64,000 bases of DNA from Pachyseris speciosa. Its lineage: Eukaryota; Cnidaria; Anthozoa; Scleractinia; Pachyseridae. Below, piece by piece: positions 1-64,000 of this stretch. The stretch spans positions 1,879,501 to 1,943,500 of the forward strand of contig JAEMWC010000035.1 in NCBI GenBank assembly GCA_016490735.1, read 5' to 3'. A program made the position numbers and the translations under genes. The notes below the pieces were generated by a model. It was not told the DNA's origin. It ran no database searches and worked only from the letters and a program-made list of their open reading frames with translations. Position 1 is the stretch's first letter; each line of letters begins with the position of its first letter.

Positions 1-313
1 CAAACCCAGGTGAATCCCACGAATCTTGCATGGGGTGAACCTTGTAACGGCGTGTACTAGATGCATCCTGGGAAACGTTTTTTTTCCTTCATCAAGACAT
101 CCAGTTTTTTTACACCTGTTCTTTCCGAAACAATGTTTAGTTTCTACACGTACTTTAACATGGTGTAGGAGTTGCAGGGAAATAGTTATTTAAAATGCTG
201 TTTGGTCACGTTTATTATTGTCTGTTTTGACATTGTGCCCGTAGAAGGAGGGGAGCGAGTCCTGAATGAAATGTCGAATGTCTTATCTCAAATGTCGAGT
301 GTCCTCTCCTTCA
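1..313. other. No gene recognised
   Basis: I see no coding potential or clear repeat here. It is probably intron of the helicase gene whose exons follow, because the first visible exon at 677 starts behind a splice acceptor rather than a start codon. Confidence 0.4.
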
Positions 314-420
314 GGGGAGCAGGGATGGCGTAGTGGTGAGAGCACTCGCTTCCCACCAATGTGGCCAAGATTCCCGTACTCAGCGTCATTTGTGGGTTTA
401 TTTATTTATGACAAACGCTG
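314..420 (+). repeat. tRNA-derived SINE fragment
   Basis: The sequence gggatggcgtagtggtgaga followed by gcactcgcttcccacc has the form of the 5' half of a tRNA with a pol III A-box. The expected B-box region about 40 bases on is degenerate. This pattern is typical of tRNA-derived SINEs, and no full cloverleaf can be drawn. Confidence 0.5.
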
Positions 421-464
421 GCGAAACAGTTGAGAAGTCACCCGAACGCAGCGGAAAACATATA

Positions 465-625
465 CAGTGGAACCTCGATTTAACGAACCTCTATATAACG
501 AAGTCCTCGGTATAACGAACGATATTCTCCAGCCCGACCTTTTAAAATGCGCTTGGAAAGGGACCTCGATATAACGAACCAATTTTCCTACTCCCTCGGC
601 ACTTCGTCAAATCGAGGTTCCACTG
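465..625. mobile_element. 161-bp pogo/Tigger-type MITE
   Basis: The terminal inverted repeats begin cagtggaacctcgatttaac on the left, and the right end reads aatcgaggttccactg. Both ends are flanked by TA (463-464 and 626-627), the target duplication of Tc1/mariner and pogo elements. The inside repeats 'tataacgaac' and codes for nothing. It lies in an intron of the helicase gene. Confidence 0.85.
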
Positions 626-676
626 TACCATAGATTTTCATGTTTTTAATGCTGTCCTACCTTCTCTTTGTTGCAG

Positions 677-833
677 ATTCGAGTTCTGAGGTATCTTCTT
701 TCCCATGGGGTGAAGTCTTCGCAAATCGCTGTGCTAACTCCTTACTCCGCGCAGCGAGCCAAGATAACCCGTGCATTACAAGTGCAAATGAGCTCATGTG
801 ACTCGGAGGTGCTGTCCGTTTTCGCCAGCCAAG
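677..833 (+). CDS. Helicase gene, third-last exon
   Basis: The exon begins after ttgttgcag (acceptor ends at 676), in phase 0, and ends before gttctt at 834, leaving one base of a glycine codon. The encoded stretch contains the helicase motif 'TPYSAQ'. Confidence 0.8.
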
Positions 834-3800
834 GTTCTTATTTTATTCTTTGCCTTCTACTTCTCTACACGTTTTCATCCAGGCATTGATTTACAAAGTA
901 AGATTCACTCAGTGCCGCATAATACGCAGAACCATAGGAAAGTATTGTCATGTGGATTTAATTGAATAGTCACACGAACAACTTTATAGCTGGAACTTTT
1001 AAGTTAGAACCACCCAGTACAGCATAATAGACCCTTCATTAAAATTATTCTTTAATTTCATGATTATTATCCCTAGTACCCTCGTTTGCATGTGCTGGTA
1101 TTGTTACTTTAAAGTGAGGCTAGTTGGACTAATTTGATGTACATATAAGAGTAGTCAATCGGCCGGCATTCATTCAAACGATTTATAAGGAGCACCGCAT
1201 AAAGTACTGCTGAATAGTTTGAATTCGAAAGCTATCGCACCAAGGAGTCTGACCAAAGAATCTCATTCAGTACCGCCTGGAACACCAACGTGGCTGCATT
1301 CGTTTGGAGAAGTCTCCACCCCCCTCCCCCCTCCCCCCTGAACTATTTGTTCTTTAACATGTTTTCTTTAGAGCGCTTTTCAATTGAGTGTCGTAAAACC
1401 AAAACCAAAGCAATTACTCCAGCCAATCACAACAGAAGTAAGCAGTGCAATGAGCCAATCAGAATACGAAGCAATTACAAGTAGCCGACGCAAAGCGCGG
1501 GAAAATACGCGCGTGCAAGTCACGATTGGTTTTGGTTTTGCTTCTCATTGGTTGAGAAAGTGGCGCGAGTTTTCTTGGCCAATCACAGAGCGAAGCAATG
1601 CAAAACCAAAGTAAAACCAGAATTACTTTCAACACTCAATTGATAGCCTGCGAAGCAGTCGATTCCTTGCCAAACACTGCGCGGGCAGATCGAGCTAGCT
1701 AGCGGGCGAACGAGCGTGACACTAGGGTGAGCAAAAAAATGGAAAAAAGCGGGGAGGGGGTGGGGGAAGAAGGAATCGCCTGCAGTCAATCCCACACATT
1801 TTACCGAACGCCGTTCGCCCACGAACGGGTAGAAATGATGCATTTTGATTGGTTAGTAGCCTGTCAGTCAAGAAGTAAATCAGAAATTTGACAGTTCATG
1901 CATCCGACATCAGAAACACGACGAACTGAGGAATCTTTTAAATTTTCTGTTCAGGAAACGTTGAATGATCTTTCCCAAAACGGTAAACATATTAGGCTGA
2001 AACCGGAGCCTGAGGCCTGCAATTTTACCAGCTGACTTTGGTAAAAGCGCCATCTTATCTATCAGATACTTGCAAGAGTGAAGGAGAAAATTTCTAAAGA
2101 ATCTGTCCGTGTTCTCGCGATCTTCATAGCTTGATTGAAGATCAAATAATGTAGGCGAAATCCATGGACTTGACTGCGAATTCGTTGCCACAAGCTTCCC
2201 TTGTAGATGTAGGAGCGGGGAAATTTCAGTTGCTAACTCGTCCGCGGAAAATTCGCTGGAGAAAGAGTTTCAGTGTTGGTTCTTTCACCATTATTCGCTG
2301 TCGCTAAACGGTACTCGCTTCGCTAAATTCCGTTTTGTTGTCGTTAATATACATCCACTATCGCTAAAAGCCATCATTTCCTACCGCTAAATCCATTTGC
2401 TGTCGCTAAAGACTCCTTCGCTATCGCTAGATGCTCTCCTTTCAGTGTCCTTTGCCAACGCCATAACTTACATTCGCTGTCGCAATAAATACTCCTTTGT
2501 TACTATTGTTTTGGGGGTTTTGTGATAGGCGTTTCTATGGAACTCCAGTACATGCAGAAGCTACCTACTCCTTCGCTACATGCATCGCTTGCAAAAACTC
2601 ATTTGCTATCGCTAAATTCCATACGCTTTCGCTGATACTCCTTCGCTATCGCTAAAAGCCATTCACTATTGCTAAAACTCATTTGCTGTCGCTAGAAACA
2701 CTCATTCGCCATCGCAAAAATTCACGCAGTATTTGCTTGCCGGTTGTGAAAAAGATTTACCTGAGGTTAATTATGATTGGTTCTAATTTGACAGTTGGTT
2801 TCCCAAGGGAGCGCGGCATTTATCGGGGCGTTCGATAAAATGTGTGGGACTGACTGCAGGCGATTCCTTCGCCGCCCCACCCCCTCCCCGCTTTTCCCAT
2901 TTTTTTTGCTCACCGCAGTGTCACGCTCGTTCGCCCGCTTGCTTGCTCGATCTCCCCGCGCAGCGTTTGGCAAGGAATCGACTGCTTCGCAGGCTACTCA
3001 ATTGAAAACGGCTCTAACAAAACATAGTACAAATGCATGAACATTCGAACAGGCGCTAATCGATGAAAAAACTGTTTAGCGTGCGGCAACCGTCCCGCGC
3101 GCCCGCGCGAGGGGGTACTCACGGCGTCCCTGGCGCAGAACACCCATCCCTGCACACGGCTACAGTGACTAGATATTTAAGTCGCAATTTCTGCTACCAA
3201 AACTATAGTTTCATAAATCAGCATAATCATGTGTTTTAAGCTACGCTTGGCTTTCCAGCAAAACTGCAACATGCACTCACCCGTATAATAGGACGGTTCC
3301 ATTTACAGATAGAGCTAACTGTTGATGTTTCTGCAATTGACAGGTGCCGAGAGAGACTTTATAGTGCTATCTACGGTTCGTAGTCTGCCACCAGAGCAGA
3401 TTGTAAGCAGCGCTACAGACAACCAACAGTGGTTAGCAAGCCACTTGGGCTTTCTTACTGATGAGCGTCAAATGAACGTGGGCTTAACCCGTGCCAAACA
3501 TGGTCTGATCATTATCGGTGAGTTCGATTCATTGAGTCAAAAACAAATAAGTATTGATAATAGTTGCATACCATAACCCCCACCCCCACCTCAACGCTGG
3601 CTATTAAGCCAGAACCCCCCCCCCCTCCCCCCAATAAGCACCGTTAATGATTCCTGAAATTAAAGGGAACCTCTACTCTTACAACAAATTGAGCCTAAAC
3701 TGTTGGAAATAATTACTAGTTTCCAAAATTTAGTTTATAACGTGGGAATAGCAAAAATAGCAAAAAATTGGGTATCATTAACGCCTTTTTTACTTTTAAA

Positions 3801-5415
3801 TTTCCCGGGCGCCGCCGTTTTTGTTTTTGTGACGTTAATGCTTTGCAGCTATTGTCAGGGAGTAAATGAAGCAGAAAATCCTTTGTGTTAAACAATTGGG
3901 CAACGCAGTGACGTCATGAAATCCAAAATGGCCGCGCCCTTGAAATTTAAAAGCGAAAATAGGCGATGATGATAACGACTTTTTAGTACACTTACATGTT
4001 ATATCCACGCTTTAAAACAAAATTTGGAATCTAGTTATTATTTCCAACAATTTAGCGTCAATTTGTTGTAAGAGTAGAGGTTCCCTTTAAATAAGCCCCC
4101 GCCGAGGGGGAGGTGCTGCAGTGCGCTTTTACGGTGTGAGAGTGTAGCGAGATAAATTGAAAGAGTGGTAAATTAATGAAAGATGTATCGGAAGGTCATG
4201 GGTTCCACTCCTGTTGGGAGAACCCAGTTTTTCTTTCCGAGTTTGTGAGTCTTCCACTAATTTGCCATGCTTAGTATTTATCATCCCTCTTCACTCTTCT
4301 GTTAGCGTGTTTCAACTAAAGAAATTGCCCAAAATTTAAGGTGGCTTGTTCTCCTTGCTGAATTTCATTTAATACCTTCCTCTCAATTTTGCAGAAATAT
4401 GTTATGTGTGAATGAAGATATTGAGTGGTTATTTTTCGGCATTTTTTTTTTAGATTAAATTCCCCGTAATGGTACACCTCTAAAGCCCCGACTAAACGTT
4501 ACACCTAATTACAAGAAACCTTGTCGGAAGAAGGTATAAAAGATAAACGAATAGACCGATGCCACATTTCTGATGAACAATAGATTTTACTCGTCCAGAC
4601 TCGTCATCAGGATGAGTTCTTGCTCGTTTTGTGCACGAGGCTGGACGGGCAAATCTGTTGTTCACAACAAGCATCCAAAAGGATGAATATCAGTCTATTA
4701 CTTTCCTCGTGGCCCTTCGTCCAGCTCGTGGGACAGAAATGTTTGGAAAAACAGATGGATACTGTCCACCCTGTTTTGAAAGTATCCAAGATAGCAAACA
4801 AAGGACAGTAGGGGATGTATTTTCCAACTTCTTCATAAGCTACACGCACAAAGAAATGCAGTCATACGGCAGTCTTCGGAATACGCTTTGGGCGTGTTTG
4901 ATCTTCAGTATAAGTAAACAGCTCGTAAAATGCAAATAAGTAGTTCGAAAAATTTCGCAGAAAATCACTGAGTCGTATCGTTTATGGTTTTCTGACGAGG
5001 TTTATTTTTTTCTGTTCTTCAATCTGGAATATATAATAATGTTAGACGCGCGTGGCTAAACGTTATCAACATGGTTAAAAGTCTACCAAATTGTTTGATC
5101 GATGGTAAAACATTCATCAAATAAAAACTGTTGGTCAAAAGTCATCTTACATGGGGCGCTAAACGTTCTAACTTTGCTGAGCCAACAAAATGTTAAAAAC
5201 AACGTTAAAATCAGCCGGGGTTGCAGAGAATTTCTATCCAATCTCAGCCATCGTGCTGTTTTGTTCTTTTCTCAAATTTGTGTTTTGAAATTTTATTTGT
5301 AGGTAACCGTCAGTTACTATCAGTGCATCGTATGTGGAGTGGCTTGATATCTCACTGTCAGCAGTCAGGATGCTTAGTTGATGAAACATGGCTGGCGGAA
5401 GATGCTCCTATGTAG
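677..5415 (+). CDS. HELZ2/UPF1-like superfamily 1 helicase, 3' end (three exons; join 677..833, 3344..3517, 5303..5415)
   Basis: Three exons join in frame (144 nt-scale pieces, 444 nt in total, 147 residues plus stop) and encode the end of an SF1 RNA helicase. The second RecA-like domain is recognisable: 'VLTPYSAQRAKI' (motif IV region), 'ERDFIVLSTVRS' (motif V) and 'MNVGLTRAKHGLIIIG' (motif VI, with the arginine finger). These patterns match the UPF1-like/AAA_12 family, and the short tail after motif VI ('LLSVHRMWSGLISHC') resembles HELZ2-type helicases more than UPF1 itself. Such proteins bind and unwind RNA; HELZ2 relatives act as nuclear coactivators and interferon-type effectors in vertebrates, which is family knowledge only. 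The N-terminal part lies before position 1. Both visible introns are phase 1 and hold MITEs. The HELZ2 assignment is less certain than the helicase call. Confidence 0.82.
834..1376 (+). other. Intron sequence without recognised feature
   Basis: First part of the 2.5-kb intron between the two helicase exons. A C-rich run (1316-1338) is the only notable feature. Confidence 0.5.
1377..1643. mobile_element. MITE of the 'TTCAATTGAGTGTCG' family, copy 1
   Basis: The left end is ttttcaattgagtgtcg and the right end is caacactcaattga, forming inverted repeats. The inside carries paired 'ccaatcacaac' and 'gattggttttgg' blocks and is non-coding. The same ends and internal blocks occur at 8412-8616, 10177-10467 and 28855-29115, so this is a multicopy family. 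A second element has inserted exactly at its right end. Confidence 0.8.
1644..2996. mobile_element. Fold-back element with ~170-bp inverted repeats and 9-10-bp target duplication (Mutator-like, non-autonomous)
   Basis: The left arm (1644 to about 1811) begins tagcctgcgaagcagtcgat, and the right arm (about 2829-2996) is its near-perfect reverse complement. The direct repeat ctcaattga flanks the element at 1635-1643 and 2997-3005. Long inverted repeats with a 9-10-bp duplication are characteristic of Mutator-like elements. No transposase can be read. The interior (about 2280-2740) is a degenerate repeat. It is nested in the MITE to its left, so it is the younger insertion. Confidence 0.8.
2280..2740 (+). 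repeat. Degenerate minisatellite built on 'ttcgctatcgctaaa'
   Basis: The motif tcgctaa recurs more than a dozen times at irregular 20-30-base spacing, as variants such as ttcgctgtcgctaaa and tttgctatcgctaaa. It fills the interior of the fold-back element. Confidence 0.75.
3344..3517 (+). CDS. Helicase gene, second-last exon
   Basis: The acceptor is attgacag (ending 3343) and the donor gtgagt starts at 3518. The exon is 174 nt, phase 1 to phase 1. It carries helicase motifs V ('LSTVRS') and VI ('NVGLTRAKHG'). Confidence 0.87.
3660..4090. mobile_element. MITE with ~75-bp inverted repeats
   Basis: The left end runs ttaaagggaacctctactct and is mirrored by agagtagaggttccctttaa at the right end; the arms pair for about 75 bases. 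The AT-rich interior is non-coding. A diverged copy of one arm lies at 31189-31235, just after the GPCR gene. It sits in the last helicase intron. Confidence 0.8.
4091..4487 (+). other. Intron segment, possible tRNA-like fragment
   Basis: The stretch ggtcatgggttccactcc (about 4193-4210) resembles a pol III B-box preceded by low-quality tRNA-like sequence, so a decayed SINE is possible. Nothing else is recognised. Confidence 0.3.
4488..5222. repeat. Repeat region ending in a 'GGCTAAACGTT' family MITE
   Basis: The region opens with agccccgactaaacg and closes with aaaatcagccgggg. The segment 5053-5222 (ggctaaacgttatcaac ... gttaaaatcagcc) is clearly related to 8885-9117, sharing 'gatcgat.g.aaaacattcat' and 'aacaaaatgtt' blocks. 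Part of 4530-4940 stays open in one frame but resembles nothing I know. Confidence 0.6.
5303..5415 (+). CDS. Helicase gene, last exon
   Basis: The acceptor is ttatttgtag (ending 5302). The first codon is completed by the last base of the previous exon (G). The exon encodes the 37-residue tail after motif VI and ends with TAG at 5413-5415. The tail pattern 'GN..LL..H.MW..L' is typical of UPF1/HELZ2 relatives. Confidence 0.83.
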
Positions 5416-6715
5416 ACTTTTTACACACCAATAGGCTAAAGAGAAGTTGCATGGTTGTCTAATTTAAATGTAGTTATGTAAACTAGATTTTAATAACAAT
5501 ATTTTTAAAATCCCATTTTTAAGACTTTTTTAAAGAACACAAAAATAGAACGAGAGATATGAAATGTGGGGGCGCTGCGGTGTAGTGCTCTGCGCAATGG
5601 AGAACTTTGAAACACAGTTGTTTGAGACCTTGAACACAGTTGTTTCAGACCGGTGTGTGTTCGTGGTGTTTCCTTAAACAAGAAGTGCATCACATTTGCA
5701 CAATTATTACTTCCCTGTGGATGGGTGCTCGTCCATCATATTCATTATCTCCGAAGTGCCGTCTCGTCGTTAACCGGTTGCGCACCTTAATAAAAAGTTT
5801 TGTCGTACGCTAAAATTTCTTCTCTATTTAAAGGGGCTGACACCAGTTTCCAGCACCGCCCAGTACATACACTTTGACAGATCGATAATACCAAATTTTG
5901 TAAGCTGATACTGCAATAATGGGATCAGACAAATGCCCAATCATTATGGAAGTGCTCTTAAATCACCCCTAATTTCAGCTTTTAAGTGATTATAACTTTA
6001 AAAGCAAACTCGGTGATTCCCACTTTTCTTATCATGGAACTGACGTTAGCATTTTACAATTTAACAAAGCGACCTCAAAGTTTGTTATTTCAACGTGCAG
6101 GTTACAGGTTCAGTAACTTTAAAAATGGGGGTCAGCAAGCTCCTTTTTTAGTTATCATCACTTAGAGCTTAGATCAGGATTGTTTCTGACAGGATATACT
6201 GCTGTGGTAACCTATTAGGTCAGGAAAATTGTTGCATTAACCACTAAGGGGTGGCGATATTAATATCAAAGTAAACATGTTGAAAATCCTGAAAACCGAT
6301 GTGAGCCATCTTAAGAAGACAACACGTCATTGCAGAGATCAACTATGCCTCGATCTTCGGACCGAACGTCTGTTGCCTTAACTTTTACACCGCAGCACTT
6401 CCACTAGTGCATTAACTGTCCTAATGTTGTGTCCTTCATCTGTCACGACTGCTGGTGACCTTGGATGTACATGGATTGACAAATTTCTAGGTGAAATAGG
6501 TGTATTAAATCGTAGCACAATAGAAACCTTATCCCTGGGTATCCTCGGTTGAAATATTTTTTCTTCCTTCATTTTGGGTATGGTAATGTATGATAATTAG
6601 TTCAAAACAAAGGGATCAAAATTTTAAACAGAGGATAAATTTGAAACACAACATGTGCATCTGTTGTCGTAAGCAAAAATCGTAACGACTAAATCGGCCT
6701 TAATAAAAAGCTGTT
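5416..6715. other. Intergenic, no gene recognised
   Basis: No convincing coding sequence. The segment 5828-6148 begins taaaggggctgacacc and ends gtcagcaagctcctttttta, and may be a diverged MITE related to 38487-38877 and 52797-53187. The rest shows nothing. Confidence 0.4.
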
Positions 6716-7014
6716 TTCAGGGACACCCAACAAGCCAAGTCAACCAAAATCTGTAGAAAGGGATTTTAAAGTTCCTTATGGTGTTTTGAAGTCTGTTTAA
6801 AGTGATTTTTTCGTTAGCCAGAAGAATTTGATCTGTTCGCATTCCTTAGCTGAAATTTTAATTGCTCGAAAATGTTAGGAAATAAAATCTTCGTTTGAGA
6901 AAATGACAGCTGAAATTTGCTTTCCACGAACTTTAAAGGGAACTATTTTCGTCCAAGGCGAACGACCCTCCACCGAACAGATATCTACCAAAACTTGTAG
7001 TTGGGTGCCCCGGT
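6716..7014. mobile_element. Palindromic repeat with 'gggtgccc' ends
   Basis: The left end (agggacacccaacaag) and right end (gtagttgggtgccccgg) are inverted. The block ccgaacagatat...gttgggtgcccc recurs at 24247-24291, so this is a dispersed element. It has no coding capacity. Confidence 0.55.
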
Positions 7015-7260
7015 GTTTTGTCCCACACCAAAACGTTATTTTCGTGTTTTCCAACGAAATCTGAAGAGTGACAGCGTTATCAAAAATTTAACCTCTATAT
7101 TCGTCATGAGCAGAGATTTCTTTTAAAAGTAAATTTGAAAACTGTACCCAAGCTATGACTTAAGAAGTTCTCAGCAGAGAGCGGCACATACAACAATCGC
7201 GCTGACAAAAATAGTAAAGCCCGGCGCATGATAGTCGATGATAGTTAAAGAGCCCTGAAC

Positions 7261-7740
7261 CATCAACTACCATCAACTACCATCAACTATCATCAACTAC
7301 CATCAACTACCATCAACTACCATCAACTACCCATCAACTATCATCAACTACCATCAACTACCATCAACTACCATCAACTATCAACTATCATCAACTACCA
7401 TCAACTACCATCAACTACCATCAACTACCATCAACTATCATCAACTACCATCAACTACCATCAACTACCATCAACTATCATCAACTACCATCAACTACCA
7501 TCAACTACCATCAACTACCATCAACTACCATCAACTACCATCAACTATCATCAACTACCATCAACTACCATCAACTACCATCAACTATCATCAACTACCA
7601 TCAACTACCATCAACTATCATCAACTACCATCAACTACCATCAACTACCATCAACTATCATCAACTACCATCAACTACCATCAACTACCATCAACTACCA
7701 TCAACTATCATCAACTACCATCAACTATCATCAACTATCA
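7261..7740 (+). repeat. Tandem array of the 10-bp unit catcaactaY, about 48 copies
   Basis: The unit catcaactac alternates with catcaactat; nearly all variation is C/T at the tenth position, with one or two short slips (about 7330 and 7380). The unit is a variant of the tcgactatcat motif in the element's ends, so the array probably grew from the terminal sequence. Confidence 0.95.
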
Positions 7741-8342
7741 TGGGCGTGGTCATGCGGCGCGAAGGAGGTCATGATATTCGACGATAGTTTACTCGAACTG
7801 GATGGTTTCCTGGAACTCGTGCGAGCAAGCTCGCGTGTCCTTCACGTAAGTCTCAAGCGCCTGGCTCCTGTCGCGTGAAAATGGCATCACAAAACTTCCT
7901 AACATGGTATGAATTTTTGACGGCGCAAGAGGGCTGCAGCCTGCTTCGTTGCCCTGGAATTTTTGGAAGAATTAACGGAAGATGAAGCTGGAGAGCGTAG
8001 GTGGAAGAGTTGACAGACGAGGAAATTTCCCTCTTTTCCGCTTATGCGTTCCTTTGCATTTCTGATTTGTTCGGCTGTTTCCTGTTTGTCAGTCTGATTT
8101 GCGACTGACATTTAAAAAGATATTTAAACAACAACCGTATTACAACATTGCGAACAAAAAAAACACTTCGTGTTCTCATGCTTAGGCCGCAATGCTATTG
8201 AGAACGACTTACGCTTTGTCTATCAATCTTCGCTTTGCCAATAACCACCTGAGCCCGTCGATTTTGGGCGAAAACAGCTGACCGTAAAACTGTCATCAAC
8301 TGTCATGCGCGTGGTCAAACGATAGCGCGAGTTTCAGCTATC
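7741..8342. other. Interior of the satellite-bearing element
   Basis: Non-coding sequence between the array and the right terminal repeat. Isolated array-like words (gtcatcaactgtcatg at about 8291) recur near the right end. A minus-strand open frame at 7899-8111 has no recognisable features. Confidence 0.4.
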
Positions 8343-8411
8343 AACTGTCATCGACTATCATGTGCCATTTGCCCAGGTCTGACATTTGTAAGTAGTGTGG
8401 CGTGTAGAGCA

Positions 8412-8616
8412 GTTTCAATTGAGTGTCGAAAGCAATTCGCGTTTGCATACTTTCAGCTTTACTACTCGTTCTGATTGGCTTGCAATATTAACGCCACTGT
8501 CTCAACCACTGAGAAGCAAAGCAAGTCTTTGGCGCCGGTTTCGGTTGTTTGGTTCGACTTCTGCAAATGCCTGAGTAATTGTTTTGGTTTTGGTTTTACG
8601 GCACTCAATTAGAAAC
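8412..8616. mobile_element. MITE of the 'TTCAATTGAGTGTCG' family, copy 2
   Basis: The left end is gtttcaattgagtgtcg and the right end ggcactcaattagaaac. The inside carries the family's 'gattggcttg' and 'ccactgagaagcaaagc' blocks. Confidence 0.8.
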
Positions 8617-8884
8617 AGCTTTAGTAGTTGATCTTGATTGTACTTTTGTCTGCCAGTTAAGTTAGTCTTTTGCATACTTTCACACTAATTTATGTGAAAT
8701 GAATATAATTCATTTCCGAGGCAATTATTTTATCTGTAAATAGCAACAAGGATGGAATTTTAAGTTATACGATTACTGAAAGCTATCTCGTAAAATTTTA
8801 CTGAACAATTGTGGCAAATATGGCGAATAAACTGCGAAACATATGCTCGTGGTGTTTTATGAAATCTGCCTGGAATCTCTGTTG

Positions 8885-9117
8885 CCCTGGCTAAACGTTC
8901 TACCTGATTGCTATACAACACGTCTAACATGTGCTATATAACAATGCGGCCAAACATTTAACACTGTTTAAAGGTGTCCAGAATCTTTGATCGATAGCAA
9001 AACACTCATTCTACAAATCATATTAGTCAAACGTCATAAACATGGGATGTTAAACGTTCCAACTTTGTTGAACTAACAAAATGTTGTATATCAACATTGG
9101 AACGCTTAGCCGGAGCT
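8885..9117. mobile_element. 'GGCTAAACGTT' family MITE, copy 2
   Basis: It begins ctggctaaacgttctacc and ends aacgcttagccgg, giving inverted ends. It shares internal blocks with 5053-5222. Confidence 0.65.
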
Positions 9118-9354
9118 TAACTCACAAAGTTGGCGGTGCGCAAAAATCGCAAATGTTCCGGAGGAAAAAACCTTTCCTAAAGTGCACCTGAATAGAAAAT
9201 TAACTACCATTTTTTTACGTTTTTAGATAGCTTACAATCCCCATATTTCATTTTCAGTCGTTTCTCTCCTTTTTGTGACGAGGATTCACCATTTGTAGGG
9301 GTTCCAAAATTCCCGCCGTAGCCTGAAATTAGAGACATTATGGCGCGGCCAAAA

Positions 9355-9916
9355 GGTCTCTGGGACGTCATTCGTGTGTAATGTTCAAGCGTGAAACATG
9401 GCTGAGAAGACGAAAAAGCTTAAACCTGGAACGTTTTGCGCAGCTGGCGGCTCCGGTAGTGAATCTTCGTAGTTCTCAGACATTTTGGGCGCGATCCATT
9501 GGGCAAAAATTTCGGTTTGACTTTCCGAAATACTCAGGTGTCAAATGGAACGGTTTTTTCCACTTCAGTAAACCGGTCTCGTCCCATTGGCAAACGCAGA
9601 TTCCGCCATCTTGCCTTCGACATCTGACAGCAAAGGAAACTGGGGGAGCCGAGCGTCTCACCGAAATGAAATGCCAAATGGAACAGAAAATTTCCGGTAA
9701 TTCCGATATTTCGGGAAAATGGACAACCTCGAGAGGTTGACCAAAATTTTCGAGATGAACTTTCCGGAAATTACCGTTCCATTTACCTCTGAAACGAAAA
9801 TTCCGGAATTTTTGACCAAATGGATCGCGCCCTTTTGTTCCACGGAACTCACAAAAACGGCGTGACGCACTCGACTGAGAACACACGAATGACGTCACGA
9901 CTATTCACCAGACCCC
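9355..9916. mobile_element. Fold-back element with 'gacgtcattcgtgtg' arms
   Basis: The left arm (ggtctctgggacgtcattcg) and right arm (cgaatgacgtcacg...cagacccc) are inverted copies. Further inner pairs (gcgatccattgg against ccaaatggatcgcgc) extend the palindrome. The overlapping frames open on both strands here arise from the palindrome and are not genes. Confidence 0.65.
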
Positions 9917-10176
9917 AGGTATTTGTCTATAATTTTAGTTAGAAAGACCCAACTTTCGCCGCATTCTGAAATAAGTTCCTGCTACTTTTAGTAAATTATT
10001 TTCCCTAAAAATGTTTCTTTAAACACCAATTTTCATATTTGAGAAAAAAAACTCGCTTCGAAATTTCGATTCATGTGCACTTTAAATCCTATCTTGTGGT
10101 GGTTACCTTTACGATTACAGTCAATCTCAAAATCTACAAAAGTCCCTGGCCTTGCTTTATTCTGTGTTATTGAGAG

Positions 10177-10467
10177 GTTTTCAGTTGATTGACGTAAAAC
10201 AAAAACTAAAACAATTACTCTGACCAATCACAACAGACCCAAACAGCGCAATAAACCAATCACAATGCGAAGGAATTACATGTAGCCGGCGCCAACCCGG
10301 CGGGGAAATGCGCGCGTGCAAGTCGCGATTGGTATTGCTTTTGCCTCTTATTGGTTCTAGAAGTGGCGCGACTTCTAGACTTCTAGAAGTGGCGCGACAT
10401 TCACAGAGCGACTGAAGTAAAGCAAAGCCAAAGCAAACGCAGATTACTTCCGACGCTCAGTTAAAAA
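10177..10467. mobile_element. MITE of the 'TTCAATTGAGTGTCG' family, copy 3
   Basis: The left end gttttcagttgattgacg and right end cgacgctcagttaaaaatc are diverged family termini. The internal blocks ccaatcacaacag and ttattggttctag match the other copies. A 14-bp direct repeat (cttctagaagtggcgcgac) lies inside. Confidence 0.75.
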
Positions 10468-12141
10468 TCGCTATAAAGATGTTTGCAACTTAGATTCATC
10501 CAAGGCCAGCCGGTACTTTCAGTAGGTTGGAGATTACAAAAGCCAAAACACACTTGCAAAGACAAACAGCTCACATGTTGAGCGTGTTACTTGAAAGTTG
10601 TGTTTTGTTCTTCTAGTTTTAACTTTCGAGGAGGCCTTCGCTAGAACGAGAGACATGACAATTTTCCTACAATGTGGCTATTCACAACTTCTCTTTAAAC
10701 ACAAGGAAGGCGCCCAAAATGCAGCGTTGAACTTCCAAGTTCAACGGCTAATAGCCACTGATTCTCATTTTAAAATGTTACCCGAGATCGTTACTGATTA
10801 AGAATCCAAGAAAAGAAGGGAAATAAACGTCCACAACATGAAGTATTCGTGGATGATCAATCATCCAAGTAGTAACTCCTCTTGACAGGGGTTAACTTCG
10901 GTGATCAGTCAACAACCGGTGTTTCTCGTGTGTTAGAGAACGAAGCGAACAATTTATTCCTTCTTAGTGACCTCCGCGTTGTTGTTAAAGTTAAACCAAA
11001 TATACAAAACAGAGAGAGGGAAATCAATTCCGAAGCTTCAGTGTTAAAATGCCATACCGCAGAACAGAACAGAACAGAAGAGAACATAGAACAGAGCAGC
11101 AGAACGCAAAACTGTAAAGCGATGTATGAAATAATTAAAGAGGAAAAGAAGAAAGGGCCCGCAGTAATTGGCTACTGTTGCGATGTCCCTGCCAAACGTG
11201 TTGATTGTAACGTTGTTGTTGTTGTTCTTGTTGTTGTTGTTGTTTTTTTTTTGGCAAAGCTAAAAAAATAAAATAAAAAAATAAAATAAAATAAATCATA
11301 CCATATGTCGTATGGCAAACAACAGGCTAATTACTCCTCTCCTACTCGCTTTCAAACTGAACACTACCGTATTCGCTTTCAAACGAATTAACGATTGGGA
11401 GCCATTTTTATTTATGTAAACTTGGAAGTGATCAAATAGTACTTAAGCCGTTCCCTCGGAGCAATTTAAAATTCCACCGATTTTGTTTTTCAAAGATTAT
11501 TCTTGGCAACACAGGAACCATCAGTTGTATTTACTTTTTTTTTTCGTTTGATTATCCGAAGTTAGACGTTTCCTTAAGGATATCGATGGATAATCAGTCT
11601 AGACGCATCCTCGCCTGTAATGTTATTATTTCACAGCAACTTACCTGATCTAGTTTTGTCACGAATTGAGGTGAAAGAGGTTAAAAATTTGTCCACTAAC
11701 TAGGCGAGAAACCACCGAAACCGTTGAAAGAAAAGAAAAAATCTTAATCTGTGGCTAACGCTGTCGATTTCTACCGTCATTTTCGAATCACTAATTTACG
11801 CTTTCACGTTTTTATTAAAGGAAATCCCGAACGTCCAGAATATGCCATGTTTTTTTTTGTAAGAAACGATAGTAAATTGTATGTATTTTTCTAACAAAGA
11901 AAGTGCGAAAAGATACTAGATAATAGTAACAAAAAACTGCGGAAAAATTGACAAGGACTAAGCTCGCAGAGGGTACGTGATCTGAATTCAAATAACAAGT
12001 CCTTTTAATTTAATTCAATAGATTGCGATGTGCGTCAGGATTGATTCAATTGTCGGCAGCTGTCGATATGCTGTTTAATCGACACCATCTTGCCTCATTA
12101 CGAAACTGATATCGAACTCAACGCCAATCGGTTCGAACATA
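10468..12141. other. Upstream region of the NACHT-LRR gene
   Basis: I see no convincing exon. It contains an A-rich aaaat repeat (11265-11294). The segment 11895-12025 has a clear second copy at 35102-35236. The last 120 bases before the start codon carry paired tcggcagctgtcga words, but no certain TATA box. Confidence 0.4.
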
Positions 12142-15100
12142 ATGGAAGGCTTAAAGGATCTTATAACTCCGACCCGCTTTAGTTTATTTGGCTATACCGT
12201 GGTATTGCTCTTTCTTTCGACAGGAGTCATATTTGTAGGAATTATAAGCAAGCTGCGAGTCAGTGAAAGAAGGAAGTTTGTTTGCGATTTCAGAGACGGT
12301 TTATCTGCTAAGAGCTTCCATCAAGCGCAGTGTTTCGGTGAGTACGAACAACAACATAATTCTCCGGTACCGCTTTACGGCTTTGTTCTTTTGAGTTTTG
12401 CGTCTGTGCTGATCGTATGCCTCGTTTACTCTTGGTGCTGGGTGAAATCCCGCGTGGACAAAATCGAAGCAGCCATGACACCAGACGTTGAAAACCCTCG
12501 CCCGAGGCCAAGAATAAGATCTCGGCGAATTTTCTGTTTTTATTTTCTTCATCTGACAGCACGGCTTGCGCTTGGAGTAGCATTCACGATTATCCAGAAT
12601 CTTGTTTTCTACCCTTCCGGCTTTCCTGTGAAGTTCTTTTGTGTTTTGCCGGAAACACAAAGATCAAATGTTACGAATTACAAAGAAACTCGTGCTCCAT
12701 GTCACAATCCTGTCGCCGCTGAAAAGAATACTTTTGCAGCAGCTGCATGGCTGGTGCACGCTATTTTTACATTTCTTGTATTTGGCGAGATACTATATCT
12801 TTCAACACGAGCAGCACAAAATGTTGACTTCTCCATCGACTCGGAATTTTGTGTGAAATATTTCTTCCACCAAAGCGCGGCTTCTGTGTTGCCGGCAAGA
12901 TTCAGGGAGCGCATGAAAAAACGTATATTGGAACAAACAGAGTTACTGGAGCCATTGCTCCACGGCAATGGAGGGAACGAGGAAGGCAGAATGCGCTTAG
13001 ATGACATTTTTCTGGATGTAATTATTCATACTGGAAGGGCACAGGAACAGTTTTTGAAGGACTGCCAAAGACACCTGATATATGACTTTTATCTGAAGCC
13101 TCAAAGCCAACGTGGGTCAATTACGATAAATGCGCGCACTGAGTTGTTTCTTTCTAACTTAGACGCTGAAAATCCTCGAAAAATTCTGGTCGTTGGTCGC
13201 CCCGGGATTGGAAAGTCTTTGCTGTGCCAAAGACTGTTGCGTGACTGGAGTAAAACGGAGGTCTTTGGCAACAATGGTAAGCGATTTAAGTACGCCTTCT
13301 TATTCCAATTTCGATCTCTGTACTTGGAATCAGCAGAAAGGATTTCTCTGCGCCAACTGTTGAGTCGAGCCGCACATCTCGAGGGCGACCTCGATGATCA
13401 CGTTTTTCAAGAACTGCTAGACCACCCCGAGAAAGTACTGCTCATCTTTGATGGCTTGGATGAATTCAAGGACCACCAAAGGTGCACTATAAATGAAGCG
13501 TCTCGATTCGGGAACAGCTCGACAGAGCCAGTTGCGGTCTCGGCTCTGTACGTGAAATTACTGCAGGGCAATCTGCTGCCTGGAGCCACCGTCATGACCA
13601 CGAGTCGACCGACTGTGCTGGGAAGCGTTGACATCTCTTCGTTTGACCGAACTGTGGAAATAGTGGGATTCACGGAAGAGAAGGTTCAAAAATACGTGAA
13701 CAACTACTGCAGACAAGATCAAGAGCACAGTACAGCAACAAGCATATGGGAGCACATCAGAAGCAATTTGAGCCTGTTGTCTCTGTGCTATATCCCCGTG
13801 AATTGTCGCATATTTTGTTTCTTTCTCAAGGAGCTAATTAAGATGAAAACACCAGCGACCTGCCAAGTAAGCACAACCTTGCCAACAAGGCTAACAGACA
13901 TTTACCAGGGAGTACTAAGACTGCTCATCTTTAAACATCACCCTGAATATCGAGACAAACCGTTTCGTGGAAACGAACGATTTTCAGAATCGGTTGAACA
14001 GGATTTGAGTAATCTCGGCGCTTTAGCAAGGAAAGGAATCTCTGAAAGGAGAATGATATTCGACTCTGAGGAAGTTGGTGAAATGAAAAATTGCGGCTTG
14101 CTTCACCAAATGCCCGACAATAGAGTTTCTCCAGTTGAGTTCAAGCAATGTTTCTGCTTCGTTCACTTAACATTGCAAGAGTTTCTCGCTGCGAGAGAAA
14201 TCGTAAAGATGGACCCCGACAAACTAAATGAGTTTATCGTTTCTAACGCCGAAGACCCAAAGTGGTACTTGGTTATTCAGTTCGTTGCCGGCTTGCTTCA
14301 TGGCCAGCAAAGTAAAGCAATCAACAGTCTGGTCGATCGCCTGCAGCGCTCGTTGTTGATCCAAACCAACGCAAAGATGGCTTTGCTCATGATGAAGTGT
14401 TTATATGAATATAACGATGACACCACAGTGAAGAGAGCGGCATCCGAGCTACAGGCGAACGAAAGCTTTCAAAAGAAAATTCGTCTGTGGAACTGTCAAG
14501 CCACCCCTGTTGACTGCACGGCAATGGTGTATTTCTTAAAGCACCTCAAATCGGTGGAATACAAACTTGATCTCACTGATAATTTAATAGCGGAAGGCGG
14601 ATGCAAAGAGCTTGCCAAACTGCTGAAAGAGGGAGGACCGGTAACATTACACATTCCAGACAACAGCATCCCTGATCAGGGCATAGTTTCAATCACAGAG
14701 GCAATGAGCTCGGACAAATGTAAACTCAAGACCCTAAACATTATTTTGAACGACTTAATAAGTCCGGCAGCTTTTCTACATCTTTGTGAAGTGCTCAAAA
14801 ACAAAAACTGCAAACTGATTTGCTTGCGATTCGGAGGATATCAGGAAACTGACCAGCTGTTATGGCTACAGTTGTGCGAATCGCTAGAACATGTGAACTG
14901 CAAACTGACTTGTTTGAGGCTTTTCAGCGAGGAAGCAGCGATTGATCCTGTTTTCCTGCGTTTGTGCGAAACACTCAAACACCCAAATTGTCAATTAACC
15001 TGCTTGAGAATTTACTGTCACAAAATGACCAACCAAGGTGTAAAATACATCTGTGAAGCATTGAAGAATCAGCATTGTAAACTCACTTATTTGGATCTTA

Positions 15101-15285
15101 TCAGTAACCGCATTACTGCTGCTATAGTGCCTCACCTTTTTGAAGCGATACGGCACGAGAACTGTAAACTGGGCAGAGTAACTATTACGTCTTGGAATAT
15201 CACTGACCAAGTCAATTTAGAGCTACAAAAGGCAACTGAAGAAAAGCAGCGAGGATGCCTCACTCATTCCATTGGGATAAGATAA
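12142..15285 (+). CDS. Four-pass membrane NACHT-LRR (NLR-like) protein, single exon, 1047 aa
   Basis: One uninterrupted reading frame from ATG to TAA. Residues 15-37, 78-101, 131-157 and 199-220 are hydrophobic and predict four membrane passes. Loop 1 has C48 and C64; loop 2 has C167 and C187 plus an N-glycosylation site (NVT, 176). This topology, with two cysteine-bearing outer loops, is that of large-pore channels (connexin, pannexin/innexin, LRRC8, CALHM); no family match is proven. A NACHT NTPase follows: Walker A GRPGIGKS (352-359), Walker B VLLIFDGLDEF (432-442), sensor TTSRP (486-490). The NLR signature 'HLTLQEFLAA' is near residue 675. Ribonuclease-inhibitor-type leucine-rich repeats run from about 800 to 1030, with recurring 'NCKLTCLRL'. 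NLR proteins oligomerise on ligand sensing; here that platform would sit on the cytosolic face of a membrane. No death-fold domain is present. There is no sign of decay. Confidence 0.93.
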   Translation: MEGLKDLITPTRFSLFGYTVVLLFLSTGVIFVGIISKLRVSERRKFVCDFRDGLSAKSFHQAQCFGEYEQQHNSPVPLYGFVLLSFASVLIVCLVYSWCWVKSRVDKIEAAMTPDVENPRPRPRIRSRRIFCFYFLHLTARLALGVAFTIIQNLVFYPSGFPVKFFCVLPETQRSNVTNYKETRAPCHNPVAAEKNTFAAAAWLVHAIFTFLVFGEILYLSTRAAQNVDFSIDSEFCVKYFFHQSAASVLPARFRERMKKRILEQTELLEPLLHGNGGNEEGRMRLDDIFLDVIIHTGRAQEQFLKDCQRHLIYDFYLKPQSQRGSITINARTELFLSNLDAENPRKILVVGRPGIGKSLLCQRLLRDWSKTEVFGNNGKRFKYAFLFQFRSLYLESAERISLRQLLSRAAHLEGDLDDHVFQELLDHPEKVLLIFDGLDEFKDHQRCTINEASRFGNSSTEPVAVSALYVKLLQGNLLPGATVMTTSRPTVLGSVDISSFDRTVEIVGFTEEKVQKYVNNYCRQDQEHSTATSIWEHIRSNLSLLSLCYIPVNCRIFCFFLKELIKMKTPATCQVSTTLPTRLTDIYQGVLRLLIFKHHPEYRDKPFRGNERFSESVEQDLSNLGALARKGISERRMIFDSEEVGEMKNCGLLHQMPDNRVSPVEFKQCFCFVHLTLQEFLAAREIVKMDPDKLNEFIVSNAEDPKWYLVIQFVAGLLHGQQSKAINSLVDRLQRSLLIQTNAKMALLMMKCLYEYNDDTTVKRAASELQANESFQKKIRLWNCQATPVDCTAMVYFLKHLKSVEYKLDLTDNLIAEGGCKELAKLLKEGGPVTLHIPDNSIPDQGIVSITEAMSSDKCKLKTLNIILNDLISPAAFLHLCEVLKNKNCKLICLRFGGYQETDQLLWLQLCESLEHVNCKLTCLRLFSEEAAIDPVFLRLCETLKHPNCQLTCLRIYCHKMTNQGVKYICEALKNQHCKLTYLDLISNRITAAIVPHLFEAIRHENCKLGRVTITSWNITDQVNLELQKATEEKQRGCLTHSIGIR

Positions 15286-16058
15286 TCCATTAAGGAGGAG
15301 CTTTTTACTCGACATAACCAGCATGACCAAGGTTGTCTAAAACTGATTTTGAAAAAAAAACTATCTTTTTTCTGAATGATAATGAGAAACAAACAGCATT
15401 GTTAGAAAGTACTGATCAGTGGATTCGTAAAGAGATTCACACGGTGGACCTGCTTTTTAAAAATGATAGAAGTTATATATCTATATGTACAATTTTGAAT
15501 CAGTGTGCAATAGCCAAAGTAGCAAAGCTTTCGAGTTGGCTGCCACTTATTTACAAGTAAAGAAAGAAACGAAGGAAACAAATAATGATTAATACTAAAC
15601 TAATTCACACGGCAAGAAGTGCTATGAAAACGGAATGGACATATTACATTAAAAATTACTTTCAGAAAAGTCAGAAAACGATAGTAGACGGATTACAAAG
15701 TGAATTTTGGTTGGAAATTCAGAATTGTGACTGACATTTGAGAAGATGATTCTTATACCGCTTTTTAAAACAGTTCAGTAAACTATGACGTGTCTAAATA
15801 TACCAACCAAGATCAGAATACCAATCTTTGACACCAGATAAGAACCTGCCAAGAACATTTACTCCCAGTGAAACATGCGTTCCGTGATGGAGGCTTTCTT
15901 AATTGAGGCTACCTTGTCCTCAACACACATTAAATATTATTATTGCTATCCTCGCCGTTTGTCGTTGTTATTGTTGTTATCTCTATCGCTATCGTTACCT
16001 TATTGATTTCGTTTTTCTTTAGCGGGCGGAGCTATACCATGGGGAACAAAATATTGTA
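15286..16058. other. Downstream of the NACHT-LRR gene, no gene recognised
   Basis: AT-rich sequence that should contain the 3' untranslated region. I see no certain polyadenylation signal close to the stop codon, and no repeat I recognise apart from short GTT runs (15950-15985). Confidence 0.4.
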
Positions 16059-16290
16059 ACTTGTCGATCGATGCGAGAAATTTGGTTACGGCGTCACCTT
16101 ACGTACGTCCACCTACCATCCATGTAGGTCATTCGAAATGTCACACTCGAGATAACCCTGCGCTATATGCCGCATTTTTGCGGGAAGTCATAAGGTCCAA
16201 CTACATTTTGGAAAAAAAAAAACAAAGAAAAATAACAAACTGAAGACAGCAAGAAAATAAACTTATGATCTTTCATTGTAATCGGTGCTG
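16059..16290 (+). repeat. Dispersed repeat, copy A
   Basis: The words gagaaatttggttacggc, ttttgcgggaagtca and aactgaagacagcaagaaaa recur in order, with divergence, at 19497-19690. No coding function is visible. Confidence 0.55.
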
Positions 16291-16550
16291 TTTTGCTTTG
16301 TTTGTTTGTTTGTTTTACACACAATTGGTTAAGGAAAAGCCATGCGAAGTTGAGCAGTGTGTAAATGCTAATTACAAAAACAAACAAACAAACAAAAAAC
16401 AGACAAGTAACCAAACAAACAGTTATGGAACTCCGCTTTTTCTGATAACAAGCAACGACAAAACAGACCTTAACGAGATGAGCGCAACCAGTTTGCGTCT
16501 CACACGACAGTTTAGCAGATGAACGTAAATACTTAGAGAACGTTTTAAGT
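16291..16550. other. Non-coding, short inverted gttt/aaac runs
   Basis: The run tttgtttgtttgtttt (16297-16315) and the run caaacaaacaaacaaa (16380-16396) can pair across about 70 bases. Nothing else is recognised. Confidence 0.4.
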
Positions 16551-16997
16551 AAGAACAACTATAACCACGACTTTGTTAGACGTAACACTTACAGGAAAGA
16601 ACCAAACGCTACGAACGCTAACCCGACACCAGTCACTATAGCGACTATACCATACATCAAAGGAACTTCTGAAACCATCACACGGATACTTCAACCTTAC
16701 AATATCCGTGTTGCTCACAGACCCATCACAACTTTACGACAACTATTGACGAACGTTAAGGACAAAGACGAGCCAAAGGACAGACAGGGAACAGTTTACA
16801 AGATCGAATGCTGCGACTGTCAGGCCAATTATATCGGTGAGGCTGGCAGAAATTTGAAGGTAAGACTGACTGAACACAAACGAGCTACGAGAAATGGTGA
16901 CATCAACAATAACATTGCTGAGCACCATTTACTGACAAATCACACAATCGACTGGAACTCTGCTAAATGCATTACCTACTGTACTAACTACCACTAA
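16551..16997 (+). pseudogene. Penelope-like retroelement, C-terminal GIY-YIG endonuclease part
   Basis: The translation contains 'NVKDKDEPKDRQGTVYKI', then 'CCDCQANYIGEAGRNLKVRL', 'TEHKRATRNGD' and 'IAEHHLLTNHTIDW'. This is the GIY-YIG nuclease of Penelope-like elements: YKI/YIGE core, arginine and EH residues, and the CCDC zinc-like knuckle. The frame extends upstream of the first ATG to about 16551 and lacks the reverse transcriptase. It ends at TAA 16995-16997, where the family usually reads glutamine; the frame then continues recognisably ('ALESSITNFEH'), so the stop is a nonsense mutation. A hammerhead ribozyme follows 220 bases downstream on the same strand. Confidence 0.85.
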
Positions 16998-17114
16998 TGG
17001 ATCGCACTGGAAAGTTCGATTACTAACTTTGAACATAGGACACCTCACTCATTAATGTGATCTGGTAAGCTGAGGCCACTCTAAGGGCACTAAGGCCACA
17101 TGGTCGCGGGCTGT

Positions 17115-17322
17115 ACCACTTAAATCTACCAAAGCAAAGATTGAGCACAAGCATTAGCAGCCATGGACAGCTGTTTCGGCCTTGTTTTATTGATATATGG
17201 GTACTTGCGCCTGAGCATTAGCTATGCCATGCTGATGAGGCGTAACTTTAAGGCCGAAACAGCTGTCCATGGCTGCTAATGCTTGGGCTCAATCTTTGCT
17301 TTGGTAGTTTTAAGGGGTGGTG
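17115..17322. repeat. Long imperfect hairpin of Penelope 3' sequence
   Basis: The arm 17128-17192 and the arm 17250-17318 are inverted copies for about 60 bases, both holding the segment gccgaaacagctgtccatgg or its complement. Only the right arm carries a complete hammerhead core on its strand. Confidence 0.8.
17214..17284 (+). ncRNA. Type I hammerhead ribozyme (Penelope-associated)
   Basis: The conserved core is CTGATGA (17232-17238) and GAAA (17256-17259). Stem II is GGC/GCC with an 11-base loop. Stem III is the palindrome ACAGCTGT, and cleavage is expected after GTC (17267). Stem I pairs 17214-17231 (ending gctatgccatg) with 17268-17284 (catggctgctaatgct) around a small internal loop. A very short palindromic stem III is known for Penelope-element hammerheads that work as dimers; activity here is inferred, not shown. 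Confidence 0.85.
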
Positions 17323-17340
17323 CCCGCTACCATGTGCCCT

Positions 17341-17699
17341 TAGGGTGGCATCAAATGTGTTTATCGCCCATGGCCAAAATATAACTTTCCCCAAATAGAT
17401 TTTCTAATAGTTAGAAACTCTAGTATCTGTTTAAGCTCTGCGGCGAATTTGGTGTCTGGGAAGAGAGTACTTTTGGAGAAATTGTGGAAATGATCGAGCT
17501 GTTTTTGATGTTTGTCAAAATGGCCGACAGGCAACATAGTAAAGCCACTATTTTCTACATATTTGAAGAAGTCAAGATAGTATAAAAGCACTTGTTTGAA
17601 AGAAGAGGGATAACACTACCTCCTGGTGGAATGTGGTTTGAATTGGTTCACATTCACTCTAAAAATAGACTCATATTTGTCAGCCATTTCAGAGTAAAT
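17341..17699. other. No gene recognised
   Basis: A minus-strand frame at 17361-17591 is open for 76 codons but resembles nothing I know. The stretch may be leader sequence of the LINE that follows. Confidence 0.3.
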
Positions 17700-18573
17700 A
17701 TTTTTGCTGAAAACCTGGGTTGGAGGCTGGTATGATCAATTGTGGTTACCATGACAACGATACCTCAGGTGACCCTTATATGGCCATTTTTCGTTCATCC
17801 TCCCAGGCAACCTACCTCCACCCAAAAGTGAAGGGGGTTAAAAATTTCATTTCCAACTTTGCTTCACTTTCTCAGAGACCTGCTCTTAATAACTCACTTC
17901 TAGATAATGAAGAATTTGTTTTAAAAAGTTTCTTATTAAAAATGCTAAGGAAAAATACATATACGTTACCGACAAAAGGCTCTTTTGGGAAATGTTGAAA
18001 ATGGAGATCAGTACTTTCCCCATTCGTTTCGCTGAGAGAAAAGCTAAGGAAAAGAGAAACAGAACTGGAACTTCTTCGAAAAGTTGAAAATCTGAACTCT
18101 CGTTTCGACGCAGCGCAGGAAGAAAGCTATCTTTCACGCGAAGCTCGAACGCTGAAAATTAAATTATAACAGATTGTCGGGCAGAAAACTAAAAGTTCCA
18201 TTGTTCGAAGCAAAGCTTGATGGTATGAATCGGGGGAAAAATTTATCAAATATTTTTTGAATCTATCGAAAAGAAGCTATAACAAAAAGCATGTTACAAA
18301 ATTGAAATGTCCTGAAGGGTTCCTCTACAGAGGAACCAAAAATCATATTGAGTGAAATGAGAAACTCTTACCAAGAACTGTATACGTCTCATGGTCACTC
18401 CCCCGATCGTTTTTCGAACTTCTTAAACTCCGTACCATTCACAATGCTAGACAATGTAAAGCAAAGCCCCTGTGAAGGTCCAATCACTGAAGCAGAATGT
18501 TTGTCAGTCCTGAAAACATTTTAACGCAACAAGACCCCTGGTACTGATGGTTTATCGGAAGAGTTCTATCTTT
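17700..18573 (+). pseudogene. L1/Tx1-like LINE ORF2 remnant, left part
   Basis: Disabled reading frames give recognisable L1-type words in order: 'LNNSLLDNEEFVLK' (after the endonuclease), 'EISTFPIRFAERKAKEKRNR', 'YFFESIEKK', then 'PITEAECLSVLKTF' and 'TPGTDGLSEEFY' at the start of the reverse transcriptase. Several stops and frame changes show it is dead. It breaks off at about 18573, where an inverted pair of Penelope ends is inserted, and resumes at about 19144. Confidence 0.75.
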
Positions 18574-18596
18574 GATAGCTGAGTTAATCTTTTGTC

Positions 18597-18958
18597 TCAC
18601 GATTGAGTCACAAAGATGTAGATCGCGACGTTTCGACCGCTATACTGCTGGTCTTCATCAGGCGATGGTGTCGAATGGCTGCGTGTGAGTATAAGAAGCA
18701 CCGTGGCTGGTGGTGCGTTTCGATCCTTGTCGTTTGGGCTGTTGTTGATTGGGGGATTTCGATCCTTGTCGTTCAGACTAGAAATTGTTCCCTCAGCGGT
18801 CCGCTTTGGTACTGATCGGCTGTTGTGGTGTTTGATCGTAGGCATCCACGCTTCAGGAATTTCAATTCCACTGTCCCTGTTGATATTGTTGGGGTGAAGT
18901 CTTATGTGAATAGCCTCTTTAACCCTACTGGTGTACCAATGTGGGTCTTGATTGGTCC
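18597..18958 (-). pseudogene. Penelope-like element C-terminal coding tail
   Basis: The minus strand reads 'VKEAIHIRLHPNNINRDSGI' followed by 'EIPEAWMPTIKHHNSRSVP', the tail that usually follows the GIY-YIG domain in Penelope elements. It stays open through 'PSPDEDQQYS.RNVAI', which is the translation of the hammerhead itself, and stops at 18597. So the ribozyme overlaps the reading frame on the same strand. Confidence 0.7.
18608..18675 (-). ncRNA. Hammerhead ribozyme, minus-strand copy
   Basis: On the minus strand the core is CTGATGA (18661-18655), stem II GACC/GGTC after one extra A, GAAA (18634-18631), the four-base palindromic stem III ACGT, and the cleavage triplet GTC ending at 18627. 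Stem I pairs ATCGC with GCGAT. This is the minimal dimer-type hammerhead of Penelope and related elements. Confidence 0.82.
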
Positions 18959-19043
18959 TCCAATCAACAACAGCCTAAGCGAAGATCGAAACACACCAAT
19001 CACCACCAGCCACGGTGCTTCTTATACTCACACGCAGCCAGTC

Positions 19044-19108
19044 GACACCATCGCCTGATGAAGACCAGCAGTATAGTAGTCGAAACGTCGCGATCCACAT
19101 CTTTGTGA
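19044..19108 (+). ncRNA. Hammerhead ribozyme, plus-strand copy
   Basis: The core is CTGATGA (19055-19061) and GAAA (19082-19085), with cleavage expected after GTC at 19089. Stem II is reduced to GAC/GTC by a substitution relative to the inverted copy (tagtagtc instead of tagcggtc). Stem I is ATCGC/GCGAT. Confidence 0.8.
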
Positions 19109-19143
19109 CTCAATCGTGGGACAAAAGATTAACTCAGCTATCA

Positions 19144-19445
19144 TTTGAAACCACGATAACGAACACCTTTCATAATATAGTTCTGTCTTTGTTTCTCGAA
19201 TGAGATCTCCAGCCCTTTGATTGATTGTCTCAATCATGGGGCGTTATTGGGAGAACTTTCCATCTCCCAGAGACAACGGATTATTTCTTTGATTCCTAAG
19301 AGAATAAGGACCCCATTTGTCTTAAGAACTGGCTCCCAATATCACTCTTAAACACGGACTACAAAGGTGCAACTAAATGTATCGCAAAACGGCTGGAGAA
19401 AGTCCTCCCGCATCTTATAGGAAGAGACCAAGCAGGATACATGCG
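19144..19445 (+). pseudogene. L1/Tx1-like LINE ORF2 remnant, right part
   Basis: After the inserted Penelope ends the LINE frame resumes: 'GELSISQRQRIISLIPKR', 'LKNWLPISLLNTDYKGATK' and 'AKRLEKVLPHLIGRDQAGYM'. These are the reverse-transcriptase fingers following 'PGTDGL...EFY' in the left part, so the two pieces were once continuous. The sequence is lost at about 19443. Confidence 0.8.
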
Positions 19446-19496
19446 CCGAAGGCGCGCGCGCGGAGTGCCATCGCTAAGAAACTATCGGGTAAACCA

Positions 19497-19690
19497 TCTG
19501 TCCGAGAAAATTTGGTTTTGGTCACCGTACGACCGACCGACCGTACTACGTCCGCCCCTCTATGTATGGCAATGTGAAAACTCATATTATAGTTCACCTT
19601 ATGCTATGTTCCACATTTTAGCGGGATGTGATAGAAAACTTAGAACAAACTGAAGACAACAAGAGGAGAAGCTTGCGATCTTTTAGCGTA
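19497..19690 (+). repeat. Dispersed repeat, copy B
   Basis: Shares ordered words with 16059-16290 (gagaaaatttggttttgg, attttagcgggatgtg, aactgaagacaacaagagg). It is preceded by a cgcgcgcgcg run (19456-19464) and includes gaccgaccgaccg (19529-19541). Confidence 0.55.
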
Positions 19691-19953
19691 TTGGCATTGT
19701 TTTTTAAAAGCTTAAATTTAATCGAAAAGAGAAAGTCAATGCATGTGCATGTCTCAAAATCTGACAGAAAGCTGTCAAAAGGCTGTCAAGAAAATATCAA
19801 ACACTACAGCGATTCACGCTTAATTTCGAAAAGTTAGAGATCTTTGTCCAAACACTGTAATATATAGATTTAGCCAAGCCTAAAAGCGGAGTACCATGGT
19901 TATTATTTTAATTTGCTGGTACTGAGCAACTTTGCATGGCATATTTTGTGTTT
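19691..19953. other. No gene recognised
   Basis: AT-rich sequence between two repeats, with nothing supported. Confidence 0.4.
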
Positions 19954-20555
19954 AGAGCACAAGAATTGACCGCGGTTCAAAAACCTCAAAACATTACAAT
20001 TAAACAATAAATGACGCTTATGTTTGTTCGAAGATTCTTGGAGAGGGTGAAGAAAGTAGACAAGTAAGCTTGTAGTAAGCTAGAAAAAATTACTAAGCAA
20101 TTTTGACATAAATTAATGTCCGTAGTAAAGAAAGAGGAGTACCAACCTAGTTGATAGCTTAGAGCAGTCAACAGGAGTGGGCCGTAGTTCGAAAACCACA
20201 AAACAACAAAACATTGCAAGGAAACAAAGTAGGTTCGAACTTTTCTGAGAAAAACACTTGGTGAAGGTGAAGAAATTAGACAACGTAGCGGAAGTGAGTT
20301 CCAAAAATTGCAAAGCAATTTTAAATTTTGACATAACGGTCCGTAGAGTACGAATCTGATTGTTTAGAGCAGTCAACAGGAATTTACTGCAATTCACAAA
20401 CCACAGAATAACAAAACATTACAAGAAAACAAATTAGGATGCGTGGGTTTGTGGGTTTCTTTGGAAAAGGTGTGGAAATTAGACAAGCAACAAACATATT
20501 TTGCAGTAAGTTAATAAAAATTGCTAAGCAATTTTGACATAAGCTTAAATTTCGG
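19954..20555 (+). repeat. Tandem repeat, three units of about 205 bp
   Basis: Units start at 19954, 20161 and 20366 with agagca, giving periods of 207 and 205. Each contains caaaacattac, a gaagaaa/gaaattagacaa block and ends in gctaagcaattttgacataa or a variant. Divergence between units is substantial, so the array is old. The minus-strand frames open across it are by-products. Confidence 0.8.
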
Positions 20556-20614
20556 AGAAAAGAGAAAAGGAAAACAGACCGATGGTTTGGATAGATAATC
20601 GCACGGGGCCGAGA

Positions 20615-20654
<40 letters not shown>

Positions 20655-21107
20655 TGAAATTGTCCTCTTCGCGCAAAACACAAGTAATACGGAAGCCCCG
20701 GCTAAACGATCAAACATTTTCCTAAACATTTTGTTTGACAAACATAACGTTGGGTGACTAGCCGACAAACAATTTCCCTGCTAGGAGAGGTCTTTGCTGG
20801 CGAGAAACCTCTGCTAGCAGGTAAACAAACAATGTTTGACCAAACACAAGACGAAGCGAGTACACAGGACATATTTGCGTGTTATCGCTGAAACTTTGAC
20901 GTTATGTGCTTCATTTGGTTTGCTTTTTACTGACTATACACTTTCTTGGTTGGGTTGGCTAAGCGATACCCCGCGAGCAGAGGCCCTTCGATCTTCCTAG
21001 ATAAGTCGGGAAGAGGAAGGTTCATTGCGGTTCATTGTTTACACTCGTCTATTGACAAAATGGTATTCGTTTCTCCGTCGAAATCCGTAAAATCTAACTC
21101 GTCATCT

Positions 21108-21449
21108 TTACAGGCAGACGATAACAGCGATGAACGAGCCGAGCGGATTTTCTTGTAAGCTTTGGGCGATGGGCTTGATTTTGTGAGTCGCTTTACACTG
21201 ATCGTCTTGCGACAGAACAAAGAATATTTTGAATGTAGCTCCCTTCAGTACTGTAATTTGTTGAATGATCACACTATTCCTTTTATCTAACGATTCCGTT
21301 TGCCGGCCACATGGTCTACAGACACCACATGACTGAACAGTTAAGTCAACATTTTCCTCTAAGATGCTCTGTAACTTATCTCGAAGGCCAGTGTGATGTT
21401 CCACTTTATGTGTATCGTTCCGTGCCGACATACCGCACAACAAACACAC
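21108..21449 (-). CDS. Fragment with a ZAD-like C2...C2 zinc-binding pattern
   Basis: The 113-residue frame starts 'MCLLCGMSARNDTHKVEHH' and has a second pair in 'CGVCRPC'. The spacing C-x2-C, about 40 residues, C-x2-C, with 'LRDKLQSIL' between, resembles the zinc-finger-associated domain (ZAD) seen in many cnidarian transposon-linked and regulatory proteins. The continuation is in another frame ('KKIRSARSSLLSS', to 21032), so there is either an intron or a frameshift. It lies inside inverted arms, which suggests that it is carried by a mobile element. The function is unknown, and the ZAD reading is tentative. Confidence 0.4.
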   Translation of the reverse strand: MCLLCGMSARNDTHKVEHHTGLRDKLQSILEENVDLTVQSCGVCRPCGRQTESLDKRNSVIIQQITVLKGATFKIFFVLSQDDQCKATHKIKPIAQSLQENPLGSFIAVIVCL

Positions 21450-21664
21450 CGAATCTTTTCTTGCAGTTCATGTTTTTTCGTTATCTTTTTCACAGGGTCT
21501 TAGAAGAACCCAAAATACGAGACGATTCCACAAAAGAATCGCCTGGATTAAAACTGGAAATACTTTGCTTTTTTGCAAAGAATCCTGGAGACTATCTTGC
21601 GCGAGAAAATGCTACCGTCAATATTAATAGTTAATTGCTAATGAAAGCGAGGCTGAATGAGGAT

Positions 21665-21685
21665 CGAAAATTTGGTTTATCAACG

Positions 21686-21716
<31 letters not shown>

Positions 21717-21737
21717 GGATTCGAGTTCATCGAATCC

Positions 21738-21768
<31 letters not shown>

Positions 21769-21789
21769 CGTTGATAAACCAAATTTTCG
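21665..21789. repeat. Perfect 60-bp palindrome of Penelope 3' sequence
   Basis: The arms 21665-21724 and 21730-21789 match at all 60 positions around a 5-base spacer (gttca). The right arm and the 50 bases after it are nearly identical to 61958-62072, the end of a Penelope-like copy. Perfect pairing suggests a recent or actively corrected event. Confidence 0.9.
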
Positions 21790-21800
21790 TGTTTCACTCC

Positions 21801-21851
<51 letters not shown>

Positions 21852-22090
21852 GAATGAGGATCAGTTACATTTGAATTTAACGCATGCTCAACAAGGAAAG
21901 TCGAGGCGGCTGGCAGAGGTCCCTTCCTCTTCCCGACTTATCTAGGAAGATCGAAGGGCCTCTTCTCGCAGGGTAGTTAAACGATCAAAATCATCAAACA
22001 TTTGTTCGTAGAGCGAAATGTCGGATGAAAATGTTTGATCTGGATCAAACGTGGAAAGCCATTTCAATGCAAAGTTAAGTGCCCCGGTCA

Positions 22091-22795
22091 AATATGCTCT
22101 TCTAGCACGATGTTGGATGAAGCCTGAGCTTAATGCTTAATTTTACGAGGACTCATTGCGGCAAAAGTTTTGTTGAGGCACCGACGTCGAAAAACACTGA
22201 AAACAATCAGCCAAGCGGAGCAAAAACACTCGTTCGCTTGCAAGCGAAACAACGAAACAAATAAACAATTCAACTACTTCTTTGCGTACAAAACAGCAAG
22301 TGACATTTTTCACCGTTTCGTGTCGGTTTTAGTTCGATTGGTTAACACAACTTGTCGTTTTGCCTATCTATTCTAAAGAGAAAGTGACTTTCTTTTTGTA
22401 TAGAAAAAACAGACAGAATAAGACATTAAAGCAGTTTTGAGAACGTTCACACCAAGAATGTTCCTAATTTCACATTTTGTAAAACGCTTTCTGCAGTAAG
22501 ATAATGACTAGCTCATTTCACGATAAAGGCAAACGAACTGAACCTGACTGAACGAGCTGATGACGGGCACTGTGCTTGTTACAGCAAGCACAGTGCAAAA
22601 GCAAACGCTGAATTACGTTTCAACTTACACGGCAAAATTACGTTTCAAGCATATAAAAAGGGTAAAACTTCTAAAAGCTAAAAATTTTCTATAATGTAAT
22701 TTGAATGTGGCTTAAAACAAAGCAATTTCTGCAAAGTTCCTTGAGTTCCTCAGTGAGTACTTGCTAGTGTTTCTAATGATCAGTTCCCAGTGAAT
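22091..22795. other. No gene recognised
   Basis: Contains a short palindrome (gcactgtgcttg/caagcacagtgc, about 22568-22594) and nothing else that I can support. Confidence 0.4.
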
Positions 22796-22900
22796 TGTGG
22801 GTAGATCCAGTCCTTTTTGGGGGCAAACGTTCAAAATTAAAATTTCAAATTACGTCTTAAAATGGCCGTTTGCCCCCACAAAGGACTGGATCTATCCACA
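22796..22900. mobile_element. 105-bp hairpin MITE
   Basis: The left arm tgtgggtagatccagtcctt and the right arm aaggactggatctatccaca pair with few mismatches; the inner arms gggggcaaacg and cgtttgccccc extend the stem. It is non-coding. Confidence 0.75.
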
Positions 22901-22904
22901 TTTC

Positions 22905-23655
22905 ACCATTTCACTAATTATTAGCAAAATGGTGTATTGGGAACAGTTTGTGAAGGCTGTGTTGGGGGATGGTGGTAACCTCGTCAAAGAGTCTGGCCGC
23001 AATTGCTTCTCTTCTTTTAAACAGGGTTGTAATTCGGCCTGACGGGTCAAGAGCTCTGCTGTACGATAGATCGGGATATATGATCCTCAGTGCGCTTTTT
23101 TGCAGCCTCTTCAAGTCTTCGCTAAGGTATCCCGGGAGAGCACGATGGAATACTGGAGAAGCATATTCCTGATATACAGAATGAAACGGATACCAGTGAC
23201 ATAAAACAGCGTCAGCTCCTTTGGCGCGATTAGGGATCTTCTTAAAAGTTGCCTCACGAAATACAATCTTGAGGAGGCCTTCCTAACGAGTTCCGATATA
23301 CGTACATTCCATTTTAGGTCACTACCGATGTTTAGACCAAGTACTTTAACATAATTCACTGACTCTAGGGGCTTGCCATTTACTAATATTGGGGCAAAGT
23401 CCGGCTTGTTCTGTGCAAAACTGCTCCTTAACTCCTTACACTTCTCAGAGCTGGATTGTCTGAGGAGAGAGTCCACTAGACGCTGCATGTCGCTTACTTG
23501 ACCCTTTTCTGTAACTTCTGAGATGGTAGTATCGTCTACGTACTTCCACACGTCAACTGGTGTGTTTTGGGGATAAAACGTATTAGAGATCGAGGTTTTT
23601 CTCGCAGCTTTGGTCACGTCATATAAGGCGATATTGGCTTCTTTGCTATCAGCTA
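22905..23655 (-). pseudogene. CR1/L2-like LINE reverse transcriptase, C-terminal part
   Basis: The minus strand reads 'VWKYVDDTTISEVTEKGQ' (the YVDD polymerase motif), 'CKELRSSFAQNKPDF', 'VKVLGLNIGSDLKWNVRISE' and 'ASSRLYFVRQLLRRS'. After a frame change near 23111 it continues 'LKRLQKSALRIIYPDLSY' and 'RREAIAARLFDEV'. This is the palm-to-thumb region and tail of a non-LTR reverse transcriptase. The 5' end is truncated at about 23655, as is usual for LINE copies. Confidence 0.85.
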
Positions 23656-24629
23656 AAAAGGGGCGATGGAGAGAAAGGACTATTTACCATATTTTTTTTT
23701 CTGTTGATGTTATTCCTGCACTTATAGAAATATTCGATCGCCTGTGAGTACAAAAAGTGAAATAAATGAAACTTTTCCCTTCTGGAACGTTTTTTCTTAA
23801 AATGAAAAGAAAGAAAAGAAAGATAAACTTGCGTCAACGAGATTGTTCGTACATAGATATTACAATGCCTACCCGCACTATAAGTCGATATTTCTTTCTT
23901 AGCGCATGCGCTTATTGTATGATGTGCCTCACTGAATTGCGCAGTAGGCATGCGCACAAATAATGGCGCGAACGTCCTTTCACTGGAACCAAAAAGTGTC
24001 TGTTCTTTCCTGAAAAGTCTCGGAATAATTCTGCTTCCAGTCCCCGCTTTTACAATAACCATCTCCCAGCGGGTTTTACAGAAATTACTAGTACAAACAG
24101 GTGAATTTTTCCTCAAGATTTAGGAGACAAGGGTGGCAAGACGATCGTAGAAAATCATAGGTTAAGTTATGACAAAACCTCCGAAAATAAAAGATGACTG
24201 AAACAGCGCTATCGACAATCGAATTTTCTAGGCAACCTATACCTTCCCGAACAGATATTTCACCGAATACTTTCGTTGGGTGCCCCTGACAAAACGAGTA
24301 GAGATGATTGTTATTCATATCCAGTCGAGATAAAAAAACAAATTTCATTCCTGAACAAAAGTAACAACGATTAAACCAAAATATTAAGCTTCAATTTAAT
24401 TGATCACATCTGTTGTAGAGGTTGGTACCACTTGAAAGTACGAATGTGCCAATTCATTTTAGGATGACCTACTTAAGGCCTTATAAGGTAGATGCCAGGG
24501 GTAGATGCATAAACAGAACGTGACTAAGTTGGGATCACGAAAATTACATTTGCCCAAAAGTGACTAAGATGGGGTCTATAATTGGTCACAGAATACACTA
24601 TAACAAGTTAAATACAAATGTTTCATTTT
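23656..24629. other. Non-coding, with one dispersed repeat word
   Basis: The piece 24247-24291 (ccgaacagatatttcacc...gttgggtgcccc) matches the right end of the element at 6716-7014. Paired gcgcatgcgc/gcatgcgc words occur at 23902 and 23948. No gene is recognised. Confidence 0.4.
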
Positions 24630-24766
24630 TTATAGCGGAGGTCCGGCGGCCCGAAGGGCCACCAAGTGGAGCACCATACTTATAGAAAACCGTCAACTGC
24701 TTTTCTCATGGTAATCTTGGCTAGCGGTATTACTCGTAGGCGCGTACGCACGACGACGACGGAGTC

Positions 24767-24797
<31 letters not shown>

Positions 24798-25331
24798 CAT
24801 AATAATCCAGCAGGCGGCCATACTCCACCTGGCCAACCTGACAAGCTAGTTTACAGCGTACGTCTTTGATACTTTACATTACTCTTATAGCCAATTGACA
24901 CCTTACTCAATAGAACGCTTGTTTTTAGTAGGGGTGGGGGTCCAAATCCGTAAAAAAACCTACCTTAATATTTTTATTTTGCTTTTTTAACATCTCCAGA
25001 CTCAATTTGCAAGGGAATTTTTCTTTCTTACCTTACTCAATAGAACGCTTGTTTTTAGGAGGGGTGGGGTCCAAATCCGTAAAAGGGGGTTCATGTCTGC
25101 TAGCAGTTCTGGACTATGAGGTCCAAATCTGATCCACAAGCAGATCTGGACTGGAGGGTGAAAATCCGTGAGGGATCCAAATCCACTGTGCCACTGGCTC
25201 AGATCGCCTTTCCATACTATTTTTCACAGCATTGGGTCTGTAGCTTGAGTGAGGTCAGATGGGTGATATGACAAGCAGACTATATGTAAATGACAGTAGA
25301 AAAAGAATGTTTTTGGAGCTCCGCTTATAGG
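24630..25331. mobile_element. ~700-bp inverted-repeat element with an internal direct repeat
   Basis: The ends tatagcggaggtcc and ggagctccgcttata are inverted. Inside, a block of about 55 bases starting ccttactcaatagaacgctt occurs at 24901 and again at 25031 (period 130). It is non-coding; the superfamily is not determined. Confidence 0.6.
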
Positions 25332-26445
25332 CTTGGCTAAATATATATATTACTTATATAGTACTCGACAGTTCATGTAAGCAAGGCATTTTACCTTTTT
25401 TACCTTTTTTTGTTGCCATTTTTGTATTTTTTGGAACAGCCGCCTCGTTTGTCGGTACAATCTGTCCCTTGGTAACCGAAGCGAAACGGGATAAGCATTT
25501 TGTATTTATCGTTTGCTCAGAGGTGAATAGTTCTGGCTATTTACCTACGAGGTAGCCAATCAGAATACGCTGAAAGCACTATTCACTTGTGTGGTATAAA
25601 CTTACTGTTATTATTAAGTTATATTGGGAGAGTCCATCATACTTGGAAATAACTTCAACTTATTAAATGAAGTCCAGATTCAAGTGTTTAATTTTCCTAG
25701 TTGTACGATCAAAGAAAATAAAGCAACTGTGGTTTTCATTTGGTAGCAATTTATCAATCGACATCGCTTTAATACTGTAAGCCTTCGAGTAAAGTACGTT
25801 TATCTAATGTTATTGGAACAATTGATATGTAAATAATTAATTCAAAATTTCGTGAAAAGAAATCCTTGTCTTTTGATTAGACTTACTTTTCAAACTTTTC
25901 CGGATGGAACCTTAACACTAAGTTTGTACTAAATACATGCATGCATCAACTGAGTCAAGTGTTGTTGGTTCACCCAGGCACATTTCATGGCTAGCAATTG
26001 ACAATTCCTCGCGGAATCAGAAATTTCATGCCTTATGGCGGACACAGACTTTCACACGAAGCCAACATAGTCTTGAATTAAGCCATGAAAACTTAAGTGT
26101 TTGAATAACAATGAAAAGCTATTTGAATTTGAAGCAGGTTGGCTGCACTGTTTTTCCTGCCTAGCCAGCCACAGCTGAACACTGTGATGAATTTTTCACA
26201 ATTTGGGGAATTTTGCTTTACCGGTCGATTTTACTCGATTCACCGTTTGTTACCATAACAGCCACCGGAAAGAAAAGGAAGGACGGAAGGGGAAAAACGC
26301 AATTAAGGTGAGTTTAATTTTCTTTTACTTATTTTATTTATTTATTTATTATTTTTGCAATGTCTCACCAGTTAGTATTAGATCAGGATTAAAACACCAC
26401 AAGTGTACTACGAGTAACATACGAATACACATGAGTACATGCGCC
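25332..26445. other. No gene recognised
   Basis: Long AT-rich stretch. A weak possible exon (about 26203-26304, followed by gtgagt) has no recognisable product, so I do not call it. Confidence 0.4.
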
Positions 26446-26485
26446 GGACGTTTCGAGGCTGCTGCCTCTTCCACAGTGGCAAATA
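26440..26485 (-). ncRNA. Degenerate hammerhead ribozyme-like sequence
   Basis: On the minus strand, stem II GAGGC/GCCTC with an AGCA loop is followed by GAAAC (26454-26450), the ACGT stem III and GTC (ending 26447). The first core strand reads CTGTGGA (26476-26470) instead of CTGATGA, with two changes at essential positions, so it should be inactive. Confidence 0.45.
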
Positions 26486-26541
26486 AAATGCGGACGGAAA
26501 AAATGTATCTGCGCGCGTCATGACTTTAAAAAGAAATTAAA

Positions 26542-26575
26542 TAGCCGGTGCATGATAGCTTTGAGAGTTTAAAAG
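26542..26575 (+). repeat. Solo end of the satellite-bearing element
   Basis: The sequence gccggtgcatgatag matches the terminus of the 7223-8366 element at almost every position. No second end is seen nearby. Confidence 0.4.
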
Positions 26576-28854
26576 AAGTCAAATGTAATTAAACTCAATG
26601 TTGAGCTCACTCGGGTGGAGTGTCTGATATCGAAAGATCATTTGGGTTTCAAAACGGCGCCTGTCCAACGTGTCTCGTAAGCTGGAGCGGATCACAGAGA
26701 ATTGCATGTCACTTGTGTTGTGTGTAATTTTTGGTAGATAATGGCACTGGATTAACTTCCTTTTATGGGCATTTTTATTGTTTGCAGCTTTGAGGCTCTT
26801 TTGTTTCTAGAACAAAAGTTTGTAAGAACCGACGCTTCGCAAATTTCCGAGCGCGAGATTTAAAATCTTCGTTGACACCAGATGTCACCCTTCTCGGGGT
26901 GGGGTAAGGACGCTTTCATGGCCGTTGTGCATTGTCTTCTCGTCTTTGTCTCTTAATCGTCAACAAACCATTAATTGACAAAAACTCTACTTTCCATGAA
27001 GAAGCGCGTGCCGCCAACCTTTGTCAGTGTTGTGCGCAGCATGAATGAAGTTCTAATGAAGACATTTCTTTTCAGCTTTTTCTGCGAATTGCTAATAAAG
27101 AAGCGTTACCGACCTGTAACATTTTTTAAGCACAACTGAGCGTCTTTGAACTTCGAGCTTAGTTGACTCCATTGTTTTCTGGTTGTCATGAATGGTGAGT
27201 GAGGACTAGTTATGCTAATGAGTAAATGGTTATACAGACGCGTGCACTTGAAAACAATCAAACCGCTTTTGTCACTTGACAAGAATCATTTCGCTCACGT
27301 TATGAGAAGAGATCGTCGAGAAAGAAGTTTTTTAGAAAACGCCAGCAAACAAGGTACTGAACACGACCGTGTGCGTCCGTACGCTTATCGAACACTTTCG
27401 ATACTTCATAAAACTTACTCATGTTTCTTTGCTCTTCTCTCAATCAAAGTGATTATAACTTGCGTTTACGAGAGTTTTATATGTAAGCATCATGAATAAA
27501 ATTTATGGGCTTTTCAACTGAAGATCAATACTGTTAATTAGTGTATGGTCCGCCCCCGTTTATCTTTGAACAGCGTCGCGCGCGCAGGGATTAAAGACAA
27601 ATCTGCGACAAACGTGAGCGCGCGCTAGGTCGGGGAGTCGTCACGAAAAAAAAGATGAAAAAAAAAAAAAAAAAAAACACAGTTTGGGAAGGCAATTCCA
27701 AACCATTCAAACTATTTTTTTTTACTAAGTGAATGCGACGATAAAGATTTTTGCTTCAGAATTTTTGGCCAACCGGAGAATAAAATCACTGAAACGGAAA
27801 AAGGTGCGAAAATCGCACCTTTTGCCATTAACAGCGATGTTTACTTGCTTCAATAAACCAAAAAACAAAAACGCGAGGTCTAACAATAATTTAAGTAAAC
27901 CCGCGTTTTCACGCACTCTCGACATCAAGCGTTGTGCCTTCATTGTATTTTTTTCTTCCTTTCCTTTTTTTACTGAGTTGTTTTTAGCAATGGAAAAATT
28001 GGCGAAAAGCGAAATCATTTAAACGTGAAAAGGTGCAAAAGCAAAAACTTGTCTTCTTGCCGATCGACAACAGTTCTGTTTTCGTTTATCGTTTTCGTAG
28101 ATCCTTGCGCAATTGGTAAATAATTATTAAGCCATGCACGAATTAGCATTGCGTATAAAGAATATTAAACTGAGATAAAACATAGCAGCCGGCCCGTTCT
28201 TATCGCTTTCAGCTCCTCATCGCCGCTTGGCCGCTAAAACATGAGCTAAAAAATACTAGACGACTAAAGTAAAAGTAAAGTACGGTTACTTTAGTCGGTT
28301 AGGCTGGATAAGGCCGAAACATGTGTGCTCGGTATGACAAAAGCTTAGTCAAACCTGCTGACGTACCCCCAGTTAGTTTGTCTTCGTTTTCCTAAGTAGG
28401 CTACCGTTGGGAATAATTTGTCATCAGTGACAAGTTCCGACTGAACACGATTTGACCCGATTATAATCTCGCGAAACAGGACGGAAAAATCCCTACGGAC
28501 ATACAACAAAAGGCTTATTGTCTTAAAAAATTTAAACCATAACAATAGGCAAAGTTTGATATGTGTTTGTGCGAAGTGACGACCAGCGGGGAGATCTGTA
28601 TCCGTCAATCTTGTCTTAAGCCTCGGACATGGATGGTGGTCAAAAGAAAATAGCAAACAAAAATAAATGGTAGCAACTGAATACAGAATAAACCTATAGA
28701 TGTGTTATCAAAAATGCTGGCTATTTGTTCCCAAAAGAAAGAAAAAAATGGTATTTTACTATAAAGGTTTTATTCGTTATACGAAAATCGTAGTATAAAG
28801 TCGTTTCTTGTGTGGTCATAACAATAACTTTTTAACAATAACTTTTTAATTACG
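26576..28854. other. No gene recognised
   Basis: 2.3 kb without supported coding sequence. It contains a poly-A run (27657-27677) and a frame open on both strands at 27725-28022 that looks accidental. A word tggataaggccgaaacatgtg (about 28306-28326) resembles part of a Penelope ribozyme, but without a core. Confidence 0.4.
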
Positions 28855-29115
28855 GTTTTAAGTTGAGAGTCGGTAGCAATTCTGGTTTGCTTTGGTTTGG
28901 AATTACTCATTTCGCTTTGTGATTGGCCAGGAAAACTCATACCACTTTCTCAACCAATGAGAAGCAAAACCAAAACCAAGCAAGATTCTGCACCTGGCGC
29001 TGGTTACTTGTAGTTACTTCGAATTCTTATTGACTTATTATGCAGTTTGTTTCCGCCGTGATTGGCCAGAGAAATTACTTTAGTTTTTGGGTTTACGACA
29101 TTCGACGAAATAAAA
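28855..29115. mobile_element. MITE of the 'TTCAATTGAGTGTCG' family, copy 4
   Basis: The ends ttttaagttgagagtcgg and tacgacattcgacgaaat are diverged family termini; internal gattggccag (twice) and ccaatgagaagcaaaacc blocks match the other copies. It ends about 20 bases before the GPCR start codon. Confidence 0.7.
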
Positions 29116-29134
29116 CGCGCTTTGTTCTGCAGTA

Positions 29135-29591
29135 ATGGCTGAAAATGAAAGCAGTTATCAAGAGCGATGTGGCCACCCTTTATGGATACCAGTCCCAACT
29201 AAGGACAGTGTCTCTTTTGTGAGTGACATTATTTTGTGCCTTATCATCGCACCGTCCAGCATCTTTGGATTTCTTGGCAACCTTGCTGTGATCATTACAG
29301 TTATCAAGACTCCATCCCTTCAACGACCGTGCAATATTCTTCTGTGCAGTATGGCCATTGCAAATTGTCTGACCAGTTTGGTTGCAATGCCGCTGTTTAT
29401 TTGCTGGCGTCTGCTGGTTCACCACATTTATGACTCCTGTAACGATGCTCAGGCCAAGTTGTTTGAAGTGTTTTGGTTTTCCCAATATACTCTTATCGGA
29501 TGGTCAATGTTCAACTTAATCCTTATTAGCTACGATCGCCATTTCGCGGTTTCTAACCCTCTGGAATACCGTGCGAAAGTAACAAAAAAAG
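29135..29591 (+). CDS. GPCR exon 1 (N-terminus to intracellular loop 2)
   Basis: ATG at 29135; the donor ggtatga begins at 29592. It encodes TM1-TM3 and the DRH motif. The sequence ttctgcag just before the ATG could be an acceptor, so an untranslated first exon is possible. Confidence 0.85.
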
Positions 29592-31142
29592 GTATGATGA
29601 TGATTTCATCTCATTACTGTATTCATTAGATATATTGATTATCGTCCTTGTAAACGTTTTGTCAGTCAAGCTTGATCAGAAGGGTATAGGTGATTTATTT
29701 GATGAAGCTATCGTTTCCACAAGAAAAGGAGAGCACAACCGTGATTTAAGTAAACCAAATAAGGAGAGTAACGAGGCTGTGCGTACAAAAACCTTGAGAG
29801 GTCTTCTACAGTGAAGAGCGTATTCCATCTTAGCACGGAAAACAGGTGTTTCATCCCTTTTTCCATAACGTGGACAAAATTTGAGCTAAAATGCCAGTTG
29901 TTTCAAGCGTTTTGGTTATCTGAATGTGCTTTTTGGGATGTGGAATGCACAATATACTCCTTATTAGCCTCGATCGCCATTTCGCGGTTTCTAGCCCTCT
30001 GGAATACTGTGTAAAAGTAACAAATAAAGGCATGGTAGTTATTTCAACTCATTGGTGTATTAATTTATATAGGTTATTGTTGTCTTTTGAACGCTTTGGT
30101 AGGCCTAGCTTGAAGAAGGGCACAATTGCCTTATTTGGTAAAGCAGGAGATGGGTTCCTGGATAAAGTTAGTTTTGCCACCACCATCAACTCCATCACCA
30201 CCACAATTAGAATCACAGCAACCACCACCACCACCACCACCACCACCACCATTATCATCATCACCATCACCATCACCATCACCATCACCATCACCATCAC
30301 CATCACCATCATCATCATCACCACCACCACCACCATCATCATTGTCATCACCACCATCACCATCACCATCGCCATCAGCAACACCACAACCACCACCATC
30401 ATCATCATCATCATCATCATTATCATCATCATCACCACCATCACCATCATCACCAACACCACCATCACCATCACCATCAGCACCACCACCATCGTCATGG
30501 TTATCATCACCATCACCATCATCATCATCATCATTATCATCATCATCATCATCATCATTATCATCATCATTATCGTCATCATCACCATCAGCACCACCAC
30601 CATCGTCATGGCTATCGTCCTCATTAACATTACCAAGATCTTATTGTTATTATAACTGATTTTGTTGTTTTCTCCCGACAGGTGCTTTTCTGGCGGCCAC
30701 TGCTACTGGAACAACATATTTGGCGTTGGTGACATTGTTGCGACTGATTTTGCGTAGCACGGTTGTAGATTTTTACATAAGCATAGTTTTAGGGGTGGTA
30801 ATGATTTCTCTTCCAATCGTGAACCATGTTCGAATCTTAATTGTTATTCGTCGCAGTAACAACCAAATACACCATGCAGTTTCAGAGCAGAGCGTATCTG
30901 CCCTTTATAGGAGGGAAAGAAAAGTGGCAAAGGACATGTTTATAGTCATAGCAGTGCTAATGATTTGTCTTGCTCCTGCGGTAACGTTAACTATTATGAA
31001 TAGGTTTTATTTTCTCGGCAATTATGAAGTCCTGTTTGCTTGGTCTAATGCCTGTACGTATATAAATTCTTTTATAAATCCTGTTATTTATCTTGTTCGG
31101 AATCAAGAAATTCGAAGCGCTGTCAAAACCTTGCTGTGTTGA
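29135..31142 (+). CDS. Class A (rhodopsin-like) G protein-coupled receptor, 305 aa, two exons (join 29135..29591, 30682..31142)
   Basis: The two exons join at a phase-1 intron to a complete seven-pass protein. TM1 holds 'GFLGNLAVI' (the conserved GN), TM2 'LLCSMAIANCLTSL', TM3 ends in 'LISYDRHFAVSNPLEY', TM6 has 'CLAP' and TM7 'NSFINPVIYLV' (NPxxY). The tail after TM7 is short and ends in 'TLLC'. Two deviations stand out: the TM2 aspartate (2.50) is asparagine, and DRY is DRH. Such receptors couple extracellular ligands to heterotrimeric G proteins; the ligand is unknown, and the overall look is of the cnidarian-expanded orphan class A receptors. A potential N-glycosylation site (NES) lies at residues 4-6. 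The intron holds a decayed copy of the exon-1 end and a long trinucleotide repeat. A MITE abuts the 5' side. Confidence 0.88.
29885..30044 (+). pseudogene. Decayed tandem copy of the 3' part of GPCR exon 1
   Basis: This stretch repeats about 29445-29605 at a distance of 438 bases, including cgatcgccatttcgcggttt and the 'PLEY' region. One base is missing relative to exon 1 upstream of DRH, which shifts the frame, and the donor GT has become GC (aaaggcatgg). It cannot replace exon 1 as it stands. Confidence 0.8.
30175..30622 (+). repeat. Compound (CAC)n/(CAT)n microsatellite
   Basis: About 440 bases of caccatcac and catcatcat trinucleotides inside the GPCR intron, with a repeated larger unit (accatcgtcatgg at about 30488 and 30599). 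All frames are open on both strands as a consequence. Confidence 0.95.
30682..31142 (+). CDS. GPCR exon 2 (TM4 to C-terminus)
   Basis: The acceptor is tctcccgacag (ending 30681); the stop is TGA 31140-31142. It encodes TM4-TM7 and the short tail. Confidence 0.87.
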
Positions 31143-31188
31143 AATCCATTTATTTGTACATTTAAATGTTATTTTTACGTTATTATAA

Positions 31189-31235
31189 ACAAAATTTTGG
31201 AATCTAGCAATTATTTTCAACAGTGTAGGGTCAAT
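31189..31235 (+). repeat. Arm fragment of the 3660-4090 MITE family
   Basis: The sequence acaaaattttggaatctagc followed by attattttcaaca matches the right arm of the MITE at 3660-4090. It lies just after the GPCR stop codon. Confidence 0.5.
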
Positions 31236-31318
31236 CTGTGCAAACAATCCCTATAAACGCTCACTGCTTCCCAGGCAAGACAAAGAATCATTTCCCACTG
31301 ACTTGGAAAGCGTTATAT

Positions 31319-32121
31319 CAGGGGTGGATCCAGGAATTTTTGACTGGGGGTGGGGGGGGGGGGGGGTCCAAACTTACTTCAAATTACTTCTCCTCGTAAC
31401 TCCGTCACTCTCCCCACATCCCCCCCCCCCCTCCAGCCGCCCGTTACAAAAAGGAGTTTTAGAAACGAGGACGGGAACGTCAACGAGAACGTCACAAAAC
31501 AATAGCTTTAATGAGCAAAAACAATCGCTCTGCACGTGCGTTTTGCAAATTTCTTTGCCGTCCCCTGCAAAACAGCAACGTGAATTGACCAAATTTTAGG
31601 TTTTGGCGAGAACGCGAGCACATGATGGCAAATTTTTCCTTTTTTTTATAATCAACTTTACTTTAACGCCGTTCATAGAAATTTCAAGTTCCTGGATAGT
31701 TCGCCGACATTTTACAAGTTGAACAAATTGGAATAATCCCACAAGTGCTGCAATAACAAGACATATTTTGAAATTACATTTTCGTTGCCGTCGCCGTCCT
31801 TGTTTCTTGATCAATTTAAGGAGACGATCACGTATTTAACGCTGCTTGGACAAAACTGCTTCGCGAGCAGAGGTGAGTGACCATCAGAGGGTACCACCAA
31901 AAATAACATTTCATTGTGGAAATATGCCTGGAATTAACATTAGTGGCAAAATACAATGGCTTTCCATAAAAAAAAAATTCAACCAGTTGAGTAATAATAG
32001 GCGATCCTGTCGATGCGGGAATTTCAGCGTCAAACAAGTGATAGTAGAAAAAAATGCGGCTGAGGAAGGGGGAGCCGGACCCCCCCCCCCTTCCTCGACC
32101 ATCCCCCTGGATCCACCACTG
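31319..32121. mobile_element. ~800-bp DNA transposon remnant with 'CAGGGGTGGATCC' ends
   Basis: The left end caggggtggatccagg and the right end cctggatccaccactg are inverted, and tatat flanks both sides (31314-31318, 32122-32126). C and G runs (31351-31366, 32081-32090) lie just inside the ends. No transposase is left. The ends are of the hAT type, but the flanking duplication is shorter than the usual 8 bp. Confidence 0.6.
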
Positions 32122-32553
32122 TATATAGAGAACAATTTTAGATGTTTAGCTGTCATAATAATTTAAACCTAAGAAGGTTATTCTTAAACACCCTGTAAAG
32201 TTATTCCTTGAATAGATTGGGTTTTTTTTAACAAAGTTTGTTGAAAGTTGAGATCGTAAAATGGTTTGACTCCATTGACCGAAATTTTCATCGTCGTCAA
32301 AAAACATTTTTTTTAATAGAACAGAATCAAATGTTCTGTAGCAAGCTTCCACCAAACTGGGAAGCGCAACCAAGGTCCCTCTGCATGATTTAACTGAGCT
32401 GCATTTTTGACATTTTTTTCTTTCTAGTTATTGTTGTTGTTGTCAGTTTGTGCAAGTTCGATTATTTACTCAGTAACAAAACTATGAAAGAAAAAAGTAT
32501 ATCAGTAACGGACTTTATTTAGGTATTTTATACCTAAACCAGATATAAAGTGC
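32122..32553. other. No gene recognised
   Basis: AT-rich, nothing supported. Confidence 0.4.
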
Positions 32554-32786
32554 CAATAGACCATTTTACAGTTCTTTGCTCAGTACCCTGGCCTTTGATT
32601 GGATGCGAGGCTAGGGGTGACCTTGTTTTGATACAAACCTACCTGCTTTTCTTATGGAAATTATGCTGATTAAACACTAGTTAGCATAAGAAAAACATTA
32701 TTTACATAAGAAAAGTAGATAGGTTTTAATCAAAACAAGGTCACCCCCAGCCTCGCTTTCACCGGCAACTGTAAAATGGTCTATTG
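32554..32786. mobile_element. 233-bp MITE, 'CAATAGACCATTTTACAGT' ends
   Basis: The ends caatagaccattttacagt and actgtaaaatggtctattg are perfect inverted repeats. Inner arms (aggggtgaccttgttttgat, and its complement near 32735) make almost the whole element a hairpin. Confidence 0.85.
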
Positions 32787-32967
32787 AAAGTGTCGGTGGT
32801 GTGACCGGTTGAAAATGGAGGAATGATTTTTTTTTGGAGAGGAACTTTCAATGTACAAAATTACATCGACAAACCGATTACAAGACCACGTTACAGGAAA
32901 AAAAAGGGAACGAGTGGAGCAACTAAGTAATATACTTATTACAATATTTGTAAATAATTTCAAAACT

Positions 32968-33185
32968 GATTGAAATGAAGAAATGATCCTTGCAGTTGTG
33001 AACGCAATTTAAGCAATTGCCAAAAGAAGCCTGAAAAACATTCAGGACTTCAACGGGGTTTGAACCCGTGACCTCACGATACCTGTGCGATGCTCTACCA
33101 ACTGAGCAATGAAGTCACTGATGTTGGGAGCGCGTCAATTATGAGTTCATATGTTCCCATGAAAGAGAAGAGTGTGAATGATGTA
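32968..33185 (-). repeat. tRNA-derived composite repeat, copy 1
   Basis: The minus strand at 33116-33046 folds as a tRNA: gacttca acceptor, gctcagttggtagagc D-arm, cgggttcaaaccccg T-arm. The anticodon arm is mismatched, and position 33 is A. The family's flanks (gcagttgtgaacgcaattt and tcaattatgagttcatatg) occur with every copy, so this is a repeat and not a working tRNA gene. The best copy would read as threonine (GGT). Confidence 0.75.
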
Positions 33186-33300
33186 TGAACTGCGGAAATG
33201 AAATGAAATGAAGAAATGATCCTCGCAGTTGTGAACGCAATTTATGCAATTGCGTAAAGAAGCCTGAAAACAAAAATTCGGGACTTCAACGGAGTTGAGT
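33186..33300 (-). repeat. tRNA-derived composite repeat, copy 2, head lost
   Basis: Carries the gaaatgaagaaatgatcctcg and gaacgcaatttatgcaattg body, then cuts from cggagtt straight into the far flank (gagttcatatg), so the tRNA head is deleted. Confidence 0.6.
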
Positions 33301-33372
33301 TCATATGCTCCCGTGAAAGAACTCATATGAAATCATATATAAACTCATAATTGACCTGCTTACAACGTCAGT

Positions 33373-33442
33373 GGCTTCTAGCTCAGTTGCTAAAACATCG
33401 CACTGGTATCGCGAGGTCACGGGTTCAAGCCCCGTTGAAATC
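33373..33442 (+). repeat. tRNA-derived composite repeat, copy 3 (tRNA-Thr-like head)
   Basis: Reads ggcttctagctcagttgcta, then catcgcactggtatcgcgag, then gggttcaagcccc. The anticodon loop ctggtat gives GGT. The acceptor arm is imperfect and the D-loop altered; it lies in the same repeat family as the two copies to its left, in the opposite direction. Confidence 0.65.
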
Positions 33443-35100
33443 TTGGATGTTTTTTTCAGGCTTCCGTCCAATTTGACTTGCCATAGTAACACGCTAACAG
33501 GAAACAGTAGTTTAATTGAAGCGCATATTTTGCGTCAGATTCCGGCCTCAGGCCCAGTGCAGTAACATTCATTAGAATGTATTCGCCGATTAACGGGAGG
33601 TTGTCGTGAAGCCAGTCAGTCACTATTTTCCAAAAGGTGGAAGTAACAGTACATGACCAAAAAAGGTGGATTAACGTCTCCGCGGAATCGTTGCAAAATG
33701 GTGCATCTCTCGTTTTCTTTTTTTCGTATTTTAAATAAAAAATAATTGGTTGATATACACCTAAAATTTAGACTGGAACTCAATCAGAGGAAAGTTGTCT
33801 TCTTCTTTAATAGTGCGGATCGGTTATTGAAAGGTTGATGTTGTAACGGATAAAGTTGATTCGACTTGTTTAAAGTTATGGGCAATGATGAAATTTAAAA
33901 CAAGGAAAGATTGACTTAAGCGAATGTTGCTTGTAATACTGAGATTCTATTAATCTGGATAGAAGGAAAATATCAACTGAAAAGTTCTACTGATATTACA
34001 TGATTATAAAATACGATAGCTTTTAACTCTTTTTTCTGACGTCATTTGTAAGGGCGCGCACAGTTTGGGTTGGCTTTTTTAATTTCTCGTTTGGACTTTT
34101 TTATGGGCTACAAAACTTGCGATAAACTAAGCATCATTTGTTACACGACCGAGTCAGAAGGGGCGTGGATCTATTCCCGGTTTGACATCTTACAATGCTT
34201 TGCGTACACATTTACACAAGCTTACTTATCGCGATGCAACGTGACGTCAAACCAGGAATAGACCCATAATAATCCCTTTATTTAAGTCTCAAATGTATTT
34301 AGCCGAGCACAGATGCTCTACTAATTGGGGAGACTAAATCAAATCAACTCTAAAATGCCCCTTATTGGCAATTAGCTCGGCCGTGAAACAGGTGATGGTT
34401 AGATTTCTAAAGTTTTACAGCCTAGAAAAAATTAGGATTTGGTTAAAGAAGGCGCAAAAAAGCGCAATGCGTTTCGAACAGGTGCAAAGATTTATTCAGT
34501 AGCGAAAAAATATTTTGGGGTTAGTTGCACATTATGTTACACTAAATTCTGATTAGTACTAACAATTCTTCATCTACTGATGAAGGCTTCGGCCTCTGTC
34601 GACTGTGATAATCTGCCCAGTGATCAGAAGGCCTACGTAGAAACTAAATTGCATCATCAGGCTTTCCTGTTCGGCCAAAAAGGAAATTAATATTCTTATA
34701 GCTTTAGCCCTGCTACCAGATTCCTCCAAAAATCATCGCCTAATGAATTTCTGCCTCCTTTTAGCTAGGCATTATATTTGGATTTGTAAGAATTAACAAA
34801 CGTTGCCTAATGTAGAAGGTTTTCTCGGGTACCTAAAGTCGATCTATCTAGCTGAACAAAAGGCTGCGGACACCCTACAAACAAAGTGGGAATTACTGAA
34901 AACTTTAATTTAGAAAGCCCTATATTTTTTCCCTTTTGTTTTTGTTTGTTTGATTGGTCCCCAGGCCTAACAAACCTCCACTGCCTTATCACTACACAAC
35001 CGACTATCATATAACTTTAATGTTCAAATTTTATTTTGAGTATTAAATGTAATGTACACTGTTTACTGTAAAAAAATAAAATAAAATAAAATAAAAAACA
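33443..35100. other. Intergenic, no gene recognised
   Basis: No coding sequence is supported. The word tactgatgaaggcttcggcc (34568-34587) looks like a ribozyme stem, but the GAAA strand is missing. An aaaat repeat (35071-35096) precedes the duplicated segment that follows. Confidence 0.4.
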
Positions 35101-35101
35101 C

Positions 35102-35236
35102 ACAAAGAAAGTGAGAAAACACAGATAACAGTAACAAACAAATTGTAAAAATATTTAAAATTGACAAGGACTAAGTTCGTAGAGAATACGTGATCTGAAT
35201 TAATATAACAAGCCCTTTTAATTCATTTCAATGGTT
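35102..35236 (+). repeat. Second copy of the NACHT-LRR upstream segment
   Basis: Matches 11895-12025 over about 130 bases, including ttgacaaggactaagttcg, acgtgatctgaatt and cccttttaattcatttcaat. As at 11.3 kb it follows an aaaat-rich tract. No NLR sequence follows it here. Confidence 0.75.
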
Positions 35237-36368
35237 TAATTGTTTCTTTGATCAAGGAATTGTTTCTTTGATCAAGGGACCGTGGCACCTCTTCCTCCTT
35301 TTTTACAGCTCTAGGTAAATGTTCCAACATTGAGGAAAAGAAACCTTCAAACATCATTTTGCGTCATGTGAACATTTAACCCGCCGCGAGCAACGTTGAA
35401 CCAGCATCATTCGACATTGGATTCTTAGGCACAAACGATACAAAAATATACACACGTACCCTTAAAGGTGGCAAAGTAAGAAGGTGCATACCGTACTTTG
35501 TTTATTTTATAAAAGTTATTACCCAGGACTAACACTCCAGAAATTAGCTGCCTAATAATACCGATGAGGACGGCTGCAGGTATGGAACATAAAGAAGCAA
35601 GACGAACCCCCAAAACGATATTTCTCCATACAAAACAAGACACGAAAATTCTAGTCTTCCGAGAACCGTTTTGATTTCGCTTTGGATCAGACGTCATTCG
35701 CTTGGAGCGGCTTTCTAGCCTAACATTTCAGCAGTTTCTACGTTCTTGTAGTTTTCTCTGATTGGTCAAATACCTCAACGTTAAGTTTTCGAGACGTACG
35801 ATCGCTTTTTCTCTAGTTTTTTTTAAATATTATATTCCTTATTTGGTCCGTTACATTATAATACAAAACGTGTTATCTGCATCACAAGACGAAAGCTAAA
35901 GACAACTTAAAATATTACCACGGATGACAAACTTACGTATATACTGAACTGACATAACATACAGTGACAGAATCCCTTGCATGGTAGCAACCTCGTTCAG
36001 GAGAGACCCTGGGAACGAGGTTGGCATAGTAGTATTAAAGATTATTTTTCTTCGGAGGTTTCTTTTATATGTTATATTTTAACAATATGACAACTTCAGA
36101 TAGCTAGCACTACACAGCGAATGTACATAATTAATGGCGAACTGTCCATTTGCGATAGTAATTTGGCAAAGAATTATTCGCTGTATAGCGATCTCTTTAA
36201 GAATTTGAAGTTTTTCCTGGGTAAGCCATCTAGTTGCCATCCTCTTAACCTCTTATTATTGCTAATTTTCCTTTTAAAATGTTATTCGAAATCGTTGTAA
36301 GTATACTTTGATTTCTCTCAGTATAAATAACTAAACATTTCTAACCCTGGTTCTAACTGTTATACCAG
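35237..36368. other. Intergenic, no gene recognised
   Basis: Contains the hairpin caacctcgttc...gaacgaggttg (35987-36024) and a tandem duplicate tgtttctttgatcaagga (35239 and 35260). No gene is recognised. Confidence 0.4.
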
Positions 36369-36369
36369 T

Positions 36370-36546
36370 ATGGGAAGGAAGGATGACGCTAAGGTCCTTC
36401 ACTTAACTAACACAGTTCTCGTGAAATATCTTGACACGTTCTTTCAAACGAGACGTCAAGACGCATCTGATGAATGCAGAGACATCTTGTATCGGTACGT
36501 TAAACTAGTGAACTACTGGCACGGAGACGGAATGTATCAGTTTGCG
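36370..36546 (+). CDS. Possible short exon, 59-codon frame, product unknown
   Basis: The frame starts ATG GGA AGG and encodes 'LHLTNTVLVKYLDTFF' and 'DECRDILYRYVKLVNYWHGD', with a protein-like composition. It is preceded by taccag (an acceptor-like word) and its end holds tgcgtgagt, a good donor (GT at 36546), so it could be an internal exon. I do not recognise it, and no partner exon is found. It lies about 90 bases beyond the stop codon of the minus-strand receptor and may only be antisense to its 3' untranslated region. Confidence 0.25.
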
Positions 36547-36634
36547 TGAGTTTCCCTTACTATGAAGACCACACTTAGCAAAACAGCTATGTTACACGTA
36601 AATCGTGTTCAGCCATACTCAAGCGTTACCAGGC

Positions 36635-37173
36635 CTACATATTACATGCTCCAACACTGTTCATGTTTGCATAGGGTCGGCCGTTCTTATCACTGTTGTC
36701 GTGTGTATACTTCAGTGGAGCGTACATACAGTTTGCGGCACTGTCGTTTCGGTTGCTCGGTGATATGTTGAAGTAGTCTGGTCTCCATCTTTGTGTGACA
36801 TCCTGCTCGTGATCACCGCTGCTTTCACCTCTGCGCAGACTCATGTAAGGTCCACTTGGCCCATTCCACGCACGAGCAACCTCATATGGAAACACATCGT
36901 CGTGATCTTGCGTGACATTCTCAGGAGAGTGTGACACAACGCGTGGTGACCCACCAAACTCACTCGGAGTAAGTTCGACTGGAGTCATCTCTGTTGAAGA
37001 GCTTTGAGTCGTTAGCTTTCTCGTGAGTTTCTTCTTGAATCTCAGTTTCCCAATCCTTATTAGTGCAACAAAGGCAAGGCAAAAGAAGGCGAGGAGGACA
37101 GATAACACAACGATTGCAGAGATAAGGTAAGCTGATTTGGAATTATTCCCACGACCGGACTCACCAACCTCAA
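36635..37173 (-). CDS. Receptor exon 7: membrane segment and cytoplasmic tail
   Basis: The acceptor tttaaacag ends at 37174. It encodes residues 491-669: a short stalk, a 25-residue hydrophobic helix, a basic stop-transfer (RFKKKLTRK) and the tail with Y587, Y600 (YMSL), Y624 (YFNI), Y641 (YAPL), Y646 and Y658 (YANM). The stop is at 36635-36637. Confidence 0.85.
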
Positions 37174-40100
37174 CTGTTTAAAGAAAAGAAGAGCTTTTTA
37201 AGATCGCTTTCCAAGTGCGCGGTCATGTGACTTGTGTCGCAATATCTGTGTAAGTGTGGTCTCCACCCATAGCTGCGCTGAATAAAATCTCGACGAGAAA
37301 CAAAAGCTGAAATAGTGAGACGATCATCATGATGGCCCCTTAAGGTAGAGGTGCGGCCCGTCAGGTTTTCTCTTGTTTTTGTCTGAAGACGGGAAGAATT
37401 TCAGATAACTGGGTCGACTTGAGCTTTCATAAGCAAATGTCTTAGACGAGTAAAAGAGACAGATTTCAAGTAAAAATCACTCAAAAGCTGCTTTGGCATT
37501 AAATCAAGTACAAGATTTGTTCAAGACTTGCCGATGGATTATATTGCGACTGGGTCATGAAGCGCAGTACTGGAATAGATTCACAGAGGGTCACAAAATG
37601 AATCATTTTATCTTTAGTCAATAAAGTTAGAGGAATCAAGATTATGTTCTCTAAAAGGTTCGGTATTTCCGGGAACGAGTCGCGCATCAAATGCGCATTA
37701 TAGATGTCTTGATGCAACATATAACCTCCCCCTTTTGCATCAGCGGAACGTAAACTGAAAGGAGGGTATCCATGCTCTACAATTTCCAGCCGTGCATCTA
37801 TCGAAACAATAATCAATGCACCCCCAAATCCGCTGGCGAGCACAAAGAAGCTACATTCTAACGTGTTATGGAGATCACCCCATCATACTGGCGAAATAAA
37901 CTCTTCAGACATTTATGCGAACTTTAAAATGTTACTCAAACCAATACATACGGGAAACTAAATAAGGAAAATGACAGCTTCCTACCTGTTATCCCTACAG
38001 GAGCAACGGAAAGAGTTTTGGAATCCTTGCCAGCTTGATTTGACACATGACATTCGTACACCCCATGAGCCTTATTGTCGTCAAGGGAAACTTTTACCGT
38101 GTCTGTCTTATTGGCCAGCGGTTCTCCATCTTTTATCCATGAGTATTTCACTGAGTGGCTGTCGGCTGTTTCACACTGCAAGATTATTTCCCGCTTCTCG
38201 TTGTCTCCACTCTGTTTCAATAGAGTGCCCTTTAGCTGAGTAATTATAGGCGGCACTATGAAAGAAAAGAAAACAAAATGATCAGTTTGTTGGAGCCTGA
38301 TGGCAGAATTCTTTCGGTGGAGGAGGACTGTTAAATAGTTTTTATTTGAATGGTTTTATTTACCGATGTTAACATTAGAAACATCTTAGAAATTAAAGTG
38401 TGCAACACAAAAAGAGGTTTTCATAGGTTTCATTAGAATTTTCACACTTAAGGATTTCATCCATGGACACAAAAGTTAGGATCACCTTAAAGGAGATGTG
38501 TCACCGGGATTTTTGCTGTTTTTGGTTCAATTCTGCCAAAATTACTGACTTTTACCTGTTACCGTGCAAAACATGCTCCTACAGAATCAGCAAGATGAAT
38601 TCCAATGAAATTTTAGCAGAAGGGGCTAACCATAATAATATTTTTGGTGATTTTTCAATGCATAGCTTTGAAATTTTGAAAAAACTTGCCAGTTTTTTCA
38701 AATTTCAATCCATTTCCATCCTCGTCATCTTAGATGGAATACACGAGTTTATAGTGTCAATGCAGTACTACAGTCTTTAGCAACAAAACTAGACCATTAT
38801 TTTAAGGTTTCCACTGATGTATTGGCAGTTTTAAGCTTTTTAAATGATGGTACAAAAGCGTGACACTGCCCCTTTAAAGCTAAAGGGTTCGCATTTTGAA
38901 ATCCCAAATTCAGAGGCTTGAAACATCACGTCATACGTGGAACTCTGCATGTAGTAAGCCTTCATCTGGGTGTAAGGGACTCCTTCTTCCGACACTGAGG
39001 ACTGAGGTTATCCATACACAGCATAATTAAAAGAACATCGAAAAAGTGCTGCTGAAGGGAATTTATTTGAATCGTGGCACTTTAGGCTTGCATCCGCAAA
39101 GTGAATCGTTCCCACCACTTTTAAAACACAACGAACCAAAGGAATTTTGAAGTCACTCATATACCTTTTTAAGTTAGACTTATTTAGCGAAATAAATAAA
39201 TAAATAAATAAATAGACAGACAGACAGACGGACGGACGGACGGACAGACGGACGAATGAATGGGTGGGTGGATGGATGGATGGATGGATAAATGAAAAGC
39301 GTCTTGTGGTGTAGAGGATACCTTAAAATATCAAAATTGTCACAGTTCTTTTGAGGCTACTCACCTATCACGAGAACCTTCAGCGAGCCTCTGGGTCCAT
39401 TTTTTGTTCCGCAGTGATACGTTCCTTCCTCTTTGGAAGACGCGCGACGAACAGTCAATGCTTGACCATATGAAATGGGTACATCACTTCCCTCTTTATA
39501 CCATTCGATATCCCCACTCAAGTGACCACACTGCAATGTTATTGACTGACCTGCAATCACTGCTGCATTCGGCACAGAGGGCAAGATGACTGGAGGACCT
39601 GAAAATGGATAGTGATGAAAAATGAAATACGTAACCATGTAGTTACTCTACATTATCGAATGTATTTTTCTTGTTTTCGTCCTCCCAAGCGTCGGCAAAA
39701 TTAACCAACAGACTGATGATCCAACATGGACAGCACAATAATCCATAGTTGTGTGACAACATACGCTTAAGGGACTCTTTCCGGGGATTCTGGTGCTTTT
39801 AGATACAAACCTATTTTGAAATCGTTACTTATAACCTCTAATAATAAACAAGCAAGTGCCATTGCAAATGTAATAGGAAGCTATCAAAGCTATTTTTCGG
39901 GGGAGAGCAAATCACATTAGATTCTTGGCGATTTTTTCAAGATGTATCCTCAGAGGTCACGCCTTAAAAAAGAAGAGAGAGATTAGCAAGTGTTTTTTTT
40001 TTTTTTTCCAAGTTTCAATCCGTTTTCATACTCCTCATCCGTGGCAAATAGCAAACAATTTCAGTGGAGTGACATAATCTTTAATAGTGAAAGAGCTAGC

Positions 40101-42833
40101 CCATTGTTTTTGTTTGTTTTTTGTTTGTTTGTTTTGTTTTGTTTTGCTTCCAGTGGTTTTCCATTCCACTTCAGCCTTTTAACGTGGCCAATACTGGTTT
40201 TCAGCCGGTTTTCAACACTTTTCAGCTCTTGCACTTTGATGGCTTATTGTTACCAATCTTTATAAGTTGTTACCTTAATAGTGGTATCAAAGCAATACCC
40301 AATCATTGTTGAACAAGCAATGGAAGGTTTTCCCACTTTATAAATTACCATAGCAATTGTGGAAAATTTAAGGTGGCTCTGAATCTACTCCCAAGAATGT
40401 TTTGTAAATGTTTGAATAAATGAAAATCATATATTTGAAACTCTGCAGATTAAAGAATGAAGATGGGAGTGATCATCGCAGTTATGAACACTACTTAAGC
40501 TGTAGTGAAAATAAAACCTGAAAATATTCATTATTGTATGGGAGTCGAACCCACGACCTTGCGATGCCGGTGTAGTGCTCTACTAACTGAGCTGACAAGC
40601 CAGCGGAGAGCTGGTCATTTTGCTGAGACGTGATCGCGCAGTAGGGGAAATAAAGGATTCAACCTTCCCGTTCAAGCCTTTTTCATGGATCTCGACAAGT
40701 ATGGACCACATTAAAAGGATCTGTTTGAGCGTGATAGTGCCGTTTATTTTGCCTGTAACTTAAACTCGGTATTCCCTTATAGGACGTTATAAATTTAGCT
40801 TTTCAGGCTCATTTCTCGAAAGTTCCCCTTAACGGGCCCGAAACCATGTTTTGAAATAAAAATCTCACGAAAAGTAGGTTGTGTTCTGACCTCTAGTGAA
40901 GTCCACTTTGTTTCTTTAGTTGATAACTTTACTGTATAATTTTCAAAACGTTTGTTACTCCCATCTGGAATGGAAAACAAAACAGTTTAACGGGCCCGGG
41001 GATTACCGGGAGCTTCCAGAAACGGGCTCCAGTGGACAAATGGCAGGGATTTGTTGGTGTCCGCTTATGAGAGGTAGGTGGGAGGTGTCCGCATGCGCAT
41101 GTTGGACTGTATTTAGATGTCACATTGATGTGGTGCATTTCACTCACGTGCTTTCGTCCTGAATTTCATAAAGGACGAACTCGACCCATTCCCTGCGGCA
41201 TTCTCGGCTTGGACGCGAACTTGGTATAGCGTGTTTGGTCGGAGGTGAGTAAATAACACATGAAGCCCGTATGAAGATGTGCGTGATACGACGCCCAAAG
41301 ATGAAGTCTTCAGCTCAATATGGTACACTCGTGGAGAGGCATTGGAGCTTGACTCTGGCGCAGTCCACCCAACACGGGCTGTGGACGAAGTTATGTCTTC
41401 AATGCTAACATCTTTAGGAATTCTTGGTAGAACTGTTGAATTGATCGACAGAAACGTTAAATACGTTAAAGACGATAGTATAGTATGCGAGTCAGGGGTT
41501 TCAATTTTGGGAGATGTCGAAATTTTTAACACCCGACATGTTTTCTTAGCAAAGGATTATGAACTAAAAGACTCTAAAAAGCCTGTTTTGTTGATTTTTG
41601 GGACAGAGAGAGCTGATTCTATGAGTTACATTGTATCCGCACTATACAAAGGGTCTATTAAGGGGTCACTGTCATGTAATTTGGATCTAAACCCAAACAT
41701 AAGTTTTCAACAGTGGAAAAGTTGCAGTTTTCTTACGAAGTGCGTGATATGTGCATTGAAATTATTTGCGGTTGTCTAGTGCCACGGATGTCACGGAGGA
41801 AATAACTAGATTGCAATTTGAAAACGTTAGGCTAACTTTTCAAATTTCATCATTGTATCTAGGAAACTTTTGAAGGATTAGTAGATTTATACTAAAACAG
41901 CTATCATGCTAAAGAAATCTCGAACTCTTACTGAATGTGTTCTGTCGGGATGACCAAAATAACATTTTGATAGAATTTTGAAGGTTTTTGTGGACAAATC
42001 ACGGAAGTCAGGCTCACACACTCGGACCAGACTATTCATCAAGCTGTACCCAGGTGTACTCTGCCAAAAATATCCCGCTTTCGTAAGGTGCTCATTTAGA
42101 AACCCTCACTCCGCTAATTCCTAGACCATAATAAACGTGATCTGAATACTCCCAAAAGAACGCGCCAAATGCAAACGAACTCCATACCTCGTTGACATAT
42201 AAAAGGAAGCTCTCTTTTACAATCCATTGTTCCGCTGGTTTTGCTGTTGAATACGCTACAAGAGGGTTTTTGTCTACCTCGGTCTAACTTGTGCCGAAAA
42301 TCTCCGTGAGTGCCTTGTGTTGAGGCAATCCAAAACGTGGACTCGTTTCTGTTTCTAGAAAGGTTCCTCAGAAGTAGTGGATTGTTAGCATTGTTGACGT
42401 GTACCAGTTCTGCATTAGAGTCTCTGCAATAAGCTTCGGCTTCCTTCCATGATTTTTTAACAGCCCCAGCGGAGTGCATGTAGCAGGTGTTCCCATAGAG
42501 ATTCCATCCATGCGCACAAGATTGCGTTCCGGGTACTGTTTGGAAATATAAAAAACACATTTAACAGTGTTTGATTTGGGCTGAGCACAGGCAGCACTCA
42601 ATGACTTAGCTTTTAATCAGAAGCGAAATTGCTGTTGACTTTGTTTCCTTAAAATCCTTAGAGCATTTCATACATTAAATACTGTACGAACTGCCGAAAT
42701 GAAATGAAATGAAGAAATGTTCCTCGCAGTTGTGAACGCAATTTATGCAATTGGGTAAAGAAGACTGAAAAACATTTAGCACTTCAACGGCGTTTGAACC
42801 CGTGACCTCGCGATACCGGTTGGATGCTGTACG

Positions 42834-42865
<32 letters not shown>

Positions 42866-45800
42866 AGGTCAATTATGGGTTTATATGTTCCCGTGAAAGA
42901 AATGAGTATGATTGATACATGAAATAAATCATAGATGAGCAGCGTTCACAACTGCGAGGATCATTCGTCATTTCATTTCCGCAGGTAGGGTACACCTCTC
43001 CAGTTTTTTCACAAGTAAGTAAGTAAGTAAGTAAGTAAGAACTTTATTATTGTGTCAAAATGTTAATCGCTAGCGTACAATGTACACTAATTGGGGACAC
43101 CTAGCTACAGTTAGTTATCAAATAAATAAAATATGAAATATATGTACATGTGTACTTGTTGAATAAACAGTGAGTCATGCATTAAAATCAACTATGAAAT
43201 ATATTTACATATGTACATATTAAATAGGCAATGAATCATGCATTAACTGAAGATCAGTTGTTAATTGTTACATAAAAAACAGTCTTTACAAGTATAATCC
43301 AGCAGGCTTGTAAAATCAACCTTTTTAATGCGCTTTTTAAAAGTGTCCAGTGATTCAGACGATCGGATAGATTTGACGAGTTTGGACCAAATGACAGGGC
43401 CTAGATAAGTCAGGCTGTGTTTGCCATAAGCAACAGTCCGAAATCTCGGTATGACGAAATCAGAGTCTGACCAACTAGAGAGCTTACAGAAGCGCGCTAT
43501 GATAATTATCTCCCCGTATGTTACCTATCAAGAGGCATTGGGGGTCGCTATCTACAGGTATGCGGGACACCGTAAATTTACGAAAATAAGCCCTGGGGTT
43601 TATTTTCTTCAAAGGACTTTTATGAGGTGTTTATATTCGGAGGGACTTGTGTGCGGAGGGATTTATTTTAGGAGGAAAATAGCGTTTAGAAATCGACCGC
43701 TTTTCTAATTGCATGGAAATTTGAGTCACCAATTTTTCAAAGTGCAAATGATAATATTGGGGCGTTGATTAAATGTTCATGAGAACATAATCCCTCTGAA
43801 CATACCAGCTTCAAACACAACATCAATGAACAGTATTGAAAGTGGAATAGTTCTAAGTTCTTAAAGTGTGAAAGCGCACATCCGGGTTTCAGTCTTGTGC
43901 AGTTCATGATGCGTGATGTGTAATTTATGTTTTTTAGGTGTCATTGGTTTCTTCTGCTTCAGTGGCTTCAAGATCCCCCTCATCTGAGTCATCGTTGTCC
44001 AAATATACCCCTGGGGGCTTATCCTCGGAGGAGCTTACATACGGAGGGGAGTATTTTCGGAATTTTACGGTATGTGTTAAACCTGTTTTATTAGCTCACC
44101 TATAACATTGATCATGATGCAGGTTTTTATGCCCCAGACTCCCCACTCGGTCGCGGAACAGGAATATATACCCGTGTCATCCACTGTTGCCTTGGTGATG
44201 TTGAAGGTCGGCCCATCGGACAGATACACTTCAGGTTGGTCCTTGTTGTTTTGGTCGATTTTGTACCAGAAAACCGCGTTTGGGGGGCTGTCTCTTGGAT
44301 GGCATGACAACGTCACATTTTGATTAACATAAACTATAATCTCTCGTGAAAGGAGCATCGCTTTCCCTGATGAAAGATGAAAAAATAAAGAAACGCATCA
44401 ACATATCAAGATTCATCTTTCTGCAAAGTTTGAAAAAATCTGTACATTGGGTTCAGAGCAACCTTAATTTGTCGATAATTTAAAGTGGCTCTGAGCCTAG
44501 TGAACAGATTTTTTAAAACTTTGCAGAAAGATTAATTTTTTTATGCTGATTACAATTTAATAATAAACAAACGGGGGTAACCCGTCTCGTTGTAAGTTAC
44601 AGGCACATAAAGCCAAATTTTAGGGTGTTTCTAAAAGGCTGTGCTGTTGCTATGGTAACCTTATATGTAAAAAGAACATGATCACAGCTTGTTGAGAAAT
44701 AATTGGGAAATTTTTTTGATATCATGTTCACGAAAACAAACAACAAATTATGGGAGTATCGATCCATCAAAGAATTGGTGATTAAAAATAACGGGCACTT
44801 TCCTTTGGCCCCAGTGAAACGCTCTAATACAATGTTACATTCGCTTATGGATACTGGTTATCTAAGCATTACAAGTATACTGTATTTTGATTTGTCACCA
44901 TTACGGGCTTATTTGAGATATCTGTACTCTGACCTACTTTGCTAAAGAAAATGAAAGTAAACTGAAACTGATTCCAATGCACAGTTACAGTTAGGAAATT
45001 AAACTTCGTTCTGTTCGTTTTATATTGTATCCTGTAGTCTTTGCACCTTTAAAATGTGTGTTCGTGAGTTTATTCCGAGAGCTCACTTACCCAGAGTCCC
45101 TTTATTTATCCCTGATTGAATTGTTATTTGGAAATGTTGTGAGCTAGTTAACATTTTGAGAAGGCGTTTGGACCTTACGTGACCCGCGCAAAGAACGTTT
45201 GCGCACGGGGCTGAACGTGGATCCAGATATATAACAACAACAAGTATACCGCTAATCATGCCATAGTTTCTTAGTATTTATGACAAACTAATTAAAAAAA
45301 ATTGTGATGTCTTATTTGTGCTTGGGCGGATCTTCAAATTTTGTACTTCGTTGATAACTGCGCTCTGAAATTGCGCGTAGTGAGGCATATTCTGCAGTTT
45401 TCTTAAATTACACGACTGTCGGATTTTAGTGAGCTAACTACTAACTGCCAGTGCTGAGTACAAACTGATAAATGTTAATGTTTAAACAAATTCCGCAAAA
45501 AGAAACGCGACAAACAAACAAACAATTCAAAACGTTGGGTAGCAGATTTAAGTATTAAATATGTGGGATCTTTCAGTCATTGATCATGTATCACTCAGTA
45601 ATCTGAACCAATTTTAACACTTTTGAGACAAAAATAGAATTGATCTGTTTTAATATAGCTGAAAGAAATAAAGTTGTCGCCACACTGATTCAAGTCGTTA
45701 ATCCTTTGTAGCGAACAGCACCTATTTTCTCCTTACACTTTCACTTCTTGATCGAGTAAGTAGGTTAGGAGAATAATATGGAAAATAATTAAGCATGAAC

Positions 45801-48800
45801 TATCTGGTTGTGATTTAATCAGATTCAACCAACTAGTACTATGGGAGTATAGGGAAATCGGTGAGTGAGAAAATGCGCTTTGATATTAGCCTGCGTGGCA
45901 GGTGTATAGAAGGGAGGGGAGGGAGGGGAGGGATAAAGGGAGAGGGGATGGGGGAGAGGAAAAGACGATAGGGGAGAGGGGAAAGGAACTCTTGTTATAA
46001 GAACCCCATTTTGTTCTTATCTCCGGCCGCTGAAAGCCGAAAAAATTCCGATCAGCTGCCTGCAATGAAAAATGTGAGAATGAATAAGTTTCACGTTTTC
46101 AACAAAAAATAACCAATCTGGCCGCGAAACGCAGGCATGTTTCGCCAGTACCAGAGATGCTGTGTTGAAACCATAACAACAATCAGCCGTAAGCGCTCTT
46201 TGAACCGAAAGACATATCCTGGTGATTTTGCCCCATCATCTGATATTTCTGCTAAGCAGTACGAAATAAAGGGTAATGCAGCGATTCTCGTCATTTTGCC
46301 ACTCAAAAGTGTAGTCGGAAGACCAGCTGCAGGAGATGGAATCAATGATTTACCCTGCTACTGAGCTGTCAAATTTATTAGCTGCGAATACAAAATTATG
46401 TATGCAACCACAGTAAAAGTCAAAGAGAAGCCTTCGATCTTTGAAAAAATATGTTGATAGACCCCATTTATTTATTTATTTGTTTATTTATTTATTACAA
46501 TTTAATGGCAATTAATTTAGTAATGGACAGTAACAGTGATAAGAAAAGGCCATGAGGACGATTTGTAAAAGAGTTGTAGCGACCCCATATAAAAACAAAT
46601 CACCTTATTCAAAGTAGATTATTGTACAGAAATAAAAATATATATTACCGCTAACAGCTAGCAATAAAATAAAAACATCTTATTTACATTTCATTAAAAA
46701 TTTCATAATTTTAGATTTAAAATTGAGCACACTAGAAGAAGAGCGGGTCTCAAAAGGCAGAATGTTCCACCTATCCACTATCCTATAAAAGAATTGTTTT
46801 ATGTACATTTGTCCTGGTAAATCTCTTTCTAATGATCTATTATCGAAGTGTAGAAGCGAGTAACGGTCCCCTTGACAATAAATATCCAGAAAATTGAGAA
46901 AGTCCACATTCAATAACCATTGAGGGCCTTAAACAAGAAAGTGACATCAAATAAGAAACGCCTCGGTTCAAGGGTTAACAGCTTAAGTTTAACTTAAACC
47001 GCGAACATCCGGCTTATGGTTCATTGGATTTTAGAATGAACTTGGTTGCCCTTCGCTGAATTCTAGTTTGTCTATATTTCTCTTTGTGAACGGAGACCAG
47101 ACAACCGAACAGTACTCTAAATTAGATCTGACAAGATCTTTCCTCTCCCTTCTCCTCCCATTTCTACGCCTGCATCATCATAAGTAGGCTGCAGCGCGAT
47201 AGGTTGAGAGCTTTCTCCAGCTGTTCTTTCCCTAGCAACCAGTCTGGCTATTTGGTCATCAGGAGAGAGTTGGCCATAGTCGTCTCTCATTAGTGGCTGG
47301 CTTTATAGCTAGATGGGAAGCCTTGTCTGCGCCTAACGTGAGATGGCAGCTGACCTCTTACAATGAACCGACCGGCTTTGAAGGATGTGTTCACAGAGCC
47401 GAAAACCACAACGACAGAATCAAATCAACACCCTAACAAGGAAATCCGGCAGCACAAAACCTGTGTCCTCTTATGGTATCATTTTAAATATCAGTTTCAA
47501 GTGCCCACGGGCAATATTAATTACATCCATTTTTGACGTAGAGAGCAGAAGAAAATACCTTTCAGACAAAACTCTCTTGTGTCGATTTTTGTGGCAGCCA
47601 ACAAAAACAGGTAGAAAAACACTTAGATTCATAGTGGAAATGAGCCGTCTGTAAATGAAATCGAAAACAGTTTCTGCCTTGAGCAAAATTTCTGCCTCCT
47701 AAAATGTTAAGAGGAACATTGAAAAGAAAAAAGGACATCGATTATGCCGATTTTTAAGCGGGCTGACTGATTGTGTGGTATGCCTCCACGGATTACATAC
47801 TGCCATTTTTGGTAGATAGAGGGTAATGACGACCATAAGCATAGCGCTATCAGTGAACCTATGCTAAGCGTTGGAACCGTTACCGCAACACACTGCATAT
47901 ATCAGGGAGTAGTAGCTGGGTATTTTTTGAAACTATTTATTGTGTGACTCAATCTAGTTAGGTCTTTTTTGTGGTACTGAGTAATACCAGATATGCCACT
48001 AATAAAAAATTTTATAAGCCGTGCACAAGAACCAACATTGGAAAACAATCTGTATCTTCAATTGTAGTTGACCTTTGGCAAGATCTTCCAACTAGCTTGA
48101 AAAATCTTAACACTCTTACCTTTCCTGGCAAATTAAAAGAATTTCTTCTTAAAACTCAATCCAGTAAGTAAAATCATACCAACGACTACCTAGATATGTG
48201 CTTATTTTTCGTCTTTTAAATGTTTGTATCTGTTGTTGTTTCTGTGTTGTTGTTGTCGTACCTGCTACAATTTGTTTAATTACCTTTCCTTAGCTAGGGG
48301 CTAACTAGAAAACTTTAGTTTATTTAGCCCATAGACACCTTTAAATTGTAATAGTTTAGCTTTTAATTTCTTTTCCCCTTTTTACATATCTAAATTCCTT
48401 TAAAAAATGTAATACTAATTGTAAGAAAAGGTGTAGATAATAAAGATTGTTGTTGTTGTTGTTGCCAAGGAAAATAGAAATTGAACCACGATTTTAACAT
48501 CAAGCAGGGCTCTCTTGGCTGTCTATCCATTGTAATATCAAACCATGGCCTTTGTAAACCTAACATACTTGGAATTGGCCGCTGTTTTTCGAGCTGTGGG
48601 CAAAGAGTGAAAATGACCTTGACTTCCGGTGCATTATGTCGGGGAGTATTTCTCGTCTTTTACGGCGATGATCTCCGATGTGTATTTACCGCTGATAACT
48701 TCACGTTCGTGATTGCTATCTTCTTCTCAAACACGTTCGGCACCTTTGTCAAGCGCCTGACACAAAGGCGAGATGGGTTTTAAAAATCATTCATTTAAAT

Positions 48801-49428
48801 GTTTTAAACACTATTTTATTGTTTATTACCCAAGCTCCATATTTCGTTTCTAGGAGAAAGCACTTGGGTTGAAGCACTCAAGCGATCTCATTATTTAGGG
48901 CTCTAAACAGGAAACATTTTCTCGGGTTGCTCTAGGCTCAAACAAGATATTGGAATTTCTACCATTTGATGCGAATTCAGCTTCGTGTTTAAAGATCCAA
49001 AACATGGATTTCTTACCACACTAAGAAATTTCAGTGTTTTAGCTTGGGAGCTGTTCTCACGGTTTTTCGTGCACTATCTGGAGATCCGGAAACAGAAGGC
49101 ATCAACGTGACATCCAGTTTCCACCGAACGAAAAGCATAGCATTACCAGTAATCAAGTCCATACATACTATTTAATAAATCATGCTCGGGAAATAAGAAC
49201 TATTGCACCGTGCATTGAGCGTGATACACTACATAAGTCAAGCCATTTATGTTTTTTTTACTTATTTGTAAGTACTAATCATCTCAGCGATGTGAACGGC
49301 TAATTCCGTATTAAATCCTTATCTATGAACTATTTTAAAACAGTTATGCAATTCACATTACCTTCGGATAAGGCGAAGGAAGCTACCAATACGAGGCCAG
49401 TTGCTTCTAAAAGTAGGAAAGCGTTCAT
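36635..49428 (-). CDS. Ig-CTLD-FN3-Ig-Ig type I membrane receptor, 669 aa, seven exons (complement join 36635..37173, 37986..38255, 39365..39598, 41148..41432, 42188..42535, 44100..44366, 49362..49428)
   Basis: Seven exons with GT/AG ends join in frame to 2010 nt. Residues 1-22 are a signal peptide; 23-111 an Ig domain ('VTLSC', 'FWYK', 'DDTGIYSC'); 112-227 a C-type lectin fold ('CAHGWNLYGNTCYM', 'FWIAS', 'ELPFICQR'); 228-322 fibronectin III ('VGWTAPE', 'LRPNTLYQVRV'); 323-400 and 401-490 two more Ig domains ('ITLQC...EGTYHC', 'IILQC...HGVYEC'); 505-529 a membrane helix; 530-669 a cytoplasmic tail with six tyrosines. Every intron is phase 1, and each outer domain is one exon. The lectin domain lacks the EPN/QPD and WND motifs for calcium-dependent sugar binding. 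It is probably a cell-surface adhesion or immune-type receptor signalling through SH2 proteins; this is inferred. Extra exons in the 5-kb first intron cannot be excluded. LINE and tRNA-like repeats fill the introns. Confidence 0.85.
37986..38255 (-). CDS. Receptor exon 6: third Ig domain
   Basis: The acceptor tctttcatag ends at 38256 and the donor gtagga starts at 37985; 270 nt, phase 1/1. The cysteines of 'IILQC' and 'GVYEC' and the core 'YSWIKDG' mark an I-set Ig fold. Confidence 0.85.
38487..38877. mobile_element. MITE, 'TTAAAGGRGNNGTGTCAC' ends
   Basis: The left end ttaaaggagatgtgtcacc and the right end gtgacactgcccctttaa are inverted. Similar ends flank 52797-53187. It lies in intron 5 of the receptor gene. 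Confidence 0.65.
39190..39292 (+). repeat. Compound tetranucleotide microsatellite
   Basis: Runs of aaat, then gaca/gacg, then gggt and ggat follow each other over about 100 bases in intron 5. Confidence 0.95.
39365..39598 (-). CDS. Receptor exon 5: second Ig domain
   Basis: The acceptor ccattttcag ends at 39599 and the donor gtgagt starts at 39364; 234 nt, phase 1/1. 'SITLQC', 'IEWYKEG' and 'EGTYHC' are the Ig hallmarks; the domain is short (78 residues). Confidence 0.85.
40455..40640 (-). repeat. tRNA-derived repeat (second family)
   Basis: The minus strand has gctcagttagtagagcac (A-box region) and gggttcgactccc (B-box/T-arm), with the same style of tail (aacctgaaaatattcatt) as the copies near 33 kb but a different body. 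Confidence 0.65.
41148..41432 (-). CDS. Receptor exon 4: fibronectin type III domain
   Basis: The acceptor aattcaacag ends at 41433 and the donor gtgagt starts at 41147; 285 nt, phase 1/1. 'DITSSTARVGW' and 'LRPNTLYQVRVQAENAAG' are the FN3 signature. Confidence 0.87.
42188..42535 (-). CDS. Receptor exon 3: C-type lectin-like domain
   Basis: The acceptor ttccaaacag ends at 42536 and the donor gtatgg starts at 42187; 348 nt, phase 1/1. 'SWKEAEAYCRDSNAELVHV' and 'FWIAS' are CTLD helix and core motifs; six cysteines fit the long-form fold. Calcium-site motifs are absent. Confidence 0.87.
42680..42990 (-). repeat. tRNA-derived composite repeat, copy 4
   Basis: Carries the gatga-rich start, gcagttgtgaacgcaattt body, a tRNA-like head on the minus strand (42850-42780) and the tcaattatgggtttatatg flank. 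A second partial body in the opposite direction ends at about 42985. Confidence 0.7.
43012..43455 (-). pseudogene. LINE 3' end with (CTTA)n tail
   Basis: The minus strand reads 'PRFRTVAYGKHSLTYLGPVI' then 'WSKLVKSIRSSESLDTFKK', the C-terminal tail of CR1/Jockey-like reverse transcriptases, followed by an AT-rich 3' region and seven gtaa units (43013-43039) in the plus-strand view. It lies in intron 2 of the receptor. Confidence 0.7.
43466..43560 (+). pseudogene. Short LINE fragment, opposite strand
   Basis: The plus strand reads 'TKSESDQLESLQKRAMIIIS' and 'YQEAL', matching the 'QKRA.RII.P..SY.EAL' region of LINE reverse transcriptases. It abuts the minus-strand fragment on its left. Confidence 0.55.
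44100..44366 (-). CDS. Receptor exon 2: first Ig domain
   Basis: The acceptor ctttcatcag ends at 44367 and the donor gtgagc starts at 44099; 267 nt, phase 1/1. The first base completes the glycine codon begun in the signal-peptide exon. 'NVTLSC', 'AVFWYKID' and 'DDTGIYSC' mark the Ig fold. Confidence 0.85.
44405..44550. mobile_element. Hairpin MITE in receptor intron 1
   Basis: The arms gattcatctttctgcaaagt and actttgcagaaagattaat are inverted, with inner arms ggttcagagc/gctctgagcc. It is non-coding. Confidence 0.65.
44551..46400. other. Receptor intron 1, no gene recognised
   Basis: Nothing coding is supported. A purine run (45911-45985) is listed separately. The frames open on both strands at 46091-46364 show no known pattern. 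Confidence 0.4.
45911..45985 (+). repeat. G-rich polypurine tract
   Basis: Repeated ggggaggga words with many G3-G5 runs within 75 bases; able in principle to form G-quadruplexes. Confidence 0.85.
46465..47130 (-). pseudogene. CR1-like LINE fragment with (AAAT)n tail
   Basis: The minus strand reads 'LVRSNLEYCSVVWSPFTKRN', 'QRRATKFILK' (after a frame change), 'LDIYCQGDRYSLLHFDNRSL' and 'FFYRIVDRWNILP...FKSKI', in the order of a non-LTR reverse transcriptase C-terminus. It ends in a ttta/aaat run at 46466-46497. Receptor intron 1. Confidence 0.75.
47131..47929. other. Receptor intron 1, no gene recognised
   Basis: No feature is supported here. Confidence 0.4.
47930..48467 (+). pseudogene. LINE C-terminus and 3' end with (GTT)n tail
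   Basis: The plus strand reads 'NIGKQSVSSIVVDLWQDLP' and 'FPGKLKEFLLKTQ', the last residues of a CR1-like reverse transcriptase, followed by a TAA stop (48169-48171), about 280 bases of 3' sequence, aataaagattg and a GTT microsatellite at 48447-48464. The tail is intact; the 5' part is missing. Confidence 0.75.
48468..49361. other. Receptor intron 1, no gene recognised
   Basis: No feature is supported here. Confidence 0.4.
49362..49428 (-). CDS. Receptor exon 1: signal peptide
   Basis: ATG at 49428-49426 in the context gagaATGaac. It encodes MNAFLLLEATGLVLVASFAL and two more residues, a typical cleavable signal, and ends before the donor gtaatg (49361), leaving one base so that the next exon joins in phase 1. 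The exon is too short to be found as a long frame; its phase fit and signal character support it. Confidence 0.75.
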
Positions 49429-50879
49429 TCTCGGCTGGAAGCAGAGCAAATTTGAAATGCACTTAAAGATTGTCAGATGTTTTGATGACGGCTTTCCCCG
49501 GTAAACGGAAGTTTATTGAATCCGGCGAGTCTGCCAAGAACAATCGATAACCGGAAGTGGCTGCCAAGTTGGAGCTGATTGAAAATAAGCGGAAATAAAA
49601 CTGCACGAAAAATTGGTCCAATTGCCTTGGAAATCTAGATTTGCATGTATTGACTCAATAGCCAGTGATAGAAAGTTACAGCTTATCAGCTTTAAAGACC
49701 TGCTCATGTGGAGAAATCTTTGCAGTATTACTCCCTCGCAAATTGATAACCTTTAACTTGATAGGGTGTGGGTTGCCGATGACCGTCATCAAACCTCAAC
49801 TGTCAACATCTGAAAAGAAGCACGGAAATCGTTCTTCAATAACAACACACAAAAGTTTATTTTGAAATCTGCGACTGAAAAAGGCTAGCGCACAACCATA
49901 GAACCGTCACATATTCTGTGTTGCGCTTCAATGGAGTCTACCTTTCAGTCTTCAGCACAACGTGAACAGAATGGTTTTCACTTACGTTTGGGTAAGGAGT
50001 AACTAGCCACCATCTATTGGATCGTTTGAACTTGCTCATTTCCATGTCACATGATTTATGACGCCACATGTATAGCCCACAGGCTCAACAAGGTAACATC
50101 TGACTCTCTATAGATCATTCATTAAATTAGAGCATCTGGGAGTACTTTGATGGACGTTTTTTTGTTTTGGTTTGAATTTTTGGATGAATTGCTAAAGCTT
50201 TATTATGCCATGAATTGCAATGAGCAGAACTCTCCAATGAGGTTAACTCGTATTGTGCTGTATACTGAGGTGGTTGAGTGACTCTGACACTATATTTTGA
50301 CACGGATAAAAGGTAACCCCTATCCATCTTATTGCTCTTTAGATACCAAAATCCTCACGTCTAGCCATGAGTTAAGTCCCCAGTAGAAGTAGTTTTGTAC
50401 CGTGTTGCCTTTTTTCCAATATTTTAACAACCGAAATTTCGCCTTAATTCACAAGCTTCTGTTTTGCTCGCTCTTGGGAGCATTAGTGTCAACACCAATT
50501 TATATGTTGTCGGCCCTTTAGATGAAGCAGTCTATTGAACTCTTTTTATAATGGTTTGAGGGTAGATTCATGCACTATTGACCTCTCGAGCTAACCTCGC
50601 GCTATCACCGACAACCCGATACAAAGCAGTGCTAATCTTCACCGATCTCGGACCACACCATCATGACGCATGGTTTCTGACAGCAGTGACGTAACAGAAG
50701 TTTGGTTTCGTGGTTAGCGAAGATCAGCGCTACGGTTGAAGAAATCCTTAAGGGGCGTTATACCTGAATGTTGATGAAATACGAAGTGATTTAAATTAAA
50801 AAGAGAAAATAAGGCATACACAAACACTCAGACAGTCCACTACAACACGGGTGCATGTCGGGTTGAGGACGAACTGTTT
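49429..50879. other. Upstream region of the receptor gene
   Basis: Should contain the receptor promoter; no certain core elements are visible. No other gene is recognised. Confidence 0.4.
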
Positions 50880-50884
50880 GGTGT

Positions 50885-51788
50885 TTGTCCATTACTTGGA
50901 CTTTAATCTTTGATAATGTTATGGACCTTGAACAGCATGTTAATCATATTTGTAAGGTGGCATTTTGCCATATACGTAATTTATCAAGGATTAGGAACTG
51001 TCTTTCTCTGAAAGATACGGAAACATTGGTCCATGCATTCATAACGACCAAGCTAGATAACTGTAATTCGTTATTGGCTGGGCTACCGCAATATTTAATA
51101 GATAAGCTTCAGCGTGTGCGTAAGGTGGTTTGCACGTTACGTCATCGCCGCCATTCTGGTGGACGTAAACAATACATCTCTCATTAGCTCCTTTTGTTCG
51201 TCCACCAGCATTTGTTCGTTTCATCATTGTTATCTGTGTCTCTAGAGATTGGCTGCAAACCACCTATTCTATCATACTTGCGAGAACGGAAGCCTGCCGT
51301 TCTCGCAAGTATGATAGAATTACGCCAGTCTTAATGGATCTTCATTGACTACCCGTTAAGCAACGTATATCTTTCAAGATATTACTACTTACGTATAAGG
51401 CCTTAAATGCCTTGGCGCCTCAATATATATCGGACATGCTAGTGCAGTACACACCAGCCAGAGCTCTACGCTCTTCAAATGAACAGTTCTTGCAAGTGCC
51501 TAAGTTTAAACTTAAGGCTTATGGAAGTAGGTCATTTAGCTACGTCGCGCCCTACCTGTGGAACAAGCTCCCAGATACCATACGACAGGCACCATCACTT
51601 ACGACATTTAAGTCAAAGCTTTAGACCTATCTTTTTAGCCAAGCTTTTGATTTGTAGGACTATTAATATTAATTAATTTGTTGGTATTATTTCGCGGTTA
51701 ATTTAGTTGATTTTTTTTAAAATCATTTTAATTGTACATATTGTAAAGCGCTCCGAACTCTAGGGAGAGCGCTCTAGAAAAATATCTA

Positions 51789-51790
<2 letters not shown>
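50885..51790 (+). pseudogene. CR1/L2-like LINE, C-terminal part
   Basis: The plus strand reads 'FDNVMDLEQHVNHICKVAF', 'HIRNLSRIRNCLSLKDTETL', 'TKLDNCNSLLAGLPQYLID' and, after an insertion, 'LKAYGSRSFSYVAPYLWNKL'. The order is that of an L2/CR1-like reverse transcriptase tail. An in-frame stop replaces tryptophan at 'DLH*LPV'. About 150 foreign bases (51115-51265) and a palindrome interrupt it. Confidence 0.85.
51266..51320. repeat. Perfect 24-bp palindrome inside the LINE
   Basis: The arm 51266-51289 (attctatcatacttgcgaga...) is the exact reverse complement of 51297-51320 with a 7-base spacer. The right arm is genuine LINE coding sequence ('RKYDRI'), so the left arm is an inverted copy made at the insertion breakpoint. 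Confidence 0.85.
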
Positions 51791-51828
<38 letters not shown>

Positions 51829-51830
51829 TC

Positions 51831-51861
<31 letters not shown>
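51790..51861 (+). repeat. (TTA)n microsatellite, LINE tail
   Basis: About 24 att/tta units at the 3' end of the LINE. Confidence 0.95.
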
Positions 51862-51863
<2 letters not shown>

Positions 51864-52796
51864 TTTTTAACCTCCAAATTTAATTTTTAATCACCCTACA
51901 ATTTGCATTTTTCTCATCTTCCCTCAGAACACTCCCCCCTACCCACCCCCAACACCCCCCCCCCACCCGCGCCCTTTTTCTCCTTCTTTATAAACACTAT
52001 AAAAATCACCCAAAAATTTATGGGGTTATGCACTGCCAAACTATGATGGCTTTTTTGGATTGCATGGAATTTCGAGAAGATAATAAGGAGAAAAAAGGTG
52101 ACAAAAACGAGCATTCAGATGTAACTCCCCCTTAACCGCGACTTGACTTGGTTGTGGTTTCCTGCGACGCCGTAGATTTAGCTGTGCAGAACTATTCTAG
52201 CTAAAAAAAGCATTATTTTGTACCCTGTGTGCTGTGTAGTAGGCAAATTTACGATCTGATTGACTGCGCTTTATAGTATTTGAATCCTATTGAACTGAGA
52301 AGTACTTTACACAAATTTACATTCATTTCTGTAATGTCATTCTGCGGATGAACCTATTTCAAGAGCGGTTCTCTGTTGTGACGTTGTGGACTTGTGGACT
52401 GGCTTATCGTGGCGGGTGACAGTAATAATAATTTGGACTTGCATTATGAGAGGAAGTGACGTGACCATCCAATGATAGGGCGTTGCACGAGACGTGAGTT
52501 TAAGTGCAGGCGTTCATGTCTCTTTAGAGTCAACTTTGAAGAACGTGTGCACTGTGCATTGCGCACAGCATAAATATGTAATACCCTTCAAATGAGTGTT
52601 GAGCGTCGGCGCAGCAGCTTTCCGTATTTTGAACATTTCCTTTAGCTGTTTGATGCCAATTGGGCCAATGAAAGGACCTCGTGGGTTTACACAGATCTTG
52701 TCCATCGGAAGTGGTGACAGTCGAGCGTGAATAATTACAGCGAACATCTTCAAACAACCTTCGCAAATAGATCAGTATTTTGTTTGTGCGGGAGTT
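51862..52796. other. No gene recognised
   Basis: A C-rich run (51944-51966) and otherwise ordinary intergenic sequence. Confidence 0.4.
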
Positions 52797-53187
52797 AAAG
52801 GGGTTATATCACGGTTTTTTGTTGTCGGTCTCTGGGGCACAATTTGGGTTAATACAAAGACTAATATTATTTTAAAGCGTAAATTGGTCTAAAATCTCCG
52901 ACAAAAAGAGAAAAAGTTTTATTTTTTAAAAGAGGACCAACGCATAATCGGTTGATAATAGTTCTTGCTAGACAGAAGAGCTGAAACTTGAAAAAAAGCG
53001 GCCTGCTTTTTCCAAGTTGCAATCTGTTTCCATCCTGCCTACAGGCAAAGAGTCTTTTTTTATTATTATTATTATTATTTAAAAGCACTAGTAGAGTAGT
53101 TTTGAACAAAATTGGAGCGCTATTTTTAATTTCCATTCCCGTGGCTTGTTGAATTCATTCCAAAAACGCATGACATGGCCCCTTTAG
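52797..53187. mobile_element. MITE, 'TAAAGGGG' ends
   Basis: The left end taaaggggttatatcacgg and the right end gacatggcccctttag are inverted and resemble the element at 38487-38877. An att run (53060-53080) lies inside. Confidence 0.55.
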
Positions 53188-53264
53188 CCGTTCATCTGAA
53201 CTGTGATCTATCTGTAGATAAATCTATCCGTTCATTTCTTTAAATAGGCCGGGTTCATTGCAGC

Positions 53265-53640
53265 AAAAGCTTGGGGCGTGGAAGTTGATGAATTCCTCAC
53301 ATGGGATATCCTCAATGCAAGCGTCTCAAAGAAAGTGTCGTCTGGCATAAGGATTATGAGAAAGATCAAACCTTTCGTTCCATTATCTAGCCTCGTGAAC
53401 ATATATCAATCTATTGTTGAACCTTACTACGATTACTGTAGTATTATTTGGAATGGCATTGCTGACAGCCTAGCCGATAAACTTCAAAACTGCAACATCG
53501 AGTGATTATTGACTCAATAAAAGGAAATATTAAACAAACTTGGCTGGTCTTATCTTACGGATAGGAGAAATAAACGAAAAGCCCTTAAAATGTTCAAAAT
53601 TGTCAACGAAATGACACCACCTTATTGAGGGACATTTTCG
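53265..53640 (+). pseudogene. LINE reverse transcriptase fragment
   Basis: The plus strand reads 'VSKKVSSGIRIMRKIKPFVP', 'LVNIYQSIVEPYYDYCSIIW' and 'RNKRKALKMFKIVNEMTPPY', in the order of a non-LTR reverse transcriptase C-terminus, with frame changes and stops. Confidence 0.75.
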
Positions 53641-53989
53641 GAGAAACCGGGGCCTTTGACTGTATACATCCTCAGGACATCTAGCATAATTGACAAGAGC
53701 CTAGTTTCTAATAGGTTAAGGTGTTGCTATGGTAACCTACTGAGTAGAAAAAAATTTTCATAACTTCTTCACCAATTGCAATGACTGGGTATTTCTTTGA
53801 TACTCGTGAGCTTGAGTGAAATTCTAAGGAGTTTATAGAAGGAACTGAAATGAGAAAAAATGTTTTGAAACACCACCAGACAGTTGACACCACAAGGGCA
53901 CTGCAGGTTGCGAGGAAACTGTTTTAGTGTCCCTCTACTAATATTCAACTTCAAATTCCAATTTCAAACCTTTGAGGAAAATTATCTCA

Positions 53990-54375
53990 TCCCAAATATA
54001 CCCAAAAATCACTGTTTTCCTGGGTTTCGAAAAGGCTTTCGATTCTATTGAATGGGACTTCCTTCAAAAATGTCTTGAATCTTTCAATTTCGGCCCGCAA
54101 CTCAGGCGATAGATTGATGTGTTTTATGAAAATATTTCCAGCTCCGTACTGAACAATGGCTATACATCAGAGCACTTTTTCCTCTCTCCGGTATGTTCTT
54201 CATCATAGCCATAGAGGTCCTTGCGCAAAGTGTTAGATACTAAAGGAAATAGCAGGTCTTAAAATACATGACAACAAAGAATTAAAGCTCTCACAATATG
54301 CAGACGACACGACAGCTGTCCTTGCAAATACTCAAGCCGTAGTCAACCTTTCTGACTTGCCTGCTGATCTCAGTT
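53990..54375 (+). pseudogene. L1/Tx1-like LINE, reverse-transcriptase palm (left part)
   Basis: The plus strand reads 'FLGFEKAFDSIEWDFLQKCL' (motif A, F.KAFD), 'NNGYTSEHF', 'FIIAIEVLAQSVR' and 'SQYADDTTAVL' (motif C, YADD). The RQGDP segment is deleted. Reading stops at about 'LSLTGLQI', and the rest of the protein appears at 58620, beyond a 4.2-kb block. Confidence 0.8.
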
Positions 54376-55150
54376 TGACAGGTCTTCAAATTTCAACCAA
54401 TCAGCGCACGACTCGCAAACACATTTGGGGGTCCATTCATTCGAGAGCGTTTCGCGAAGCGAAATTCACATGTGGTCTGAGTAAACGCTGGTGTTTTGTG
54501 TTTCACAACTCAGCGTTCATCAAACTTCGCTTGCGACACTCCAGGCCAGGCAAAAGACATCGGATTACTTAACTTAAAGTGTTATTTATGCTGAGATAAC
54601 GGTGGATAGCTGTTCGAAACTGCGAGATAAGATGGAGCGAGGTAAGTTGTGATCTGATTTCACTTTTGCTCCAATTTCTAGCTCTGTTAATTACATAATT
54701 ATAACTCATTTCAATGAAATTGATTTCGTTTGTTTTGAGTTAATGTGATGTATTTACATTCTTTTGTTGGATATGTTGACCAAAATATTCATAAGTTAAA
54801 CATTTTATTGGTTGCACAGTCAGTGCTTAATATAAGTCCCTACGTGTACCTCAATTTCAGGAGCAGTTAGCGATATACCACGAGCTGAATCATCTTGAGC
54901 TGCCTTTCTTGTGGTGTTTTGAAAAGAAATGTGCTGTTGTAAACAAAATAGCACAACGTTGTGAATGTTTAATGAAAAACAATTAAAAACTAGGTTCATG
55001 AGAGGAATCACTTGTGAACTTCTTTGGACAAAGCAGCAGCATACACAAGAAGCGTCTCCAGTAGTCCTTAATCATTCTATATTGTATTACAGAAGTTAGG
55101 ATACTATTCAAATGAATTGAAGTGTTGTTTGTTTGAAATTACAGAGTCAT
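54376..55150. other. Left flank of the block interrupting the LINE
   Basis: No coding sequence recognised. It would hold the 3' untranslated region of the minus-strand gene that ends at 55151. The plus-strand words atggagcgaggtaagt (54630) look like a start codon plus splice donor, but no following exon is found. Confidence 0.35.
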
Positions 55151-55994
55151 TTAAATATTTCTTACCATTTTCTTTCTCTTTAGATGTTTTGGTAAATCCT
55201 CAGTTTCCTGTTTGCAGACTTTAGAATCTGATGAGTAATTGCAGCCTTTCTTTTCTCTGTTCTCAACAGACGCCCACTCATGACAGAATTGTTGGGTGAG
55301 TACTCGTCTTTGATAATCAGTGTTTCCTGTCTCACCTGTTCGCCCACCACTGTAAATGTAGTTGCCTTGCTTGGCATCTTTGTGTCTGGTTTCCATGATG
55401 CTATCACTGAAGTTGTGCAAAGTCAACGGGAGTCCACTCAAGGCTACATCTTTAAGAGCCTTCTCAACATAACAGCCAGTGTATGCTACTAGTTCTTTCA
55501 AGGTTGCAGTAACTGTCTCAGAGCCAAATATTAGAACAAATTGAAATCCTAACAGAACTCTTGCTTGACATTCATATTCCTCTCTTGTTAATTCTTTCGG
55601 GGTGTTTAAAATCCATTGGAAAATTTTTTTCAGGCCATTACAAAAACATACCAATATTTCAGTGACTGAATGGCTAAAATCACAGTTATTCAAAAGTTCC
55701 TCCGCTTTTTCATAGAAGGCTGAAACACAATTTTCATCAAATGTGACATCATAACTGTTTAAACAAACTTTACGAGCAACTCTCTGAACTTCTAAAAACC
55801 ATGGTTTCTTATTTTGTTTGAGAGCATCAGCTACTTGGCCAATTCTTCGCACAATAGCTTCTGTTGCTCTTGTTGCTTGGTGAATCATTGCTGGGTAAAT
55901 ATTCTCCAGGTCAAGTTGAGAAGCATTAGCATGTCCCGTGTGACCAAGGTGTTTCTTTGCATATTCTCGTCTGCCATAAATGATAGTAAACATA
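55151..55994 (-). CDS. 757-aa protein gene, exon 2
   Basis: 281 codons after the acceptor aaataag (ending 55995), to a stop at 55151-55153. The acceptor has a poor pyrimidine tract, so the exact junction is less certain than the frame itself. The C-terminus is basic (LKRKKMVRNI). Confidence 0.7.
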
Positions 55995-57917
55995 CTTATT
56001 TAGTTTACCACTTAACTAATCAAGTTTTCCATATTGATAACATTAATGTGCTAGTGGGGCTGTGGTCTTGCATAGCCCAGGTGTCTCAGGTGCCTTTTGT
56101 CTTTAGGCGACTTCTATAACTTCATTTTTATGAAAGCTTTCAAGAGCTGGGTACCGCAGATTTCCTAGATGACAACTACCTTTGGGCATCATGTGATTCT
56201 TCTAAGAGAACAGCTTTAGCTAGGTTTGGGCATGATTGGTGTGTGGCCACTTTAAAAAGTGTTGAAAAATGTATATTTATGTGCAGATTATCATTCTTGT
56301 CTCTATAATTTGTGATTTCAACTGTTTGGAATGTTTAAGTTTACAAAAGTGATTAATGCTCATGTTTTAAAAGGGAAAAAAGGTCTACTGTCATTCATTC
56401 TAAATAGGGAATTTAATTCATTTAATTAAGCAAAATGCCATTACCCATAAATCTAGCAATAACCTGTTTTCATTATTATCCACTCACTTTCCCAACCAGG
56501 TCTTGTACTGTTCTTCTCCTTTCTCAGTCATTTCAACTTTCCACACAGGTGCCTGGCAGATTACTCTCATGTCCCCAAGTTGTTTGTGATGTTCTGGTGA
56601 CTCGGGAATGGGATAAGTGGAGCTGGCTGAAGAACTTCCAGTAACTGATCTCCGCTGACAGCCATCTGCAACACCACGTACAATAACTTCTATGTTATTC
56701 TTCAGAAGTGGGTGATAGACTGACTTCAAAGTGGACAGTTGCTGAAGGGTTTCTTTTCCAAGGTTACTTACATGGTTGTAGTCATCTGGCCCCAACCAAG
56801 AACACACTGTGACAATGGAGCTTAACAGATTGTGGGGCTCCACTAATTTAATTCTTATTGATGTTTCTCCATTAAAAAACTTACTCCACTGCATCCATGG
56901 AAAAGCATCAATGTAGTGATAAATGAGTAATTTTTCTTTAGGGACAGTAATTGTTTCCTGTAGAGTTTCTTTGCTAAGAAGCCACTCTACAGCATTTTTA
57001 ACATTTGTGTAAGCGGCAACAACACCATTATGTTCAGTAAACTTCAGAGACAACTTTTCTTGCAGTGCTTCCTTTTGCACCTTTAGCTTTTCACACATGT
57101 CATCTTTCGGTACCATAATATTTATCCCAAACACATTTGCCAATTCTTTGCCAAGCTGATTTCGCACAATGTTTTGATATTTAGTATATCCAATGTCAAA
57201 ATTGCTCACTAGTCCTGCTGCAAACTGAACAAAATGTTTGAAGTTCTTCTTAGGAACGACTGGCATGACTGTGCTCTTGAAAAAGTCTCCGTCCTTGTGT
57301 GAGACCACGAAGTAGACTAGCTCAGCTCTTTGTTGTTGGCTTTGAGGCATATTTAAATCATCAATAAAATTTACCCATTCTCGGCTTTTTTCTGGAGTCA
57401 CACGTTTTTTCTCAGATGGATAACTATGGAATGCACCTTCATCCAGTGGTTTTGAAAAAAGGGCAGAAACAGATGGTTGTTTTAAGGAATAAATTAGCGA
57501 GTCCGGGTAACACTCGACCACCAATGCAACAAGGACTTTCAATTCACCTCGTAACTTGCTTTCCGAGACAGAACCCTGCGCAACTTTGCTTTTCGACAGT
57601 AAAAAGGAGGACGATGACACATGCTTGGAAATACCATGCAGAACTACAGTTTGAAATTCATCGGGTGTTAAAAGTTTAAGAAGCTCCTTGATTCTCGCAG
57701 AACGATGGTGGGCAGGGACGTCCCGGAAACTTTTAGCTGCAGGAGCAGCTTGCTCCATTGGTCTTACGACGTTTTCGTCGCTTTTGTGGCTAGGAAACGT
57801 TTTCAAATGTTTTCTTAATCCTCGACCCGTTTGATAGATTTTCCCACAGTCGAAACAGCTAAAGGCCTTAGGCATGATAAAATTTTTTGGAAAAGTGTTG
57901 CTCAAACCGCACAACAT
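55151..57917 (-). CDS. C2H2-finger protein of unknown family, 757 aa, two exons (complement join 55151..55994, 56488..57917)
   Basis: Exon 1 leaves AA of a codon before gtgagt, and exon 2 supplies T after ataag, giving 2274 nt in frame. ATG 57917 is the first start; ATG 57875 has the better context (A at -3). Residues 19-45 hold a single C2H2-like finger (CFDC, then H37 and H44, a wide final spacing). The rest is unrecognised: 'DAFPWMQWSKFFNGETSIRI', 'CSWLGPDDYNHV', 'VADGCQRR' and 'SSSASSTYPIPESPEHH' in the middle, and 'YGRREYAKKHLGHTGHAN' and 'ETRHKDAK' in the C-terminal part. Conserved-looking acidic residues (IDAFPW, VADG, METRHK) could form a DDE-type nuclease site, but that is speculative. 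The long intact frame implies recent activity or selection. The gene sits in a block that splits an L1-like LINE, so it may be a transposon gene. Confidence 0.7.
56488..57917 (-). CDS. 757-aa protein gene, exon 1
   Basis: 476 codons plus two bases, ending at the donor gtgagt (56487). It holds the zinc finger and the central unrecognised region. Confidence 0.75.
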
Positions 57918-58619
57918 ACAAATGCATCTGGTGATTACGTGATCAGGTAGGTGCAGGGTATACTAATGAGAGGCCACGCACGGTGCCTCTTAAACTTGCT
58001 TAAACTTTTTATTTGTAAGTTTTTTTGTTTAGAGGTTTCATTGCGCCAAATTTTATTCAAGGGTTTAATTCCCTCAAAATATCCTTCAGATTCTTGACAT
58101 GAAAATGTTTGCGAGTCGCGCGGAGTAAATTACAGCGGGGAAATTTAAAGACTTGCTTGAACCATTGCAGCTAACAGCACTGTGAGCATCACTGTTTTAA
58201 TCTAGATATAAAAGCTTCGGTGCTCCTGAGCCACTCTCAAACGTAAAAAAGGCTGTTTGTAGTAATCCCTCTTCGGGATAAATAAGTACGAAACACGAAG
58301 CGCGGGTCACGAACGATTTTGTGCCAGAGCGGGTGAGTTAAACCAACTCGCTTCAAGTTGGGGTGTGGAATACATCGTTTCCACTCTTATGATTGTTACA
58401 AATCCTATCTAAAACCATAAGTTCAAACTAAAGGGTAAAAAGGAGGCTATTTTTTCTCTTGCGAACAATAAAAACAAACCGGCGCCAATTTTTACGCGCG
58501 TGGATTTTGCACATGAGAGACTGGAACTAGTTCCCCCTAATTTTTAACCCAGCATGCATCGCAACTTCCGGTAGAAATCAGCTGGTGCTCTCTCGGTTTC
58601 AAAGATGCTCAGGGCTGGA
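57918..58619. other. Right flank of the block, upstream of the 757-aa gene
   Basis: Should include the promoter. The words gcatgcatcgcaacttccgg (58551-58570) contain an ETS-type cttccgg site. No gene is recognised. Confidence 0.35.
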
Positions 58620-59190
58620 AATAAATCAATCCAAATCTAAAATGCTATGGCTTGGCTGCTGACGACATAGAAGAGACAGAATTCTAAATCTCCAAATTAG
58701 AAACGATACAAACTATACGCTGAGCTCTAGGTACGAATTTATATTACGATCACGAGACTTCAGTTAAGAAAAACGTTTTCGATAAACTAACGAAATTAAA
58801 GAAAACCTTGAATGTTTGGTCTCAAAGGGACATTTCTGCCTATAGTAGAATAAGTATCGTAAAAATATTAGCCCTTTCAAAGCTTAGTTTTATCTGCAGC
58901 ACTACGGAAACGCCGGCAAACTTTGCTGAGCAGGTAAATAATGTTATATTGGACTTCCAATGGAATCACAAACCAGCTAAAATTAAAAAGTCTACACTGA
59001 TTAAATCCAAAAATGAAGGAGGATTAGGAATGAAAGATTTTATTATTTTCAACAATGTGCTGGGAAGACATTGTGCTTGGATCACGAAGCCCCATGGGAA
59101 TATATTCCAATCTCCGTTTCTCCTTGCAAACGTCGGGGGTGCACTTATCTTTAGTTGTAACTACGATTATAAACTTCTCTGCTTAAAGTG
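58620..59190 (+). pseudogene. L1/Tx1-like LINE, right part (thumb and C-terminus)
   Basis: The plus strand reads 'GLEINQSKSKMLWLG' (motif D), then 'YEFILRSRDFS', 'LNVWSQRDISAYSRISIVKI', 'FQWNHKPAKIKKSTLI', 'GGLGMKDFIIFNNVL' and 'CAWI'. In L1-like proteins this directly follows YADD plus about 25 residues, which is where the left part stops at 54375. Confidence 0.8.
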
Positions 59191-59406
59191 CCTATGAAAT
59201 AAAAAACAAGTTTGGTTTATATGTTTGTTTGTGTCGTTATTAAACCAAAAACCCGGTTTGAAACGCCCGAAACCCTCTCCATGTAAGATTTTTCTGGCCT
59301 GAAAGTTTGCATTTGACCGATTTCGAGTGTCTCCATCTTGCGCTCGGTCAAACACTCAGATTACACCGGAAATGACGTACTTGGTGGTTCCACAGACATC
59401 AGCTTC

Positions 59407-59755
59407 ATGGCGGAGAAGGGAAGAAAGAAAGGTTGCATTAACTATTGCTCTGCCGGTGGACAAAATCTTGCAAATTGTGGCAACAAGACTGGATCACCGG
59501 GAATTCCAATGCATTACTTTCACCCTCAAGAAAATGTTCGGGATGAATGGACTCGATTTGTCCGCCTTCATCGAAAAGATTTCATCCCGAAGAAGAGCTC
59601 TTGTTTGTGTTTGAACAGTGGATTTCGAGGAAAGCTGTTTTGAGCACAAGCCCATCCTTGTGCAGACTGACAATGATTAAACCATTGAGTTGAAGAGAAA
59701 CCTAATTAAAGGCTCCATTCTTAAGTCTCCTCTAACTGACCGAAAGCGACTGAAA
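59407..59755 (+). pseudogene. THAP-domain exon, frameshifted
   Basis: From ATG 59407 the frame reads 'GCINYCSAGGQNLANCGNKT', 'GIPMHYF' and 'DEWTRFVRLHRKDFIPKKSS', matching the THAP zinc-finger fold (paired cysteines, central W). The expected C-S-E-H-F centre is damaged at 59603-59621; the following 'DFEESCFEHKPIL' is in the +1 frame, and a stop (59675-59677) follows. The stretch ends at a consensus donor, gaaagtaagt. THAP domains bind DNA and occur in P-element-type transposases as well as host regulators; which one this was is not decidable. Confidence 0.7.
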
Positions 59756-60190
59756 GTAAGTGAGAACTTGGTATCATTGAAGTAAAAGATTGCTGCGTGT
59801 TACCGGTATTTGATATGTGCAGGCCCACAAATGACAGATATTTTAAAATATGTGAGCTTCGTGCCTTCGTTGTTTGGAACAGTCCAGGCGTTCTTGATTT
59901 GGAAACAGGAAAAAGGAGAGCTAGTCATTTGACTGTTCTGACTTGGGATATTTTCATTTTCACACGGCGAAGATGAGTTTTCGTCCTGTATTTTTGCATT
60001 GAAGTATTCATTTTAAAATATATTTCGAAAACTGAACTCAGCTCTGAATTCGTAGTGACTGTAGGTGAGAACAATAAGTGGCCATTGTTTGCAAATATTA
60101 TATCGACTCAAAGCAAATGCTATAGGGTTGAGTGAGTATCGATTTTTGAATTTGTTTGCGTAAACAAGCGCGCTTGTTTCGGTTTAATCT
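59756..60190. other. No gene recognised
   Basis: No feature is supported here. Confidence 0.4.
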
Positions 60191-60560
60191 CATGTGTAGC
60201 GCGTGTTTATGTCGAATCACGCTATTGTGAATTCGGTTCATTGGCTTGAAGAACGAAAATTATTATATGTTGCACATGCTTTCATGTCGACTCACACCAT
60301 CAATTATTGTGAATTTGGTTTATTGGCTTAAAGAACGAGGAATATGATATATGTAGCCCGTGTGTCTTCATGTCTAATTGCCCTATCAATTATTGTGAAT
60401 TCATTTTAAAACTTTCGAGTAAATTTACTCATTCCGGCACTTGTTTCAGTTTAATGGCTTAAAGAACGAAGAATATTACATATGTAGCGCGCGTGTTTTT
60501 ATGTCGAATCACGTCTATCAATTATTGTGAATTCATTTTGATGTTTCAATTTTTCTGCGT
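60191..60560 (+). repeat. Imperfect tandem repeat, four units
   Basis: Units begin at about 60194, 60270, 60350 and 60482 with gt(a/t)g(c)...tgtt/tcatgtcgaat and contain tcaattattgtgaatt and ggcttaaagaacgaaga. Lengths vary between about 76 and 132 bases, so the units have internal gains and losses. Confidence 0.7.
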
Positions 60561-60590
60561 AGATGAAGTGAGATGGAAGATACATATTAA

Positions 60591-60623
60591 CCCTTTCCCG
60601 CCCGTGAGTGTCAATTGGCACTC

Positions 60624-60681
<58 letters not shown>

Positions 60682-60692
60682 GCAGGAAAGGG
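60591..60692. mobile_element. 102-bp piggyBac-type MITE, copy 1
   Basis: The ends ccctttcccgccc and gggcaggaaaggg are inverted, and TTAA flanks both sides (60587-60590, 60693-60696). An inner palindrome (gagtgtcaattggcactc) follows the left end. TTAA target plus CCCTTT ends fit the piggyBac superfamily. Confidence 0.8.
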
Positions 60693-60724
60693 TTAACATC
60701 ATCAAAAACTATGTCCCCATTTAA

Positions 60725-60750
60725 CCCTTTCCCGCCCGTGAGTGCCAATT

Positions 60751-60815
<65 letters not shown>

Positions 60816-60826
60816 GCAGGAAAGGG
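60725..60826. mobile_element. 102-bp piggyBac-type MITE, copy 2
   Basis: Same length and nearly the same sequence as the copy 32 bases upstream, with its own TTAA on each side (60721-60724, 60827-60830). Only two or so bases differ, both in or beside the inner palindrome (gagtgccaattggcactt). Confidence 0.8.
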
Positions 60827-60849
60827 TTAAAGATAGATCAGTCTGATTT

Positions 60850-61460
60850 AGATAATATATTATAATTACGCGAATCTAAGCAAAATAGATAAACTTCGTC
60901 AATTCAATATTAACAAAATAATCAGGAGAATTCATTAATTCCTTGATCGCTTCTATAGGGGATAATTGGGTGATATTTGGTAGGTGATTTTTTATTTGCT
61001 ATAAAATCTGTTCCTAAGAATTGAGTATTTAGGACAGCTAAAAAGAAAGTGTATTTCATCTTCAACTTGATTCGATCCACAAGTAGGGCAGAGTCTATCA
61101 AACCTTGGGATTTGATCGTATCTACCAGTTTCAATCATTAGCTTGTGATTGCCTATTCGTAGTTATTTGCTACCATTTAGTTTACTTGTAAAGCCTAAAT
61201 AATAGGAAGGCAAAAAAATAAATAAATAAATAAAATAAAATAAATAAATAAATAATAGGAAGGGGTATATTCGTTCTTAAAAGTGTTATAAAATTCTAGT
61301 TTCTTGGAGTATTGAATAGTGTGTTGCAAATATAAGATATACTTTTGTCGCATTAATTTTTCAAAGTGTTTGTTCTTAGCTTCAGTTAAGCGAGTTGGAT
61401 TAAAATCTGGCGAATCAGACGGCACTACAGACGTCACAAAAGGAAAAGAATGACAGAATT
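60850..61460 (-). pseudogene. L1-like LINE C-terminus
   Basis: The minus strand reads 'KHFEKLMRQKYILYLQHTIQ', 'KKLEFYNTFKNEYTPSYYL', then after an ataaataa run 'YKLMIETGRYDQIPR', 'RLCPTCGSNQVEDEIHFLFS' and 'CPKYSILRNRFYS'. The CPxC...EDE.HFLF.CP.Y pattern is the usual end of such LINE proteins. Confidence 0.8.
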
Positions 61461-61471
61461 CCATTCACCCT

Positions 61472-62090
61472 CACATTTCACCCTCATAATAACCCAGTTG
61501 AAGCCACCATTCTTAATAACTTTAAGGTACTGCAAAATGATCCAGAAACTGCTAGAATCTTTTCGCAACCACCACTGATTTCATTCAAACGCGATAAAAA
61601 TGTAGGTAACTTTCTAGTTAGAAGCGCATTCAAAACAATTGAACAACCCGGCCCTTTAAAATGCGCACGCCGCTCACGATGCAAAACTTGTCCTTTCATT
61701 CAAAACACTGACAAAATATGGGGTCCGAAGAGTTCTGTTAAGATCACTGATCGTTTCACATGTACCTCCGCATATGTTACCTATTGCATAACCTGTACAT
61801 AATGCAAAAAGTTATACATCGGCGAAACAGAAAGACGACTAGGTGACCGATTCCGAGAACATCTTCCTGATGTTGAGAAAGATGACAAAGATGCATCCAA
61901 ACCAGTCGCTCGGCATTTTAATCTCCCGAGCCATTCCAAACAACACAAATCAGCTAATCGAATCCCTGTACTGTGGTCAATTTACATTATCAACTCCGTT
62001 GATAAACCAAATGTTCGTGTTTCACTCCCCCACCGACGCAGCACCACGGTTTCTTTAGAAACTAATCCCCTTTATCCATTTGTTGTATCA
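61472..62090 (+). pseudogene. Penelope-like retroelement, GIY-YIG C-terminal part
   Basis: The plus strand reads 'ETARIFSQPPLISFKRDKNV', 'NFLVRSAFKTIEQPGPLKCA', 'CKTCPFI', 'YCITCT*CKKLYIGETERRL' and 'DRFREHLPDVEKDDKD', then 'SKPVARHFNLPSHS'. This is the linker and GIY-YIG nuclease of a second Penelope family. One TAA (61801-61803) breaks the frame in the middle of the YCITCTxC knuckle. Its last 115 bases match the palindrome region at 21730-21841. It begins right where a minus-strand LINE breaks off. Confidence 0.85.
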
Positions 62091-63354
62091 ATTACGTTGA
62101 TCTGTGTAAATGGATGTAATTTGTTAATGTAATTGTCTTCATTGTCAGCCGTTTCCATAATAACTAAAAAATAATTATTATGGTAGGTAATTGCATTATT
62201 GTAAGTTGCGAATATTAAGCATTGTTTTGCAACTGGTGTGAGTACTTATTGTAAGTAGCTTATGTAATGCAAGTTCTGTATTGTTAATTTAAAAATATCA
62301 CCCAAAAATTCACAAAATATCCCACATGAAGTACCAGTTTGTCCTGTTCATTGCCAGGCTGCCGTATTGGCGAGCCGCAGACGTGAAAGCGACCGAAAGT
62401 TACCTTAAGCACGTGCGCTTACGCCCACTTTAAAATGGAAAACAGATTGACTGAATCCAGGATAAGCGATAACATAGGATGTGATACCTTTACCGCAATC
62501 AACGCTTAAATTTCCTCGGAAAAAAAGGAAAAGAGATTCTGTATGGTTACTTAAACCTAGACAACCGCACAAATTAGAAGCAAATCCCGGATTTTTTCTT
62601 TTTTTCGAGAGGCATTGAAAACCGTTCTCCACTAATGCGTCACAAACATGTGGGCGATGTTTCTTTTTTCTGCTCTTCTTAAGCGTTTTTTGGTTTCTTC
62701 GCCTGTTTGTTTGTTTGTTTGTTTGTTTGCTCTCGATCAGGACAGTAACGTGTCACAGGAAAGACAGAAATGCTGCAGCTCGCACTCATGCCGATAGAGC
62801 GTGGTTTTGAGTACGAGTGCTACATAATCTTAAAACTCACGATCGTAAGGAATTCCTGGGTAATATAAAAAAACGTACTAGAGGTTACACATTGTAAGCA
62901 CAATGCTGTGAGCGGATGGTAGGGAGTAAAACCGTAAAACATCATAGAAACAGTAAATGTACTTACAGGTTTTGATAACTTTACTAACAAATTCATTTAT
63001 TGGTTCAGGTATAAAGGATGGCATAATATTATTAAGAAAAGGATGATATTGTTGATTGTTGATTGATATTGTTGTAAGCTCTTTGTGACTGTAAATAAAA
63101 AAAAAGGAAAACAACAGTTTTCTAGATGTTTTTAAAGTTTTTATTTAGTTGTAAAACCCGGCTAAACAATTACGGGTCATAGCTATAATGCTACCTAGTT
63201 TGTCAAGTGTCTATCAAGCGCTGTAATCATTTCCTTCACGCTTTCTGGTTCATGATCTTCGCCTTATTTGTCCTTGTTCGTTTATTTATCTCGGCGCAAA
63301 ATCACTCCAGTGAAGTGTTGAATTTAACGGGTTCGTAATTCCAGTTACGTCGGT
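62091..63354. other. No gene recognised
   Basis: Includes a (GTTT)n run (62704-62728). Otherwise no feature is supported. Confidence 0.4.
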
Positions 63355-64000
63355 AATTCCCTTCTCTGGATCTACAGGCCCTGATAATATACCTCCAAAA
63401 CTTTTAAAGCTAGCGGGTGACGCGATAATCTCGTCAATCTCCAGCCTATTGCGACTTTTCATCAAGAACAGGAGTGTGTTTGCTAGCTGGAAAACTGAGA
63501 GGCTTACTCCAGTATATAAAAAGGACGACGAAACAGATTGCAGTAATCATAGACCGATAGCATTGCTAAGCGTCCCAAGTAAGATCCTCGAATCAGTAGT
63601 CAACGACACAATTGTTCGTCATGTCTATAAAGACAGTGATCTGGTCTCGGACAAACAATGGGCATACCGTGCAGGATATTCAACAGAACTGTTACTAACA
63701 CACCTTACCGAAACGTACCTTACCGAAAGCTGTAGATGCAGGCTTAGTGGTAGCAGCTGCCTTCGTAGATTTTAAAAAGGCTTTCGACAGTGTGTCTCAT
63801 GACATTCTTGAAATGAAACTGGAAAGGGACTTTGGCATAACAGGACCACTCCTATATTGGCTTAAAAGTTACCTTAAAAGAAAGACAGCAAAATACAATT
63901 GTTAATGGACCAACTTCAGAGATGTTACCGGCCTCTTCTGGAATCCCTCAAGGGTCCGTCCTGGGATCGACACTTTTCGCTCTTTTCACGAGCGATCTCC
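63355..64000 (+). pseudogene. CR1-like LINE reverse transcriptase, runs off the window
   Basis: The plus strand reads 'GSTGPDNIPPKLLKLAGDAI', 'SWKTERLTPVYKKDDETDCS', 'NHRPIALLSVPSKILESVV' and 'DKQWAYRAGYSTELLLTHLT', then in another frame 'AFVDFKKAFDSVSHDIL' (motif A) and 'LKSYLKRKT', and finally 'SGIPQGSVLGSTLFALF'. The order and motifs are those of a CR1/L2-like reverse transcriptase; at least two frame changes disable it. Confidence 0.85.

Follow-up and report, generated by a model that had tools for sequence, protein, structure and literature searches.

What takes the place of the effector in a NACHT-LRR protein whose N-terminal part is predicted to cross the membrane four times? The question is raised by a reading frame of the coral Pachyseris speciosa. 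It lies in a stretch of 64,000 nucleotides, here called the window (assembly GCA_016490735.1, contig JAEMWC010000035.1, positions 1,879,501 to 1,943,500). The four-pass part resembles connexins, and a connexin-like domain in a coral is noteworthy because reports of connexins have until now been confined to chordates, by the account in the available text of PMC8769644.

One frame for membrane domain, NACHT and LRRs

The frame is uninterrupted from an ATG start to a TAA stop, has no internal stops and encodes a connexin-like four-pass domain, a NACHT domain and about nine LRRs, in that order (Table 1). A reading of the sequence alone, made earlier, had placed all of these in one exon, and the 1,047-codon frame bears this out. 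The four hydrophobic segments that it described near the N-terminus lie at residues 12-41, 74-102, 130-151 and 196-222. Cysteines occur within residues 1-240 at positions 48, 64, 93, 99, 132, 167, 187 and 237. The start codon is supported by 29 of 40 aligned members, which start at exactly the same Met.

Table 1. Features of the NACHT-LRR frame, with positions in the window
Feature	Position	Strand	Basis
Full frame, connexin-like 4TM + NACHT + LRR, 1047 aa	12142..15285	+	ORF
Connexin-like four-pass domain, residues 1-240	12142..12861	+	Pfam Connexin, PDB profile, hhalign, AlphaFold2 (AF2) and Foldseek
Short N-terminal helix, residues 2-7	12145..12162	+	AF2; low confidence, mean pLDDT 60 for residues 1-10
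Transmembrane helix 1 (TM1), residues 15-40	12184..12261	+	Hydrophobicity, AF2
Outer loop 1, residues 41-77, E42-x3-F46-x-C48 and C64	12262..12372	+	Invariant columns
Cys48	12283..12285	+	Sequence, alignment column
Cys64	12331..12333	+	Sequence, alignment column
Transmembrane helix 2 (TM2), residues 78-102	12373..12447	+	Hydrophobicity, AF2
Basic cytosolic loop, residues 103-128, ENPRPRPRIRSRR	12448..12525	+	Family composition
Transmembrane helix 3 (TM3), residues 129-153, Y134 and R141	12526..12600	+	Both residues invariant, 40/40
Outer loop 2, residues 154-190, two-stranded, C167 and C187	12601..12711	+	AF2 strands 164-170, 182-188
Cys167	12640..12642	+	Sequence, alignment column
N-glycosylation sequon N176-V-T, outer loop 2	12667..12675	+	Sequence motif
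Cys187, then x6-E194-K195 as in connexins	12700..12702	+	Sequence, alignment
Transmembrane helix 4 (TM4), residues 191-222, E216-x2-Y219-L220	12712..12807	+	Hydrophobicity, AF2
Linker and pre-NACHT, residues 223-340	12808..13161	+	VIA ranges; parts of low pLDDT
NACHT domain, residues 341-525	13162..13716	+	PF05729
Walker A GRPGIGKS, residues 352-359	13195..13218	+	Sequence motif
Walker B DGLDEF, residues 437-442	13450..13467	+	Sequence motif
Winged-helix and helical domains, residues 526-770	13717..14451	+	Weak Pfam; NOD2/NLRP3 fold matches
LRRs, ribonuclease-inhibitor type, residues 771-1040	14452..15261	+	phmmer, Pfam in family, model

The NACHT domain is matched by Pfam (PF05729, E 2.4e-30, residues 347-525), and its two motifs, already named in the earlier reading, are intact. 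Ahead of it, the pre-NACHT region from about residue 245 aligns in VIA with the pre-NACHT parts of NOD2 and NLRP3. Behind it, residues 526-770 give two matches under the Pfam cut-off (PF17779, E 0.029; PF17776, E 5.2e-4). The LRRs are weakly matched in the window protein alone (Pfam LRR_6, E 0.1). LRR_6 is matched in 39 of the 40 aligned members at E up to 1, phmmer with the window protein matches chains of NLRP1 LRR and of ribonuclease inhibitor, and nine strand-helix units are seen at residues 779-1042 in the AlphaFold2 model of the whole protein (pLDDT 80.5, pTM 0.67), so the LRRs that had been read from the letters hold up. The protein thus has a NACHT domain with both Walker motifs and C-terminal LRRs, as an NLR does, and a conserved N-terminal domain stands where an NLR carries its effector. 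The four-pass domain is likely to be that effector module. In PADLOC the N-domain found no match, and the whole protein weakly matched a P-loop model (mad8, E 0.036).

Past residue 240, hydrophobic segments number none in 21, one in 17 and two in 2 of the 40 members, the single one of the window protein being residues 543-562. We take these segments to lie in the buried core of the soluble part.

With residues 1-300 as query, 47 relatives of 898-1336 amino acids were found, all of which carry NACHT in their Pfam lists; the search admits only proteins of 0.55 to 1.75 times the query length, and short ones lacking NACHT could not appear. Relatives with a species name come from the stony corals Oculina patagonica (three) and Desmophyllum pertusum (one) and from the octocoral Paramuricea clavata (one). 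A profile search with the N-domain added 78 shorter proteins, many of which are probably exon pieces. Alignment A1 holds the window protein and 39 of the 47 relatives, omitting P0013, P0021, P0025, P0029, P0034, P0035, P0037 and P0039.

The cysteine pairs of the two loops (C48/C64 and C167/C187), which the sequence-only reading had picked out, are invariant in all 40 sequences of A1. Seven of the eight omitted relatives also keep all four. The exception, and the only one among the 47 long relatives (46/47), is P0021, whose domain is partial and lacks the first loop with its two cysteines. Over the window protein and all 125 relatives the four are present in 94 of 126 sequences; the other 32, mostly short pieces, are gapped at at least one of the positions. 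Four hydrophobic segments are counted in 23 members of the 40, five in 14, three in 2 and six in 1, with a cut-off that splits adjoining segments in P0002 and P0046 and misses TM1 of P0024.

Pairwise distances in the four-pass domain correlate with those in the NACHT-HD2 region at r 0.96, a value reached by 0 of 2000 permutations. The family is deeply split between a main group and five octocoral-like members (one of them named, P0047), and identity across the split is 35% for the four-pass domain and 37% for NACHT-HD2. The correlation includes this split, and it indicates that the two parts have travelled together. An origin of the combined frame by chance is excluded by its conservation across relatives, and an artefact of the reading frame is likewise rejected, given the NACHT domain behind the four-pass domain in 47 of 47 long relatives and the correlated distances.

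Relation of the four-pass domain to connexins

Evidence for a relation to connexins can be found in family models, profile comparisons and the predicted fold. Connexin is the top Pfam family in 9 of 10 N-domains scanned. In the window protein itself PF00029 scores 19.6 bits (E 8.5e-4), below the curated cut-off of 31.3 bits. Precomputed Pfam lists assign PF00029 to 24 of the 125 relatives (4 of the 47 long ones and 20 of the 78 N-domain matches), by a newer Pfam version whose threshold may differ; one of the 24, P0051, scores 24.0 here, under the cut-off. The NCBIfam library gave no match for the N-domain.

Searched as a single sequence, the N-domain matches nothing in the PDB at E up to 10, and only a profile reaches connexins. 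Profile A3 finds them with a best E of 2.7e-4, and the best sequence match of the domain is Cx31.3 (GJC3). The wider profile A4, built from 47 sequences (the window protein, 36 of the 78 N-domain matches and 10 of the 47 full-length matches), is weaker: its best match is Cx31.3 at E 0.016, and its 26 matches are 13 connexins and 13 rhodopsins, a result that argues against claiming homology lightly. The Pfam scan of A4 gives the best 25 of 90 families by frequency, and a rival channel family matched by just one or two of the sequences could lie among the others.

When profiles are compared by hhalign, the N-domain matches connexins at E 2.1e-6, and the observed score is reached by none of 256 shuffles, all of which stay at or below 27.5. 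This test used a connexin profile only (A5, 17 of 120 listed connexins out of 2270 found, judging by their names almost all beta connexins), rival families being controlled by the Pfam and PDB searches. Together with the PDB profile it shows similarity beyond composition. In the alignment, E42, F46, C48 and C64 of loop 1 fall on E47, F51, C53 and C64 of Cx26, Y134 and R141 of TM3 on Y136 and R143, and E216-x2-Y219-L220 of TM4 on E209-x2-Y212-L213.

The fold points the same way. With the AlphaFold2 model of the N-domain (pLDDT 85.7), the fold search against channel families that had been suggested earlier returns connexins first: they make up 49 of the best 50 Foldseek matches listed (best E 2.8e-6; Cx43, Cx36 and Cx26 match best), with one pannexin at rank 43. 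In VIA, LRRC8 (Z 15.8, rmsd 2.8 over 211 residues) aligns over a longer stretch than connexin and differs from it by less than 1 Z unit, a tie. The predicted model therefore has the four-helix fold of connexins with two outer loops, and fits an LRRC8-type four-pass large-pore fold as well. A connexin-type fold is thus predicted, and homology of the four-pass domain to connexins is considered very probable. The suspicion that it is more connexin-like than innexin-like, raised before from the letters, is supported by Pfam, the PDB profile, hhalign and AlphaFold2 with Foldseek, apart from the tie in fold with LRRC8.

In the predicted topology the two termini lie in the cytosol, as does the NACHT-LRR part, and the two cysteine loops face outside, where two inter-loop disulfides, C48-C187 and C64-C167, are predicted. 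The cytosolic loop (region 102-128) averages 26.6 K+R per 100 amino acids over the family. An N-x-S/T site is present in loop 2 of all 40 members, in loop 1 of one and in the cytosolic loop of one. Sequons are found elsewhere too (residues 223-340 in 19/40 and 341-770 in 36/40, both at background density; TM4 region in 7/40), and loop 2 stands out with a density of 3.3 per 100 amino acids, some seven times higher than in the soluble parts that follow. The loop 2 sequons support the predicted topology, and the second loop is predicted to be glycosylated.

Connexins have three cysteines in each loop, in the patterns CX6CX3C and CX4-5CX5C, as the connexin alignment also displays. The window protein has two per loop, and the middle pair of connexins is absent from the family except in P0033 and P0040. 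These are the only 2 of 75 sequences with a third cysteine in both loops at once (counted by alignment columns in 76 sequences, P0073 being omitted for an unaligned last loop cysteine); P0052 has an extra one in loop 1 only, and P0002 in loop 2 only. The paired extra cysteines are a hint only, and may stem from one lineage. Judged by the position of the E-x3-F-x-C motif, Cx26 has about five more residues at its N-terminus. The Cys-Cys gap of loop 2 ranges from 8 to 32 residues; it measures 10 in Cx26, and 71 of 75 members have a longer one. Since two of the defining features tested, the Pfam cut-off and the three cysteines per loop, set it apart from connexins, the domain is named connexin-related and not connexin.

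A possible receptor-gated pore and its alternatives

The sequence-only reading had suggested that the effector is a membrane pore or channel opened by the NACHT-LRR part, and the analysis largely upholds it. The protein is, with fair probability, a NACHT-LRR receptor-type protein whose connexin-related N-terminal effector would be a large-pore channel opened by the receptor itself. What goes beyond the predicted fold, namely activity as a channel, the size of the ring and its gating, we infer.

In such a mechanism, subunits would assemble as a ring within a membrane, and the ADP-bound NACHT-LRR part would keep the ring shut at rest. When the LRRs meet a trigger in the cytosol, nucleotide exchange would let the NACHT domains assemble, and this assembly would open the ring as an undocked hemichannel. 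Through the open hemichannel Ca2+ or other ions could enter, or ATP could leave, and serve to signal alarm or death. The protein would then correspond, as a single protein, to the channel of the plant resistosome, its pore being part of it before activation. By their PDB titles, NLR rings are 11-fold in NLRC4 and hexameric, octameric, decameric or dodecameric in NLRP3; connexin rings are six-fold, and a pentameric Cx40.1 hemichannel exists (title of 8gn8).

The four-pass domain might instead be a membrane anchor or receptor module, with a sensor held at the membrane, perhaps sensing the outside, and other signalling partners. Some NLRs do act at membranes, the pore is itself deduced from sequence and a model, and loop 2 is less conserved over all pairs (44% identity, against 53% for loop 1 and 52% for the whole four-pass domain), as a ligand-facing loop could be. 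An anchor, however, has no need of connexin-type cysteine pairs or of an Arg in TM3 and a Glu in TM4 that are invariant, and connexin spacing would not be expected to persist in it over two coral lineages, which makes it unlikely. Convergence of an LRRC8 or pannexin sort of pore on connexin-like loop motifs would leave the receptor-gated mechanism as it is and turn the connexin relation into an analogy. Innexins and pannexins have two cysteines per loop, as here, LRRC8 likewise joins a four-pass channel to C-terminal LRRs, and the tie in VIA fits too. Yet no Pfam match to the innexin or pannexin/LRRC8 family models appears in the 10 N-domains, with all matched families inspected (we take a model of the LRRC8/pannexin-like family to be present in Pfam), no innexin, pannexin or LRRC8 chain is among the 30 PDB matches of profile A3, and the collinear match to connexin motifs is one that shuffles do not reach; such convergence is quite improbable. 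For CALHM, there is no Pfam match in the 10 N-domains and none among the Foldseek and VIA matches listed, which does not exclude it.

True gap junctions are a further alternative: rings of adjoining cells would dock, and the receptor would control the coupling of coral cells, for instance by sealing off an infected cell. Connexins do build gap junctions, and much of their cysteine frame is retained in the loops. Against this stand the widely varying loop lengths, as in the Cys-Cys gap of loop 2, and the sequon found there in every aligned member. In the available text of PMC8769644, extracellular glycosylation is described as hindering the docking of pannexins; by this pannexin/innexin argument the sequon argues against docking and for undocked channels. 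Gap junctions are thus highly improbable, and a sensor-gated, undocked connexin-type pore is the most likely reading.

Comparison with known systems

NOD2, NLRP3, NLRP1 and NLRC4 share with the window protein the NACHT domain with Walker A and B, the winged-helix and helical domains and LRRs of the ribonuclease-inhibitor type, and the fold match to NOD2 runs from residue 245 to the C-terminal end. The difference lies in front, where their CARD or PYD is replaced by a membrane domain of channel type. With connexins the four-pass domain shares the E-x3-F-x-C and C-x6-EK loop motifs, Y-x6-R in TM3, E-x2-YL in TM4, the order and matching of loop cysteines and, by prediction, the fold. It differs in its 13-20% identity, two and not three cysteines per loop, the shorter N-terminus, a loop 2 that is longer in most members and has a glycosylation site, the NACHT-LRR fusion and the non-chordate host.

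According to the available part of PMC8769644, connexins arose de novo as a chordate invention, and BLAST found no non-chordate connexin-like proteins save one unconfirmed sea urchin transcript. As far as the available text of two surveys goes, 35 Pfam domains are combined with NACHT across 15 cnidarians (PMC8260672) and NACHT architectures were surveyed in five corals (PMC10236652); the word connexin is absent from the main text of both. No report of connexin-like NLRs or cnidarian connexins was found by title or abstract start among the matches listed, in a scope with most subscription journals outside it, and no literature combining connexin, NACHT, coral and NOD-like receptor was found. 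The connexin-related domain in two coral lineages would provide an outside relative for connexins and make their origin testable. A tentative and rather doubtful idea is that connexins did not first arise in chordates: the module would predate the cnidarian-chordate split and have been kept in corals as a sensor-gated immune pore, with gap-junction connexins as descendants or sisters of an alarm channel.

In the LRRC8 volume-regulated anion channels, for which no sequence match was found, NACHT is to our knowledge absent, and the LRRs here match those of NLRs and ribonuclease inhibitor instead. Plant CC-NLR resistosomes insert soluble helices only after activation, whereas the membrane domain of the window protein is a ready-made channel-type fold. 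We know of no homology between the plant effector and this domain. According to the available parts of PMC10536814 and other papers, the mammalian Cx43 hemichannel/NLRP3 axis also unites a connexin hemichannel and an NLR in one inflammatory pathway, there as separate proteins with the hemichannel upstream of the NLR, here in one chain. The resistosomes, that of ZAR1 and that of wheat (the latter in the available text of PMC9581773), likewise unite a receptor with a membrane channel in a single protein, and a calcium channel is their output, as it would be here. If the doubtful idea of an older connexin module is true, such coral proteins would be resistosomes of animals: a danger signal inside the cell would act directly to open a connexin-type hemichannel.

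Other features of the window

Several further features lie in the window. They include a tRNA gene, repeats, pieces of a G protein-coupled receptor, and frames that look like parts of mobile elements.

Features of the window other than the main gene
Feature	Position	Strand	Details
Minisatellite	7259-7741		10-base unit, 48.5 copies, 94% matches
Reading frame TVYKIECCDCQANYIGEAGRNLKVRLTEHKRA	16746-16997	+	resembles GIY-YIG endonuclease piece of Penelope-like element
Frame resembling non-LTR retroelement piece	23114-23683	-	ALKBH8_N, E 8.3e-7 (Pfam)
Rhodopsin-type GPCR piece	29114-29626	+	7tm_1, E 9.1e-17 (Pfam)
ACC/ACCATC repeat, ~380 bases	30221-30604		repeat opens long frames on both strands
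Rhodopsin-type GPCR piece	30660-31139	+	7tm_1, E 9.2e-9 (Pfam)
tRNA-Thr gene, anticodon GGT	33045-33116	-	
Frame resembling non-LTR retroelement piece	58724-59194	+	no family matched (Pfam)
Tandem repeat	60587-60830		134-base unit, 1.8 times, 98% identity
Frame resembling non-LTR retroelement piece	63314-63772	+	reverse transcriptase, E 0.002, a weak hit under the cut-off (Pfam)

One GPCR piece covers the first half of the 7tm_1 model and the other covers the second half. Between them lies the long ACCATC repeat, and the middle part seems to be present there a second time. The region may be a single GPCR gene interrupted by an intron, or else a tandem pair that has been broken.

All three plus-strand frames are open through the minisatellite, and they translate as INYHQLPSTT-like repeats. 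The 134-base repeat contains the inverted ends CCCTTTCCCGCCC and GGGCAGGAAAGGG and is perhaps a small transposable element.

Three frames look like pieces of non-LTR retroelements. ALKBH8_N, found in the first, is a domain frequent in the frames of such elements; the second matched no family in the Pfam scan. A Pfam scan up to E 0.01 gave no match for the frame TVYKIECCDCQANYIGEAGRNLKVRLTEHKRA, the one that resembles an endonuclease piece.

PF27087 in the relatives

According to precomputed Pfam lists, PF27087 is present in 41 of the 47 full-length relatives of the main protein vs none of the 78 relatives found with the N-domain profile. These lists were used for the counts; the family postdates the Pfam version of our own scans. 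Given these counts, PF27087 is probably located outside the four-pass domain.

A third cysteine in the outer loops

In two relatives, P0033 and P0040, both outer loops of the four-pass domain carry a third cysteine (C-x4-C-x3-C and C-x2-C...C). The additional cysteines may represent a compensated gain or, alternatively, the ancestral state. The arrangement is close to the connexin pattern.
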